A stretch of DNA of 51,596 nt from Woeseiaceae bacterium. GTDB lineage: Bacteria; Pseudomonadota; Gammaproteobacteria; Steroidobacterales; Woeseiaceae. The DNA is taken from the NCBI GenBank assembly GCA_030066655.1, contig JASJBE010000004.1, positions 1-51,596 on the forward strand, given 5' to 3'. Position 1 is the first letter of the stretch, and each line of letters opens with the position of its first letter. Below the pieces are notes generated by a model that saw nothing but the letters and a program-made list of their open reading frames with translations, was not told the origin of the DNA and searched no databases. The translations under genes and the position numbers were made by a program. Shown here in pieces: positions 1 through 51,596 of the stretch.

Positions 1-1
1 G

Positions 2-1168
2 GGTGATACGACGCTCGAGACTGTTGCAGAGCGTCTGACGGAATCGGTGCCGGGTAAATCGATCGTGGGGCGTCTTGCCGGAGACGAGTTTGCGGCCGTT
101 GTCGACTGTACCGACTCGGAAGGAAACCCTAAGGAGATCAGTGAGCAGCTCGCTGCAAAATTACTGAATCGGCTCGCAGAACCCTTCTTCGTGCAGGGCC
201 ATGAAGTCTTCATGACAGCAAGCATGGGAATCGCGCGGTACCCGAAGGACGCGACAAATGTCATCGATCTGATCCGAAATGCCGACGCGGCGCTATACAG
301 CGCCAAGAAACACGGCGGCAACCAGTTCGCAAGATACAGGCCCGAAATGAATGAAGCGGCCGTAGAACGTCTGATGACCAAGAGCAAGCTTAAGCGCGCG
401 TTCGAACGCGATGAGTTGCTCGTCCAGTACCAACCGAAGTACAACCTTGAGACTGGCGAGGTCTTCGGTGCAGAAGCGCTGGTGCGATGGGAGTTGCCGG
501 AACGCGGCATCATCCTGCCCGCCGATTTCATCCCGATTGCCGAGGAGAGCAGCCTGATCATCGAGATTGGGGAATGGGTACTCGACAAGGTCTGTGAGGA
601 CTTTCGTTACTGGCAACGCTCGGTCTCGTCGCCCGGCCGCGTGTCGGTGAACCTGTCGCTCAAGCAGCTGCGTCAGGCAAACTTCGCCGACCGTTTCAGT
701 TCGATTTTGCGCGGCCACGAGGTGTCGCCGACGTCACTCGAGCTCGAAATCACCGAGACGACGCTGATGGAAGACACCGAGCGGACGATAAAACTGCTCG
801 ATGAGCTCTATGCGCTAGGCCTGCATCTCGCGATCGATGATTTCGGTACCGGTTATTCCTCGCTGAGCGCGTTGCAACAGTTCCCGATCAGCACGCTGAA
901 GATCGACCAGTCCTTTGTCAGGGACGTCGCCTACAACGACGGTGACGCGACAATTGTCAGCACCATCGTACAGATGGGCAGGAACCTGAATATGGATGTC
1001 GTCGCGGAGGGCGTCGAGACCGAGGACCAGCTGGCGCTGCTGCAGAAGCTGGGCTGTACCTATGTGCAAGGCCTGCTGTTCGGTGACCCGATGAGTTGTG
1101 ACAATTATCTCGAGTTATTACTTGCCCAATCCGAGGGAACCGACGAATACCGGGCATTGTTTGCCTGA
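2..1168 (+). CDS. GGDEF-EAL domain protein, 5' truncated by window edge
   Basis: The reading frame is open from the first bases, so the start and any sensor region lie outside the window. The visible part has the end of a GGDEF domain with AGDEF at the active loop, a common and usually active variant, then a complete EAL domain. EAL motifs are intact: EALVRW, the conserved NLS, the ExTET-type glutamates, DDFGTGYSSL, KIDQSFV and AEGVET. The last loop reads GLLFGDPM instead of the usual GYxFxxP, still within the family. The protein should make or break cyclic-di-GMP at the inner membrane or in the cytoplasm. The intact EAL signature favours phosphodiesterase activity. Net activity cannot be told from sequence. 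Confidence 0.93.
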   Translation, partial: GDTTLETVAERLTESVPGKSIVGRLAGDEFAAVVDCTDSEGNPKEISEQLAAKLLNRLAEPFFVQGHEVFMTASMGIARYPKDATNVIDLIRNADAALYSAKKHGGNQFARYRPEMNEAAVERLMTKSKLKRAFERDELLVQYQPKYNLETGEVFGAEALVRWELPERGIILPADFIPIAEESSLIIEIGEWVLDKVCEDFRYWQRSVSSPGRVSVNLSLKQLRQANFADRFSSILRGHEVSPTSLELEITETTLMEDTERTIKLLDELYALGLHLAIDDFGTGYSSLSALQQFPISTLKIDQSFVRDVAYNDGDATIVSTIVQMGRNLNMDVVAEGVETEDQLALLQKLGCTYVQGLLFGDPMSCDNYLELLLAQSEGTDEYRALFA

Positions 1169-1289
1169 AACCATCACAGCCTTATTCGCGACTAACCGGA
1201 GACGGGTCCCAGCCTTCACCTGCGCTTGGCGAAGTGCTTTAATCGAACCCTCGGAACCGGGACCAGTCAAACCAGGAATTGAGACAACC

Positions 1290-1661
1290 GTGAAACCAAT
1301 AATGAAAACTCTTTTGATCCCGACCGCTCTCGTACTGTCGCTGGCGGTCGCACCGTTCGCGATGGCCTGCGACTACCCTGCCCGCGCGAAGATCGTTAGC
1401 GGTGCGACGGCGACAAAGGACGAGATGGTCGCGAGCCAGAAGTCCGTCAAGGCGTACATGGCAGCAATGGACGAATACCTGACCTGCCTCGACGAAGAAG
1501 AGAAAACAGCCCGTGCTGAACTCGCGGAGGCCGACGCGCAGACGCTCAAGGAACGTGACGAGATGCACACGAAGAAGCACAACGCTGCGGTCGAAGAAAT
1601 GGAAATAGTCGCGGCCGAGTTCAACGAGCAGGTGCGCGCATACAAAGCGCAAAACAACTAG
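1290..1661 (+). CDS. Small exported protein, helical, unknown function
   Basis: About 119-123 residues. The N-terminus is a clear Sec signal peptide (basic start, hydrophobic core LLIPTALVLSLAVAPFAMA, then CDYP). The mature part is Glu/Ala/Lys-rich and almost certainly one or two long helices or a short coiled coil, with two cysteines (after the signal and in YLTCLDEEE) that could pair in the periplasm. I chose GTG at 1290, with a GAG seven bases upstream; ATG at 1302 is the alternative and also leaves a full signal peptide. The gene stands alone after the GGDEF-EAL gene. I do not recognise the family. The cysteine after the signal is not in a lipobox. Confidence 0.75.
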   Translation: MKPIMKTLLIPTALVLSLAVAPFAMACDYPARAKIVSGATATKDEMVASQKSVKAYMAAMDEYLTCLDEEEKTARAELAEADAQTLKERDEMHTKKHNAAVEEMEIVAAEFNEQVRAYKAQNN

Positions 1662-1703
1662 CAGCGTATTGAAAAAGCCTCAGCCGACGCGATCCGGCGT
1701 TGG

Positions 1704-2135
1704 TTACCAGCGGTACTTGTCGAAATTCTCCGGGTTCGCCCAGTTCTTGGAGTTGTTCCACTCCCGAGGCTGGTTCAACAAATCACTGTCGAAAATAAAC
1801 GCCGCGCGATCATCGAAGGGATCGATCGGCATAAAACCGAGGGCACGCAGCTCGTTTGTTCTCCAGGCCGCGTTGTCTCCCAGGATCAAAACCCGCCGGC
1901 ATCCGAGATCCCTCAGACGCGAGATTGCCGGTGCATGCTGCGGCGTCGGGTCGAAAACGAGGCCAAGGTCGAACCTCGTTTTGAATTCGAGCTGCATTAC
2001 GCTGCCGAACGACACCGGCCCCTTAAGAGTTGCATCGCCCTCAGGCACGGAACCGGAACCGACGACAAGAATGGAGTCGCAGCCGGGCAGCCGCTCAGAG
2101 AGCTGCGCGAGAAACTCGGTCGTTATCGTTGTCAT
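1704..2135 (-). CDS. Conserved hypothetical protein (DUF6231-like)
   Basis: A 143-residue cytoplasmic protein with no signal peptide or membrane segment. It has a nucleotide-fold look: an early LVVGSGS loop, a central FDLGLVFD strand and a RRVLILGD strand. It ends in a Trp/Asn-rich tail (NSKNWANPENFDKYRW) of a kind I associate with the gammaproteobacterial DUF6231 family; that assignment is from memory. Its ATG directly abuts the stop of the PspB-like gene, so it is the last gene of the leftward psp transcript. Nothing shows a role in the phage-shock response beyond this position. The opposing frame at 1669-2139 is a shadow. Confidence 0.72.
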   Translation of the reverse strand: MTTITTEFLAQLSERLPGCDSILVVGSGSVPEGDATLKGPVSFGSVMQLEFKTRFDLGLVFDPTPQHAPAISRLRDLGCRRVLILGDNAAWRTNELRALGFMPIDPFDDRAAFIFDSDLLNQPREWNNSKNWANPENFDKYRW

Positions 2136-2357
2136 CTAAAGGTCGTTGATCTCTTTGCGGAGATCGAACTTGTTTTCGGTAACGATGCGCTCTAGGACCT
2201 GGATGCGCTCTTCCAATGCCTCCATTTTTTGCAGCGTGTCGTCACTGACCTCGTTATTGCTTTTTTCTTTTGCTCTTACTTTCAGGTATTTCTCCAGAAC
2301 GCTCGCGATAGCCACGATCGCGACGATCCAGATAACCATGTGAAATACATTCATCAA
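2136..2357 (-). CDS. PspB-like small membrane protein (second copy)
   Basis: 73 residues: one transmembrane helix (about residues 5-21), a basic stretch, then a coiled-coil heptad region (MEALEERIQVLERIVTE). This matches PspB architecture and resembles the canonical PspB encoded at 3045-3272, most clearly in the coiled coil. PspB and PspC sense inner-membrane stress and release PspF from PspA. It lies 17 bases after the second PspC-like gene in the leftward psp operon, so the locus carries two B-like and two C-like genes. M1 and M2 are equally good starts. The family call rests on architecture and context. Confidence 0.75.
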   Translation of the reverse strand: MMNVFHMVIWIVAIVAIASVLEKYLKVRAKEKSNNEVSDDTLQKMEALEERIQVLERIVTENKFDLRKEINDL

Positions 2358-2374
2358 GACTCCCTTATCTTGTT

Positions 2375-2758
2375 TTAACGTCTTTCGAGATCACGAAACT
2401 CCCGATCCAGCTGGTAACGCCTCGACGTCACATACTTCTCCAGTCTTGCCAGGCGTCTGTCAAGTGATTTGAAGCGCCCCCTGACGTCACCCATCGTCTG
2501 CTTCGGTGAGCTCCTGAGCGACTGCCTGAATTCTTTATCAACAGGCCTCTCGCTCGGTGCCGCGGGTATCAGGATCACCGCAGCAATGTAAGCGAGCACC
2601 GTCATTGGCATGGCGAAGATAAACGCCAGGAACGTCAGGAAGCGAGTCGCGCGCAGGTTGAATCCGAAATACTCCGCGACGCCTGCGCAGACACCGCCAA
2701 GAATTGCCTTGTCGGAGCTACGCCGCAAATGGGTCCTGGTCGACGAATATTCGCTCAT
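2375..2758 (-). CDS. PspC-domain membrane protein (second copy)
   Basis: 127 residues with a PspC domain: the start-of-domain pattern KAILGGVCAGVAEYFG, then NLRATRFLTFLAFIF and a second hydrophobic segment ending LIPAAPSE. After the membrane part is a basic C-terminal region (KSLDRRLARLEKYV...) predicted as a coiled coil, giving it a longer cytoplasmic tail than the neighbouring PspC. The start lies two bases from the stop of the upstream pspC, so the two are co-transcribed and probably act as partners. A role in envelope-stress signalling is inferred from the domain and operon. Confidence 0.88.
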   Translation of the reverse strand: MSEYSSTRTHLRRSSDKAILGGVCAGVAEYFGFNLRATRFLTFLAFIFAMPMTVLAYIAAVILIPAAPSERPVDKEFRQSLRSSPKQTMGDVRGRFKSLDRRLARLEKYVTSRRYQLDREFRDLERR

Positions 2759-2760
2759 TA

Positions 2761-3048
2761 TCAGCTCCTGTAATCGTGGCGTGACTGTCGCCAGAACTCG
2801 AACTCGGCGCGTTCGCCGGAGTAGATCAGCGGCTTCTCACGAATGATCAGTGTGGCGCCGAGGTAGAGGATCACGGTCAGCCAGAAGAACAGCAGCAGCG
2901 CGATGACGGCAACCAGTCGTACGGTGCCGATGTGCAGGTCGAACCTGTCGGCGAGCCCGGCACAAACACCAAATATCCAGCCGTTCTCCCGGTCGCGGTA
3001 GAGTCCGCGCAAGGGTTCGAGGTCGATATTCCAGGTGTCTTTCTTCAT
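2761..3048 (-). CDS. pspC: Phage shock protein C
   Basis: 95 residues. The PspC core GWIFGVCAGLADRFDLHIGTVR is followed by one strong membrane helix (LVAVIALLLFFWLTVILYLGA) and a short cytoplasmic end. In the Psp system PspC works with PspB at the inner membrane to bind PspA under stress and free the activator PspF. Its ATG overlaps the pspB stop by four bases, so translation is coupled. The gene is slightly shorter than E. coli PspC, about 119 residues; the missing part is the C-terminal region after the membrane helix. Confidence 0.9.
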   Translation of the reverse strand: MKKDTWNIDLEPLRGLYRDRENGWIFGVCAGLADRFDLHIGTVRLVAVIALLLFFWLTVILYLGATLIIREKPLIYSGERAEFEFWRQSRHDYRS

Positions 3049-3272
3049 TCCTTATTCCTCCAGTCTCTCGATTCATCGTCGAGGATTCGTTCCAGTGTGT
3101 CGATCCGATCCTCGATTCTTCTGGACATCTGCCAGAGATCCTCCAGCATCTGTTCGTCGTCGCCCGATATCTCCCGGCCCTGTTTCCACTTCGTCACGTA
3201 ATGCAAGACGATGATCAGCGGCAGGCAAATAACCAGGAAGACAATCGCAAGCGCTAGTACTGCGTCACTCAT
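3045..3272 (-). CDS. pspB: Phage shock protein B
   Basis: 75 residues, the normal PspB length. One N-terminal membrane helix (VLALAIVFLVICLPLIIVLHYVTKW) is followed by a short linker and a coiled coil (MSRRIEDRIDTLERIL). PspB is an inner-membrane sensor partner of PspC. It begins 17 bases after pspA and overlaps pspC by four bases, the order pspA-pspB-pspC seen in enterobacteria. Expression should be driven by the sigma-54 promoter upstream of pspA. Confidence 0.92.
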   Translation of the reverse strand: MSDAVLALAIVFLVICLPLIIVLHYVTKWKQGREISGDDEQMLEDLWQMSRRIEDRIDTLERILDDESRDWRNKE

Positions 3273-3289
3273 CGCTCAAAACCCTGTTA

Positions 3290-3958
3290 TCAGTGTTCGC
3301 CGCCCGATACCTTGCGCTTCAGTTCGTCGAACTCCTTCTGCACAGACTCCTCCGCCTCGAGGCTCGCAAACTCGTGGTTCAGGTTCTTGGGCAGACCTAG
3401 GTCATACGCCTCGATACGGCCCTCGACGTCATCGATCCGGCGCGTGTACTGCTCAAATCGCACCATTGCGTCGTCGATCTTGTAGTCGTGAATCTGCTTT
3501 CGCGCGGCTAACCGGCTCGACGCCGTCTTGTGCCTGGCAAGCAGCGCCTTCTGGCGAGCCTTTGCGTCCTGCAGCTTTGCCTCGAGCCTTGCGATGTCGT
3601 CATTCAGCTTGGCCAGCCCTTCATCGACGGCCATGTAGTCCTGCTTCAGCGCGTCGACGGCAGCCGCTACGCGTGCTTTTTCGACAAGCGCAGCTTTCGC
3701 CAGGTCGTCCCGACCTTTGCGTACGGCCAGTTCCGCCTTCTCGTCCCAGTCGCGTAACTCGCGGTCCAGCGACTCGAGCTTGCGGTTCAGATCCTTCTTG
3801 TCGGCAATGGAGCGTGCTGCGGCCGACCTGACCTCAACCAGCGTGTCTTCCATTTCCTGGATCATCAGTCGAACGATCTTCTCGGGGTCCTCGGCCTTAT
3901 CCAGGATCGCGTTGATGTTCGAGTTCACGATGTCACTGAATCGCGTGAAAATTCCCAT
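3290..3958 (-). CDS. pspA: Phage shock protein A (PspA/IM30)
   Basis: 222 residues, as expected for PspA. The N-terminus MGIFTRFSDIVNSNINAILDKAEDPEK is nearly diagnostic, followed by a long, mostly helical coiled-coil body. PspA is an ESCRT-III-like membrane-remodelling protein that forms oligomers on damaged inner membrane, and when unstressed binds and inhibits PspF. I placed the start at 3958, not at the upstream in-frame ATG at 3964, because AGAGGA sits at ribosome-binding distance only for the inner ATG. It is the first gene of the leftward psp operon and is transcribed divergently from pspF. Confidence 0.96.
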   Translation of the reverse strand: MGIFTRFSDIVNSNINAILDKAEDPEKIVRLMIQEMEDTLVEVRSAAARSIADKKDLNRKLESLDRELRDWDEKAELAVRKGRDDLAKAALVEKARVAAAVDALKQDYMAVDEGLAKLNDDIARLEAKLQDAKARQKALLARHKTASSRLAARKQIHDYKIDDAMVRFEQYTRRIDDVEGRIEAYDLGLPKNLNHEFASLEAEESVQKEFDELKRKVSGGEH

Positions 3959-3995
3959 GTCCATTCCTCTGAGTGTTGATTACAGCCACAGTACT

Positions 3996-4010
3996 GCAGC
4001 TTCCGTGCCA
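3996..4010 (-). promoter_or_regulatory. Sigma-54 promoter of the psp operon
   Basis: Read on the minus strand, the site is TGGCAC, five bases, CTGC. The -24 element matches the sigma-54 consensus exactly and the -12 element differs by one base from TTGC; the spacing is right. It ends about 38 bases upstream of the pspA start. With the PspF-family activator encoded next door, this is the expected control element. Confidence 0.85.
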
Positions 4011-4047
4011 ACTTTCCTGGATTTCCTTTAATTCGTTTAAAAACAAT

Positions 4048-4124
4048 TAGTTAAATACTCAGGTCGATCATTGCAACGCAGGATTAAATTGGCAGAAATG
4101 ACTAATCTTTCGTATATTTAACTA
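4048..4124. promoter_or_regulatory. Inverted repeats in the pspA-pspF gap, possible PspF binding region
   Basis: A perfect 9-base inverted pair, TAGTTAAAT at 4048-4056 and ATTTAACTA at 4116-4124, flanks the AT-rich centre of the divergent intergenic region. The pair lies about 40-130 bases upstream of the sigma-54 elements, where PspF upstream activating sequences sit in E. coli. It could equally be part of the sigma-70 promoter of pspF. The repeats are seen; binding by PspF is inferred. Confidence 0.4.
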
Positions 4125-4146
4125 CCTATTGGCAAAACTGGCGATT

Positions 4147-5160
4147 ATGAATCGAGACCTGCAGGCGCAGACGATCATTGGTGAGGCCCCCGCCTTCCTC
4201 GAGATGCTCGAACACGTATCCCGCGTGGCGCCGCTGAGCAAGCCTGTGCTGGTCGTGGGCGAGCGCGGGACGGGCAAGGAGCTGATCGCGTCGCGACTGC
4301 ACTTCCTGTCTGATCGCTGGGAGGACACGCTGGTCAAGGTCAATTGTGCCGCGCTGACGGAGTCGATCCTGGAGTCAGAGCTGTTCGGCCATGAGGCCGG
4401 CGCCTTCACCGGCGCGATCAAGGCGCACGTCGGTCATTTCGAACGAGCCAACGGCGGCACGCTGGTGCTGGATGAGCTCGCGACCATTTCGCTCCGGGTG
4501 CAGGAGAAAATTCTTCGTGCGATCGAGTACGGGGAGATCCAGCGTGTGGGCGGCAGCGACGTGATACGTGTCGATGTACGGATCGTCGGCTCGACGAACG
4601 CCGACCTGCGTCAGCTCGCGGCCGATGGCGACTTTCGCCAGGACCTGCTGGACCGGCTGGCGTTCGACGTCATCACGGTCCCGCCGCTTAGGGAAAGAAC
4701 GGAGGACATTCTGCCGTTGGCGTTTGCCTTCGCGGTCAACATGGCGGCAGAACTTCGGTATGAGTTGTTTCCGGGATTCTCGGCGAAGGCTTCATCCGCG
4801 CTTTTGAAGCACGACTGGCCCGGCAATGTTCGCGAACTGAAGAACACGATCGAGCGATCCGTCTACCGCTCCGCGGAACCGCAGGAACCGTTAAAGAGCA
4901 TTGCTTTCGATCCGTTCGACTCGCCGTTTCAGCTGGCGGAGGCAGCGCGTGTGACGCCCCGCCCTGCGACACGTCGTCGCCCGCCGCTGCTCCCGATGGA
5001 CCTGACGGATCGCATGCGGGAGAGCGAGAAGGAGTGCATCGAGGCGGCGATGAGCCGGGCTCGGTTCAACCAGAAGATTGCGGCGGACCTGCTAGGCCTG
5101 ACCTACCATCAGCTGCGCGGGAAGCTGAAGAAGCACGATATCGATACGCGACCGGAATAA
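4147..5160 (+). CDS. pspF: Psp operon transcriptional activator PspF
   Basis: 337 residues, with no N-terminal receiver or sensor domain, as in PspF. The AAA+ core shows Walker A GERGTGKE, the sigma-54 contact loop GAFTGA, Walker B GGTLVLDELA, and the arginine-finger region FRQDLLDRLAFDV. The C-terminus carries a Fis-type helix-turn-helix (NQKIAADLLGLTYHQLRGKLKKH). Similarity to E. coli PspF extends over the whole length. It should activate the divergent psp operon through sigma-54 and be held back by PspA. ATG at 4147 gives a start close to the family norm; TTG at 4129 is in frame but less likely. Confidence 0.95.
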   Translation: MNRDLQAQTIIGEAPAFLEMLEHVSRVAPLSKPVLVVGERGTGKELIASRLHFLSDRWEDTLVKVNCAALTESILESELFGHEAGAFTGAIKAHVGHFERANGGTLVLDELATISLRVQEKILRAIEYGEIQRVGGSDVIRVDVRIVGSTNADLRQLAADGDFRQDLLDRLAFDVITVPPLRERTEDILPLAFAFAVNMAAELRYELFPGFSAKASSALLKHDWPGNVRELKNTIERSVYRSAEPQEPLKSIAFDPFDSPFQLAEAARVTPRPATRRRPPLLPMDLTDRMRESEKECIEAAMSRARFNQKIAADLLGLTYHQLRGKLKKHDIDTRPE

Positions 5161-5215
5161 TCCGTCCGCTACTACCGACTTCCGGATCGGAGCCGCCGAC
5201 ATACGCGTGTGCGGC

Positions 5216-6133
5216 TTACGACTCGTCCCGATACCGGCGGACGTAGATCGCGGCCGTCGTGAACAGGCCGCAGACGATCAGGCCCGCCCAGAGGCTCAAG
5301 CTGCTCAGGAACTTCCCGAGGTCGATGATGCCCAGCAAGCTGATCATGTTCTCATCGAAGGGCATGTCCTCCAACTCGAACATCGCGAAGGTGTTGTCGC
5401 CGATGTTGAACAGCGGCAGCGAAGCCGTGCGCTCGAAAAAGGCGCTGGCGAGGAATGCCGTCCCGAATACGATTTTTTCGATCATCGGCAGGACGAACAG
5501 CGGCAGAAACGCAATCAGCAACGGCATGCGCTTGGCCCAGGCGGAGACGAACAGATACCAACCGACAAACGGCGACAACCAGATCGGCAGTGCCAGTACG
5601 AAGATCAGCGTGCCGCCCCAGATATCGACGAGGTCGAGGGCCTGCCAGATCAACAGCCCGGCATTGCCGCCCTCGGCGTTGAGCCAGATGCTCGCGAAAA
5701 TCAGGCTCAGGATCTGCGTGACGGCGATGGCCGCGAAAGTCACCAGCGGTATGACGACGATCGCGACAAGGAGCTTGGACAGCACGGTTTCCGCATCCGT
5801 TACCGGCAGCGAGCGCCAGAACAGGATGCTCTTGTCTTTTCTCTCGGCATACAACGAATCGAGGCTGTAGAAGATCGTGAGGATCCACATGGCGACGACG
5901 AAGATCGAACCCAGGCCGGCAACGAAGCCGGTTATCATCGCCTTGTGCGCCTCGGGCGGCAGCTCGTTTGCGCCCATCATTGCGAGATCGACCGACGCGC
6001 CCAGCGCCGAGATTGCAACCTGGCCGGTGAGCGCCAGCAGCAACATGACGATGGCGATCGCGGCGGGCGTGATGTAGATCGAACGGTGCTCCCAGATCTC
6101 ACGCTTGATCAAGGCTAGCTGGTTACCCATCAT
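5216..6133 (-). CDS. ABC-2 type transporter permease
   Basis: 305 residues with about six hydrophobic segments: ITPAAIAIVMLLLALTG, FVAMWILTIFYSL, LLVAIVVIPLVTFAAIAV, TLIFVLALPIWLSPFVGWYLF, LIAFLPLFVLPMIEKIVF and LWAGLIVCGLFTTAAIYV. The motif ERKDKSILFWRSLPVTD after the second segment is typical of ABC-2 permeases paired with YtrA-type regulators. It overlaps the ATPase gene by four bases and is the last gene of the unit. The substrate is unknown. Related operons in other bacteria respond to cell-envelope antibiotics, which is only suggestive here. Confidence 0.9.
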   Translation of the reverse strand: MMGNQLALIKREIWEHRSIYITPAAIAIVMLLLALTGQVAISALGASVDLAMMGANELPPEAHKAMITGFVAGLGSIFVVAMWILTIFYSLDSLYAERKDKSILFWRSLPVTDAETVLSKLLVAIVVIPLVTFAAIAVTQILSLIFASIWLNAEGGNAGLLIWQALDLVDIWGGTLIFVLALPIWLSPFVGWYLFVSAWAKRMPLLIAFLPLFVLPMIEKIVFGTAFLASAFFERTASLPLFNIGDNTFAMFELEDMPFDENMISLLGIIDLGKFLSSLSLWAGLIVCGLFTTAAIYVRRYRDES

Positions 6134-6987
6134 GCTGACGCTCCCTTGACCTTGGCGACGAATAGATCGGCGATCGACGGTGTGTGGAGCTCGCCGAGCT
6201 CGGCCAGCAGGCTCCTGTCCGTGCCTTCGAACAGCATAACCTTCTTGCCGAACACGTCGCGTTCGTGAATCGGTTTGTAGCTCCGTGCCTTCTCGGCGTT
6301 TGCGCCGCTGGCAAGCAACTCGACGTAGCTCTCGGACACGGTCTCCATTGGCGCGTCGAGCAGGATCTTTCCGTCCACGATAAACATGACGTCGGTCAGA
6401 ATATTCTCGATCTCTTCGACCTGGTGAGTCGTCACGAGGATGGTCCGCTCTTCGTCGAAGTAGTCCGCCAGCAGGTTGCTGTAGAACTCCTTCCTGAAAA
6501 TGATATCGAGGCCAAGCGTCGGTTCGTCGAGGACCAGCAGCTTCGCATCGATCGCCGCGATGATCGACAGATGCAGCTGCGTCACCATGCCTTTGGAGAG
6601 CTCGCGAACCTTCTTGTCGTGTTTGACCTTCGTTCGCGACAGTAACTCCTCGGCGCGCGGGCGAGAGAAGTTCGGGTGCACGGCTTCGACGTAGTCGAGC
6701 AACTGGGACACGCGAATCCAGCGCGGCAGGACGGCGACGTCGGCGATGAAGCAGATGTTCTGCATCAGTTCCTTACGCTGCTTGAACGGGTCGAGTCCGA
6801 GCACGGAAAGATCGCCGTCGCAATCGGTCAGTCCCAGCAGCGCCTTCAGGAGCGTCGTTTTGCCGGCGCCGTTCGGGCCAATCAGGCCGAGGATGCGGCC
6901 TTTCTCGATAGAAAAACTGACGTCATCGACGGCACGCGTACTCCCGAAGTGCTTCGATACGTTTCGAGCGGTAACCAGGCTAGTCAT
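6130..6987 (-). CDS. ABC transporter ATP-binding protein
   Basis: 285 residues. Walker A GPNGAGKTT, the ABC signature in the degenerate form LSKGM, Walker B LLVLDEPTLGLD and the switch histidine in TTHQVEE are all present, so it should hydrolyse ATP. A C-terminal extension of about 70 residues follows the ATPase core. It energises the permease encoded just downstream. The start at 6987 overlaps the end of the GntR gene by eight bases; the longer frame to 7059 would lie inside the regulator and is rejected. Confidence 0.93.
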   Translation of the reverse strand: MTSLVTARNVSKHFGSTRAVDDVSFSIEKGRILGLIGPNGAGKTTLLKALLGLTDCDGDLSVLGLDPFKQRKELMQNICFIADVAVLPRWIRVSQLLDYVEAVHPNFSRPRAEELLSRTKVKHDKKVRELSKGMVTQLHLSIIAAIDAKLLVLDEPTLGLDIIFRKEFYSNLLADYFDEERTILVTTHQVEEIENILTDVMFIVDGKILLDAPMETVSESYVELLASGANAEKARSYKPIHERDVFGKKVMLFEGTDRSLLAELGELHTPSIADLFVAKVKGASA

Positions 6988-7363
6988 TATTGTTCTCCGG
7001 TCCTTCTGCCTTGCCTCTGCTTGCGAGTAGCTCTTCGCTGCTGAGTCCGAGTCGTTCAATGGTTTCGACGATCTTTGGCCATTCGACGTCGATAAACTTC
7101 TGCCGCTCGTCTTTCATGAGCCGCTTCCGCGCGCCCTCAGTGACGAACATACCGCGACCGCGCTTCTTCTCGACCAGCCCCTCGTCAACCAGTTCCTGGT
7201 AGCCCTTGAGCACGGTCAGCGGGTTCAGGCGGTACTCCGCAGCCACGTTTCGAACCGACGGCAACGCATCTCCGTCGCCGAGAATATCTTCGAGAATCAT
7301 CGTGATTACCCGATCGCGCAGTTGCCGATATATCGGCTGGTCTTCATTCCACTTCGGATCCAT
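6980..7363 (-). CDS. GntR-family regulator, YtrA subfamily
   Basis: 127 residues. The N-terminal winged helix is GntR type (DQPIYRQLRDRV, LPSVRNVAAEYRLNPLTVLKGYQELVDEGLVEKKRGRGMFV). Only a short helical tail follows, with no FadR or UTRA ligand domain, which marks the YtrA subfamily. These are usually autorepressors of adjacent ABC transporter operons. Start chosen at MDPKWNEDQPIY; the longer frame adds an unconserved Arg/Cys/Ser-rich extension running into a hairpin. A matching palindrome lies at 7702-7723, upstream of the first small gene of the unit. Confidence 0.92.
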   Translation of the reverse strand: MDPKWNEDQPIYRQLRDRVITMILEDILGDGDALPSVRNVAAEYRLNPLTVLKGYQELVDEGLVEKKRGRGMFVTEGARKRLMKDERQKFIDVEWPKIVETIERLGLSSEELLASRGKAEGPENNND

Positions 7364-7415
7364 CTGGACTCCGGATGCGGCAAAGCTCACCCGCGGTGAC
7401 CTTGACTCGCAGCAA

Positions 7416-7447
7416 TTAAAAAGGCGCCGATCCAAAAGGATCGGCGC
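7416..7447 (-). terminator. Intrinsic terminator between small membrane gene and gntR
   Basis: A perfect 10-bp stem, GCGCCGATCC and GGATCGGCGC, closes on an AAAA loop (TTTT on the minus strand). In the leftward direction it is followed by a T-run. It sits between the 56-residue gene and gntR, both leftward, so it should lower or condition transcription of the regulator and transporter from the upstream promoter. Confidence 0.85.
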
Positions 7448-7505
7448 GGAAGGTCCGTCGCTACTTTACTCGCCTTTCTGACGGAATTTGAACACTTAGA
7501 CGCCA

Positions 7506-7676
7506 TTAACGCTCCAGCCCGCTGCTGGCAGCGACTGATTCGAAATTTGATGCCGGAACGTCTGCAACCGAATCGGTCCGGACGAGCACCTGGCCATGGA
7601 CGATAGCCACCAGCATCAGCAGCATCACAGCAAAACTGATGACCTCGCTGATTTTTTGCTTGATGAACGCCTGCAT
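7506..7676 (-). CDS. 56-residue single-pass membrane peptide
   Basis: A short gene: ATG at 7676, AGGAG seven bases upstream, TAA at 7506-7508. The peptide has a basic amphipathic N-terminus (MQAFIKQKISEV), one membrane helix (ISFAVMLLMLVAIVHGQVLV) and a short Ser/Ala-rich tail outside. It is the first gene of the leftward unit with gntR and the ABC transporter, directly behind a promoter that overlaps a palindrome. Similar small membrane proteins can act as transporter accessory subunits or sensors; nothing in the sequence decides between these. The family is not recognised. Confidence 0.7.
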   Translation of the reverse strand: MQAFIKQKISEVISFAVMLLMLVAIVHGQVLVRTDSVADVPASNFESVAASSGLER

Positions 7677-7701
7677 AGCCGATTCTCCTGTTAGTGAAGT
7701 G

Positions 7702-7723
7702 GTGTTGTAGTCAACTATAACAC
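7702..7723. promoter_or_regulatory. 22-bp palindromic operator overlapping a leftward promoter
   Basis: The half-sites gtgttgtagt and actataacac are separated by CA and differ at one of ten positions. On the minus strand TATAGT inside the palindrome makes a good -10, with TTGCGC about 16 bases upstream as a weak -35. A repressor bound here would block RNA polymerase. Size, symmetry and position fit a YtrA-type GntR operator, so the regulator at 6980-7363 is the likely ligand. A second inverted pair (ttagtg and cactaa, 7691-7726) wraps the core. Confidence 0.65.
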
Positions 7724-7741
7724 TAAACAGGTTTCGCGCAA

Positions 7742-7770
7742 GGTTTTTTTGAGCAAAAGAACCCTTTTTT
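7742..7770 (+). terminator. AU-rich hairpin with T-run in the divergent leader
   Basis: ggtttttttg and caaaagaacc pair with one mismatch across a 2-base loop and are followed by CTTTTTT on the plus strand. It looks like a weak terminator or attenuator. No rightward gene ends just before it, so it may simply insulate the sigma-factor gene from readthrough or be chance. The rest of 7677-7966 shows no gene. Confidence 0.3.
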
Positions 7771-7966
7771 CGCGATGCCTGCGTTATTAACTGGCAGGAA
7801 GACCGGTAAAACCTATTAAAAACAATTGATTAGACTGAAGAGAGTGCGATCGTAAGTGACCGAGACGAGACTCACCAGCCCGTCCCTGGGTACGGCAACC
7901 GCCGGGAAGTGCACGAAGATCCCGACAGGTCTGTGCAAGCGCGGAGGACTGGCCTATCCTCCCAGC

Positions 7967-8524
7967 ATGGCCCGGACAGAGGACAGCGCTCTGATGCTGC
8001 GATACGCGCAGGACGGCGACGTCGAAGCATTCGAGACACTTTACCGACGCCACAAGGACCCCGTCTTTCGCTATCTGAAGCGACACTGTCGACACACGGA
8101 GACCGCCGAGGACCTGTTCCAGGAGGTCTGGGGCAAGATCATACGGTCCCGCGAAAACTACAGGCCAACGGCCAAGTTCACGACCTTTCTTTATCGCGTA
8201 GCACACAACTGCTTCATCGATTTCCTGCGGCGCAACAAACGGCACGAGGGCGGCGTGGAATTCAACGAGCAGCTGCACGAAGCCGATGGCAGGAGCCTCG
8301 ATGACGAGGCCGAACGCAACCTCGCGCGACGGCGACTCGAGAAAGCCCTGGTCGACTTGCCGGACGAACAGCGGGACACGTTCCTGTTGTATGAAGAATG
8401 CGGCCTGTCCCTCGACGAGATCGCCTCAGTGACCGAGAGCAATCGCGAAGCGGTAAAGAGCCGGCTTCGATACGCGAACCAGAAACTGAAAGCGGCGATC
8501 GGTGTTAAGGAGCGAACGTCATGA
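7967..8524 (+). CDS. ECF-type RNA polymerase sigma factor
   Basis: 185 residues with only regions sigma-2 and sigma-4, the ECF architecture. Region 2 reads FETLYRRHKDPVFRYLKRHCR...AEDLFQEVWGKIIR with the -10 contact helix FTTFLYRVAHNCFIDFLRRNKR. Region 4 has LPDEQRDTFLLYEECGLSLDEIASVTESNREAVKSRLRYANQKL. ATG at 7967 gives a standard start (MARTEDSALMLRYAQDGD); in-frame codons upstream encode an unconserved stretch. The stop overlaps the next gene by four bases, so sigma factor and putative anti-sigma are made together. Its signal and targets are unknown. Confidence 0.93.
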   Translation: MARTEDSALMLRYAQDGDVEAFETLYRRHKDPVFRYLKRHCRHTETAEDLFQEVWGKIIRSRENYRPTAKFTTFLYRVAHNCFIDFLRRNKRHEGGVEFNEQLHEADGRSLDDEAERNLARRRLEKALVDLPDEQRDTFLLYEECGLSLDEIASVTESNREAVKSRLRYANQKLKAAIGVKERTS

Positions 8525-9150
8525 GCGAAGATCGCGGACAAGACATGCCGGGCGACGAGCGATTGAGCGAGGCGTACCGGGAGCTGTCAACCGAACAGAC
8601 CAGTGCGCAGCTGGACAGGACGATTCTCGAAATGGCGAGAGCCGGCTCACCGAAGAAGAGCCTGTCGCGACTGCTGGCCATCAAGCCGCTCGCCTGGACG
8701 GCGACGGTCGTTCTCACCGTGTCGGTGGTTTATCAGCTGCAACAGCAGGAAGCCCTGGACACGATGATCTTCGAGGAAGACGTCGCTGTGGAAATGGAGC
8801 CGGCCGCCGTTGTTCCGATACCTGAAGCCGACAGCTCAACTTCCGCGGACATGTCGTCATTTGCACCCGCTGCCGGCGCACGTTCCAAGCTGCAGGAAGT
8901 CGAGGCGATGATGATCGAGCAGGACGCGGCCGACACCAGTTTGCAGCAGCCCGCTGAACGTGGCCTCGCCGTCGAGCTTGGCGGGATGCAACGCGCTTCT
9001 CAACCTCGCTTCTGCGACGAAACCGAGGTCGCCGATGCCAGCAGCTGGTACCAGTGCATCCTGCGGCTTGAGGAAGAGGGAAAACTCGACGAGGCGGCGT
9101 CCGAGCGAACGAGGCTGTTCTCTGAATTCCCGGATTTTCAAGTGCGATAA
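8521..9150 (+). CDS. Membrane protein coupled to ECF sigma factor, candidate anti-sigma factor
   Basis: 209 residues. A cytoplasmic N-terminus of about 55 residues (LSEAYRELSTEQTSAQLDRTILEMARA) is followed by one membrane helix (LAWTATVVLTVSVVYQLQ) and an acidic, Ala/Glu-rich periplasmic part ending in a helical hairpin (CDETEVADASSWYQCILRLEEEGKLDEAASERTRLFSEFP). There is no zinc-binding HxxxCxxC motif, so it is not a ZAS-type anti-sigma. The four-base overlap with the sigma gene and the topology make an anti-sigma or sensor role likely. Two periplasmic cysteines in the terminal region could form a disulfide. Confidence 0.75.
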   Translation: MSEDRGQDMPGDERLSEAYRELSTEQTSAQLDRTILEMARAGSPKKSLSRLLAIKPLAWTATVVLTVSVVYQLQQQEALDTMIFEEDVAVEMEPAAVVPIPEADSSTSADMSSFAPAAGARSKLQEVEAMMIEQDAADTSLQQPAERGLAVELGGMQRASQPRFCDETEVADASSWYQCILRLEEEGKLDEAASERTRLFSEFPDFQVR

Positions 9151-9245
9151 ACCGCTATACGGGTGACCATGCCAAGCATTCGGACGGATGCTAGAATTCG
9201 GCGCGAAGGCGCCGCTTGCGCGCCAGCCAACAGGAAAACACCGTC

Positions 9246-10226
9246 ATGAAATCACCCGTTCGCGTCACGATCACCGGAGCGGCTGGCCAGATTGGCTATC
9301 AGCTCGCGTTTCGAATTGCTTCTGGCCAGATGCTCGGCTCAGACCAGCCCGTCATTCTCCAGTTGCTCGAAATTCCCCCGGCGCTCCCGGCGCTGCACGG
9401 CGTCGTCATGGAGCTCGACGACTGCGCATTCCCGACGCTCGCCGGCGTCGTCGCCTCGGACGATCCGAACGTCGCCTTCAAGGACGCCGATTACGCGTTG
9501 CTGGTCGGAGCCCGACCGCGCGGTCCCGGCATGGAACGAAACGACCTGCTGGAGGCGAACGCGGCGATATTCTCGGTACAGGGCAAGGCGATCAATGACC
9601 ACGCCAGCCGCGACATCAAGGTACTCGTGGTCGGCAACCCGGCGAACACCAATGCGCTGATCGCGAGCAGCAACGCGCCCGACATCCCGGCCGCGAACTT
9701 CACCGCGATGACCCGTCTGGACCACAACCGGGCCATGGCGCAGCTGGCGGCGAAGACGGACAGCCACGTAAACGACATCGAAGGCATGATCATCTGGGGC
9801 AATCACTCGGCAACGCAGTACCCGGATATTCATCACGCCACCGTTGGCGGCGACGCAGCCGCGTCACTGGTTGACGAACAGTGGCTGGTCGATGACTTCA
9901 TTCCAACCGTCCAGCAGCGCGGCGCGGCTATCATCAAGGCCCGCGGCGCCTCCTCGGCGGCCTCCGCCGCCTCGGCCGCCATTGACCACATCCACGACTG
10001 GGCGCTGGGCACGGGCGACCAGTGGGTCTCCATGGCCGTACCGTCGGACGGGAGCTACGGCATCGAGCCAGGCGTCATCTACTCCTACCCGGTGCGTTGC
10101 GACAGCGGCAGCTACACGATCGTCGACGGCCTTGAAATCAGCGACTTCAGCCGGGCGCGAATGGAAGCTACGGAGCAGGAATTGCGCGAGGAGCGCGCGG
10201 CCATCGAAGGGCTGCTCAAATCGTGA
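9246..10226 (+). CDS. mdh: NAD-dependent malate dehydrogenase
   Basis: 326 residues, the LDH-like dimeric type. The NAD-binding loop is TGAAGQIGY, followed by the adenine-site acidic strand LQLLEIP. Catalytic and substrate residues are visible: [15 protein letters not shown], the VGNPANTNA loop, and MTRLDHNRA and [12 protein letters not shown] with the catalytic Asp and His. It oxidises malate to oxaloacetate in the TCA cycle. ATG at 9246 follows AGGAAA; the longer frame from 9216 is not supported. A run of Ala and Ser ([12 protein letters not shown], about residues 236-247) lies in a helix and looks like codon-repeat slippage. Confidence 0.97.
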
Positions 10227-10366
10227 CGGACTTCTACCGGACGGTCTAAAAAGGGGCTCCTCTGAGGGCCCTGAAACCGGCTGCAAAATACGTTAAATAC
10301 TCAATGGCGCGCCTCGCAGGCGGGTGTTAGGGTTGAGGGGTTAATCCTTAACTTGAGGTGCACTCA

Positions 10367-12931
10367 GTGCTCGCAGTCAGCCTTTTCTGGTTCCTGCTCT
10401 TCGTCGGCGGGGGCCTGTTTCTCGCGTACCAGCGAATCGACCTAAAGACATCAACGTTCCTTACGGGCGCGGCGCTCGTTGCCTACACCTTCCTCGGTGA
10501 CGGCGGCTTCCTGTGGCTGCTCCTGTTGTGGGCGGCATTCGGGCTTATGGTCTTGCCGAACATCGTGGACTTCAGGCGCGAGAAAATCACGAAACCGCTG
10601 CTCGATGTCTACCGGACGATGCTGCCGTCGATGTCCGATACGGAACGGGAGGCGCTCGAGGCTGGCAATGTCTGGTGGGACGGCGAGTTGTTCTCGGGGA
10701 TGCCGAACTGGGACCGTTTGCTCAGCTATCCGGCGCCGAGACTCTCCGAAGAAGAACAGGCCTTTATCGACGGTCCGTGCGAGGAGCTCTGTCGCATGCT
10801 CGACGAGTGGGACATCTGCCACGAAAAGGCTGACATGCCCAAAGAGGTCTGGGACTTCATCATCAAGCATCGCTTCTTCGCAATGATCATCCCGAAACGC
10901 TACGGCGGCCTTGAGTTTTCCGCTTACGCCAATGCCTGCGTGACGATGAAACTGGCGGGCCGGAGTTCGACGGCCTCATCGACGGTCGGTGTGCCGAATT
11001 CGCTCGGCCCCGCCGAGTTGCTGTTGCATTACGGCACCGAGGAGCAAAAAGACCGCTACCTGCCGGGCCTCGCGGACGGCAGTGAGATCCCGTGCTTCGC
11101 GCTGACCTCGCCGCAGGCCGGGTCCGACGCCGCATCGCTAATCGATTCCGGCGTCGTCTGCAAAGGCATGTGGGAAGGTGAAGAGATCACCGGCATCAGG
11201 CTGAATTGGGACAAGCGCTATATCACGCTGGCCCCGGTCGCGACTGTCCTGGGGTTAGCGTTCAAGCTCTACGACCCGGACCACCTGATCGGAGAAAAAG
11301 ACGACTACGGCATCACGGCCGCGCTGATCCCGACCAACACCGAAGGCGTGACCATCGGTCGCCGTCACTACCCGCTAACGATCGCCTTCCAGAACGGCCC
11401 GACATCGGGCAAAGACGTTTTCGTGCCCTTGGACTACATCATTGGCGGGCCCGAGATGGCCGGCAAGGGCTGGAAGATGCTGGTCGAACTGCTGTCAGTC
11501 GGCCGCGCGATCACGCTGCCTTCGACAGCCGCCGGCGGTGGCCAGGCGGCAGCCTTTGCGACCGGCGCCTACGCCGTCATACGCAAGCAGTTCAATACGT
11601 CGATCGCCAACTTCGAAGGCATCGGCGAAGCACTGACGCGGATCGCCGGCAATGCTTACATCATGAACTCGGCCGTTGCGGTCACGGCTGGCGCCATCGA
11701 CAAGGGCGAGAAGCCGGCGGTGCCCTCGGCGATTCTGAAGTACCACTGCACCGAACTCGGCCGCAAGGTGTCCAACGACGCGATGGACGTACACGGCGGC
11801 AAGGGCGTCATGATGGGCCCGAATAACTATCTCGGCCGGAACTACATGGCAACGCCAATCGCCATCACCGTGGAAGGTGCCAACATCCTGACCCGCAGCC
11901 TGATTATCTACGGCCAGGGTGCGATTCGCTGCCACCCGTTCGTGCTGCGCGAGTTGCACGCCGCCGCGGACGAGGATACGGACCAGGGCCTGATCGAGTT
12001 CGATGACGCGCTGTTCGGCCATATTGGCTACGCGATCAGCAACATGGCGCGTGCCTTCACGATGGCGCTGACGCATGCGAAATTCAGCAAGGTGCCACTA
12101 AACACGCCAACGCGTCGTTTCTACCAGAACATCAACCGCTACAGCGCCGCGTTCGCCCTCGCCTCTGACTTCGCGATGCTGACCCTGGGCGGCGCATTAA
12201 AGAAGAAAGAGCTGCTGTCGGCGCGTCTCGGCGACGTCTTGAGCTCCATCTATCTCGCCTCCTGCGTGCTGAAACACTTCGAAGACCAGGGCCGACGCGC
12301 CGTCGACCTTCCGCTCGTCGAGTGGTCAGTACGAACGCTGATGTACCAGGCACAGGAAGCGTTGCACGCCTTCTTGCGGAACTTCCCGAATCGCTGGGTC
12401 GCAGGATTCCTGCGTGTGCTGATCTTCCCGCGCGGTCGGACGTACTCGGCGCCGTCGGATGAAATCTCGGCGCAGATCGTCAAGCTGATCACAATGCCCG
12501 GCGAAGCCCGCGACCGGCTCAGCGAACTGGCGTACACGACGCTCGAGCCCGGTAACCCGCTCGGCCTGCTCGAAGAGGCCCTGCAGATGTCACTGGAGAT
12601 GGAGCCGCTCGAGAAACGCCTGCGACAGGCGTATCGAGAAGGGCTCCTCAAGTCCGAGTACGTTGGCAGGCAGATTGATGAGGCCGCCAAGGCCAGCGTG
12701 ATCAACGACGAGGAAGCGGCGAAGCTGCGCATCTTCCACGACAAGGTGCTGGCGCTGCTCGCGGTGGATGACTTCGCACCGGAAGACCTGGCGCGCACAC
12801 AGACGCCGCCGGCACCGGTGACGCCAGCGGCAACGAAGAAGAAGGCGGCGCCGAAGAAGGCGGCCAAGCGGAAGAAGGCGCCGCGCAAGAAGACGGCAGC
12901 AAAGAAAGTGAGGAAAGCGGCCGAAGACTGA
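10367..12931 (+). CDS. fadE: Membrane-associated acyl-CoA dehydrogenase FadE with Lys/Ala-rich tail
   Basis: About 854 residues, matching E. coli FadE along its length: N-terminal hydrophobic segments, GMPNWDRLLSYPAPRLSEEEQAF, HRFFAMIIPKRYGGLEFSAY, CFALTSPQAGSDA, and the C-terminal FadE-specific domain (FPNRWVAGFLRVLIFPRGR). It catalyses the FAD-dependent first step of fatty acid beta-oxidation. GTG at 10367 is chosen because TTGAGG is eight bases upstream; GTG at 10358 is in frame. The final 40 or so residues (about 12800-12928) are a histone-H1/AlgP-like Lys, Ala and Pro tail absent from E. coli FadE. No other beta-oxidation gene is adjacent. Confidence 0.95.
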   Translation: MLAVSLFWFLLFVGGGLFLAYQRIDLKTSTFLTGAALVAYTFLGDGGFLWLLLLWAAFGLMVLPNIVDFRREKITKPLLDVYRTMLPSMSDTEREALEAGNVWWDGELFSGMPNWDRLLSYPAPRLSEEEQAFIDGPCEELCRMLDEWDICHEKADMPKEVWDFIIKHRFFAMIIPKRYGGLEFSAYANACVTMKLAGRSSTASSTVGVPNSLGPAELLLHYGTEEQKDRYLPGLADGSEIPCFALTSPQAGSDAASLIDSGVVCKGMWEGEEITGIRLNWDKRYITLAPVATVLGLAFKLYDPDHLIGEKDDYGITAALIPTNTEGVTIGRRHYPLTIAFQNGPTSGKDVFVPLDYIIGGPEMAGKGWKMLVELLSVGRAITLPSTAAGGGQAAAFATGAYAVIRKQFNTSIANFEGIGEALTRIAGNAYIMNSAVAVTAGAIDKGEKPAVPSAILKYHCTELGRKVSNDAMDVHGGKGVMMGPNNYLGRNYMATPIAITVEGANILTRSLIIYGQGAIRCHPFVLRELHAAADEDTDQGLIEFDDALFGHIGYAISNMARAFTMALTHAKFSKVPLNTPTRRFYQNINRYSAAFALASDFAMLTLGGALKKKELLSARLGDVLSSIYLASCVLKHFEDQGRRAVDLPLVEWSVRTLMYQAQEALHAFLRNFPNRWVAGFLRVLIFPRGRTYSAPSDEISAQIVKLITMPGEARDRLSELAYTTLEPGNPLGLLEEALQMSLEMEPLEKRLRQAYREGLLKSEYVGRQIDEAAKASVINDEEAAKLRIFHDKVLALLAVDDFAPEDLARTQTPPAPVTPAATKKKAAPKKAAKRKKAPRKKTAAKKVRKAAED

Positions 12932-12935
12932 CGGC

Positions 12936-14204
12936 ATGACGCGCCGGCAGGGGCCAATACTCGAGACCGCGATCGTCGTCGACAATGAGGCGGCGGTCGA
13001 GCTCGAGGCCTGGCTGGCCGACTACCTGTCTGCCTACCGCAGCGATGCGGGCATCGTCGATGTCCAGCTGTTCACAGCGGCCGCCGAAGAGCGCTCGTCC
13101 TACGTCGCCCAGTTCTCATTCGAGTCCGACGAGGCCATCGATGAATTCATGGCCGGCCGACTGGCGAGCCTCGAACGCGATATCGACGACGCGGCCGCCG
13201 ACGAGGCCATTTCGCATAGCACGAGGGTGCTGCGCGAGGACCGGAGCCAGAATATTCCTGGCGAAGACTTTTGCCTCAACTGCGGGGCGCCGCTCAGAGG
13301 ACAGTACTGCGCCCAGTGCGGCCAGCGTTCGCAGAGCCGCCTCATCAGCTTGTGGGAATTGATCAGCGACGCTTTCGGCGACCTGTTCGAGCTCGACTCG
13401 CGGCTCTGGAAAACACTGGGCCCTCTCCTGATCCGCCCGGGCCGACTGACGGCCGACTACCTGCAGGGCAAGCGGGCGCGCTTCATGCCGCCGTTTCGCA
13501 CCTACCTCGTACTCAGCCTGTTGTTCTTCGTCGTCGCCTTTTTCGATCCGCGCGAGGATCTGGCCATCCTTTACGTCGACGAATCGGTACCGGAGCAGTC
13601 TGCCGGCGCGGGCGAGAATTCCGACGCCTCCGAGGAGGAACCGGACTTCAACGTCACCGTCGGCGGCGATCCGGTCGGGGAAGGCAACTGCCAGATCGAC
13701 GATGAGGACATGGCCGACATTCCATCGTGGCTGCGCAGCCGGCTAACGAAGCAGCGCCTGACGCACATCTGCGAGAAGGCAACCATGGACGACGGCCAGC
13801 AGTTGCTCGAGAACGTCATCGACAACATCCCCGCCGCGCTGATCGTTTTGCTGCCGCTCATGGCTTTCGCGCTGAAAGCGCTGTACCCGTTATCGCGCCG
13901 CTACTACGTCGAGCACCTGCTCTTCTTCGTGCACTTTCACGCGTTCTTCTTCCTGTTGCTTACGCTGCAGATACTCTGGGTACGCACGATTGCGATGCTG
14001 AACTTGAATGAGGCAGTTGGCGTGCTGCCCGTCATCGTGTCGTCGTTCTACATACCCATCTACCTCTTCAAATCGATGCGACGGGTGTATGGCCAGGGCT
14101 TTTTCCTGACACTGCTCAAATACCTGGTATTGCTGGCCGTGTACGTGGCCGGATTTGCCGCGATCATGCTGGGCGCTTTCGCGATCGCCGCCTTCTCGAT
14201 TTGA
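12936..14204 (+). CDS. DUF4286 - zinc ribbon - DUF3667 membrane fusion protein
   Basis: 422 residues in three parts. Residues 1-105 look like DUF4286, a ferredoxin-like ABM-fold domain (ETAIVVDNEAAVELEAWLADYL, VQLFTAAAEE, YVAQFSFES). Next is a zinc ribbon, CLNCGAPLRGQYCAQCGQ, running into the DUF3667 signature (LWKTLGPLLIRPGRLTADYLQGKRARFMPPFRTYL). The rest has four to five membrane helices with an acidic periplasmic loop between the first and second. The function of both DUF families is unknown. The gene starts four bases after fadE, so the two may be co-transcribed. Domain names are from memory of the families. Confidence 0.8.
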   Translation: MTRRQGPILETAIVVDNEAAVELEAWLADYLSAYRSDAGIVDVQLFTAAAEERSSYVAQFSFESDEAIDEFMAGRLASLERDIDDAAADEAISHSTRVLREDRSQNIPGEDFCLNCGAPLRGQYCAQCGQRSQSRLISLWELISDAFGDLFELDSRLWKTLGPLLIRPGRLTADYLQGKRARFMPPFRTYLVLSLLFFVVAFFDPREDLAILYVDESVPEQSAGAGENSDASEEEPDFNVTVGGDPVGEGNCQIDDEDMADIPSWLRSRLTKQRLTHICEKATMDDGQQLLENVIDNIPAALIVLLPLMAFALKALYPLSRRYYVEHLLFFVHFHAFFFLLLTLQILWVRTIAMLNLNEAVGVLPVIVSSFYIPIYLFKSMRRVYGQGFFLTLLKYLVLLAVYVAGFAAIMLGAFAIAAFSI

Positions 14205-14271
14205 GCACCCTATTTGACTTGAGCCGCGGCCGCGCCTTCTAATTACGAGTCTTAAAGCACGAGGAATCCTC

Positions 14272-14784
14272 ATGTCCAGAACAATGCCCGTACTAGCCGC
14301 CGCCTTCCTGGTTCTGTCGGCGTGTTCGTCCGAGACCAACACACCGCCCGAAGAACCGGCGGCAGACGACGTTGCCGAAACCGTGAGCGAGGCCGCCAGC
14401 GAGACCGAGAGCGCGCCGGTTGCACTGCCGCGCAGCGCCTCCCCTGACGGTGCCCGCGTATTTTTCATAACGCCGGCGGACGGCGACACGGTCCAGAGCC
14501 CCGTCAATATCGAGTTCGGGATCGAAAATATGGAGGTCGCGCCGGCAGGTCAGGACACGATGCACTCCGGTCATCACCACCTGATCATCAACGCAGAGCT
14601 GCCGGCGTTCGACCAGCCGATCCCGGCGGACGACAATTACCGCCATTTCGGGGACGGCAGCACCAGCACCAGCCTGGAGCTCGAGCCCGGCACCTACAAG
14701 CTGCAGATGATCCTCGGAGACTATCTCCACATACCGCACGATCCGCCGATTTATTCCGACCCGATCACGATTACCGTGGAATAA
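14272..14784 (+). CDS. DUF4399 lipoprotein
   Basis: 170 residues. The signal peptide ends in a lipobox (LSAC), so the mature protein should be lipid-anchored, followed by an acidic Glu/Ala/Thr linker. The C-terminal domain carries the DUF4399 pattern: ARVFFITPADGDTVQSPVNIEFG, MEVAP, HSGHHHLIIN, HFGDGST, and PGTYKLQMILGDYLHIPHDPPIYSD. The HxGHHH cluster and late histidines could bind a metal. The function is not established. A short leader of about 65 bases separates it from the upstream membrane gene. Confidence 0.88.
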   Translation: MSRTMPVLAAAFLVLSACSSETNTPPEEPAADDVAETVSEAASETESAPVALPRSASPDGARVFFITPADGDTVQSPVNIEFGIENMEVAPAGQDTMHSGHHHLIINAELPAFDQPIPADDNYRHFGDGSTSTSLELEPGTYKLQMILGDYLHIPHDPPIYSDPITITVE

Positions 14785-14842
14785 CAGTTGAGTGCCCTCC
14801 TCGGGCCATCTAAAATCCGGCCCCGAGGAAGTTCGAACGCTC

Positions 14843-16321
14843 ATGAGTAACACGAAACCCCAGATCGGCATCAGCGGCCTCGCCGCGTACGTGCCCCCCT
14901 ATCGAGTCTGGCTCGAAGACTGGTGCGACTGGACCGGGCAGCAATGGCCGAAGATCCGCGACGTCGTTGGCCGTAGTTTCCGCGTGCGCGGGCCGGAACA
15001 AAGCGTCTACACGATGGCGGCTACCGCCGTCATGCGCCTGATCGACCAGTACGATGTCGACCCGACACGGGTGAAATTCTTGGGCCTGGGCACGGAGTCC
15101 AGCGCCGACAACTCGGCCGGTGCGATCATCATCAAGGGTATGATCGACCGCGCGCTCGAGGAGCGCGGACTGCCGCCGATCTCGCGGAGCTGCGAGGTGC
15201 CTGAATTCAAGCACGCCTGCCTCGGCGGTGTTTACGGCATGAAAGGGGCCATTCGCCACCTGGCGCTCGACGGCGCCGGCAGCCAGGCGATCGTCGTCTG
15301 CGCCGACATTGCCGAGTACGCGCTCGGCAGCAGCGGCGAACCCACGCAGGGCGCGGGCGCCGTGGCCATGCTTCTGGAGGAAGACCCCAAGCTCGCGGTG
15401 GTCGACCTGATTGGCTCCGGATCCGCCTCGGACTACCGGGTCATGGACTTCCGCAAGCCGATGCTCCGGTTCAAGTCGCAGGCCAATACGGATACGCACC
15501 ACGTCCAGGACTTCCCGGTCTTCAACGGCAAGTACTCGACCACCTGCTACGTCGACGAGACGCTGCACGCGCTGGAAGACATGTACTTAAAGCGCGGCCT
15601 CTCGCCCGCTGAATACCTTCGCTCGCTCGATACGGTTTTCATGCACCGCCCATACCGGCGCATGCCGGAAACCGGCTGGGCGATCTCCTACCTGTTTGCG
15701 CTGTCGACGGGCGACGACGCCGACCGCGCCGAGCTGGCATCGTATTGCTATGAATCCGGCCTCGATCCGCAGGAGGTCGTCGACGAAATGGCGAACAAGC
15801 CCTCTGTCGCAAGGCTAGCCAACATGGACGAACACCAGCGGGAAGCCTATCCGAAGTCGATGGCCGTTTACCGGGCATTCCGTGCGTCCCGGCACTACCG
15901 TCGCGAAATCCTGGACAAACTCTCGCTCGGCAGTGACACGATGCTGGACCTCGGCAACCTGTACACGGCAGCACTGCCGGCATGGATGGCCGCCGGTTTC
16001 GAACAGGCGCTGGACGAAGACAGCCTGAAGGCCGGTGAAGAAATCCTGACGCTGGGCTACGGATCGGGCGACGCCGCCGAAGTGATCCCTTTCTACGTAG
16101 CGGATGGCTGGCGGGAAGCGTCTGCTGCCATCGAGTTTTCCAGGGCGATGACGCCCGTCATTGATTTAGACGAGAAACAGTACATCGCGATGCACGAAGG
16201 CGGTCGACCGGAGGGAATCAACTACGTCCCCAACCGTGAGTTCGTCATAGCCGGCGTCGGTCATCACCAGGATCGGCACTTCACCGACTACGGCATCGAA
16301 TACTACCGCTACGCTTCCTGA
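14843..16321 (+). CDS. mvaS: Hydroxymethylglutaryl-CoA synthase
   Basis: 492 residues with a thiolase-like HMGCS fold. The catalytic triad is visible: Glu85 in GTESSADNSAG, Cys126 in EFKHACLGGVYG, and His268 in FMHRPYRRM. It condenses acetyl-CoA with acetoacetyl-CoA to HMG-CoA, the entry to the mevalonate pathway. The protein is about 100 residues longer than the Gram-positive enzymes of roughly 390. Start is ATG at 14843; an upstream in-frame codon at 14792 lies in non-conserved sequence. It converges on the leftward operon that holds the remaining pathway enzymes. Confidence 0.94.
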   Translation: MSNTKPQIGISGLAAYVPPYRVWLEDWCDWTGQQWPKIRDVVGRSFRVRGPEQSVYTMAATAVMRLIDQYDVDPTRVKFLGLGTESSADNSAGAIIIKGMIDRALEERGLPPISRSCEVPEFKHACLGGVYGMKGAIRHLALDGAGSQAIVVCADIAEYALGSSGEPTQGAGAVAMLLEEDPKLAVVDLIGSGSASDYRVMDFRKPMLRFKSQANTDTHHVQDFPVFNGKYSTTCYVDETLHALEDMYLKRGLSPAEYLRSLDTVFMHRPYRRMPETGWAISYLFALSTGDDADRAELASYCYESGLDPQEVVDEMANKPSVARLANMDEHQREAYPKSMAVYRAFRASRHYRREILDKLSLGSDTMLDLGNLYTAALPAWMAAGFEQALDEDSLKAGEEILTLGYGSGDAAEVIPFYVADGWREASAAIEFSRAMTPVIDLDEKQYIAMHEGGRPEGINYVPNREFVIAGVGHHQDRHFTDYGIEYYRYAS

Positions 16322-16335
16322 GCCGGCGCTCCGGG

Positions 16336-16902
16336 CTAGATGTATCGCGCGAGCACGTCGCTGTGCTCATCCATCAGGGTCCGCCACTCCAGCTTGAACC
16401 AGGGCGTATAGCGGTCCGGATCGTTCTGCAGCAGATCCGCCATCGACCCTGCGGGAACGAATCTCACCGCCTCGATCTCGTTGGCGTTCGGCACGACCTT
16501 GTCGTCGACCCTGCCGACGAATACGTGGCACAGCTCGTGTTCCGATCCCGCCTCGCTGTAGTTCGCCTGGTACTGGAAGCGGTAAACGTATTCGAGCTCA
16601 CTCTCGAGATTCAGTTCATCGTCGAGACGCCTGCGCGTGGCGACCTCCATCGACTCACCGACGCGTGGATGGCTGCAACAGCTGTTGGACCAGAAGCCGG
16701 GCCAAAGCCGCTTGTCGCGTCCTCGTTGCTGCAACAGCAGTTCACCGTTGGCGTTAAAGAGGAACACCGAGAATGCGCGATGCAGCCGTCCGTCGCCATC
16801 GTGGGCGGCCGCCTTCGACAGCTGTCCGACGGGATTGTCGTCACTGTCGACCAGTATCAGCTCTTCGGCCTCTGACGAGACGATTCGATTTGCGCTTTGC
16901 AT
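16336..16902 (-). CDS. idi: Isopentenyl-diphosphate delta-isomerase, type 1
   Basis: 188 residues, a Nudix-fold type 1 IPP isomerase. The catalytic Cys is in WSNSCCSHP and the Nudix-like helix is RVGESMEVATRRRLDDELNL. The catalytic Glu lies in the SEHELCHVF segment, and the Trp in WFKLEWRTLMD is conserved. It interconverts IPP and DMAPP. It is the last gene of the leftward mevalonate operon, 16 bases after the reductase-kinase fusion. The mevalonate route makes only IPP, so an isomerase is required and its place here is logical. Confidence 0.95.
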   Translation of the reverse strand: MQSANRIVSSEAEELILVDSDDNPVGQLSKAAAHDGDGRLHRAFSVFLFNANGELLLQQRGRDKRLWPGFWSNSCCSHPRVGESMEVATRRRLDDELNLESELEYVYRFQYQANYSEAGSEHELCHVFVGRVDDKVVPNANEIEAVRFVPAGSMADLLQNDPDRYTPWFKLEWRTLMDEHSDVLARYI

Positions 16903-16918
16903 GAATAGTGTAGGTGCT

Positions 16919-19147
16919 TTATGAGACCGTCAATTCTATACAGTCGAAACCGGCATGGCGAAGCGCGGCGGCAACCTCACCCTGGCGATCCGGACACAGG
17001 GCAACGATAGACCCGCCCCCGCCCGCGCCTGTCAGCTTTGCGCCGAGGGCGCCGGCGCGCCGCGCCGTAGCGACCATGCGCTCGAGCTCGGGCGTAGACA
17101 CCTCAATCGCATTCAGGAGCCCGTGCGCGACGTTCATCAACTGCCCGAGCTCCACCAAGTGTCCGGCCGCCATGGCATCGGCGCCGGCCAGCGCCAGCGC
17201 GTCGATTTCGTCGAAGATCATCGGGTAACGGGAGCCGTCGAGCTCCGAGCGGCGCCGTACCCCTGCCACGACCTCATGCGTCAGCCCTCGCTGGTGGCCG
17301 CTGGCCACGACCAGATCCATCGGCTCTGCCGGGTGCAGCTCACGGATCTTAAGCCCCTTCTTGCGCTGGAATAGCAGCGGCTTGGCATACGTCGATACGG
17401 TGTTGTCGACGCCGGACGGCGTGCCGTGCGCGAGCTTTTCACACTCGTACGCGATGCGGTTCACCTCCTTGTCGTCGAGGCCGAGCTTTAAGGCCGAGTC
17501 AAATCCTCGAACGACCGCAACGGCGACCGCCGCCGATGAGCCAAGACCCATCGCGCGCGGCAGCGACGAGCGTATGACGACGCGGTAGTGGCGATCCTCG
17601 ACGCCGAGCTCGCGGATGACGCAGCGAATCGCGCTCGCGGCGCCCTCGTCCGCTGCAGGATCCGCCGATAATTCGACCCGCGCCCTCCAGTCGGGCACCT
17701 CGACGGTCGTGCGTCCCTCCGCTTTCTCGACTCGCGCGTAAACGGCGTCGCGAACAGGGACTGCGAGGGCGTGCTTGCCGTAGACGACGGCGTGCTCTCC
17801 CAGCAGTATCACCTTGCCGGCGGCTGACGCGCCCGGCTTTGAGTCCGCCCGCTCGCGCGCCCTCAGCTCTTCGAGGATTTCCGCCGCTTTCCAATCCTTG
17901 ATCTCGCCGCTCGCGACCAGCTTCGCGCTGGCCTCATCGAAGAGGTGCGCCGGCGTCCCCGCACCGGCGACGAGGCTTCTTGCATGCAGTCGCATGTGGC
18001 CGTGCTGTATGCCACTGCTCGCGAGCGCACGGAGCGCGGCGAAGTTCTGCGCGAGACCGACGGCGGCCATCAGCTTCGCCAACTCGCCGGCCGAGCGAAC
18101 GCCGGTCATCGCCAGCGCCATCTCGGCGGCCGGGTTGGCGGCCAGCGTGCCGCCCACCGTCCCGACCTTGAGTGGCAGGCAGATCTCGCCGTGCAGGTCG
18201 CCGTCATCGCTGACGGTCCACGAGGTCAGCGGCTGATAGCGGCCGCTGGAGGCCGCGTAGGCATGCGCGCCCGCCTCGATCGCTCGCCAGTCATTACCGG
18301 TCGCGATCGCCAGTGGATCAATGCCGTTCATGATGCCCTTGTTGTGCGTCGTCGCGCGGTAGACGTCGGCGCGGGCGATGTCATTCGCCAGCACAATCGC
18401 GTCCCTGAGTTCCGTTCCGGACCGGCCGGTCGCCAGCAACATCGATAGCGGATACGTCACGCTCGCAGTTACGAGCGAGCGGTCCGCCAGGTTCGACAGG
18501 ATGCGCATCGCGATTTCGCCACCGCTGATCGCGGCGATGTCGGGTGCGATTGCCTCGCAGATCGTGTTGACCAGGTTCGCGCCCATGGCATCGCAGGTGT
18601 CGACCAGCACCGTAACCGTGACGGCCGGCTCACCGTCTGGCAGTTCGAGTTCGCGGAACTCGATATCGTGCACGCCGCCGCCGCGCTCAGCCAGCCGCGG
18701 GTGCACGGCCCTGGCGGCGTTCAGCAGCTTGTCGCGCTCGGCCTCGAGGCACTGCATTGCGAAGCGCGCGTCCGACAGTTCGCTGACGTGCACCTGCCCG
18801 GCCAGCAGCGATTCGTCGCAGTGCGCATGGAATCCGCCGGTGCGGTGCGCAAGACGCGCCGCGGCGGACAACCCGGCGACGATCGAGGGCTCCTCGACGA
18901 CCAGCGGGACGATGTAGTCCTGCTCGTTGACGATGAAGTTGGGCGCGACGGCGAACGGCAGCGCGAAACAGCCGACGACATTCTCGATCACCTTGTCGGC
19001 CGCCGTCGGGGAGATCAGGTGGCGGCCGTCCCGGAGCGCATCCGCGGACGCCTCATCGAGCCATCCCTGCTCCTGCAGCACGTCGATACGCTCTGACACG
19101 CTCATGCGGTACAGGCCGCGAACTCTGGATCCCTTCATGTCCGTCAT
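16919..19147 (-). CDS. Fused HMG-CoA reductase (class II) - mevalonate kinase
   Basis: 742 residues in one uninterrupted frame. Residues 1 to about 425 are a complete class II HMG-CoA reductase: VVEEPSIVAG with the catalytic Glu, the dinucleotide motif DAMGAN, Lys270 in THNKGIMNG, Asp286 in ATGNDWRA, and His384 in GIQHGHMRLHAR. A short charged linker (RARERADSKPG) leads to a complete GHMP mevalonate kinase, about 439-742: AGKVILLGEHAVVYG, the ATP loop RAMGLGSSAAVAV, catalytic Asp581 in GTPSGVDNTVSTYA, and KLTGAGGGGS. It should turn HMG-CoA into mevalonate and then 5-phosphomevalonate. The ATG overlaps the phosphomevalonate kinase stop by four bases. Both halves have normal length for stand-alone enzymes. 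Confidence 0.95.
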   Translation of the reverse strand: MTDMKGSRVRGLYRMSVSERIDVLQEQGWLDEASADALRDGRHLISPTAADKVIENVVGCFALPFAVAPNFIVNEQDYIVPLVVEEPSIVAGLSAAARLAHRTGGFHAHCDESLLAGQVHVSELSDARFAMQCLEAERDKLLNAARAVHPRLAERGGGVHDIEFRELELPDGEPAVTVTVLVDTCDAMGANLVNTICEAIAPDIAAISGGEIAMRILSNLADRSLVTASVTYPLSMLLATGRSGTELRDAIVLANDIARADVYRATTHNKGIMNGIDPLAIATGNDWRAIEAGAHAYAASSGRYQPLTSWTVSDDGDLHGEICLPLKVGTVGGTLAANPAAEMALAMTGVRSAGELAKLMAAVGLAQNFAALRALASSGIQHGHMRLHARSLVAGAGTPAHLFDEASAKLVASGEIKDWKAAEILEELRARERADSKPGASAAGKVILLGEHAVVYGKHALAVPVRDAVYARVEKAEGRTTVEVPDWRARVELSADPAADEGAASAIRCVIRELGVEDRHYRVVIRSSLPRAMGLGSSAAVAVAVVRGFDSALKLGLDDKEVNRIAYECEKLAHGTPSGVDNTVSTYAKPLLFQRKKGLKIRELHPAEPMDLVVASGHQRGLTHEVVAGVRRRSELDGSRYPMIFDEIDALALAGADAMAAGHLVELGQLMNVAHGLLNAIEVSTPELERMVATARRAGALGAKLTGAGGGGSIVALCPDRQGEVAAALRHAGFDCIELTVS

Positions 19148-20133
19148 TGCGACACACGGGCGCCCAGCGGGTCAAGCTCGATATCGAGCGGTCGAAAGCT
19201 TAGGGATTCGGCAACCGACGAAAACACCTCCACGCTCATGCGATCGCTGCCAAACACGACGCCGATATCGCCGCCGCCGGCTCCACTCGGCTTGTACACG
19301 AGCTCGAGCTCTCTCGCCGACTCCGCCATCCGGTCGTGGCCGGCGCCAAAGATGTCGAGCGCGTGGGCATCGCTGAAACGCTCGAGTGTCTCGACGTAAC
19401 GCCTGAGCTCGGCGAGGATCGACTCCGCATGCGACGTTCTCCAGCGCTCGACGAGCCTCGTTGAGGCCTCGACGAGGTCGAGACGCGTCGGGTCCTTCGT
19501 CGACGAATCGAGACGCGCTATCCGCTCGCGCGTGTCTGCGGAGACGCCGGAGTAGTAGAAGCAGGCATGCAAATCCTCGGGCCAGTCCAGCAACAGCCAG
19601 CCCGACTCCCCCATCCGGTATTCGATCAGCCCGCCGGCCAGGGCTGCGGCCACATCGACGCCCGATCCGCTGCCACCCTGGAACTCGCGATGACCGCCCG
19701 CGGCCGCGACCATCGGGTGCGAGTCCTGCTCATCACACTCGGACAGCGCGAATGCGAGCGCGGCCGACAACGCGGCGCTGGACCCCAGGCCGAGCTTGTC
19801 TCCGCTATCGCGATCGCGGAACGCCTCGGTGTCGAGCGTGAAACGACAGGGGTCAGTCAGGCGAGAGCCGCCGGCGTTCAGTACCGCCTCGAATAATGCG
19901 TAGTCGTCGCCGCCCTCGAGCCAGCGAAGCCCCGAGCGAGCGATCGTGAAACGACCGATCGTCGACGAGAAACCGGGCGCTTCGACGACATGATGGTCCT
20001 CTTCGCCGGGTTCGACGCGGACAACGGCGCGTCGATTCACGCCCATGACGACGGCGGGCGCACCATCGAGCACGGCGTACTCACCCGAGAGGACCGCCTT
20101 ACCGGGCGCGCTGGCGAGGATCGAGCGGCTCAT
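19144..20133 (-). CDS. Phosphomevalonate kinase (GHMP family)
   Basis: 329 residues with the three GHMP kinase motifs: APGKAVLSGEYAVLDG near the N-terminus, the ATP loop KLGLGSSAALSAALA, and KPSGAGGGDIGVVFG near the end. QGGSGSGVDVAAALAGG is typical of phosphomevalonate kinases. It phosphorylates 5-phosphomevalonate to the diphosphate. Its ATG directly abuts the mvaD stop and its own stop overlaps the fusion gene, so translation is coupled. Context decides between this and another GHMP kinase: mevalonate kinase and the decarboxylase are already accounted for. Confidence 0.92.
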   Translation of the reverse strand: MSRSILASAPGKAVLSGEYAVLDGAPAVVMGVNRRAVVRVEPGEEDHHVVEAPGFSSTIGRFTIARSGLRWLEGGDDYALFEAVLNAGGSRLTDPCRFTLDTEAFRDRDSGDKLGLGSSAALSAALAFALSECDEQDSHPMVAAAGGHREFQGGSGSGVDVAAALAGGLIEYRMGESGWLLLDWPEDLHACFYYSGVSADTRERIARLDSSTKDPTRLDLVEASTRLVERWRTSHAESILAELRRYVETLERFSDAHALDIFGAGHDRMAESARELELVYKPSGAGGGDIGVVFGSDRMSVEVFSSVAESLSFRPLDIELDPLGARVSQ

Positions 20134-21087
20134 TTATGTAAGCCTTGCACCTTCGCCGAGACCGCTCGTAAGGATATCCCGCACGCCATCGGTCGCACTC
20201 AGCGCAGCTTCGACCGTTGCTGTGTCGGCCGGGTCGCAAACCGCTTTCACCTGTGGGCCGGCATCGATCGTGAAGAACACGGCGACACCGTCGGACTGCA
20301 GCTGCCGAATCGTTTGCAGACAGGCCAGCGTGGCATCGTTCCAGTACACGATTGCCGGTCTCGACGACCACATGACGGAGTGCATCTTGAGGCAGTTGTG
20401 TTCCGCGATCGACGCGAGCGCGGAAAAGTTCCTCGACGCAATCGCATCGCGGGCGCTGGCAAGGTCGTCGGGCTGGTCGCTGACCCAGCGATCATAGAAG
20501 GGCGATGTCTTGCGGCTGATCTCCATCGCCTCCGTGGAGCCAACGGGTTTCGGCCCGGTGGCGGTAACGGCGACGACCACGTCCAGCGGCCAGTCGTCGG
20601 CCGACAGGAGTTCGCCGACGACGACGGCGTCACCGCTGTTCTCGAGCTCGACGAAGCCCCCGTAGAGCGATCGCGCAGCGCTGCCGGAGGCCCGCCCGGC
20701 AAGGTTGGCGAGCTCGCCGACGGACCGCTCGATCCCCATCGCTGCGCTCGCCGCCACGACAATCGCAGCAAAGGACGAGGCTGATGACGCCAGTCCCGCC
20801 GCGATCGGGAAGTTGCACTCACTGATGATTCTGGCCTTCGGGCGATCACCACCCGCGGCAATATCCAGCGCGTTGCTCAGTCTCGGCAGGAGCTTGTCGT
20901 TCGGCTCGTCGTTGAGGTGCAGCACGTCCTGTTCGAGCCCGTCGTCGAAGTCCACCGTCATGCGGGTGTAAAGGTCAGACAACGTAATCGAGATCGATCC
21001 GACAGCGGGGAGATTCAGCGCCGTATCGCGTTTTCCCCAGTACTTGATGAGGGCAATATTGGGTTGGGCGGTCGCCGTTGCCCGCAT
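20134..21087 (-). CDS. mvaD: Diphosphomevalonate decarboxylase
   Basis: 317 residues. Diagnostic motifs are NIALIKYWGKRD at the start, LPAVGSISITLSD, FPIAAGLASSASSFAA for ATP, the SGSAARSLYGGFVEL loop and the catalytic Asp in FFTIDAGPQVKAV. It performs the ATP-dependent decarboxylation of mevalonate diphosphate to IPP. Start is ATG at 21087 (MRATATAQPNIALIKYWG); in-frame codons to 21150 would cross the promoter. It is the first gene of the leftward mevalonate operon. Retention of the catalytic Asp and Lys supports decarboxylase activity rather than the archaeal kinase variants. Confidence 0.95.
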   Translation of the reverse strand: MRATATAQPNIALIKYWGKRDTALNLPAVGSISITLSDLYTRMTVDFDDGLEQDVLHLNDEPNDKLLPRLSNALDIAAGGDRPKARIISECNFPIAAGLASSASSFAAIVVAASAAMGIERSVGELANLAGRASGSAARSLYGGFVELENSGDAVVVGELLSADDWPLDVVVAVTATGPKPVGSTEAMEISRKTSPFYDRWVSDQPDDLASARDAIASRNFSALASIAEHNCLKMHSVMWSSRPAIVYWNDATLACLQTIRQLQSDGVAVFFTIDAGPQVKAVCDPADTATVEAALSATDGVRDILTSGLGEGARLT

Positions 21088-21114
21088 GATTCTGTCCGCT
21101 TGCGAAAGCCCGCG

Positions 21115-21120
21115 ATTATA
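21115..21120 (-). promoter_or_regulatory. -10 element of the mevalonate operon promoter
   Basis: On the minus strand the sequence is TATAAT, a perfect sigma-70 -10 box, placed to start transcription about 20 bases before the mvaD ATG. No good -35 is present at 16-18 bases, so an activator or other contacts may be needed. The region is shared with the divergent ispA gene. Confidence 0.5.
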
Positions 21121-21181
21121 GCCCACCGGGACTCGGGTAGCCGCAGCCAATCGTGTACGCTACGCCCTCTGCGAGGAGATA

Positions 21182-22066
21182 GTGTTGTTTGACGAGCGCA
21201 TCAGGGAATACACACAGCGAATAAACGACCGGCTGGACGACGCTTTGCCCGGCGGCCGGCAACCGCCCGAGCGCTTGCATGAGGCGATGCGCTACGCGGT
21301 CTTTAACGGCGGCAAACGTGTCCGCCCGCTGCTCGTGTATGCCACCGGCGAGAGTCTCGGAGTCGACGCCGAGCTTCTCGACGCGCCGGCCGTCGCAATC
21401 GAACTGATACACGCGTTCTCACTCGTGCACGACGACCTGCCCGCGATGGATGATGACGACCTGCGTCGCGGGCAGCCCACCGTGCACCGCAAATTTGACG
21501 AGGCAACTGCAATACTCGCCGCCGATGCCCTGCAACCGCTGTCCTTCGCGGTTCTGGCGCGGGCGGACGGGATTGCCGCGACCAGCCGGCTCGCGCTGAT
21601 CGACATCCTCGCCACGGCCTGTGGCTCACTCGGTATGACCGGCGGACAGTCACTCGACCTGGATGCAGAGGGCAAGAAGCTGAGCCCCGCCGACATCGAG
21701 ACAATGTTTGCGCTCAAGACCGGCGCACTGATCGAGGCGTCCGTAATGTCGGCGGCGACGCTGTCACCGGCGATCGATAAAGACGAGCGACTGGCCATCC
21801 GGACATTCGCGGAGTCGCTGGGCCTGGCTTTCCAGATCAAGGACGACATCCTGGACGTCGAGGGCGACACCGAGGTCATCGGCAAACCGGCCGGCAGTGA
21901 CGAAAAACTCGACAAGTCCAGCTATCCCGCGATCGTCGGGCTGGAAAAGTCGCATGAGCGATGCAACGAGCTCATGAGTTCCGGGCTGGCCGCTATCGAC
22001 CGTTTCGGCGAGTCGGCCGAGCCCTTGCGCTGGCTGGCGCATTTTATCGTGGAGCGTCGCAACTAG
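21182..22066 (+). CDS. ispA: Farnesyl diphosphate synthase (short-chain polyprenyl synthase)
   Basis: 294 residues. The first aspartate-rich motif is DDLPAMDDDDLRRG, the bacterial FPP synthase form with two residues between the aspartates. The second is DDILD. GGKRVRPLL and the KTGALI region are also present. It condenses IPP with DMAPP and GPP to farnesyl diphosphate. GTG at 21182 follows GAGGAG. The gene is divergent from the mevalonate operon and uses its product; the stop overlaps the dinB start by one base. Geranylgeranyl product length cannot be excluded from sequence. Confidence 0.93.
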   Translation: MLFDERIREYTQRINDRLDDALPGGRQPPERLHEAMRYAVFNGGKRVRPLLVYATGESLGVDAELLDAPAVAIELIHAFSLVHDDLPAMDDDDLRRGQPTVHRKFDEATAILAADALQPLSFAVLARADGIAATSRLALIDILATACGSLGMTGGQSLDLDAEGKKLSPADIETMFALKTGALIEASVMSAATLSPAIDKDERLAIRTFAESLGLAFQIKDDILDVEGDTEVIGKPAGSDEKLDKSSYPAIVGLEKSHERCNELMSSGLAAIDRFGESAEPLRWLAHFIVERRN

Positions 22067-23232
22067 TGGATCAGCGATGCGTCCTGCACGTGGATATGGA
22101 TGCGTTCTATGCATCGGTCGAACAGCGCGACAACCCGGAGCTGCGCGGCAAGCCCGTCGCCGTCGGTGGAACCAGTAACCGGGGCGTCGTGGCCGCGGCC
22201 AGCTACGAGGCCCGAGAGTTCGGCGTGCGCTCCGCCATGCCGATCCGCGAGGCGCTTCGCCGCTGTCCGCAACTCGAACGCGTGAAACCGCGCATGAACG
22301 TCTACAGGGAGGTATCGAAACAGGTCTTCGATGTGTTTCGTTCGTATTCCCCGCTGGTCGAGGGACTGTCGCTCGACGAGGCATTCATCGATGTCACGGA
22401 CAGTCTGCGGTTGTTTGGCAGCGGCGAGAGCATCGCCGCGGCGATCAAGGAACAGGTGTTCGAGACAACGGGCTTGCGCGCGTCTGTCGGTGTGGCCGGC
22501 AACAAGCTCGTCGCCAAGATCGCCTCCGACCTGGACAAGCCGGACGGCCTCGTCGTCATACCCACTGACCGCGTCAACGCCATGCTCGACCCGCTACCGG
22601 TATCCGTTATACCGGGCATCGGCCGGGAAACGCTGTCTCGCCTGGACACGGCCGGTATCGCCACGGTCGGAGACCTCCGTACCTGCCCCGAAAATCGACT
22701 GCAGCCCATTTTCGGTCGCTACACGGCGAAGACCATCGCCCGGGCCAGCGGCGTCGACGACCGGCCCGTGCAGCCGGATCGCGAAGAGAAGTCGATCAGT
22801 GCCGAAGAGACCTTCGATCGGGACCTCGAGGAGTCGGCGGACATGGAGCGGGCCCTGCTTGCCCTGACTGAGCGATGCTCGAGTCGAATGCGAAAAGCCG
22901 GCCTCGGCGCGGGAACCGTTCAGATAAAGATCCGCGAATCGGACTTCACGACCTGCACCCGGCAGCGGGCGATGCGACCGCCGACGAACAGCACGGATGT
23001 CATCTATGCGGCCGGACGGGCGCTGCTTGCCGAGTGGCGAGCGAGCAACCCGGCGGCGAGGATTCGCCTGCTCGGCATCGGCGGCGCCAAACTGGTCGAA
23101 GCCGCTCAGCAGGACCTGTTCTCGGCAGACTCGCAGCCGTCGTCGACGCGTGTCGACAGCACGGTCGATGAGATCCGCCAGCGATTCGGCGACAAGGCTC
23201 TCGGGCGGGCTCGTACGATCGATCCGTCATGA
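22066..23232 (+). CDS. dinB: DNA polymerase IV (Y-family)
   Basis: 388 residues beginning at GTG 22066, one base inside the ispA stop. Y-family motifs are clear: HVDMDAFYASVEQRDNPELRGKPVAVGG, YEAREFGVRSAMP, YSPLVEGLSLDEAFIDVT with the catalytic Asp and Glu, and the helix-hairpin-helix VIPGIGRETLSRL. The C-terminus has the little-finger domain, and QQDLF near the end is a good beta-clamp binding motif. It carries out error-prone bypass synthesis. I saw no LexA box in the short upstream region; expression probably follows ispA. Confidence 0.95.
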   Translation: MDQRCVLHVDMDAFYASVEQRDNPELRGKPVAVGGTSNRGVVAAASYEAREFGVRSAMPIREALRRCPQLERVKPRMNVYREVSKQVFDVFRSYSPLVEGLSLDEAFIDVTDSLRLFGSGESIAAAIKEQVFETTGLRASVGVAGNKLVAKIASDLDKPDGLVVIPTDRVNAMLDPLPVSVIPGIGRETLSRLDTAGIATVGDLRTCPENRLQPIFGRYTAKTIARASGVDDRPVQPDREEKSISAEETFDRDLEESADMERALLALTERCSSRMRKAGLGAGTVQIKIRESDFTTCTRQRAMRPPTNSTDVIYAAGRALLAEWRASNPAARIRLLGIGGAKLVEAAQQDLFSADSQPSSTRVDSTVDEIRQRFGDKALGRARTIDPS

Positions 23233-23358
23233 ATGCCTGAAGTTCTGCAGCCGCTGACGGGCAGCGGATCCTGCCAGGACAATGCCGTCCGGACCGGCAA
23301 TGTGGGCCTTCGAATAGGTTAGAATAAGCGGCCGACCCGAGGGTAAGTCGACAAGAAT

Positions 23359-25014
23359 ATGTACACGAGCTTCTTCGGTCTCAACGAAAAACCGTTCTCG
23401 ATCACGCCGGACCCGCGCTATCTCTTCATGAGTGAGCGGCACGGTGAGGCGCTCGCGCACCTCGTCTATGGCGTTACCGAGAGCGGTGGCTTCGTTCAGC
23501 TGACCGGCGAAGTCGGCACCGGCAAGACGACACTGGTGCGGACCCTGCTGCAGAATCGCCTCCCTGACAATGCGGACGTCGCCGTCGTCCTGAACCCGCA
23601 GATCTCCGTGAAGGAGTTTCTCGCGACGATCGTCGAGGAGCTCTCCGTCGAGAGCGGCGTCGATACCGACAGCATCAAGTCGATGACAGACGCCCTCAAT
23701 GCGTACCTGTTGAAGGCGCATGCAGAGGGTCGGCGTGTCATCCTGATCGTGGACGAGGCGCAGAACCTGTCACCCAATGTGCTGGAACAGGTTCGTCTGC
23801 TGACAAACCTGGAGACGGCCAAGCAGAAGCTCTTGCAGATCATCCTGATCGGCCAGCCGGAACTGAGGGAGCTCCTGGCGAGGAACGACCTGCGGCAGCT
23901 GGCCCAGCGAATCACCGGCCGCTATCACTTGGAGCCTTTGAGCCGCAACGAGACCGAGGCCTACATCCTGCACAGGCTGCGCGTCGCCGGCGCGCTCAGT
24001 GACGTCTTCGATGCAGCGGCGATGCGTACCGTGTACCAGCTTTCGCAGGGCATACCGCGCCTGGTCAACGTGATCTGCGATCGGGCGTTGCTCGGCGCGT
24101 ATGCGCGGGAGTCGAGGCGAGTGACGCGTTCGATCGTTCGTCGCGCAGCAGCGGAGATCGCCGGGACCGAGGACATTGCCCTGTGGCGTCGCTGGACGGC
24201 GCCGGCCATAGCGGCAGCAAGCGTCGCGACGATCGCGGCGGGCGTCTTCTGGTACGTCAACCAGACGCGTCCATCGATGGAGACGATACTGCCGGAGCCG
24301 GTGGCTGAGGCCGTAGAACTGCCGAAACCAGAGCCTGCGCCCGCGGCAGACGAACCCGCGCCCGAAGTCGTCGAAGCGCCGACCCCGCCGTTGGGCGAGC
24401 AACTGATGATGGCCAGCGCGCTGACCACCCGTGCAAGAAGCTATGCCGAGCTACAGGCACTCTGGGGAATCGACGCGGAAGCCGGCGACTGCGACGCGAT
24501 ACGCTCGCTGGGATTCGACTGCCTGGAGCAGCGGGGTTCGATGGGTATGCTGCGCCAGCTCGATCGACCGGCCGTTCTCGAACTGGTCGATGACACCGGA
24601 CAGTCGCACTACGTATTGCTCAAGGCGCTGCAGGGTGACCAGGCGCTGGTGTCAATTGGCGGCGTCGAGGTCAGCCACTCGGTTGTCGACGTCAGCCGCT
24701 TCTGGCTGGGGCAATACCTGGTGCTCTGGCGGCCGCCTAACGGCCAGACTATCTCCCTGTTCCCGGGATCCGATCACATCAATGTGCGATGGCTTCGTCA
24801 GAGTCTCGCCGCGATCGACCCTCGCTACGCGTCGACGCCAGCGAACTCGACCGTCTATAACGACAGCCTCGAGCAACGGGTTCGCGAGTTTCAACGCGAC
24901 AACCGGCTCCAGGTCGATGGTTTCGCCGGCACGCTGACACAGATCATCATCAATGGTCTTTTAGCGCCCGCCGACACGCCCCGACTGACGACGCCACGCC
25001 TGGCGCGAGACTAG
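23359..25014 (+). CDS. ExeA/GspA-like AAA ATPase with peptidoglycan-binding domain
   Basis: 551 residues. The N-terminus MYTSFFGLNEKPFSITPDPRYLFMS is the ExeA hallmark. Walker A is TGEVGTGKTT and Walker B VILIVDEAQN, followed by the sensor region IGQPELRELLA. A membrane helix (about residues 276-297) and a Pro/Ala/Glu linker lead to a periplasmic part, which ends in a peptidoglycan-binding-like fold (LEQRVREFQRDNRLQVDGFAGTLTQ). With ExeB it helps place the type II secretin in the cell wall. exeB follows three bases later. A TAGAAT -10-like element lies about 40 bases upstream of the start. Confidence 0.93.
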   Translation: MYTSFFGLNEKPFSITPDPRYLFMSERHGEALAHLVYGVTESGGFVQLTGEVGTGKTTLVRTLLQNRLPDNADVAVVLNPQISVKEFLATIVEELSVESGVDTDSIKSMTDALNAYLLKAHAEGRRVILIVDEAQNLSPNVLEQVRLLTNLETAKQKLLQIILIGQPELRELLARNDLRQLAQRITGRYHLEPLSRNETEAYILHRLRVAGALSDVFDAAAMRTVYQLSQGIPRLVNVICDRALLGAYARESRRVTRSIVRRAAAEIAGTEDIALWRRWTAPAIAAASVATIAAGVFWYVNQTRPSMETILPEPVAEAVELPKPEPAPAADEPAPEVVEAPTPPLGEQLMMASALTTRARSYAELQALWGIDAEAGDCDAIRSLGFDCLEQRGSMGMLRQLDRPAVLELVDDTGQSHYVLLKALQGDQALVSIGGVEVSHSVVDVSRFWLGQYLVLWRPPNGQTISLFPGSDHINVRWLRQSLAAIDPRYASTPANSTVYNDSLEQRVREFQRDNRLQVDGFAGTLTQIIINGLLAPADTPRLTTPRLARD

Positions 25015-25017
25015 CCA

Positions 25018-25665
25018 ATGTCATTCATCCTCGACGCCCTGAAAAAATCCGAGAGTGAGCGCCAGCAGCAGGGAAGCGCCGAATTTGCGCAGGTGCCCGT
25101 CAGCCGGGATTCCGCGAAGCCGCCGTTGTGGCTGTGGCTGCTGGGCGCCCTGCTGTTGATTAACCTGGTCGTTGTCGCGGGCTTGTTTCTTCGCCCGGTT
25201 CAGGAGCGGCTACCCGTTGTAGCGACTGAGACGCAGGACTTTGCGGAGCAGATCGAAATGGCGATGCAGACAACACCGTCCGAAACGCCAGCGGCGGCAA
25301 TGACGGACACGCGCCCAGCACAAACACCGAAGATCGTTGCGGAAACCGCGACGCCGGCGGTGCAAGCCAACGAACCCGAGCCGGTACCGGTGGCAGCGCC
25401 TGAACCGGCTGCCCGTGCTGTCGAGACACCGCGCGGATTACCGGACGTCGATCAACTGCGTGCCAGCGGCGAACTGCCGGTCGGCGAGCTGAGGCTCGAT
25501 ATCCATGTTTACAGTGACGTCGCGGCCGATCGCTTCGTCTTCATCAACATGGTCAAGCACCGGGAAGGCTCGACGACGTCCGATGGGCTTGCGGTCGACC
25601 AGATTACGCCGGACGGTGTCGTGCTCACCTACCGCGGCCGGCAGTTCCTGCTACCGCGTCAGTAA
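25018..25665 (+). CDS. ExeB/GspB-like general secretion protein
   Basis: 215 residues. The N-terminus MSFILDALKKSESERQ is the standard GspB start. One membrane helix (LWLWLLGALLLINLVVVAGLFL) is followed by a Pro/Ala/Glu/Thr-rich periplasmic linker. The C-terminal domain (LRLDIHVYSDVAADRFVFINMVKHREGSTTSDGLAVDQITPDGVVLTYRGRQFLLPR) is the GspB periplasmic module. It partners ExeA in secretin assembly. The rest of a type II secretion system is not in this window. Confidence 0.92.
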   Translation: MSFILDALKKSESERQQQGSAEFAQVPVSRDSAKPPLWLWLLGALLLINLVVVAGLFLRPVQERLPVVATETQDFAEQIEMAMQTTPSETPAAAMTDTRPAQTPKIVAETATPAVQANEPEPVPVAAPEPAARAVETPRGLPDVDQLRASGELPVGELRLDIHVYSDVAADRFVFINMVKHREGSTTSDGLAVDQITPDGVVLTYRGRQFLLPRQ

Positions 25666-25671
25666 TCAGCG

Positions 25672-27495
25672 ATGAAAGAGACTGTCAAAAGCCACCTCGA
25701 TGGCGACGCACTCGCAAACGCGCTGACATCGGGCATCCACCGCGTCATCAAGGAACAGGAGCACCTCAATAGCATCAACGTGTTTCCGGTTGCTGACGGC
25801 GATACCGGCACGAACCTGAGCCTGTCGCTGGGCGCCGGCCTGCCCGTCCTGAACGCCGCCGGCGAGAAACACCTCGGCACGATGCTCGCCGCGCTCGCTG
25901 ACGCGATGCTCGATGGCGCACGCGGAAACTCCGGCGCGATCATCGCGCAGTTTTTCCAGGGCATGAGCGATTCTGCGGGCGAGAGCTCGCGTTTCACGCC
26001 GTACACGTTCGGCAAGGCAATCGCGCAAGGCAGTGACTACGCGCACGACGCCCTGTCGAAGCCGCGCGAAGGCACGATTCTGTCCGTGATCGCAGCACTG
26101 GCCGAGAGCCTGCACAAGCAGACGATCAATAATAATGAGCAGAGCTTCGCATCGGTCATGCCCGCGGCGCTGGAAAGCGTGCAGGCGGCGCTCGCCAAGA
26201 CGCCCGACCAGCTCGATGTGTTGCGTAAGGCCGGCGTCGTCGACGCCGGCGCGGAAGGCTTCGTCGCCCTGTTCTCGGGCATGACGAATTACGTGCTCAC
26301 CGGCGAGATCGACGACAAACCGGACCTGAGCGAAATCGTCAGTGACGCAAACATCATCACGGCAGGCGACGCCAGCGATTCACAGTACCGCTACTGCACG
26401 GAGTGTATCGTCACCGGCGACGACATCGACCGCAGAAAGCTGCGCGAGGCGCTCGCAGACATGGGCGACTCGCTCGTGCTTGCGGGCACGAAGCGCAAGG
26501 CCAAGATCCACATCCACGTCAATGACCCGGACGACGTCTTCACGCTCGGCAGAAAATTCGGCGTCGTCAGCGCCGAGAAGGCGGACGACATGCACCGGCA
26601 GGTGCACGGCAGTCACGACAAAGGTCGCAAGTTCGCGGTCGTCGTGGATTCCGCCGCGGACATTCCGGAGCACCTGCTGGAAGAGCACGACATTCACGTC
26701 GTTCCGATCAGGATCCAGTTTGGCGAACGAGGCTACCTCGACAAGGTCAGCATCTCAGCCGAGGAGTTCTTCGAGGAGCTGGCGACCAACCCGACGCACC
26801 CGACGACGTCGCAGCCGGCGCCGGGCGACTTCAGGAGACAGTTCCAGTTTCTCGCAAGTCACTATCCCGACGTCCTGTCGATCAACGTCACACGAAAAGT
26901 CAGCGGCACGATGCAGGCAGCCGAGGCGGCCGCCGAGCGAGTCAACGCCCACGGCAGACTGCATACCTTCGACTCCAGGAATGCGTCCCTGGGCCAGGGC
27001 CTGCTGGCCGTGCACGCAGCGCGTTGCGCAGAGGCCGGCGTCGATATCGAGACGACACTCGAACAGCTGGACGAGATGCGTGCCGAGACGCAGACCTTCG
27101 GCATCCTCCATGACCTTCGCTTCGCCGTGCGCGGCGGACGAGTCCCGGGCTGGGTCAAGGTCGTGGCGGACCTGCTGCGCCTGCTGGCCATCATCAAGAC
27201 GGTCCCCGACGGCCGCATCGCCTCCGGCGCCTTCCTGATCGGAAAACGACACAGGGCACGTCGCTTCGCCCGTTATGTGGCCAAGCACGCACCGGAAGGC
27301 GTACCCGTCAACATCGCGATCGGGCACGCCGTCTCGCCGCAGGATGCCGAGGTCATCGCCGAAACGCTGCGGGGCCGAATAGATGACATCGAGCAGCTGA
27401 CCATCTCGGAACTCGGGACGGCGTTCGGCGTACACGGCGGTCCCGGGACGCTGGTCGTCGCGGTGCAGCCGACGCGGGCGATACCGGCGCCGTAA
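25672..27495 (+). CDS. DAK2 - DegV fusion, putative single-chain fatty acid kinase
   Basis: 607 residues. Residues 1 to about 215 are a DAK2/DhaL kinase domain (NVFPVADGDTGTNLSLSL and LDGARGNSGAIIAQFFQG, the ADP/metal site, and DAGAEGFV). The middle, about 230-315, matches the FakA middle domain (YCTECIVTGDDIDRRKLREALADMGDSL...IHIHVNDPDDVF). Residues about 320-605 are a DegV/FakB fatty-acid-binding domain (VVVDSAADIPEHLLEEH, TSQPAPGDF, TFDSRNASLGQGL, IGHAVSPQDAE). In firmicutes FakA and FakB are separate and make acyl phosphate; here both are in one chain. The gene starts six bases after exeB. The substrate is inferred from families. Confidence 0.9.
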   Translation: MKETVKSHLDGDALANALTSGIHRVIKEQEHLNSINVFPVADGDTGTNLSLSLGAGLPVLNAAGEKHLGTMLAALADAMLDGARGNSGAIIAQFFQGMSDSAGESSRFTPYTFGKAIAQGSDYAHDALSKPREGTILSVIAALAESLHKQTINNNEQSFASVMPAALESVQAALAKTPDQLDVLRKAGVVDAGAEGFVALFSGMTNYVLTGEIDDKPDLSEIVSDANIITAGDASDSQYRYCTECIVTGDDIDRRKLREALADMGDSLVLAGTKRKAKIHIHVNDPDDVFTLGRKFGVVSAEKADDMHRQVHGSHDKGRKFAVVVDSAADIPEHLLEEHDIHVVPIRIQFGERGYLDKVSISAEEFFEELATNPTHPTTSQPAPGDFRRQFQFLASHYPDVLSINVTRKVSGTMQAAEAAAERVNAHGRLHTFDSRNASLGQGLLAVHAARCAEAGVDIETTLEQLDEMRAETQTFGILHDLRFAVRGGRVPGWVKVVADLLRLLAIIKTVPDGRIASGAFLIGKRHRARRFARYVAKHAPEGVPVNIAIGHAVSPQDAEVIAETLRGRIDDIEQLTISELGTAFGVHGGPGTLVVAVQPTRAIPAP

Positions 27496-27502
27496 GCTTC
27501 GC

Positions 27503-28759
27503 ATGGAAGCCATTGCGCTCATCATCGGTGAACTGATCTTCGCGATACTCGCGCCGTTTATCGCCATTGTCGTCGAAGCCGTGGGCGCCGCGATCAGTGC
27601 GCTGATCGGTCTCCTGTCGGGCAAGAGAAGCGAAAATCCCGTCTTCCTGAGGATCACACGCCTGATCGCGATGGCGCTGGCCGCCCTCGCGGGCGTCGTC
27701 TTCGCCTGTATCCTCGTCATCAACTTCTTCTTTTTCGAAGACTCGGCTCGCTTCGTTCTCGGCAAGGTAGAGACCCGGGCCGGCATCGCGACCGAATGCG
27801 AAGACATCGGCGGTTCCCTGCTCTTCGGGCGCGTGGATCTGCGCAACTGCAGCATCCGCCGCCCGGTGCACCCAAGCTCGTCATTCGAACTGGACGTAGG
27901 CGAGGTCAGTATTGACCTGCGTATCACGTCACTGCTCGGAACAGCCACGCTCGATACAGCCCGGGTTGTGGGGCTGAGCGGCTGGGTTCGGGCTGACCGC
28001 AGCCAGGCACCGGAGGGCGGCGCGGATGGCGATCGCGAGCGGCCGCGGCGAGAATTCGAGGTCATAGACCTGCAGATTGCTGATGCCCGTGTCAGCTTGT
28101 CCGGGTCGAATCCGGACGGTAACCGCTTCGATGTGCCGATTGAGATCGAACGGGTCGAGGTACGGCCACTGCGCTCGCGCTTCGCGCTGTTCGACATACT
28201 CTTTCGCTCCAATGCCTCCGGCTCGCTGGCTGGGGCCCCAGTCACGCTCAGCTCATCGGAGGTTCCCGATGGCAGACGGACCGAGTGGCGTGCGGACAAA
28301 GTGCCCATAGCCAGCTTCGGATCGATGACCGGCGGGATCCTGTCCTGGTTCAGCTCCGGTTATGTCGATGTCTACGTCGACGACGAATGGCAGCGCAGCG
28401 ATGCAACGGCCATCAATATGGACTGGAATCTCAGGTTTTCGGACATCGAGGTCGCGCCGCCGCCGGGAACGGGGCGCGTGACCCGATTCGTCACGGCGCC
28501 TCTGACCCGTTACGTGAACAGCTTCGACGGTGACTTTCCGCTGGAATTCGAGATGGTGCTCAACGAGGACCAGTTCCTGTACCAATCCTCGCTGGCCGCG
28601 GCCGGCGTCTGGTCGGCCATTGGCGAGGCGGCAAACAACGCGTTGTCTGTGATCGGCATCAACCTGGAGTCGCCGGAGAAGACGGGCGACAGCCTCAAGG
28701 AGGGCATGAAGTCGATCCTGGAGCGGGCCCGCAAGCCGAAAGGTCAGGACGAGAACTGA
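27503..28759 (+). CDS. AsmA-like membrane-anchored protein, unknown function
   Basis: 418 residues. Two hydrophobic segments lie near the N-terminus (ALIIGELIFAILAPFIAIVVEAVGAAISALIGLL and LIAMALAALAGVVFACILVINFFFF). They are followed by a long periplasmic beta-rich part with AsmA-like features (VETRAGIATECEDIGGSLLFGRVDLRNCSIRRP, LDVGEVSIDLRITSLLGTATLDTARVVGLSG). Two cysteines close together (TEC...RNC) may form a disulfide. It starts seven bases after the DAK2-DegV gene, so it may be the last gene of the exeA-led unit. The fold suggestion is from pattern only. Confidence 0.7.
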   Translation: MEAIALIIGELIFAILAPFIAIVVEAVGAAISALIGLLSGKRSENPVFLRITRLIAMALAALAGVVFACILVINFFFFEDSARFVLGKVETRAGIATECEDIGGSLLFGRVDLRNCSIRRPVHPSSSFELDVGEVSIDLRITSLLGTATLDTARVVGLSGWVRADRSQAPEGGADGDRERPRREFEVIDLQIADARVSLSGSNPDGNRFDVPIEIERVEVRPLRSRFALFDILFRSNASGSLAGAPVTLSSSEVPDGRRTEWRADKVPIASFGSMTGGILSWFSSGYVDVYVDDEWQRSDATAINMDWNLRFSDIEVAPPPGTGRVTRFVTAPLTRYVNSFDGDFPLEFEMVLNEDQFLYQSSLAAAGVWSAIGEAANNALSVIGINLESPEKTGDSLKEGMKSILERARKPKGQDEN

Positions 28760-28924
28760 CTGACGTTGCTTCGCATCCCTGGCGTCTGTTCTGCGTCAGC
28801 CGTTTTTAAGGCCTTTCAGAAGTCAAAACCGGAGACGCTCCGGCGCAGTCCCATCCACCGGCGCGAGACTGTCACAAACGACTGACGATTGTCGTCTCTT
28901 CGAACGCAACGAGAATCAGCGAGC

Positions 28925-30385
28925 TCAGGTCAGGTAGTCAATCGACATCCTGATCAGGCGCCTGACCTTTCCGGTGTATGGCGGCTGCATCCAGTGAGTG
29001 ACCGAGAACTTGTCGGCGACGACGGCGCGCTCGTGCGAAAACGATTGGAATCCGGCAAAGCCCGTCGAGCTTCCGATGCCACTGTTGTTCGTGCCGCCAA
29101 ACGGTACGTTCTGGTGCAGGTACTGCACGAGACTATGGTTGACGCAGGAACCACCCGCCGACGTGTTATCCAGGACGAACTTTGTCTTGTCGTCATCCCG
29201 GGAATAGACGTAGAGAGCCAGCGGTTTTTCCTTTGCGTTGATCTCGTCAACCGCATCCTTGAGATCTGTGTAGGTCAGGACCGGCAACAGCGGACCGAAA
29301 ATCTCTTCGTCCATGATCTGGCTGTCGCTTGCAACATTGTCGATGAGTGTGGGCTCGACAAACAGCTCATCGGCCCTGAACTCTCCGCCGATCAATGTCC
29401 TTGCGCCTCGTTCGACCGCGTCATCGTAGAGTTGCTTGATGCGGTCAAAATGACGCCGATTGACGATGCGGCAATAGTCCGGGCTCTCAGCTCTTTGTTT
29501 GGCGTCCTCGCCATACGCGCGATCGATGGCAGCGCCAACCTCGTTCAGGAACTCATCCCTGATGCTTTCGTGAACAACGAGATAGTCCGGGGCGATGCAG
29601 GTTTGTCCGTTGTTGCAGAACTTGCCCCAGACGACGTTGCGGGCGGCTGTTTTCAGGTTCGCTGTCTCGTCGATGATCGCAGGACTCTTGCCGCCGAGCT
29701 CCAGCGTCACCGATGCAAGGTGCTTCGCGGCCGCGGTCATGACAATCTTGCCGACCGCCGGGCTTCCCGTGAAAAAGATATGATTGAACGGCAGTTCCAG
29801 CAGCTGCTGTGACACTCGGTAGTCGCCCTCGAAGACGGCGACCTCATCCTCACTGAAGACTTCCTCGATGATCTTGCGCATGACGGCCGACATGTGCGGA
29901 GTCATCTCCGATGGCTTGACCATGGCGGTGTTGCCTGCCGCGATCGCCGATATCAGCGGAGAGAGCGTCAGGGTCACCGGGTAGTTCCACGGCGACACGA
30001 TCAGGCACACGCCCATCGGCTCGTATCGCACCCGCGCGCGGGTGCCGAGCATGGCCATTGTTGGGTTGACCCGCCGCGGCTTCATCCATTTCTTCAGGTG
30101 TCGCATCGTGTGTTTGGCCTCGGCGACAACCGGGAAGATCTCTGTGAGCTCAGCTTCCGCTGCCGGCTTTTTAAAGTCGGCAAAGGCTGCTGCAAGTATC
30201 TCGTCGCGGTGTCGCTGCAACGAATCCAGCAGCGACCGGATTTTCGCGATCCGTTGTTCGGCCGTGGACGTCCGTAGGCGCAGCGCGCGTTTGGACTGAA
30301 GTTCGAAGATGCGCGACATCTCCAGCTTCATATCGGCGACTTGCAGGGTTGGCTCTTCGGTGTCGCTGCGTGCCTGGACGTTCAT
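28925..30385 (-). CDS. Aldehyde dehydrogenase (coniferyl aldehyde dehydrogenase-like)
   Basis: 486 residues, NAD(P)-dependent aldehyde dehydrogenase superfamily. Visible motifs are PMGVCLIVSPWNYP, AGNTAMVKPSE, FTGSPAVGK for NAD, the catalytic Glu in VTLELGGKSP, the nucleophile Cys in NNGQTCIAPDY, and EEIFGPLLPV. The C-terminal pattern (VNHSLVQYLHQNVPFGGTNNSGIGSSTGFAGFQSFSHERAVV) is that of the CalB-like subgroup. Start is ATG 30385 with AGGAG seven bases upstream. It oxidises an aldehyde to an acid; the substrate is not readable. The gene is alone on its strand behind a 200-base leader. Confidence 0.93.
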   Translation of the reverse strand: MNVQARSDTEEPTLQVADMKLEMSRIFELQSKRALRLRTSTAEQRIAKIRSLLDSLQRHRDEILAAAFADFKKPAAEAELTEIFPVVAEAKHTMRHLKKWMKPRRVNPTMAMLGTRARVRYEPMGVCLIVSPWNYPVTLTLSPLISAIAAGNTAMVKPSEMTPHMSAVMRKIIEEVFSEDEVAVFEGDYRVSQQLLELPFNHIFFTGSPAVGKIVMTAAAKHLASVTLELGGKSPAIIDETANLKTAARNVVWGKFCNNGQTCIAPDYLVVHESIRDEFLNEVGAAIDRAYGEDAKQRAESPDYCRIVNRRHFDRIKQLYDDAVERGARTLIGGEFRADELFVEPTLIDNVASDSQIMDEEIFGPLLPVLTYTDLKDAVDEINAKEKPLALYVYSRDDDKTKFVLDNTSAGGSCVNHSLVQYLHQNVPFGGTNNSGIGSSTGFAGFQSFSHERAVVADKFSVTHWMQPPYTGKVRRLIRMSIDYLT

Positions 30386-30526
30386 CGTTTGCTCTCCTGT
30401 CTTAAACCTCGATCGCGCATGGATGCCGAGGCTTCGATGCGACAATGGCCACCGTGGCTAACCGAAGTCAGCCTGACCACTGCTCCAGCAATTATGTACC
30501 GCGGTGACGTCCGGTCAATTCTGGGT

Positions 30527-30548
30527 TTTACGTAAGGCGTACCGTAAA
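30527..30548. promoter_or_regulatory. Inverted repeat TTTACG-N10-CGTAAA upstream of the aldehyde dehydrogenase gene
   Basis: A 22-base dyad with perfect 6-base arms, in the 200-base gap between the VOC gene and the aldehyde dehydrogenase gene, both leftward. Its AT-rich arms and spacing fit a two-turn regulator site better than a terminator. No regulator gene is adjacent. The rest of the gap shows no gene. Confidence 0.3.
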
Positions 30549-30585
30549 TGCCTTCGACAGGACTCGGTGGTGCTTCGTTCCGGCG

Positions 30586-31116
30586 TCAGACCTGCCAGAA
30601 GCCGCAGTCGATGCCGCCGTGAATAACGATCGCACAGGTGCCGTGTCCGGGCAATTCCATCGGGGGCAGTGCGAGTTCTGCTCCGGCTTTGACCGCCGAG
30701 TCGACTGCCGCACTGATATCGTCGACCAGCGCATAGGGGCGCACGACCGGCATTTCCGACTCCCGCATCGGTCCGCGGATACCGAGCATGCCGCCTCCGG
30801 CCATTGTCGCAGTCCGGGCGCCGCCAAGATTGGCGTCGGGGTCGCCGAAGGTTATGCCGTGGACCGCTGAGTATTGATCGCACAGCGCATCGGCTTCGGG
30901 TGTCACAATTTCGAGGTAGTGGATCTTCATGGGATCTCCTTGGGTAGTCGGAATCGAATCGCGACTGGCAATGTTGGGCTCACCCGCATCGACTTCGTCA
31001 AGCGGGAGAGCGTTGTTGTCAGACGGCTGGCACCCGGTGATCAGCGTCGCGACGGCGGGGGGTATCGTCAGCGCGATACCTGCGTGGAGGATGTTGCGTC
31101 GCGTGTGCTCAGTCAT
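30586..31116 (-). CDS. VOC (glyoxalase-fold) protein with exported N-terminal extension
   Basis: 176 residues from ATG 31116. The N-terminus looks like a Tat-type or lipoprotein signal (HTRRNILHAGIALTIPPAVATLITGC) and a disordered linker. Then comes a compact VOC domain from residue 63 (MKIHYLEIVTPEADALCDQYSAVHG...YALVDDISAAVDSAVKAGAELALPP...). That internal methionine, ATG at 30930, has its own strong AAGGAG five bases upstream, so a 114-residue cytoplasmic form may be made instead of, or besides, the exported one. VOC proteins are metal-dependent isomerases, dioxygenases or resistance proteins; which applies here cannot be told. It starts just after the pentapeptide gene. Confidence 0.78.
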   Translation of the reverse strand: MTEHTRRNILHAGIALTIPPAVATLITGCQPSDNNALPLDEVDAGEPNIASRDSIPTTQGDPMKIHYLEIVTPEADALCDQYSAVHGITFGDPDANLGGARTATMAGGGMLGIRGPMRESEMPVVRPYALVDDISAAVDSAVKAGAELALPPMELPGHGTCAIVIHGGIDCGFWQV

Positions 31117-31122
31117 CGTCAA

Positions 31123-31647
31123 TCATCCGCCGTCGGGCTTTTCTCCGGAGCGCCAGCGCCAGTCGACGCGTGCGGTTTGGCCGGGGGTCAATGCCACCAG
31201 GCGTTTCTGGAAGCGCGTCAGTACCGCATCCGTCATATCGGCTCCCTGAAAATCACAGCCCTCGAATGACGAATGCCGAAGATCGGCCCCCGTCAGGTTG
31301 GCATCGCTGAATTGCACCTGCTGGAACCAGGAACAACGCAGATCTGCGAAACTGAGATCCGCTTCTGTAAAGTCAACGTCGACAAATTCATTCCAGCACA
31401 TGCGGGACTGAGACAGGTCCGTGTTGCGAAAGGCAGCGTCCCTGATCTCAGAGCGGCCGAAAAACGTCCGCGGAATCGTCAGATTGCTGAAGTCGTCGCC
31501 TTCGCCAATGCAGGTCCTGTAAAAGCTCAGTCCCGCCTGCTCGTCGTCGAAACACGGCATACGGTCGGGCAGCGGGGGCGCATCCGACAGGTAATCGGGC
31601 CGGAACTTCTCGCAGGATTCTTTGTAAGAGAGTCGTTCGATCGGCAT
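31123..31647 (-). CDS. Pentapeptide-repeat protein
   Basis: 174 residues. After about 55 N-terminal residues with three cysteines, the sequence enters pentapeptide repeats of the A(D/N)LXX type (FSNLTIPRTFFGRSEIRDAAFRNTDLSQSRMCWNEFVDVDFTEADLSFADLRCSWFQQVQFSDANLTGADLRHSSFEGCDFQGADMTDAVL). These should form a right-handed quadrilateral beta helix of about four coils. Most such proteins have no known function; some mimic DNA and protect gyrase. The stop is followed within a few bases by the VOC gene, so the two are probably co-transcribed. Confidence 0.88.
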   Translation of the reverse strand: MPIERLSYKESCEKFRPDYLSDAPPLPDRMPCFDDEQAGLSFYRTCIGEGDDFSNLTIPRTFFGRSEIRDAAFRNTDLSQSRMCWNEFVDVDFTEADLSFADLRCSWFQQVQFSDANLTGADLRHSSFEGCDFQGADMTDAVLTRFQKRLVALTPGQTARVDWRWRSGEKPDGG

Positions 31648-31788
31648 GAGTACTGACCTGGTTTACGTCGACAATGGCGACGGACGGATCCGGCGAGCTC
31701 CAGTATAGCGGCCGGGAGCAGTGCTCGGACAGCCACGCGGCCGGCTCGTGTATCATACTCCCCCGCGCTAAAAAGGACGTGTGAAACG

Positions 31789-33852
31789 ATGACAAGAATA
31801 TTCCTGACGCTGGCAAGCTTTAGTCTTTCCGTCGCCGCTATCGCCGACGAAGGCATGTGGACCCTGGACAACTTCCCGGCTGAAGCCGTCGCCGAAAAAT
31901 ACGGTGTCGAGGTCGGCGACGAGTGGCTGAGACAGGCCCAGCTCTCGACCACGCGTCTCGAAAACGGTTGCACGGGATCGTTCGCGTCCTCCGATGGCCT
32001 CGTGCTGACCAATAATCACTGCACCTGGGGTTGCATTCGTAACCTGAGCACGGCCGAAAGAAACCTGTCGGACGAAGGCTTCATCGCTCGAAGCAACGAC
32101 GAGGAACTGCAGTGCCCCGGGGAGCAGATTTCAGTCCTCGTCGACTTCGAGGAAGTGACCGACAAAATAGCAGCGGTCACCGCCGGGATGCATGAGGCAC
32201 AGGCGAACGAGGCCCGCAAGGCCGAGCTGACCCGGCTTGAGTCGGCCTGCGAAGCGGCGTCCGACGGCGAGCGCAGCTGCGAGGCCGTTACGCTCTACAA
32301 CGGTGGCCAGTACTACATATACGAGTACAAGCGATACGATGACGTTCGCCTGGTGTTTGCCCCGGAGCTGGACATCGCTGCGTTCGGCGGCGACCCGGAC
32401 AACTTCAATTTCCCACGCTGGTGTCTCGACATGACCTTCCTGCGTGCGTACGAGGATGGCAAGCCGGCGCAGACTCCCAATTTCCTGCGTTGGCGCGCCG
32501 GGGGACCTCAAGCCGACGAACCGGTCTTTATCACCGGACATCCGGGTTCGACCAACCGCCTGCTGACGGTCGCACAGCTCAAATTCCAGCGGGATGTCAC
32601 ACTGCCACTGTGGTTGTTGAGGTATTCGGAATTGCGTGGCCGCATGCTGGCCTGGCAGGACACCAGCGACGAGGCGGCTCGTGTGGTCCAGCAACGGATT
32701 CTCGGCTACGAGAACGGCATCAAAGTCCGCCGCAACCAGCTCAAGGCCCTGCACAACGACGGCATGATCGAGCGCAAGGCAGCCGAGGAGCAGGCGCTGA
32801 GGGAGGCCGTCGCCGCCGACCCTGAGCTCGCCGCTGCGTATGGCGAAGCCTGGGATCTGATCGGGCGTTCATTGGACACACACCAGAACTTCTACGAAGA
32901 GCACCTGTTTATCGAGAACTCAGCGGGTCTTCTGGGGCAGCTCTTCTCCTACGCGAGGACGATTGTCCGCGGCACGGCGGAGCGCGAGAAAGCGGACGGC
33001 GAACGCATCCGCGCCTACCGGGACACGGCATTGCCAGGACTGGAGCAACGCCTGTTCGCAGCGCGCCCGGTCAGCAAGGAGTTCGAGCAGCTACAGCTGA
33101 CATTCTCGCTCGAGAAGATGCGGGAGTGGCTCGGCCCGGACAGCCATTGGGTGCGCATGATCCTGGGGAATGAAGCGCCGAATGCGCTTGCCGCGAACCT
33201 CGTTTCCGCGACGAAGCTCGATGATCCTGCCTTCCGTAAGAAGCTCTGGGAAGGCGGTGTCGCCGCGGTAGAGGCGAGCGATGATCCATTAATCAGGCTG
33301 GCTGCCGCTATCGACCCGGGGGCCCGCGAACTGCGCAGTCGCTACGAGGATGAGGTCGAGGCGCCGCGAATTCTCGGTGAAGGAATGATCGCCGACGCCC
33401 GTTTCGAGCTGTACGGCACCGACACCTACCCCGATGCGACGTTCACCCTGCGCGCGACCTACGGGGCTGTCGAGGGCTGGCAGGAGCGCGGCAAGACGAT
33501 CGACCCGTTCACCCGGACGTCGCGATTGTTCGAACGCGCCACCGGGCAACGGCCGTTCAGCGTGCCGACATCCTGGTCGAAGGCACGGGAAGATCTGGAT
33601 CCCGATACGCCGTTCAACTTCGTCGCGACAACGGATATCACGGGCGGCAACTCGGGCAGCCCGATGATCGCTGCCGACGGCACGCTCGTCGGACTCGCAT
33701 TCGACGGCAACATCCACTCGATTGCGGGTGACTACTGGTTCGATCCGAGCCTGAACCGGACGGTTGGCGTGAATGCGGCGATCATGCTCGAGGCCTTGAA
33801 GAAAGTTTACGATGCGAACTTTCTCATCGAGGAATTGACGCTGGCCGACTAG
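31789..33852 (+). CDS. S46-family dipeptidyl-peptidase
   Basis: 687 residues with a cleavable signal peptide (FLTLASFSLSVAAIADEGMW). The chymotrypsin-type catalytic residues of family S46 are visible: His77 in LTNNHCTWGC, Asp in FGGDPDNFNFPRW and Ser in ITGGNSGSPMI. The large helical domain between them is present. The loop LAFDGNIHSIAGDYWFDP has Gly where DPP11-type enzymes, as I recall, have Arg, so a DPP7/DAP BII-like preference for non-acidic residues is more likely. It would release dipeptides from peptides in the periplasm. A TATCAT -10-like element lies upstream. The gene is monocistronic. Confidence 0.94.
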   Translation: MTRIFLTLASFSLSVAAIADEGMWTLDNFPAEAVAEKYGVEVGDEWLRQAQLSTTRLENGCTGSFASSDGLVLTNNHCTWGCIRNLSTAERNLSDEGFIARSNDEELQCPGEQISVLVDFEEVTDKIAAVTAGMHEAQANEARKAELTRLESACEAASDGERSCEAVTLYNGGQYYIYEYKRYDDVRLVFAPELDIAAFGGDPDNFNFPRWCLDMTFLRAYEDGKPAQTPNFLRWRAGGPQADEPVFITGHPGSTNRLLTVAQLKFQRDVTLPLWLLRYSELRGRMLAWQDTSDEAARVVQQRILGYENGIKVRRNQLKALHNDGMIERKAAEEQALREAVAADPELAAAYGEAWDLIGRSLDTHQNFYEEHLFIENSAGLLGQLFSYARTIVRGTAEREKADGERIRAYRDTALPGLEQRLFAARPVSKEFEQLQLTFSLEKMREWLGPDSHWVRMILGNEAPNALAANLVSATKLDDPAFRKKLWEGGVAAVEASDDPLIRLAAAIDPGARELRSRYEDEVEAPRILGEGMIADARFELYGTDTYPDATFTLRATYGAVEGWQERGKTIDPFTRTSRLFERATGQRPFSVPTSWSKAREDLDPDTPFNFVATTDITGGNSGSPMIAADGTLVGLAFDGNIHSIAGDYWFDPSLNRTVGVNAAIMLEALKKVYDANFLIEELTLAD

Positions 33853-33934
33853 CTGCCAGGCACAGGATCGACGCTCCCGGCAGCCGGCCTCTCACCGGCT
33901 TGCCGGTTGGATCGACAAACTCGTTGTACGTGTC

Positions 33935-34312
33935 CTAACGCGGCGAGTCCTGGTACCAGGGCTCCAGGTATTGGCGATCTTCTTGCGAGCAGAAGTCCTG
34001 CACATCGCTGCGTGACTGAAACTTGCCCGCCGGGAAAAACCACATCTTGTTGTCCTCCGTCTGACAACCGCCCAGGGATCCCAGCCTGTCGCACGGCTCG
34101 TCCGACCATGTCCCGCTCATCACGGGTCTGCAAACCTGCTTGAATTCCCCGGTCTTCTCACTGGAGGCATAGTCGAGACAAACGCTGGTCCCGTCATCCA
34201 TGCGGGGCAACGTGCAACTCCCGCCGGTTTAGTCTTCGCCCATCATGAAGTTGATATTGACCAGCACGATGACGGCACAGACTCCGACGATTGCCCAGTT
34301 CCTGGTGTTCAC
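33935..34312 (-). pseudogene. Small Cys-rich exported protein interrupted by an in-frame TAA
   Basis: GTG at 34312, five bases after the SRAP stop, opens a frame of 27 codons encoding a signal anchor (NTRNWAIVGVCAVIVLVNINFMMGED). It is stopped by TAA at 34229-34231. The same frame continues through GGSCTLPRMDDGTSVCLDY and on to 33935 with a Cys-rich domain (about seven Cys) that has no export signal of its own. Without the stop it would be one protein of about 125 residues: membrane anchor plus a disulfide-type domain. Reinitiation at TTG 34210 or ATG 34201 would give a 91- or 88-residue protein lacking the first Cys. Family unknown; a sequencing error is possible. Confidence 0.6.
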
Positions 34313-34317
34313 ACCGC

Positions 34318-34986
34318 CTACTCGTCGTGCATCGGCTGGCCGGCCGGGTCGACCAGGTCGCTGCCCTCGTTACGCGCATTGTTGACACGGCGATCGACGG
34401 GCCACGCCCGCAGGCGCGGCGTCTCTATCGCCTCCAGCATGTGCGTATCGCCCGACAGCCAGCGCGCCCCGCTGTCCGGCTCGAGAATGAGCGGCATGCG
34501 ATGGTGAATCTCGTTCAAAAACTCGTTGGCTTCGGTCGTGATCAGCGTGGCGGAGTCGATGACCTCGCCGGTTTCCTTGTCGGTCCAGCTCTCCCACAGT
34601 CCGCCGAAGGCGAACGGTTCACCGCTCGCAAGCGAGATGAAGTAAGGCGTCTTTCCCGCGCCTTCCTTGCGCCACTCGTAGAAGCCGTCGGCAAGCACGA
34701 GGCAACGACGGTGCCGGTAGGCCGCCCGATACGCCGGCTTCTCGGCCACGGTCTCGGCCCTCGCGTTAATCATGCGATTGCCGATCGACTTGTCCTTGGC
34801 CCAGAACGGTATCAGCCCCCATTTGAACATCGTGAATTCGGGGCTACCGTCCGCGTCGTTTCGAATCGCGGCAATCTGCGTCGTCGGTGCGATGTTGTAG
34901 CGGGCCTCCAGTGTCGGCGCTCCATCAACGCCGAACAGCGCCGCGGTCGCCTCCGCCGGGGAGTAGAACGCGAATCGGCCGCACAT
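34318..34986 (-). CDS. yedK: SRAP domain protein (YedK/HMCES-like)
   Basis: 222 residues. The N-terminus MCGRFAF exposes the catalytic Cys2 after Met removal. Other active-site elements are RYNIAPTTQ, the MINARAETVAEKPAYR helix with the conserved Asn and Glu, CLVLADGFYEWRK, and the histidine in HHRMPLIL. SRAP proteins crosslink to abasic sites in single-stranded DNA and so protect replication forks. Length and motifs are complete. The stop lies two bases from the YadH-like gene on one side and five bases from the interrupted small gene on the other. Confidence 0.95.
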   Translation of the reverse strand: MCGRFAFYSPAEATAALFGVDGAPTLEARYNIAPTTQIAAIRNDADGSPEFTMFKWGLIPFWAKDKSIGNRMINARAETVAEKPAYRAAYRHRRCLVLADGFYEWRKEGAGKTPYFISLASGEPFAFGGLWESWTDKETGEVIDSATLITTEANEFLNEIHHRMPLILEPDSGARWLSGDTHMLEAIETPRLRAWPVDRRVNNARNEGSDLVDPAGQPMHDE

Positions 34987-34987
34987 G

Positions 34988-35761
34988 CTATTCGCGGATT
35001 CCTACGCCGCGATTCAGCAGCATGAGGCAGGCCGTGAACAGGATCGCGACGAACAGCAATACGATCGCATAGGCATGCACGATGTTGATGTCCGACGTGC
35101 CGAGCACGCCATAGCGGAAGGCGTTCACCATGTAGAGGATCGGGTTCGCTTTCGACACGCCCTGCCAGAACTCCGGCAGCAGGGATATCGAATAGAACAC
35201 GCCGCCGAGGTACGTCAGCGGTGTCAGGACGAACGTCGGGATGATCGAGATATCGTCGAACTTCTTGGCGAAGAGCGCATTGATGAAACCGGCCAGCGCA
35301 AAGACCGTCGAAGACAGAACGACCATCGACAGCATGATGAAAGGATGCGCAACCTCCAGCCGCGTGAAGAACAGCGCAATGACAGTGACCAGCAGTCCGA
35401 CACCCAGGCCGCGAATGACGCCGCCGGCCACATGGCCGATGATGATCGCCCCATTGGACATCGGCGAGACGAGCATCTCCTCGATATGACGACCGAACTT
35501 GGCGCCGAAGAAGGACGACACGACATTGCCGTACGAGTTGGTAATCACCGACATCATGATCAGGCCGGGGGCGATGTACTGCATGTAGTCGAAGCCGTCC
35601 ATGGTTCCGATGCGGCGGCCGATCAGGTTGCCGAAGATGATGAAGTACAGCGTCATCGTGATCGCCGGCGGCACGATCGTTTGCACCCAGATGCGGAAGA
35701 CGCGGCTGACCTCTTTGTGGATCAGCGTTCTGATGGCGACCAGGTTCAGCGATAGATTCAT
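34988..35761 (-). CDS. yadH: ABC-2 type permease, YadH-like
   Basis: 257 residues with six membrane segments. The pattern matches E. coli YadH: TLIHKEVSRVFRIWVQTIVPPAITMTLYFIIFG, FIAPG-type loop (QYIAPGLIMMSVITNSY), FEEMLVSP-type motif (RHIEEMLVSPMSNG), and the end segment LTPLTYLGGVFYSISLLPEFWQGVSKANPILYMVNAFRYG. The transported substrate is unknown. It overlaps the ATPase gene by four bases and comes directly before the SRAP gene. The two transporter genes form a two-gene unit reading left. Confidence 0.92.
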   Translation of the reverse strand: MNLSLNLVAIRTLIHKEVSRVFRIWVQTIVPPAITMTLYFIIFGNLIGRRIGTMDGFDYMQYIAPGLIMMSVITNSYGNVVSSFFGAKFGRHIEEMLVSPMSNGAIIIGHVAGGVIRGLGVGLLVTVIALFFTRLEVAHPFIMLSMVVLSSTVFALAGFINALFAKKFDDISIIPTFVLTPLTYLGGVFYSISLLPEFWQGVSKANPILYMVNAFRYGVLGTSDINIVHAYAIVLLFVAILFTACLMLLNRGVGIRE

Positions 35762-36684
35762 TCTTCGGCTCCCGGCTTGTTCTCGACGAGACCCATGAAC
35801 AGCTCTTCCAGTCGGTTCGCCTTGTTCCTCAAGCTGACGACTCGAATGTCATTTCGGTCGAGCTCGGCAAACAGGTCATTGACGTGTCTGTCCTTGCTCG
35901 TGACCACCTCCAGGTCACCGTCCTCGCGAAGGCTCGTCTCGAAACCCGCGAGGACGGGCGCCTCACGAAGCTCGCCATCGACGTTCAACACGAAGACTTC
36001 ACGCTGCAACTGGCGGAGCACCGAACTCATCGGCGCGTCTTCGATGATCTCGCCGCCGTCGATAATGGCGACGTGCCGACACAGACTCTCGGCCTCTTCG
36101 AGATAGTGCGTCGTCAGGATGATGGTTGTGCCCTCCGCGTTGATCCGCTGCAGGTAGTCCCACATCGATCGACGAATCTCGATATCGACACCGGCGGTAG
36201 GTTCGTCGAGGATCAGCAGACGTGGCTCATGCACCAGTGCACGCGCAATCATCAAACGCCGCTTCATGCCCCCGGACAGAGAGCGGGCAATATCGTTGCG
36301 CCGATCCCAGAGGCGAAGCTCACGCAGGTATTTTTCGGTCCGTTCTTCGGCGAGCTTTCGCGGCAGCCCGTAATACCCGGCCTGGGTCCGGACGATGTTC
36401 GCCACGCCCTCCCACAGGTTCAGGTTGACCTCCTGCGGCACCAGCCCGAGATGGGTCTTCGCCGCCTCGAGGTCGGAATCGATATCGTGGCCGAAAATCT
36501 CAACGCTGCCGCTCGTTTTGTTGACCAGCGAGCTGATGATCCCGATAGCCGTTGTCTTCCCGGCGCCGTTCGGGCCCAGCAGCGCACAAAAGTCACCAGG
36601 TTCGACATCGATACTGATGCCTTTCAGTGCCTGGTTGCCATTCGCATAGGTCTTGGTCAGGTTTTTGATCGAGAGGGCTTTCAT
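35758..36684 (-). CDS. yadG: ABC transporter ATP-binding protein, YadG-like
   Basis: 308 residues. Walker A LLGPNGAGKTT, signature LSGGMKRRL, Walker B LLILDEPTAGVD and the switch His in TTHYLEEAE are intact. The C-terminal extension (VFVLNVDGELREAPVLAGFE...VNDLFAELDRNDIRVVSLRNKANRLEELFMGLV) is the YadG/DrrA type. It pairs with the YadH-like permease. An ATG at 36684 starts MKALSIKNLTKTYANG; no gene lies between it and the next leftward gene except a gap of about 86 bases. Confidence 0.94.
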   Translation of the reverse strand: MKALSIKNLTKTYANGNQALKGISIDVEPGDFCALLGPNGAGKTTAIGIISSLVNKTSGSVEIFGHDIDSDLEAAKTHLGLVPQEVNLNLWEGVANIVRTQAGYYGLPRKLAEERTEKYLRELRLWDRRNDIARSLSGGMKRRLMIARALVHEPRLLILDEPTAGVDIEIRRSMWDYLQRINAEGTTIILTTHYLEEAESLCRHVAIIDGGEIIEDAPMSSVLRQLQREVFVLNVDGELREAPVLAGFETSLREDGDLEVVTSKDRHVNDLFAELDRNDIRVVSLRNKANRLEELFMGLVENKPGAEE

Positions 36685-36770
36685 GAGGCCGCGTATTTAA
36701 CCACGGCAGCGCGGCCACGGCATAGCTCGGCACCGGGAAGCAATAACCGGGTAGCAGGCGGCTGCGGCGA

Positions 36771-37385
36771 TTACTCCGCGAGCGTCCTGGACACCGGCTC
36801 GATGCGGCGGGCGGCCAGCAGATCCGCTTCCAGTTCAGATGACTTCAGCAGCAGTCGCTGCATCGCGATCATCTGGCCTGCGGTCATCCGCGCGGAATCT
36901 GGTGCGCTGCACGCATCAAACAACAGGCTCCAGAGTTCCGGCTGTTCGGTGAAACGCGGCCTCGGGCTGATGCCGAGTCCCAGGGCGCGGTGGGTTACCG
37001 AGATCAGCGGATGCTCGGCGAGTCGGCGACTCAAGGCCGGGCTCAAGGCAGCGAACAGTCGCGCATCATGCGGCGCGCGCTTGGCCAGATGCCACAGGAA
37101 GGCGATGGCTGCCGTTGTGATCGGGACCCACTCGGCCGGCGTGGGCTCATCGAAAAAATCGGGCTCGGCTGCGAACAGCCGGTCCCACAGCGACGCCTGG
37201 TCCTCCTGCAGGCTGAACAGCAGGAAGGGGGCGTCCGACAGCAACTCACGTTGCGCGAGGGTCAGAGACGCGATCCGCGCCGCCACGCCGTCAGGCAGAG
37301 ACGAACGCGCGCAGACGTCGAGGAATGCTGAGTTTAGCGCTCGAATCTCATCGAGATCGGCACGCTCGGGACATGGGTATTGCAT
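36771..37385 (-). CDS. Unknown 204-residue helical protein divergent from FlhC-like gene
   Basis: 204 residues from ATG 37385, which has GGAGG five bases upstream; the in-frame start at 37436 is less likely. It is all-helical by composition, Leu/Ala/Arg-rich, with no signal peptide or membrane helix. Notable parts are RADLDEIRALNSAFLDVCARSS, SDAPFLLFSLQED and AAIAFLWHLAKRAPHDARLFAALSP. The first half loosely recalls FlhD-like helical bundles, but I cannot assign it. It is divergent from the FlhC-like gene across an AT-rich gap of about 120 bases, so the two may share control. Function unknown. Confidence 0.7.
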   Translation of the reverse strand: MQYPCPERADLDEIRALNSAFLDVCARSSLPDGVAARIASLTLAQRELLSDAPFLLFSLQEDQASLWDRLFAAEPDFFDEPTPAEWVPITTAAIAFLWHLAKRAPHDARLFAALSPALSRRLAEHPLISVTHRALGLGISPRPRFTEQPELWSLLFDACSAPDSARMTAGQMIAMQRLLLKSSELEADLLAARRIEPVSRTLAE

Positions 37386-37509
37386 CGACTCCTCCGTGGT
37401 CGAAAACGCCGGAATCTGCTGAAAACAGAAGTTCATTTAGGGACCAAATGTGAGTATAAGTGATAAAAGATAATATATATGGTATTTAAAGTACAAAAAA
37501 GGGGAAGAT

Positions 37510-38061
37510 ATGCGCTCGACAGACAATCGTTACGCCAATGAACAGCGGCAATTCCAGCTGGCAATCCGGATGATCGGGCATGAGGCACGAACCCGGACGA
37601 TAAAAGAGTGCACCGGTCTGTCCGACGACCGGATCCGCAAGATCTTCAGCACCTATTTCAAGCCCGGGTCGACCGTACGACGCCGGCGGGGAAAGTCCCC
37701 GAGACAGGTCTCACGCTTCGTCAAGAGTGCCGAACACCGCCTGCAGTCGACGACGCTGGTCGGCCTGTTCTGCGCGGGTCGCCTCATTCGAATCGACGCG
37801 GACAACTGCGTTCACGCCTGTTGGCCACGGCTCGACATCGAGTCCGGCCACCGGCTGTGCCGCGCGTTCGAAACCTACAAGATGTTGCACGACCCCCACC
37901 TGTTCAGCTTCGAGTGGGCCTGCAACCTGCTGCTCAGCATCTGCTACAACGATGAGCTGTATCTCGCAGCCTGCAAGGGCTGCGGCGGCGCCTACGTCGA
38001 AGACGCGTATGCGCTGCCGTCGGGGCAGTGTCCCTGCTGCGACGTGACCAGCGCCCGATGA
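37510..38061 (+). CDS. FlhC-like transcriptional regulator
   Basis: 183 residues. The N-terminal helix-turn-helix-like part (QLAIRMIGHEARTRTIKECTGLSDDRIRKIFSTYF) and basic linker GSTVRRRRGKSPRQ match FlhC. The C-terminus holds the FlhC zinc site as two CxxC pairs (CKGC and CPCC). E. coli FlhC works only as a complex with FlhD to activate flagellar genes; no FlhD is recognisable here and no flagellar gene is in the window. The start has a strong ribosome site (AGGGGA) and a very AT-rich promoter region, unlike its surroundings. Probably a regulator with a different target. Confidence 0.85.
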   Translation: MRSTDNRYANEQRQFQLAIRMIGHEARTRTIKECTGLSDDRIRKIFSTYFKPGSTVRRRRGKSPRQVSRFVKSAEHRLQSTTLVGLFCAGRLIRIDADNCVHACWPRLDIESGHRLCRAFETYKMLHDPHLFSFEWACNLLLSICYNDELYLAACKGCGGAYVEDAYALPSGQCPCCDVTSAR

Positions 38062-38148
38062 CACTGTGGAGATGACCCCTGGCCTGTCTCATTGAGGCGG
38101 TTGGTCGGGTACACTGCGCTCCCAACTGGTATCCGACGGACCCCACTG

Positions 38149-39033
38149 TTGCAAAACGTATTCGCCGGCGCGTTTGTCGACCGGATCGGAGAAAAGCGAA
38201 AAGACCCTGACTGGTTGGAGACGGCTATCCAGGCACCGGACAGCCTGTTCATGCCAGTCTGGGGAGATCGTTGCCTCATTAGCGGCGACAAGCCGGAGTG
38301 CCGACTGCTGAATCGCGATAGCGTCGATGGCCTGTTCGACCCGGAGGACGCCATCTTCCTCGGCCTGTTCCGGGATCGCCCGGCATTCGCCATCGCGCTG
38401 GAACGCGAAGAGACACCGCCGTTTGCCGAGCTGGGCCAGTTCCAGGACCTGCGCTTTATCGGCACCGAGCTGCCCGCGGACGAGGCCAACCTTGCCGCGC
38501 ATGCGCGCGCGCTGGTCCTGTGGCACACCTCGCATTTGTACTGCAGCTACTGCGGCTCGAAAGCCCGGAGTCATGACGCGGGCAATGCACGCGTCTGCAG
38601 CAATCCTGGCTGTGGCAAGACCATGTTCCCGCGCGTCGACCCGGCAATCATCGTCCTGGTCTCCCGCGGTGACCACTGCCTGCTGGGCCGGCAAGCCAGC
38701 TGGCCGGAGGCTCGTTACTCGACCATCGCGGGCTTTGTCGAACCGGGCGAGTCGCTGGAAGACGCCGTTCGCCGCGAAGTCTTCGAGGAGACCAACGTAC
38801 ACGTGGGCGACGTTCACTATCACAGCTCGCAACCGTGGCCGTTCCCTTCGTCGCTGATGTTGGGTTTCCAGGCCGAGGGCCTGTCTGACCAGATCCTGCT
38901 CAATGATGGTGAGCTGGAAGACGCTCGCTGGTTTACGCGCGACGAATTGCGATCGGACTTCCCGAAACTGCCGTTCAGGATCTCGATCGCCCGACGCCTG
39001 GTCGACCACTGGCTCAACGCGCCGGGCGCCTAG
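38149..39033 (+). CDS. nudC: NAD(P)H/NADH pyrophosphatase (NudC, RNA de-NADding)
   Basis: About 294 residues. The zinc ribbon is CSYCGSKAR...CSNPGCGK and the Nudix box GFVEPGESLEDAVRREVFEETNV. SSQPWPFPSSLMLGF is the NudC-specific SQPWPFPxS motif. It hydrolyses NADH, and in other bacteria removes NAD caps from RNA. No ATG or GTG fits well; TTG at 38149 gives the family start LQNVFAGAFVDRIGEKRKDPDWL, while the frame reaches back to 38092. Weak ribosome site. The next gene follows after three bases. Confidence 0.9.
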   Translation: MQNVFAGAFVDRIGEKRKDPDWLETAIQAPDSLFMPVWGDRCLISGDKPECRLLNRDSVDGLFDPEDAIFLGLFRDRPAFAIALEREETPPFAELGQFQDLRFIGTELPADEANLAAHARALVLWHTSHLYCSYCGSKARSHDAGNARVCSNPGCGKTMFPRVDPAIIVLVSRGDHCLLGRQASWPEARYSTIAGFVEPGESLEDAVRREVFEETNVHVGDVHYHSSQPWPFPSSLMLGFQAEGLSDQILLNDGELEDARWFTRDELRSDFPKLPFRISIARRLVDHWLNAPGA

Positions 39034-39036
39034 ACG

Positions 39037-39795
39037 ATGTGCCTGATCGTCTTCGCTGTGCGCCCGGATGACGAGCATGTCTTGCTGCTCGCCGGGAATC
39101 GCGACGAATTCCATGAACGACCAACCGAGCCGCTTGCCTGGTGGAAGGACCGGCCGGATGTCGTCGGCGGGCGAGACGCCCAGGCCGGCGGCACCTGGCT
39201 GGCTGCCAGCAGGCGGGGTCGTTTCGCAACCGTCACCAACTCGCGCGATGCCGAGCCGCCCGATCCGGGGCTTCGCTCTCGCGGCCTGCTCGTCACCGAC
39301 TTTCTCGACTCCGAGTTATCACCGATGGCGTTTTTGGAAGCCGTCGACGGGGCTCATTACGCGGGGTTCAATCTCGTCATCAGCGATGGCCGGTCCGTCG
39401 CCTACGGCGGCAATCGAGGCGCCGGTCCCAGGGAACTTGGTCCGGGAGTCTACGCGGTCAGCAATGCCGTACTCGATACACCGTGGCACAAGGTCGAGTA
39501 CGCGAAGTCGGCATTCGATGCGCTGACACGAGAGGGATTACCGAACGACGAGTCATTACTGGAACTGCTGGCCAACGACCAGCGCGCCCCGATCGAGTCA
39601 GTGCAGCCGGGTAAGCTCCCGATCGAACTGGCCCATGCCATCACGGCGCCGTTCATCGTCGGGTCGACCTACGGCACGCGCAGCATGAGCATCGTCAGGC
39701 TGCAAAGCGGTGGCGATATCTCCATCGTCGAGCGGCGCTTCGGCGCCGACGGCCATCCGACCGGTGAAGACCGGGTCAGCTATTCGTCATCGTAG
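39037..39795 (+). CDS. NRDE-family protein (TANGO2 homologue)
   Basis: 252 residues. It starts MCLIVFAV with Cys2 and has the name-giving AGNRDEFHERPTEPLAWW, followed by GGRDAQAGGTWLAASRRGRFATVTNSR and GVYAVSNAVLDTPWHKVE. These are the conserved blocks of the NRDE/TANGO2 family. The fold is Ntn-hydrolase-like. Proposed roles in eukaryotes concern heme or lipid handling; the bacterial role is not settled. It follows nudC after three bases. Its last 16 bases overlap the end of the convergent carboxylesterase gene. Confidence 0.9.
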   Translation: MCLIVFAVRPDDEHVLLLAGNRDEFHERPTEPLAWWKDRPDVVGGRDAQAGGTWLAASRRGRFATVTNSRDAEPPDPGLRSRGLLVTDFLDSELSPMAFLEAVDGAHYAGFNLVISDGRSVAYGGNRGAGPRELGPGVYAVSNAVLDTPWHKVEYAKSAFDALTREGLPNDESLLELLANDQRAPIESVQPGKLPIELAHAITAPFIVGSTYGTRSMSIVRLQSGGDISIVERRFGADGHPTGEDRVSYSSS

Positions 39796-40439
39796 ACAGA
39801 CTGCAGCCACCGGCTGATGTCTGCGATCTCCTGCGGGCACACGCCGTGAGCCATCGGGTAGTCCAGCCACGCAGGCTCAAGGCCGGCCTTCCTGACTGCA
39901 TCGCGCGCCGCGACACCCATCGGCAGGGGCAGCACCGGATCAAACTGGCCGTGCGCCATGAAGACCGGCAGATCCGCGTGCTTCGGGTAGCCGGCCAGGC
40001 GATCCGCCAACGGGAGCCAGGTTGACAGTGCGAGCAGACCGGCCAGCGGCTCGGGCGAGCGCAGCGCCGTATGTATCGCGATGACGCCGCCCTGCGAGAA
40101 CCCGGCTATCAGGATACGATCTCGCGGCACCCCGCGCTCCGTCTCGGCAGCGACCAGCGAATCGAGCATCGCACAGCTGGCCTCTATGCCTTCGACGTCG
40201 GGAACGGCGTCGACCGCAAAATCCAGGATATCGAACCAGGCACGCATGGCCATGCCGCCATTGATCGTGACGGGCTGCACGGGCGCATGCGGGAAGATGA
40301 AGCGCAAAGACAGGGAATCCGGCAGGCGAAGCTCCGGGACAATCGGCTCAAAGTCGTGGCCGTCGGCCCCCAGTCCATGCAGCCAGATGATGCTGCCGGT
40401 GGGTTCGCTACCGGTTTCTATGACGACGGGGTCGGTCAT
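39780..40439 (-). CDS. Carboxylesterase/acyl-protein thioesterase-like alpha/beta hydrolase
   Basis: 219 residues. GSIIWLHGLGADGHDFEPIVPEL at the start, RFIFPHAPVQPVTINGGMAMRAWFDI, and the nucleophile elbow GFSQGG with Ser identify the phospholipase/carboxylesterase family. The acid (FMAHGQFDPVLP) and histidine (YPMAHGVCPQEI) complete the triad. It should hydrolyse short esters or thioesters in the cytoplasm. The start at 40439 has GAGGAG upstream; the frame to 40712 is open but would run into argR territory. It is divergent from argR. Confidence 0.93.
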   Translation of the reverse strand: MTDPVVIETGSEPTGSIIWLHGLGADGHDFEPIVPELRLPDSLSLRFIFPHAPVQPVTINGGMAMRAWFDILDFAVDAVPDVEGIEASCAMLDSLVAAETERGVPRDRILIAGFSQGGVIAIHTALRSPEPLAGLLALSTWLPLADRLAGYPKHADLPVFMAHGQFDPVLPLPMGVAARDAVRKAGLEPAWLDYPMAHGVCPQEIADISRWLQSVYDDE

Positions 40440-40484
40440 CGGGGGCTCCTCATGAAATCGGCGCGAGTTTAGCCGATTTTTAGC

Positions 40485-40522
40485 TTGACTTCGTATGCGC
40501 ATTTCTATCATTCTATGCGCAT
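40485..40522 (+). promoter_or_regulatory. Arginine operon promoter with tandem palindromic boxes
   Basis: TTGACT at 40485-40490 makes a good -35; TATCAT at 40506-40511 is a possible -10, though at a short 15-base spacing. Two copies of the 8-base palindrome ATGCGCAT lie at 40495-40502 and 40515-40522, exactly 20 bases apart, inside and just after the promoter. Tandem boxes on one helix face upstream of argR fit a hexameric ArgR autorepression operator. The bases differ from the E. coli ARG box, so the match is by layout. Confidence 0.55.
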
Positions 40523-40539
40523 ATTTATTCGAGTCAGCC

Positions 40540-40989
40540 ATGCCAACCAGCGTCGAACAGTCCCTTCGCAGGGAAGCCATCTGCAGCCTGCTGCAGCGGG
40601 GGCCTGTCGCCACCCAGCAGTCGCTGGTGGATGCGCTGCGCGCGCAAAAGTTCGAAGCGACGCAATCATCGGTCAGTCGCGACCTCAGAACGATCGGCGC
40701 AATCAAGACCACGCGGGGTTACGAACTGCCAGCGGACGACGCCCCCGCGAACCAGGCGCTGGACGATGCCGCCGAGTTGCTGCGCGGCTTAAGCCCGGCC
40801 GGCAGTCACCTGCTCGTGGTCAGGACCGCGATAGGCGCGGCGCAGCGCGTCGCGCTGGCACTGGACCGCAGCGCCTGGCCCGAGGTCGTCGGCAGTATTG
40901 CCGGTGACGATACCGTCTTTGTTGCCACCGATTCCGCGCAGGGGCAGCGAAACCTGATCGCCAAGATCGAACGTGCAATGGGCGCCTGA
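40540..40989 (+). CDS. argR: Arginine repressor
   Basis: 149 residues, the ArgR norm. The N-terminal winged helix shows RREAICSLLQRGPVATQQSLVDALRAQKFEATQSSVSRDLRTIGAIKT with the SSVSRDL recognition helix. The C-terminal domain has the arginine-binding, hexamer-forming pattern (SHLLVVRTAIGAAQRVALALDRS...VGSIAGDDTVFVATDS). It is the first gene of the arginine operon; argG follows after 16 bases. In-operon argR with boxes over the promoter implies autoregulation of the whole pathway. Confidence 0.95.
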   Translation: MPTSVEQSLRREAICSLLQRGPVATQQSLVDALRAQKFEATQSSVSRDLRTIGAIKTTRGYELPADDAPANQALDDAAELLRGLSPAGSHLLVVRTAIGAAQRVALALDRSAWPEVVGSIAGDDTVFVATDSAQGQRNLIAKIERAMGA

Positions 40990-41005
40990 GCCCGCTGGAG
41001 ACACC

Positions 41006-42211
41006 GTGAGTAATCAATCACCCATCATTCTCGCCTTTTCCGGAGGACTCGACACGAGCTTGTGCGTGCCGTGGCTGAAAGAAACTTACGGACGAGATGT
41101 CATCACAGCCACGGTGGACACCGGCGGCATCGACGACGAAGCGGCGGAGGCGCTCGAGGCCCGGGCGAAAGCACTGGGCGCGATCGAGCACGTCATCGTC
41201 GACGCCAAGTCCGAATTCTTCGATACGGTCATCCGCTACCTGATCTATGGCAACGTCCTGCGCGGCAATGCCTACCCGCTGTGCGTCGGTGCCGAGCGCG
41301 GCCTGCAGGCGCAGAAGCTCGCCGAAGTCGCGACCGAGCGGGGTGCAACGACGGTCGCACACGGTTGCACCGCGGCCGGCAACGACCAGGTTCGATTCGA
41401 GGTCGCTCTGCGCACGCTGAACCCGGACCTCGAGATCCTCGCGCCGGTGCGCGACAACAGCTGGGTCCGGGAGAACCAGCTCGCCTACCTCGAAGAGCAC
41501 GGGCTCCCCCTGCCGGCGCAGGGCTCGGCTTACTCGATTAACCGCGGACTGTGGGGCATTACGATCGGTGGCCAGGAAACGCTGACGTCGGAGCGCTCCA
41601 TACCCGAGTCGGCCTGGGTGCTGTCACCCGACGCATTCAGTGATCCCGTGGAGCCGACGCGGCATTCGCTGGAATTCAATGCAGGTGTGCCCGTCAGCCT
41701 CGACGGCGAAGCCATGGACCCGGTGACGTTGATCGAAGCACTCGAAGTGTTGGCCGGTCGCTACGGCATCGGCCGCGGCATACACTTGGGCGACACGGTC
41801 CTCGGCACAAAGGGCCGAGTCGCGTTCGAAGCGCCCGCGGCGATTACGCTGATCACGGCGCACCGCGAACTCGAAAAGCTGACCTTGAGTGGCCTGCAGT
41901 CGAGGATCAAGGACAGCGTCGCAGCAAGCTACGGCGACTTCGTCCACGAAGGCAAACAGCTGGACCTCGTCTGCGGCGACATCGAGGCGCTCTTGAGCTC
42001 CTCGCAGCAGCGGGTCACGGGCACCGTCAGCTTCACGTTGCGCCCGGGGCAGCTTTTCATCGACGGCGTCACGTCGCCGCACTCCTTACTTAAGGCAACG
42101 CGGGGCGTCTACGGCGAGTCCGCCGGCGAATGGACCGCGGCCGACACGCTGGGCTACGCCAAGGTACTGTCGCTGACCGGCACGCTGCAGACGCGGGCAG
42201 GCGAGACATGA
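41006..42211 (+). CDS. argG: Argininosuccinate synthase
   Basis: 401 residues. The N-type ATP pyrophosphatase loop is LAFSGGLDTSLCVPWLKE; other conserved blocks are AHGCTAAGNDQVRFE, ILAPVRDNSWVRENQLAYLEEHGLP and SINRGLWGITIGG. It joins citrulline and aspartate with ATP. GTG at 41006, with GGAG upstream, gives the family start. The pathway needs free citrulline here, so an N-acylcitrulline deacylase must exist elsewhere in the genome; none is in this operon. The stop overlaps the next start by four bases (ATGA). Confidence 0.95.
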   Translation: MSNQSPIILAFSGGLDTSLCVPWLKETYGRDVITATVDTGGIDDEAAEALEARAKALGAIEHVIVDAKSEFFDTVIRYLIYGNVLRGNAYPLCVGAERGLQAQKLAEVATERGATTVAHGCTAAGNDQVRFEVALRTLNPDLEILAPVRDNSWVRENQLAYLEEHGLPLPAQGSAYSINRGLWGITIGGQETLTSERSIPESAWVLSPDAFSDPVEPTRHSLEFNAGVPVSLDGEAMDPVTLIEALEVLAGRYGIGRGIHLGDTVLGTKGRVAFEAPAAITLITAHRELEKLTLSGLQSRIKDSVAASYGDFVHEGKQLDLVCGDIEALLSSSQQRVTGTVSFTLRPGQLFIDGVTSPHSLLKATRGVYGESAGEWTAADTLGYAKVLSLTGTLQTRAGET

Positions 42212-43263
42212 AAACCGTCATCGTCGACAAGATCGCGTCCGTTGCCCAACACAGTAACCTGAGCAACGAGCTTCGCGTGTCGAAAGACATTCCCTGCGAG
42301 GAAGGGGTGCTCGTTGCGGCGCGCGTCCTGAACAACAAGTCTCGCTACAATCAGCTCGAGCTGACCACCGGGCGCATGGCGACGGTCAACCAGGGCGACG
42401 TCATCGTCGGCGCGCTGGGGCATCGCAAGGCCCTGCGCGGGTACTCCGGTCACCTGCCGGACAGCCTGTCCGTCGGCGACACGATCCAGCTGCTGAACAT
42501 CGGCGGCGTCATGGGGATCTGTGACTCCGCCAACCCGGATGTCGGGCCGCCGTTCGACTGCGAGGTGCTGGGAACGGTGCTGCACTTTCCGTACCTGGGT
42601 GAACGCATTGGCGTGCCGGCAAAGGTGGGTGAGGCTGCTCTCGACGAAGACGTCGAACTGAACATGCACGGCGTCCCCGTCGTCGCGCTGTCAGGCACCT
42701 GCATGGATTCGGGCAAGACGGCCGCCGCGTGCGCGATCGTCAGCCGCCTGCGCCACCAGGGCCTGCACGTTGCTGCCTGCAAGGCGACCGGCGTGTCGCT
42801 GCGTCGTGACATCCTCGCGATGGAAGATGCGGGCGCCGACTCATCCATGATCTTCTCGGACTTCGGCATCGTGACGACAACGGCGCTGAATGGTCCCGCC
42901 CTGACGCGCGCGTTGCTGAGCTCACTGTCGGCCAAACACCCGGACGTTATCGTGCTCGAACTCGGCGACGGCCTGTTGGGCGCCTACGGCGTCGACGCGA
43001 TCCTGTCCGACGAAGCGGTGCGCGAAGCGCTGACGGTCGTCGTCCTGTGCGCGAACGACCCGGTGTCAGCCTGGGGCGGCGTGAAGATCCTGCGCGACGA
43101 CTATGGCATCGAGCCGTCCGTTGTAACCGGACCGGCGACGGACAACGCCGTCGGCGTCGACCAGATCCTCGACAAGGCCGGGCTGCCCGCCATCAACGCG
43201 CTGTCGAACAGCGTCGCGCTCGGCGATCACGTCGTCGCGGGGCTGAAGGAGGCGACGCAATGA
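42208..43263 (+). CDS. Unassigned P-loop protein inside the arginine operon (BioD/DUF1611-like domain)
   Basis: 351 residues in two parts. Residues 1 to about 150 are beta-rich (DIPCEEGVLVAARVLNNKSRYNQLELTTGRMATVNQGDVIVGALGHRKALRGYSG) and not recognised. The second half is a P-loop domain: GTCMDSGKT at 163-171 has the spacing of dethiobiotin synthetase (GTDTxVGKT). It continues with CKATGVSLRRD, DAGADSSMIFSDFG, and VIVLELGDGLLGAYG. This resembles DUF1611/DgcN proteins, whose characterised members N-acetylate D-glutamate, but the N-terminal domain is different. It overlaps argG and argC by four bases each. A role in the missing glutamate N-acylation is plausible and unproven. Confidence 0.85.
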   Translation: MKTVIVDKIASVAQHSNLSNELRVSKDIPCEEGVLVAARVLNNKSRYNQLELTTGRMATVNQGDVIVGALGHRKALRGYSGHLPDSLSVGDTIQLLNIGGVMGICDSANPDVGPPFDCEVLGTVLHFPYLGERIGVPAKVGEAALDEDVELNMHGVPVVALSGTCMDSGKTAAACAIVSRLRHQGLHVAACKATGVSLRRDILAMEDAGADSSMIFSDFGIVTTTALNGPALTRALLSSLSAKHPDVIVLELGDGLLGAYGVDAILSDEAVREALTVVVLCANDPVSAWGGVKILRDDYGIEPSVVTGPATDNAVGVDQILDKAGLPAINALSNSVALGDHVVAGLKEATQ

Positions 43264-44315
43264 CGATCCAGGCCGCGGTTCTCGGTGCGACCGGCTATGT
43301 CGGCGGTGAGCTGCTGCGACTGCTGGCTGCCCACCCCGAATTCGAGGTCGTGGCGGCCGTATCCGACAGCCGGGCGCAGACGGCGCTCGCCGACACGTTT
43401 CCGCATCTTAAAGGCGTTTACCCGGATGCCGTGTTCGCCTCGCACGAGGACTGGGTCGAGCAGCTTGACTCGGGCACATCGCTGGCGCTGTTCTCGGCGG
43501 CCCCGCACGGCATGTCGGCGGCGATGATTGCCGAGGCTCTCTCCCGAGCGGCCGCTCGCAACATCGAAACACACGTTGTCGACGCGTCGGCGGACTTTCG
43601 CTATGCAGACCGGGACGCGTTCAAGGCCGTCTACTCGATTGAACACGGCGCACCGGAACTCTTGGACCAGTTCTCTTCCGGCTTGCCTGAGCACGTGCCC
43701 GGAAAGCCGACGCCGCACATCGGCAACCCGGGCTGCTTCGCGACGGCGATGCTGCTCGGCACGGTGCCGCTGCTTTCAAGTGGCCTCGTTGACGAGCACC
43801 TGTTCATCTCAGGGATAACGGGCAGCACCGGCTCCGGTCGCAACGCATCGGCCGGCACGCATCATCCGGAACGCCACAGCAACCTGTACGCCTACAAGGC
43901 CCTGGAGCACCGGCATGCGCCGGAAGTGGCCGCGATGGCAGAGGCCGCGAGCGGCACGTTGCCAAAACTGCACTTCGTCCCGCACTCAGGTCCCTATGCG
44001 CGCGGCATCCACGCAACGATTCACGCGCGCCTGAACGCAGCGGCCAACCGTGACGACATGCTGCAGCACTTCGAGCAGGCCTACGCCGGCCAGCCGTTTA
44101 TTCGGCTGGTCGACGGAACGCCGAGACTGAAGAATGTCGTCGCCAGCAACTACGCCGAGATCGGTGTAGCGGTGGACGACGAGGCCGTGGTCGCGATGGT
44201 CGCCATCGATAACCTCGTCAAGGGCGCCGCCGGCGGCGCCGTTCAGTGGATGAACCGGCTCTGGGACCTCGACGATGCCCGGGGCCTCGAAGCCGCAGCG
44301 CCGGCATGGACGTAA
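43260..44315 (+). CDS. argC: N-acetyl-gamma-glutamyl-phosphate reductase (or N-succinyl form)
   Basis: 351 residues. NAD(P)-binding loop GATGYVGGELLRLL, catalytic Cys in HIGNPGCFATAML, GITGSTGSGRNAS and the histidine in HFVPHSGPYARGIHATIHA are all present. It reduces N-acylglutamyl phosphate to the semialdehyde. ATG at 43260 overlaps the P-loop gene by four bases. Whether the acyl group is acetyl or succinyl cannot be read from this enzyme. The length and motifs are normal. Confidence 0.94.
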   Translation: MTIQAAVLGATGYVGGELLRLLAAHPEFEVVAAVSDSRAQTALADTFPHLKGVYPDAVFASHEDWVEQLDSGTSLALFSAAPHGMSAAMIAEALSRAAARNIETHVVDASADFRYADRDAFKAVYSIEHGAPELLDQFSSGLPEHVPGKPTPHIGNPGCFATAMLLGTVPLLSSGLVDEHLFISGITGSTGSGRNASAGTHHPERHSNLYAYKALEHRHAPEVAAMAEAASGTLPKLHFVPHSGPYARGIHATIHARLNAAANRDDMLQHFEQAYAGQPFIRLVDGTPRLKNVVASNYAEIGVAVDDEAVVAMVAIDNLVKGAAGGAVQWMNRLWDLDDARGLEAAAPAWT

Positions 44316-44319
44316 CAGC

Positions 44320-45492
44320 ATGAACGCAGACATGGACCCGAGACCCCGCGAAGCCGCCGTGACGATGCCCGTTTACGGACAGCTACCGTTCGTCCCGGTG
44401 CGCGCGGCCGGCTGCGACATCATCACCGACGACGGACGGCGAATCCTCGATCTCTACGGCGGACACGCGGTAGCCGCGCTGGGTTATGGTCACCCGGCGC
44501 TGACCGAGGCGATCAGGCGCCAGGCCGAGAACCTGCTGTTCCAGAGCAACGCCGTCGCCCTCGCCGTGCGAGCCGAGGCCGCAGAAAAACTGTTGTCGGT
44601 CGCTCCGGACAGGCTCGGCAGCGTGCTGTTCGTCAACTCAGGGGCCGAAGCCAACGAGAACGCGTTGCGCATGGCGTGTCGTGTTACCGGACGCGACCGC
44701 ATTCTGTCGATCACGCATGGATTCCACGGCCGGACCGCGGCCGCGTCGGCGGTAACGTGGAACTCCGATCGCTGGTATGGCTTCCCCAAAAAGCCTTTCG
44801 ACGTCGACTTCATCCCTCGAGACGACTGCGATGCAGCGATACGCATGATCGATGACGACGTCGCCGCTGTCATTGTCGAACCGATACAGGGCGTCGCCGG
44901 CGGCTATGACCTGTCGAACGAATTCCTGACAACGATCCGGCAGGAAACCGAAAAGCACGGTGTCCTGATGATCGCCGACGAAGTTCAGACCGGCATGGGT
45001 AGATCGGGACACTTCTTCGCGGTGCAGGCGCACGGCATCGAGCCGGACCTGTTGACCGCGGCGAAGTCGCTCGGTGGCGGCGTACCCTGCGGCGCCGTAT
45101 TGGCGTCGAGTGACGTTGCATCCGCGTTTAGCGTCGGCGACCTCGGCACTACGTTCGGTGGCGGGCCGATGGCCGCCGCGGCGATCACGACGGTCATCGA
45201 GACGATCCAGAAAGAAAACCTGCTGCAGAACGTGCGCGATCGAGAGGCGCAAATCCGCGAGCAGTGCGTGACCGGCCCCGTCGAGAAGATCCAGGGCATG
45301 GGCCTGCTGCTCGGCCTGATCTGTGACCGGCCGGCGAAGGAGGTTCGCGACGCGCTTTTAGAACACGACGTCCTCGCGGGCACCAGCGCAGACCCGCATT
45401 CGCTCAGGATACTCGCGCCGTTGGTCATCGGCCAAGAACACGTTAATCACTTGTCAGAGGCCCTGGCGTCGATTCCGCCGGGCAACCACTAG
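44320..45492 (+). CDS. argD: N-acylornithine aminotransferase
   Basis: 390 residues, class III PLP aminotransferase. ILDLYGGHAVAALGYGHPA, NSGAEANENALRMA, HGFHGRTAAASAVT, DEVQTGMGRSG and the PLP Lys in TAAKSLGGGVPCGA are present. It makes N-acylornithine from the semialdehyde and glutamate. The first ATG in good context is 44320, four bases after argC; the frame extends back to 44275 inside argC. Related enzymes accept acetyl- and succinylornithine alike, so it does not settle the acyl group. Confidence 0.94.
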   Translation: MNADMDPRPREAAVTMPVYGQLPFVPVRAAGCDIITDDGRRILDLYGGHAVAALGYGHPALTEAIRRQAENLLFQSNAVALAVRAEAAEKLLSVAPDRLGSVLFVNSGAEANENALRMACRVTGRDRILSITHGFHGRTAAASAVTWNSDRWYGFPKKPFDVDFIPRDDCDAAIRMIDDDVAAVIVEPIQGVAGGYDLSNEFLTTIRQETEKHGVLMIADEVQTGMGRSGHFFAVQAHGIEPDLLTAAKSLGGGVPCGAVLASSDVASAFSVGDLGTTFGGGPMAAAAITTVIETIQKENLLQNVRDREAQIREQCVTGPVEKIQGMGLLLGLICDRPAKEVRDALLEHDVLAGTSADPHSLRILAPLVIGQEHVNHLSEALASIPPGNH

Positions 45493-45501
45493 GAAACACG
45501 A

Positions 45502-46506
45502 ATGAAAGCATTCAACGATCTCGCCGACTTTTCCAACGATGAAATCGCCGCGCTGCTCGCGCTGGCCAATCGACTGGACGATCATCCGGAGCCGGAGGCG
45601 CTAAAGGGTAAAGTCCTGTCGCTGCTCTTTTTGAGCCCGTCACTGCGAACGCTCGCCTCGTTCCAGGCGGCGATGGTTCGCCTAGGCGGCGGTTCTTTCG
45701 TCATCTCACCGGACATGTCGATCCACGGCCTCGAGACTCGCCCCGGCATCGTCATGGACGGCACGGCCGCTGAGCATATTCGCGAAGCGGTGCCGGTCAT
45801 CGCGTCCTACGGCGACGCCATCGGCATTCGAGCGTTCGCCGAGCGCAAGAACCTCGAGACCGACATGGCGGAGACCGAGTTCAGCTCGCTGACGGACCTG
45901 ATCGACACGCCGTACATCAACATGGAATCGGCGATGGGTCATCCGTGCCAGAATCTCGCGGACTGGAAGACGATGGACGACCTGTCGATCCCGTCGAACG
46001 GCAAATTCGTCCTGAGCTGGGCCTACCACCCGAAGGCGCTGCCGCTCGCGGTGCCGGCATCCACGTTGTACACGGCCGCGAGGCGCGGCATGAATGTGAC
46101 CGTGCTGCGTCCCGAGGGCTTCGAGCTGCCGGAACCGATCATGGAAAAATCCAGGTCCGCGGCCGAGGCGGCCGGCGGTTCCGTCGTCGAGACGGACGAC
46201 CGGACCGAGGCGATGGAGGGTGCGCAGGTGATCTACGCCAAGTCGTGGTCGTCAACCGCGCACTACGGCGACAAACTCGCCGACCAGAAACTGCGCAACG
46301 GACTGGAAAGCTGGTGCGTTGACGACCCGTGGTTCGACAACGCGGCTGACGACTGTCGCTTCATGCACTGCCTGCCGGTGCGCCGAGGCGTCGTCGTCAG
46401 CGAGTCGGTACTCGATGGACCGCGCAGCGTCGTCATCCACGAGGCGCGCAACCGAATGCTCGCGCAGATGGCGGTCCTCTACCAGATGATGGGAGCCGGC
46501 GCGTGA
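45502..46506 (+). CDS. N-acylornithine carbamoyltransferase, predicted N-succinyl type
   Basis: 334 residues. The carbamoyl phosphate loop is FLSPSLRTLASF, and HPCQNLADW and HCLPVRRG complete the active site. It belongs to the AOTCase/SOTCase group (LETRPGIVMDGTAAEH...YINMESAMGHPCQ, WAYHPKALPLAVP), not to ornithine carbamoyltransferases. The residue that sets acyl specificity (Glu92 in Xanthomonas AOTCase, Pro90 in Bacteroides SOTCase) is Ala90 here. Published Glu-to-Ala exchange turned AOTCase into SOTCase. The position of the carboxylated Lys302 of AOTCase appears to be Val. These alignments are by eye and memory. It carbamoylates N-acylornithine to N-acylcitrulline. Confidence 0.9.
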   Translation: MKAFNDLADFSNDEIAALLALANRLDDHPEPEALKGKVLSLLFLSPSLRTLASFQAAMVRLGGGSFVISPDMSIHGLETRPGIVMDGTAAEHIREAVPVIASYGDAIGIRAFAERKNLETDMAETEFSSLTDLIDTPYINMESAMGHPCQNLADWKTMDDLSIPSNGKFVLSWAYHPKALPLAVPASTLYTAARRGMNVTVLRPEGFELPEPIMEKSRSAAEAAGGSVVETDDRTEAMEGAQVIYAKSWSSTAHYGDKLADQKLRNGLESWCVDDPWFDNAADDCRFMHCLPVRRGVVVSESVLDGPRSVVIHEARNRMLAQMAVLYQMMGAGA

Positions 46507-47432
46507 GCACATCGAGAGATCGTGCCATCGTCGTATCCGCGCTGAAGCACGCGGCGCCGTACATCCGCCTGTTCAAAGGCAAGGTCTTCGTGTTGAAAGT
46601 CGGCGGCGAAGTCTTCGCCGACGCGGAGCACACCCGCGCCTTCATCGAACAGGTCGGCCTGCTGCACCAGGTGGGCATTCGCGTCGTGCTCATTCACGGC
46701 GGCGGCCCGCAGTCGACCGAACTCGCGAGCGCCTTGGGCATTAGCACGACCTTCGTCGACGGGCGACGCGTGACCGATGACGCATCGCTCGATGTCGCGA
46801 CGATGGTCCTGAATGGCCAGATCAACACGCGCATTCTCGCGGTTTGCCGCGACCTGCAGGTGCCTGCGGTCGGCATCAGCGGCGTCGACGCGGGCCTGAT
46901 CCAGGCACACCGGCGACCCCCGGTCGACCGCGGCGATGACGAGCCGGTGGACTACGGTTTCGTCGGCGATATCGACGGCGTCAATGCGGACATCCTGAAA
47001 AAACAGCTCGACAACGGCCTGATGCCGGTCGTAAGCCCCTTATCCTGCGATGAGACCGGCACGCTGTTGAACATCAACGCCGACACGGTCGCCGCCGCAA
47101 TCGCAGCCGAACTCGATGCCGAGAAGCTGATATTAGCGACCGGCGCCGCCGGCGTACTCGAGGACGTCAACGATCCGCAATCGCTGATCTCTTACATCGA
47201 TCGCGCCGACCTCGAACGACTCAAGTCCGAAGGCAAGCTGGCCGACGGCATGCTGCCAAAGGCGGCTGCCATCGATAACGCGCTTGCCAACGGCGTCAAG
47301 CGCGTGCACGTGATCTCCTACAAGTTGCCCGACAGCCTGTTGCTGGAAGTGTTCACCAACGAGGGCAACGGCACGCTGGTCGTCAACGACATCGCGGCAT
47401 TGTCCGCCGCCGAACAGGGCGACACGGCGTGA
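46503..47432 (+). CDS. argB: N-acylglutamate kinase
   Basis: 309 residues, amino acid kinase family. FVLKVGGEVFAD, LIHGGGPQSTELASALG, DGRRVTDDASLDVATMVLNGQIN, and GTLLNINADTVAAAIAAELDAEKLILAT are the expected blocks. It phosphorylates N-acylglutamate. GTG at 46503 overlaps the previous stop by four bases, and the end overlaps argH by four. In Xanthomonas the kinase is fused to a GNAT N-acetylglutamate synthase; this protein ends after the kinase fold, so the synthase is missing. Confidence 0.94.
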   Translation: MSTSRDRAIVVSALKHAAPYIRLFKGKVFVLKVGGEVFADAEHTRAFIEQVGLLHQVGIRVVLIHGGGPQSTELASALGISTTFVDGRRVTDDASLDVATMVLNGQINTRILAVCRDLQVPAVGISGVDAGLIQAHRRPPVDRGDDEPVDYGFVGDIDGVNADILKKQLDNGLMPVVSPLSCDETGTLLNINADTVAAAIAAELDAEKLILATGAAGVLEDVNDPQSLISYIDRADLERLKSEGKLADGMLPKAAAIDNALANGVKRVHVISYKLPDSLLLEVFTNEGNGTLVVNDIAALSAAEQGDTA

Positions 47433-48613
47433 GCCGTCTGTGGGAAAAGGGCCTGCCCTTGGACGAACGTGTGCTGCGCTACACGGCGGGTGAAGACCAC
47501 TTGCTGGATGAACGCCTGGTCGCCTACGACGTAAAGGGCTCGATCGCGCATGCCGAGATGCTCGCAGCGACCGGGCTGATCAGTGAGCAGGACTGCCAAG
47601 GCATCACGGCGGGCCTCAACGACCTGCTCAGCTCATTCGAGAAGGGCGAGTGGGCCATTTCGCTGGCCGATGAAGACGTGCACACGGCGCTGGAGACGCG
47701 CCTGACCGACGCGATCGGGCCGGCCGGTGGGCGACTGCACCTCGGACGCTCCCGGAATGACCAGGTGCTAACCGCGCTTCGCCTGTACTTAAAGGACGCA
47801 GCGGCCGACATCATCGAACGCGTTGACGCGCTGAACGCCGAACTCGACGCGCTGACCGACCGCCAGGGCGAGTTCGAGCTGCCGGGCTACACGCACATGC
47901 AGCATGCGATGCCCTCCTCGGTCAGCCTGTGGTGCGGCGGCTTTCGCGAGGCGTTTCTCGACGCTTCCGAGGGTCTGCAGGCGGCGCGGCGCCGTGCGGA
48001 CAAGAACCCGCTGGGCAGCGCGGCCGGTTACGGCACGCCGGGCCTGCCACTCGACCGTGCGCTGACGACGAACAAACTCGGATTCGCATCGACACAGGAA
48101 CCGGTCACCGCCGTGCAACTGTCGCGTGGCAAGGCCGAGAGCAGCCTGCTGTTCGAGTTAACGCTGTTGCTGATGGATATCGGCCGCATCGCGTCCGACC
48201 TGCTGCTCTTCTACACGCAGGAGTTTGCCTACATCCGCCTGGCGCCCGAAGTCACGACGGGCTCGTCGATCATGCCGCAGAAGCGCAACCCGGACGTCCT
48301 CGAACTGTTGCGAGCGTCGTCGGCAACGGCACACGCCTGCCTCGACGAGGCGCTGATGATCACGGCGAAGCTGCCGTCGGGCTACCACCGCGACCTGCAG
48401 CGCCTGAAGGCGCCGCTGTTCCGCTCCATCGACCTGACCATCGACAGCGTCGACATTCTGGCGTTCCTGATCTCGGGCATGGAGTTCCGTCCCGAGAATA
48501 TCCGCCTCGACGACGGTATCTTCGCGACGGCAGAGGCCTATCGCCTGGTCACCGAGGAAGGCATCCCGTTCCGGGAGGCCTACCGCCAGGTCGCGAGCCG
48601 TTATGCCAAGTAG
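47429..48613 (+). CDS. argH: Argininosuccinate lyase, short C-terminus
   Basis: 394 residues. Fumarase/lyase superfamily motifs are complete: DEDVHTALETRL, HLGRSRNDQVLTALRLYL, PGYTHMQHAMPSS, NPLGSAAGYGTPGLPLDR and the signature GSSIMPQKRNPD. It releases arginine and fumarate. The protein stops after IPFREAYRQVASRYAK, about 60 residues short of the E. coli enzyme, losing the C-terminal helical domain; no continuation exists in another frame. Active-site elements are upstream of this, so activity is likely kept. It is the last gene of the operon. Confidence 0.93.
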   Translation: MSRLWEKGLPLDERVLRYTAGEDHLLDERLVAYDVKGSIAHAEMLAATGLISEQDCQGITAGLNDLLSSFEKGEWAISLADEDVHTALETRLTDAIGPAGGRLHLGRSRNDQVLTALRLYLKDAAADIIERVDALNAELDALTDRQGEFELPGYTHMQHAMPSSVSLWCGGFREAFLDASEGLQAARRRADKNPLGSAAGYGTPGLPLDRALTTNKLGFASTQEPVTAVQLSRGKAESSLLFELTLLLMDIGRIASDLLLFYTQEFAYIRLAPEVTTGSSIMPQKRNPDVLELLRASSATAHACLDEALMITAKLPSGYHRDLQRLKAPLFRSIDLTIDSVDILAFLISGMEFRPENIRLDDGIFATAEAYRLVTEEGIPFREAYRQVASRYAK

Positions 48614-48653
48614 CGCCCGGCTGGCCTGACTATGCCTGCCCGTATCACGGCTC

Positions 48654-48659
48654 TATAAT
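48654..48659 (+). promoter_or_regulatory. -10 element ahead of lptM-polA
   Basis: TATAAT, a perfect -10 box, lies 27 bases upstream of the lptM start and 40 bases after argH. No clear -35 is visible at the usual spacing. It suggests lptM and polA are transcribed independently of the arginine operon. Confidence 0.45.
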
Positions 48660-48686
48660 CGATCCTCCATTCCAGAGGAACCCATC

Positions 48687-48848
48687 ATGTTGCGAATCCT
48701 ATTGGCGCTTGCGCTCCTCGGTGGCGTGCTCGCCGGCTGCGGGCAAAGCGGACCCCTGTACCTGCCCGGCGATCCCAGCGAGGTCATGAGCGCCCCGCCG
48801 CAGCAACCACCCGAATCGGAAGAAGATGACGAAGAAACCGGCGGCTGA
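48687..48848 (+). CDS. lptM: LPS-assembly lipoprotein LptM (YifL-like)
   Basis: 53 residues, ATG 48687 with AGAGGAA upstream. The signal peptide ends in the lipobox LAGC, followed by CGQSGPLYLPGDP, which is the LptM/YifL family pattern, and a short acidic Pro-rich tail. LptM binds the LptDE outer-membrane complex and helps it mature. The last 23 bases overlap the start of polA in another frame. Confidence 0.9.
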   Translation: MLRILLALALLGGVLAGCGQSGPLYLPGDPSEVMSAPPQQPPESEEDDEETGG

Positions 48849-51531
48849 TGTCGTCCTGGTCGACGGCTCTTCGTATCTGTACCGGGCCTACCACGCGCTA
48901 CCCAACCTGACGAATTCGCAGGGCGAGGCGACAGGCGCGCTGCACGGCGTGCTGTCGATGATCAACAAGCTCGTTCGCGAACAGCCGACGTCGCACGTCG
49001 CGGTCGTGTTCGACGCGTCGGGCAAGACCTTCCGCAGCGACATGTTCGCCGAGTACAAGGCGAATCGTCCTCCAATGCCGGACGATCTGCGCTCGCAGGT
49101 GCAGCCGATCCTCGACGCCGTCGAGGCGATGGGCCTGCCGCTGTTGAGGGTCCCGGGCGTCGAGGCCGACGACGTCATCGGCACCCTGTGCCGCGAAGGC
49201 CAAAAGAAGGGATTGAACGTCCTCGTGTCGACCGGCGACAAGGACATCGCGCAGCTCGTCGATGGCAACGTGACGCTGGTCAACACGATGACGGACACCG
49301 TCATGGATCGCGACGGCGTGAAAGACAAGTTCGACGTTACCCCGGAACAGGTCGTCGACTACCTGGCGCTCGTCGGTGACACGTCGGACAACGTTCCGGG
49401 CGTACCGCGCGTCGGCGCGAAGACGGCAGCCAAATGGCTGAACCTGTATGGCTCCGTCGACGGGATCATCGAGAACGCCGACGAGATCAAGGGCAAGATC
49501 GGCGAGAGCCTGCGCGACAACATCGAGCAGCTGAAACTCTCCCGCGAGCTGGTCACGATCAAGACTGACGTCGAGCTGCCGCAGCGCATCGACGAACTGC
49601 AGAAGACCGACGGCGACATGGACAAGCTGCGAAGTCTCTATGCGCACTTCGAACTCAGAAACCTGCTGCGGCAACTCGACGAAGCCTTAGACGTTGATAC
49701 GCCTGTCGACGAAGAAACTGAAAGTGGCGACTACGAGACCGTCCTCGACTGGAAGGCGTTCGATCGATGGATGAAGGCCATCGACACGGCGGACATCGTT
49801 GCCTTCGATACCGAGACGACGAGCCTCGACTACATGCAGGCCGAAGTCGTGGGACTGTCGATTGCGGTAGAAGTCGGCAAGGCCTGTTACATTCCACTCA
49901 CCCACGACTACCCGGGCGCGCCGGACCAGCTGCCGCGAGACCAGGTCCTCGAGAAGATGCGGCCGTTCCTCGAAGACCCCGACAGGGCCAAGCTCGGTCA
50001 TCACCTGAAATACGACGCACACGTACTCGCTCGCCACGGTATTCAGTTGCAGGGTATGCGCTTCGACTCGATGCTCGAGTCGTACGTGCTGAACAGCGTC
50101 GCGTCCCGGCATGACATGGACTCGCTGGCCAGCTACTACCTGGATCGCAAGACGATCAAGTATGAAGAGGTGGCGGGCAAAGGCGCCAAGCAGCTGACGT
50201 TCAACCAGGTGGACCTGGAAACGGCGGCGCCCTACGCGGCGGAGGACGCGGACATCACGCTGCAGCTTCACGACAAGCTGTGGTCTGAGCTTCAGAAGGT
50301 CGAGCCTCTGAAACGGGTCTACACCGAGATCGAGCAGCCGCTGGTGCCGGTGTTGCTCGAGATGGAGGAAAACGGCGTACTCGTCGATCGGCAGATGCTG
50401 GCCGACCAGAGCCACGAGCTCAATGAGAAGATGCTTGCGCTCGAGGAAGAGGCGCACAAGCTCGCCGGCGGTCCGTTCAACCTGGGCTCACCGAAGCAGC
50501 TGCAGGAGATCCTGTTCGAGCAACAGGGCCTGCCCATCATCCGCAAGACGCCGAAGGGCCAGCCGTCGACTGCTGAAGACGTCCTGGTTGAACTCTCTCA
50601 TGACTATGACCTGCCGCGCGTCATTATCGACTACCGCAGCGTCAGCAAGCTCAAGAGCACGTACACCGACAAGCTGCCGACGCAGATACAGCCGGCGTCA
50701 GGCAGGATTCACACGTCCTACCACCAGGCCGTAGCGGCAACGGGGCGACTGTCGTCCACGGACCCCAACCTGCAGAACATCCCGATTCGCACCGAGGAAG
50801 GTCGCCGAATACGCCAGGCCTTCATCGCACCGGATGGACACAAGCTGCTCGCGGCGGACTATTCCCAGATTGAACTCCGGATCATGGCGCACCTGTCCGG
50901 GGACAAAGGCCTGCAGGATGCGTTTGCTCACGAGCTCGACGTTCACCGCGCGACGGCGGCCGAGGTCTTCGGCGCAGCGCTCGATGACGTGACCAGCGAC
51001 CAGCGTCGCTCGGCGAAGGCGATCAACTTCGGCCTGATGTACGGCATGTCCGCCTTCGGCCTGGCCAAACAACTGTCGGTCAGTCGCGGCGAGGCGCAGG
51101 AATACATCGACCTGTATTTCGACCGCTACCCGGGCGTCAAGAACTACATGGATACGATCCGTGAGAAGGCCAGTGAGCAGGGCTACGTCGAGACCGTGTT
51201 CGGGCGGCGCCTGTACCTGCCGGAGATCAATGCGAGGAATGCCCAGCGCCGCCAGTACGCCGAGCGCAGCGCGATCAACGCGCCGATGCAGGGCACGGCC
51301 GCCGACATCATCAAGCGCGCAATGATCGCCGTTTATGACTGGCTCGGAAACTCGGACTTAAACACCCGGATGATCATGCAGGTCCATGACGAACTCGTCT
51401 TCGAAGTTCCGGAAGATGAGATGGATGAGGTATCCGGCCGGGTCATCGAGCTGATGAGCGGCGCCGCTGATCTGTCCGTCGCGCTGAAGGTCGACGCCGG
51501 GGTCGGAGATAACTGGGACGAGGCGCACTGA
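48826..51531 (+). CDS. polA: DNA polymerase I
   Basis: 901 residues, full three-domain Pol I. The 5'-3' exonuclease (about 1-290) has LVDGSSYLYRAYHALP, VFDASGKTFRSDMFAEYKANRP and GDTSDNVPGVPRVGAKTA. The 3'-5' exonuclease keeps its acidic residues (VAFDTETTSLDYMQ, HHLKYDAHVLARHG, YAAEDADITLQL), so proofreading is likely. The polymerase has DPNLQNIPIRTEEGRRIRQAF, motif A DYSQIELRIMAHLSGD, the O-helix RRSAKAINFGLMYG and motif C QVHDELVFE. It works in repair and Okazaki fragment processing. The start lies within lptM, so the two genes are translationally linked. Confidence 0.97.
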   Translation: MTKKPAADVVLVDGSSYLYRAYHALPNLTNSQGEATGALHGVLSMINKLVREQPTSHVAVVFDASGKTFRSDMFAEYKANRPPMPDDLRSQVQPILDAVEAMGLPLLRVPGVEADDVIGTLCREGQKKGLNVLVSTGDKDIAQLVDGNVTLVNTMTDTVMDRDGVKDKFDVTPEQVVDYLALVGDTSDNVPGVPRVGAKTAAKWLNLYGSVDGIIENADEIKGKIGESLRDNIEQLKLSRELVTIKTDVELPQRIDELQKTDGDMDKLRSLYAHFELRNLLRQLDEALDVDTPVDEETESGDYETVLDWKAFDRWMKAIDTADIVAFDTETTSLDYMQAEVVGLSIAVEVGKACYIPLTHDYPGAPDQLPRDQVLEKMRPFLEDPDRAKLGHHLKYDAHVLARHGIQLQGMRFDSMLESYVLNSVASRHDMDSLASYYLDRKTIKYEEVAGKGAKQLTFNQVDLETAAPYAAEDADITLQLHDKLWSELQKVEPLKRVYTEIEQPLVPVLLEMEENGVLVDRQMLADQSHELNEKMLALEEEAHKLAGGPFNLGSPKQLQEILFEQQGLPIIRKTPKGQPSTAEDVLVELSHDYDLPRVIIDYRSVSKLKSTYTDKLPTQIQPASGRIHTSYHQAVAATGRLSSTDPNLQNIPIRTEEGRRIRQAFIAPDGHKLLAADYSQIELRIMAHLSGDKGLQDAFAHELDVHRATAAEVFGAALDDVTSDQRRSAKAINFGLMYGMSAFGLAKQLSVSRGEAQEYIDLYFDRYPGVKNYMDTIREKASEQGYVETVFGRRLYLPEINARNAQRRQYAERSAINAPMQGTAADIIKRAMIAVYDWLGNSDLNTRMIMQVHDELVFEVPEDEMDEVSGRVIELMSGAADLSVALKVDAGVGDNWDEAH

Positions 51532-51596
51532 GCCGATTCGATCCCTGGTCACCCACCGCCGGCAACGGGAATCAGCCACCAGATTGAAAGCCCCCC

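Follow-up and report, generated by a model that had tools for sequence, protein, structure and literature searches.

The arginine operon of a Woeseiaceae bacterium holds, between argG and argC, a gene for a P-loop protein (here called X) that we propose to be the N-acyl-L-glutamate synthase of the pathway. Acylation of glutamate commits the pathway to arginine and, to our knowledge, the solutions known for this step are GNAT enzymes and ArgJ. We estimate a probability of about 0.72 that X acylates L-glutamate in this first committed step, the identity of the donor being left aside. X would place an acyl group, in Woeseiaceae most likely succinyl, on the alpha-amino group of L-glutamate, replacing ArgA, ArgJ or the GNAT-fused synthases, and its product would be N-acyl-L-glutamate, probably N-succinyl-L-glutamate. 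From there ArgB, ArgC and ArgD would lead to acyl-ornithine, which ArgF' would carbamoylate, and a deacylase would free citrulline for ArgG and ArgH; the operon itself contains no deacylase, and this enzyme would be encoded elsewhere in the genome. The window, by which we mean the whole stretch of 51,596 nucleotides that was analysed, has the gene order argR-argG-X-argC-argD-argF'-argB-argH, backed by Pfam and NCBIfam models, with genes that overlap or sit ≤10 bases apart:

40495..40989, + strand: argR-like repressor (both Arg_repressor domains over the Pfam cut-off; TIGR01529 98 bits, under its cut-off of 130)
40973..42211, + strand: argG, argininosuccinate synthase (TIGR00032 305 bits, cut-off 268)
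42208..43263, + strand: X, 351-residue P-loop protein, proposed N-acyl(succinyl)-L-glutamate synthase (open reading frame, profile searches, conservation)
42694..42720, + strand: Walker A motif GTCMDSGKT of X, residues 163-171
43260..44315, + strand: argC, N-acyl-gamma-glutamyl-phosphate reductase (TIGR01850 305 bits, cut-off 234)
44320..45492, + strand: argD, acylornithine aminotransferase (over the Pfam cut-off; TIGR00707 334 bits, under its cut-off of 410)
45502..46506, + strand: argF', knotted-type acylornithine carbamoyltransferase with the succinyl-type triplet A90/P181/V298 (NCBIfam name N-acetylornithine carbamoyltransferase, 314 bits, cut-off 288)
46503..47432, + strand: argB, stand-alone N-acylglutamate kinase without GNAT (TIGR00761 218 bits, cut-off 151)
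47429..48613, + strand: argH, argininosuccinate lyase without GNAT (TIGR00838 310 bits, cut-off 280)

X is a real gene. The 351-residue P-loop reading frame with four-base overlaps on both flanks, as described in a first-pass annotation of this DNA, was borne out: an ATGA joins X to the argG stop at 42211 and another joins it to the argC start at 43260. Nucleotide differences at codon positions 1/2/3 number 51/35/189 against the relative L005 and 11/5/104 against L003; with changes falling mostly at the third position and conservation near that of argG, argB and argF', a chance reading frame is ruled out. The protein comprises a beta-rich N-terminal domain (residues ~1-150) followed by a P-loop domain resembling BioD, CTP synthase and DUF1611 (residues ~155-351). 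No Pfam or NCBIfam model scores over its cut-off and no PDB sequence was reached; the best matches, all weak, are to P-loop models. Membership in MobB (PF03205 18.4 bits against a cut-off of 26.6; TIGR00176 25.6 against 76.2) and in BioD (TIGR00347 12.9 bits against 83.3) was rejected.

Scanning GTDB genome contigs yielded 41 relatives of X, from 21 Woeseiaceae (the 97% identical L003 among them), 12 Gammaproteobacteria, 7 Proteobacteria and 1 Chromatiales. The position between argG and argC proved general: argC lies directly 3' of X in 41/41 relatives and argG directly 5' in 40/41, the only locus lacking an upstream argG being L043, whose contig starts inside X. Median identity to the window, over 40 relatives, is 78.9% for X, 79.6% for argG, 81.1% for argB, 82.7% for argF' and 59.6% for argC, so that X is conserved about as well as argG, argB and argF' and well above argC. 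One alignment (A4) was built from the window plus 38 of these 41 loci, leaving out L024 (which starts late), L037 (longer match) and L043 (cut); alignments A1, A2, A5 and A6 and the tree are smaller selections. The X-relative match in L037 (347-1627) spans 1,281 bases, compared with the usual ~1,050.

The link to arginine genes extends to three genomes of another class, in which a more distant X (32-63% identical) adjoins argC-argB. In a phylum sample of 398 genomes, including the window's own, G328 was the sole other genome with a close X, in a cluster argR-X-argC-argB, and some X match is present in 12/240 genomes of its class. The X of G328 nests in our tree among Woeseiaceae-type X, with L040 (support 100/99), which suggests horizontal transfer. 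G669 has the order X-argC-argB-argD-OTCase with an X 39% identical, and G483, a small one-contig genome, has X-argC-argB with an X 32% identical; the ArgB proteins of both (149 bits in G669, 123 in G483) fall under the ArgB cut-off of 151. Within the taxonomic order of G483, X occurs in 42/162 genomes, all in one of seven genera. At the 30 loci inspected among these 42 genomes, argC adjoins X in every case and argB follows in 27, the other three matches ending inside argC; the X of G786 is in two pieces. One further match, in G224, was not counted as X, its neighbours looking by eye like molybdenum-cofactor genes.

Gene context by itself cannot separate acylation from another step tied to ArgB and ArgC. 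An arginine-type X is present in 44 of 61 Woeseiaceae genomes (counting G046 and G048, where it is cut or split), and all 44 have a stand-alone ArgB, meaning that the alignment to the NAGS/K model ends ahead of the GNAT part; the window ArgB, of 309 residues, has AA_kinase as its sole Pfam domain. Two genomes, G011 and G018, encode instead an ArgB-NAGS fusion (602 and 528 bits, cut-off 426), and both are without X. A Fisher test of the replacement pattern gives p = 2e-12, a value that ignores relatedness, and the two fusions may represent one event. G059 and G060 have a stand-alone ArgB without X, on contigs that begin inside argC and argF', which makes the absence of X uninformative there. 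In the remaining 13 genomes neither an ArgB (at E 1e-6) nor an arginine-type X was found: three are incomplete members (52-86%) of one genus, and the other ten, 72-95% complete, share the genus of G018. In these ten (G012, G022, G025, G028, G031, G034, G037, G040, G042 and G044), several of them incomplete, the pattern suggests arginine auxotrophy. A cut X beside a stand-alone ArgB in G046, of the same genus as G018, goes against a clean genus pattern.

The NAGS/K fusion, known from Xanthomonas and reportedly also found in Maricaulis (PMC3236213), joins a GNAT domain to ArgB and is accompanied by an E/N/K-type carbamoyltransferase. It is captured by the PRK04531 models and would catalyse the step that we propose for X, which shows no GNAT domain. 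The operon order in G011 and G018 is argF'-argG-M20-NAGS/K-argC, and the M20 protein between argG and the fused argB matches the acetylornithine deacetylase model in both (355 and 478 bits, cut-off 345). Since the window operon is without a deacylase, the exchange between X and the fusion concerns two functions, and X might perform some other acyl-handling step, such as deacylation of acyl-citrulline or ArgJ-like transfer of the acyl group back to glutamate. We consider this the least probable of the readings weighed here: hydrolysis has no need of an NTP-binding P-loop, X accompanies argC-argB even beside the plain OTCase of G669, and M20 matches are present in 7/7 genomes searched. As a separate observation, a dapE for succinyl-diaminopimelate desuccinylase in G046 (L220:2474-3637; 548 bits, cut-off 362) ends ~130 bases from the end of argH, placing a desuccinylase near a putative succinylated arginine route.

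The lack of argA, argJ and a GNAT domain on argB, from which the first-pass annotation had argued, was confirmed for the operon and pursued in whole genomes. Neither ArgJ nor a GNAT domain was detected in the eight operon proteins scanned, X, ArgB and ArgH giving no acetyltransferase domain at E ≤ 1. ArgJ (PF01960) is absent from 60/61 family genomes, the window's own included, the exception being a 49-position fragment in G015, which also carries X; a search of six genomes, the window's own, G328, G483 and G669 among them, also gave 6/6 without ArgJ. The ArgA model exceeded its cut-off in 0/15 genomes, again including G328, G483 and G669; its matches there are the ArgB kinase, with weak GNATs in 9/15. 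The window's own genome, 91.5% complete, was surveyed for PF00583 and has 22 matches, and scanning all 22 against NCBIfam placed one RimI and one ArsN2 over cut-off and no NAGS. At 32 bits against a cut-off of 180, the ArsN2-like GNAT bears some likeness to amino-acid acetyltransferases, and this counts weakly against acylation by X.

An unrecognised GNAT encoded elsewhere could make N-acylglutamate, with X an accessory or regulator of ArgB and ArgC. Besides the 22 GNAT matches, the ArsN2-like protein and the weak matches to the ArgA model, this reading can draw on Bacteroides, where the available portion of PMC7311316 assigns the step to a GNAT, and a synthase of the BT3761 type could escape the models used. 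We nevertheless regard it as unlikely: both genomes with an ArgB-NAGS fusion are without X, the ArgA model matched no GNAT in G002, G004, G007, G328, G483 or G669 at E ≤ 0.01, and the conservation of X is close to that of argG, argB and argF'. The putative non-GNAT glutamate N-acyltransferase first proposed for this locus is well supported by gene context, by the absence of X where ArgB-NAGS is present, and by the failure to find ArgJ or ArgA in the genomes searched.

The carbamoyltransferase offers a clue to the acyl group. According to the part of PMC4581275 available, acetylornithine and succinylornithine carbamoyltransferases are told apart by residues 92, 185 and 302, which are E/N/K in the former and A/S/P/V/Q, P and V/I/E, respectively, in the latter. 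The window ArgF' has A, P and V, which are succinyl-type residues under that rule. Among the 37 ArgF' proteins of X-type operons, 35 have A/P/V, one has A/P/A and one has A/P with the third residue unread; the triplet is E/N/K in 2/2 fusion operons. (The 37 comprise 33 from the 41 loci, the window, and L218, L219 and L220; X is not visible in L218 and L219, and L121, an OTCase, was not counted.) Among PDB chains, 3l02 matches the window ArgF' best, by a margin of about one bit; it has Ala where 3m4n has Glu92. Against a succinyl assignment, NF003384 claims the protein as an N-acetylornithine carbamoyltransferase, with 314 bits exceeding the cut-off of 288; however, the Bacteroides succinyl enzyme is described in the accessible text of PMC7311316 as misannotated as the acetyl one, so the NCBIfam name alone is not decisive. 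By the literature triplet rule, the intermediates of the window operon are more likely succinylated than acetylated. The carbamoyltransferase of G669 is an ordinary OTCase (377 bits, cut-off 306), and succinyl is accordingly not implied for that genome. The succinylated route of Bacteroides, with the GNAT BT3761 and a succinylornithine carbamoyltransferase (SOTCase; PMC7311316 and PMC4581275, as far as these sources were available), has the succinyl-type ArgF' triplet in common with the window; its first step is ascribed there to a GNAT, whereas in the X operon we ascribe it to a P-loop protein.

Because ArgF' is without acetyl-type residues, the blocking group may exceed acetyl in size, and P-loop ligase chemistry would allow other acids. 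X might, on these grounds, ligate glutamate to a different group, either a carrier protein (LysW-like) or another dicarboxylate. This we judge very unlikely: the genes overlap or nearly abut, so that a carrier gene would not fit within the operon, and ArgB scores higher as an acetylglutamate kinase (218 bits, over cut-off) than as a LysW-type kinase (138 bits, under cut-off).

Kinship with the DUF1611/DgcN D-glutamate N-acetyltransferases (PF07755; PDB 7xrj, 2g0t and 2obn), on which the first-pass annotation had leaned, proved weak. X has no significant sequence match to this family, scoring 12.2 bits against a gathering score of 25, with a profile-profile probability of 1.9% and E 0.026; its predicted P-loop fold resembles theirs, but the fit to CTP synthase and BioD is almost as good, and any link to DUF1611/DgcN lies weakly at the level of fold. 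The Walker A motif of X (GTCMDSGKT) differs from the GTDCxxGK[MKR] of 20 DUF1611 members fetched, the acidic motif is ELGDG in X and EGQG in DUF1611, and membership was rejected. X differs further in its arginine operon context and in its N-terminal domain, for which no PDB match was found. Relative to BioD and the synthetase domain of CTP synthase, X has an extra N-terminal domain and a different gene context. PF07755 has no match in the window's own genome; Woeseiales are named as dgcN carriers in the available part of a Mariana Trench study (PMC12363236).

The residue following the Walker A lysine is Thr in X and M, K or R in 20/20 DUF1611 proteins. A Thr at this position is a usual Mg-NTP ligand. 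Its retention in X makes an ATP-driven acylation plausible, judging from sequence. In the most likely mechanism, Mg-ATP bound at the P-loop would activate the carboxylate of the acyl donor by turning it into an acyl phosphate, and the glutamate amine would then attack this; such activation is known from other SIMIBI P-loop enzymes. As one part of the overall estimate for acylation by X, this ATP-driven form by itself falls somewhat short of even odds. The main alternative mechanism, also contained in that estimate and rather less probable, is that X is an acyl-CoA-dependent, DgcN-like N-acyltransferase whose P-loop binds the pyrophosphate of CoA. The preserved Thr, absent from all 20 DUF1611 proteins, speaks against it, as do the PF07755 score far under cut-off and the nearly equal fold matches of CTP synthase and BioD.

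The wider family of P-loop proteins related to X is consistent in its nucleotide-binding motif: Walker A reads GK[TS] in 4/4 X lineages and in 16/16 paralogues. In a tree of 9 X proteins and these 16 paralogues, the arginine-linked X lie on one side of a branch with support 96/87, subject to a long-branch warning that includes the X of G483. A second, paralogue-type match occurs in 21/61 family genomes, and one paralogue, L076, passes the MobB model PF03205 (28.2 bits). Amide hydrolases adjoin 4/16 paralogues: M20 proteins in L077 and L123, and Asparaginase_2 in L128 and L129. The paralogues at L077:8633-10841 and L123:9330-11704, nearest X in the tree, stand directly beside a glutamate carboxypeptidase-like M20 (under cut-off). 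Those at L128:8325-10316 and L129:3043-5021, two related loci, are directly beside an isoaspartyl peptidase-like Asparaginase_2, possibly forming an amide-making and amide-breaking pair. ABC-type proteins are the commonest neighbours (8/16) and are uninformative on acylation. In the window's own genome, a paralogue 28-31% identical to X (G000:C7:11020-12120; L079) lies beside a 495-residue reading frame without a Pfam match. We tentatively suggest that X is the founding member of a new family of ATP-dependent P-loop ligases, in which succinate or some other small acid is linked to L-glutamate by way of an acyl phosphate. The wider X2 family would then make other amides, with hydrolases or ABC proteins as the partners that handle them.

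If X does acylate L-glutamate, a P-loop enzyme would be a third solution to N-acylglutamate synthesis, unrelated to the other two, and a family that matches no Pfam or NCBIfam model over cut-off would gain a function. It would also place a succinylated arginine route outside the Bacteroidetes treated in the available part of PMC7311316. Should the ligase reading be correct, arginine synthesis would start without acetyl-CoA. Automatic predictions of arginine auxotrophy could change as a result of the assignment, which would close a pathway gap both in the Woeseiaceae, which are sea-floor bacteria, and in a lineage with small genomes.
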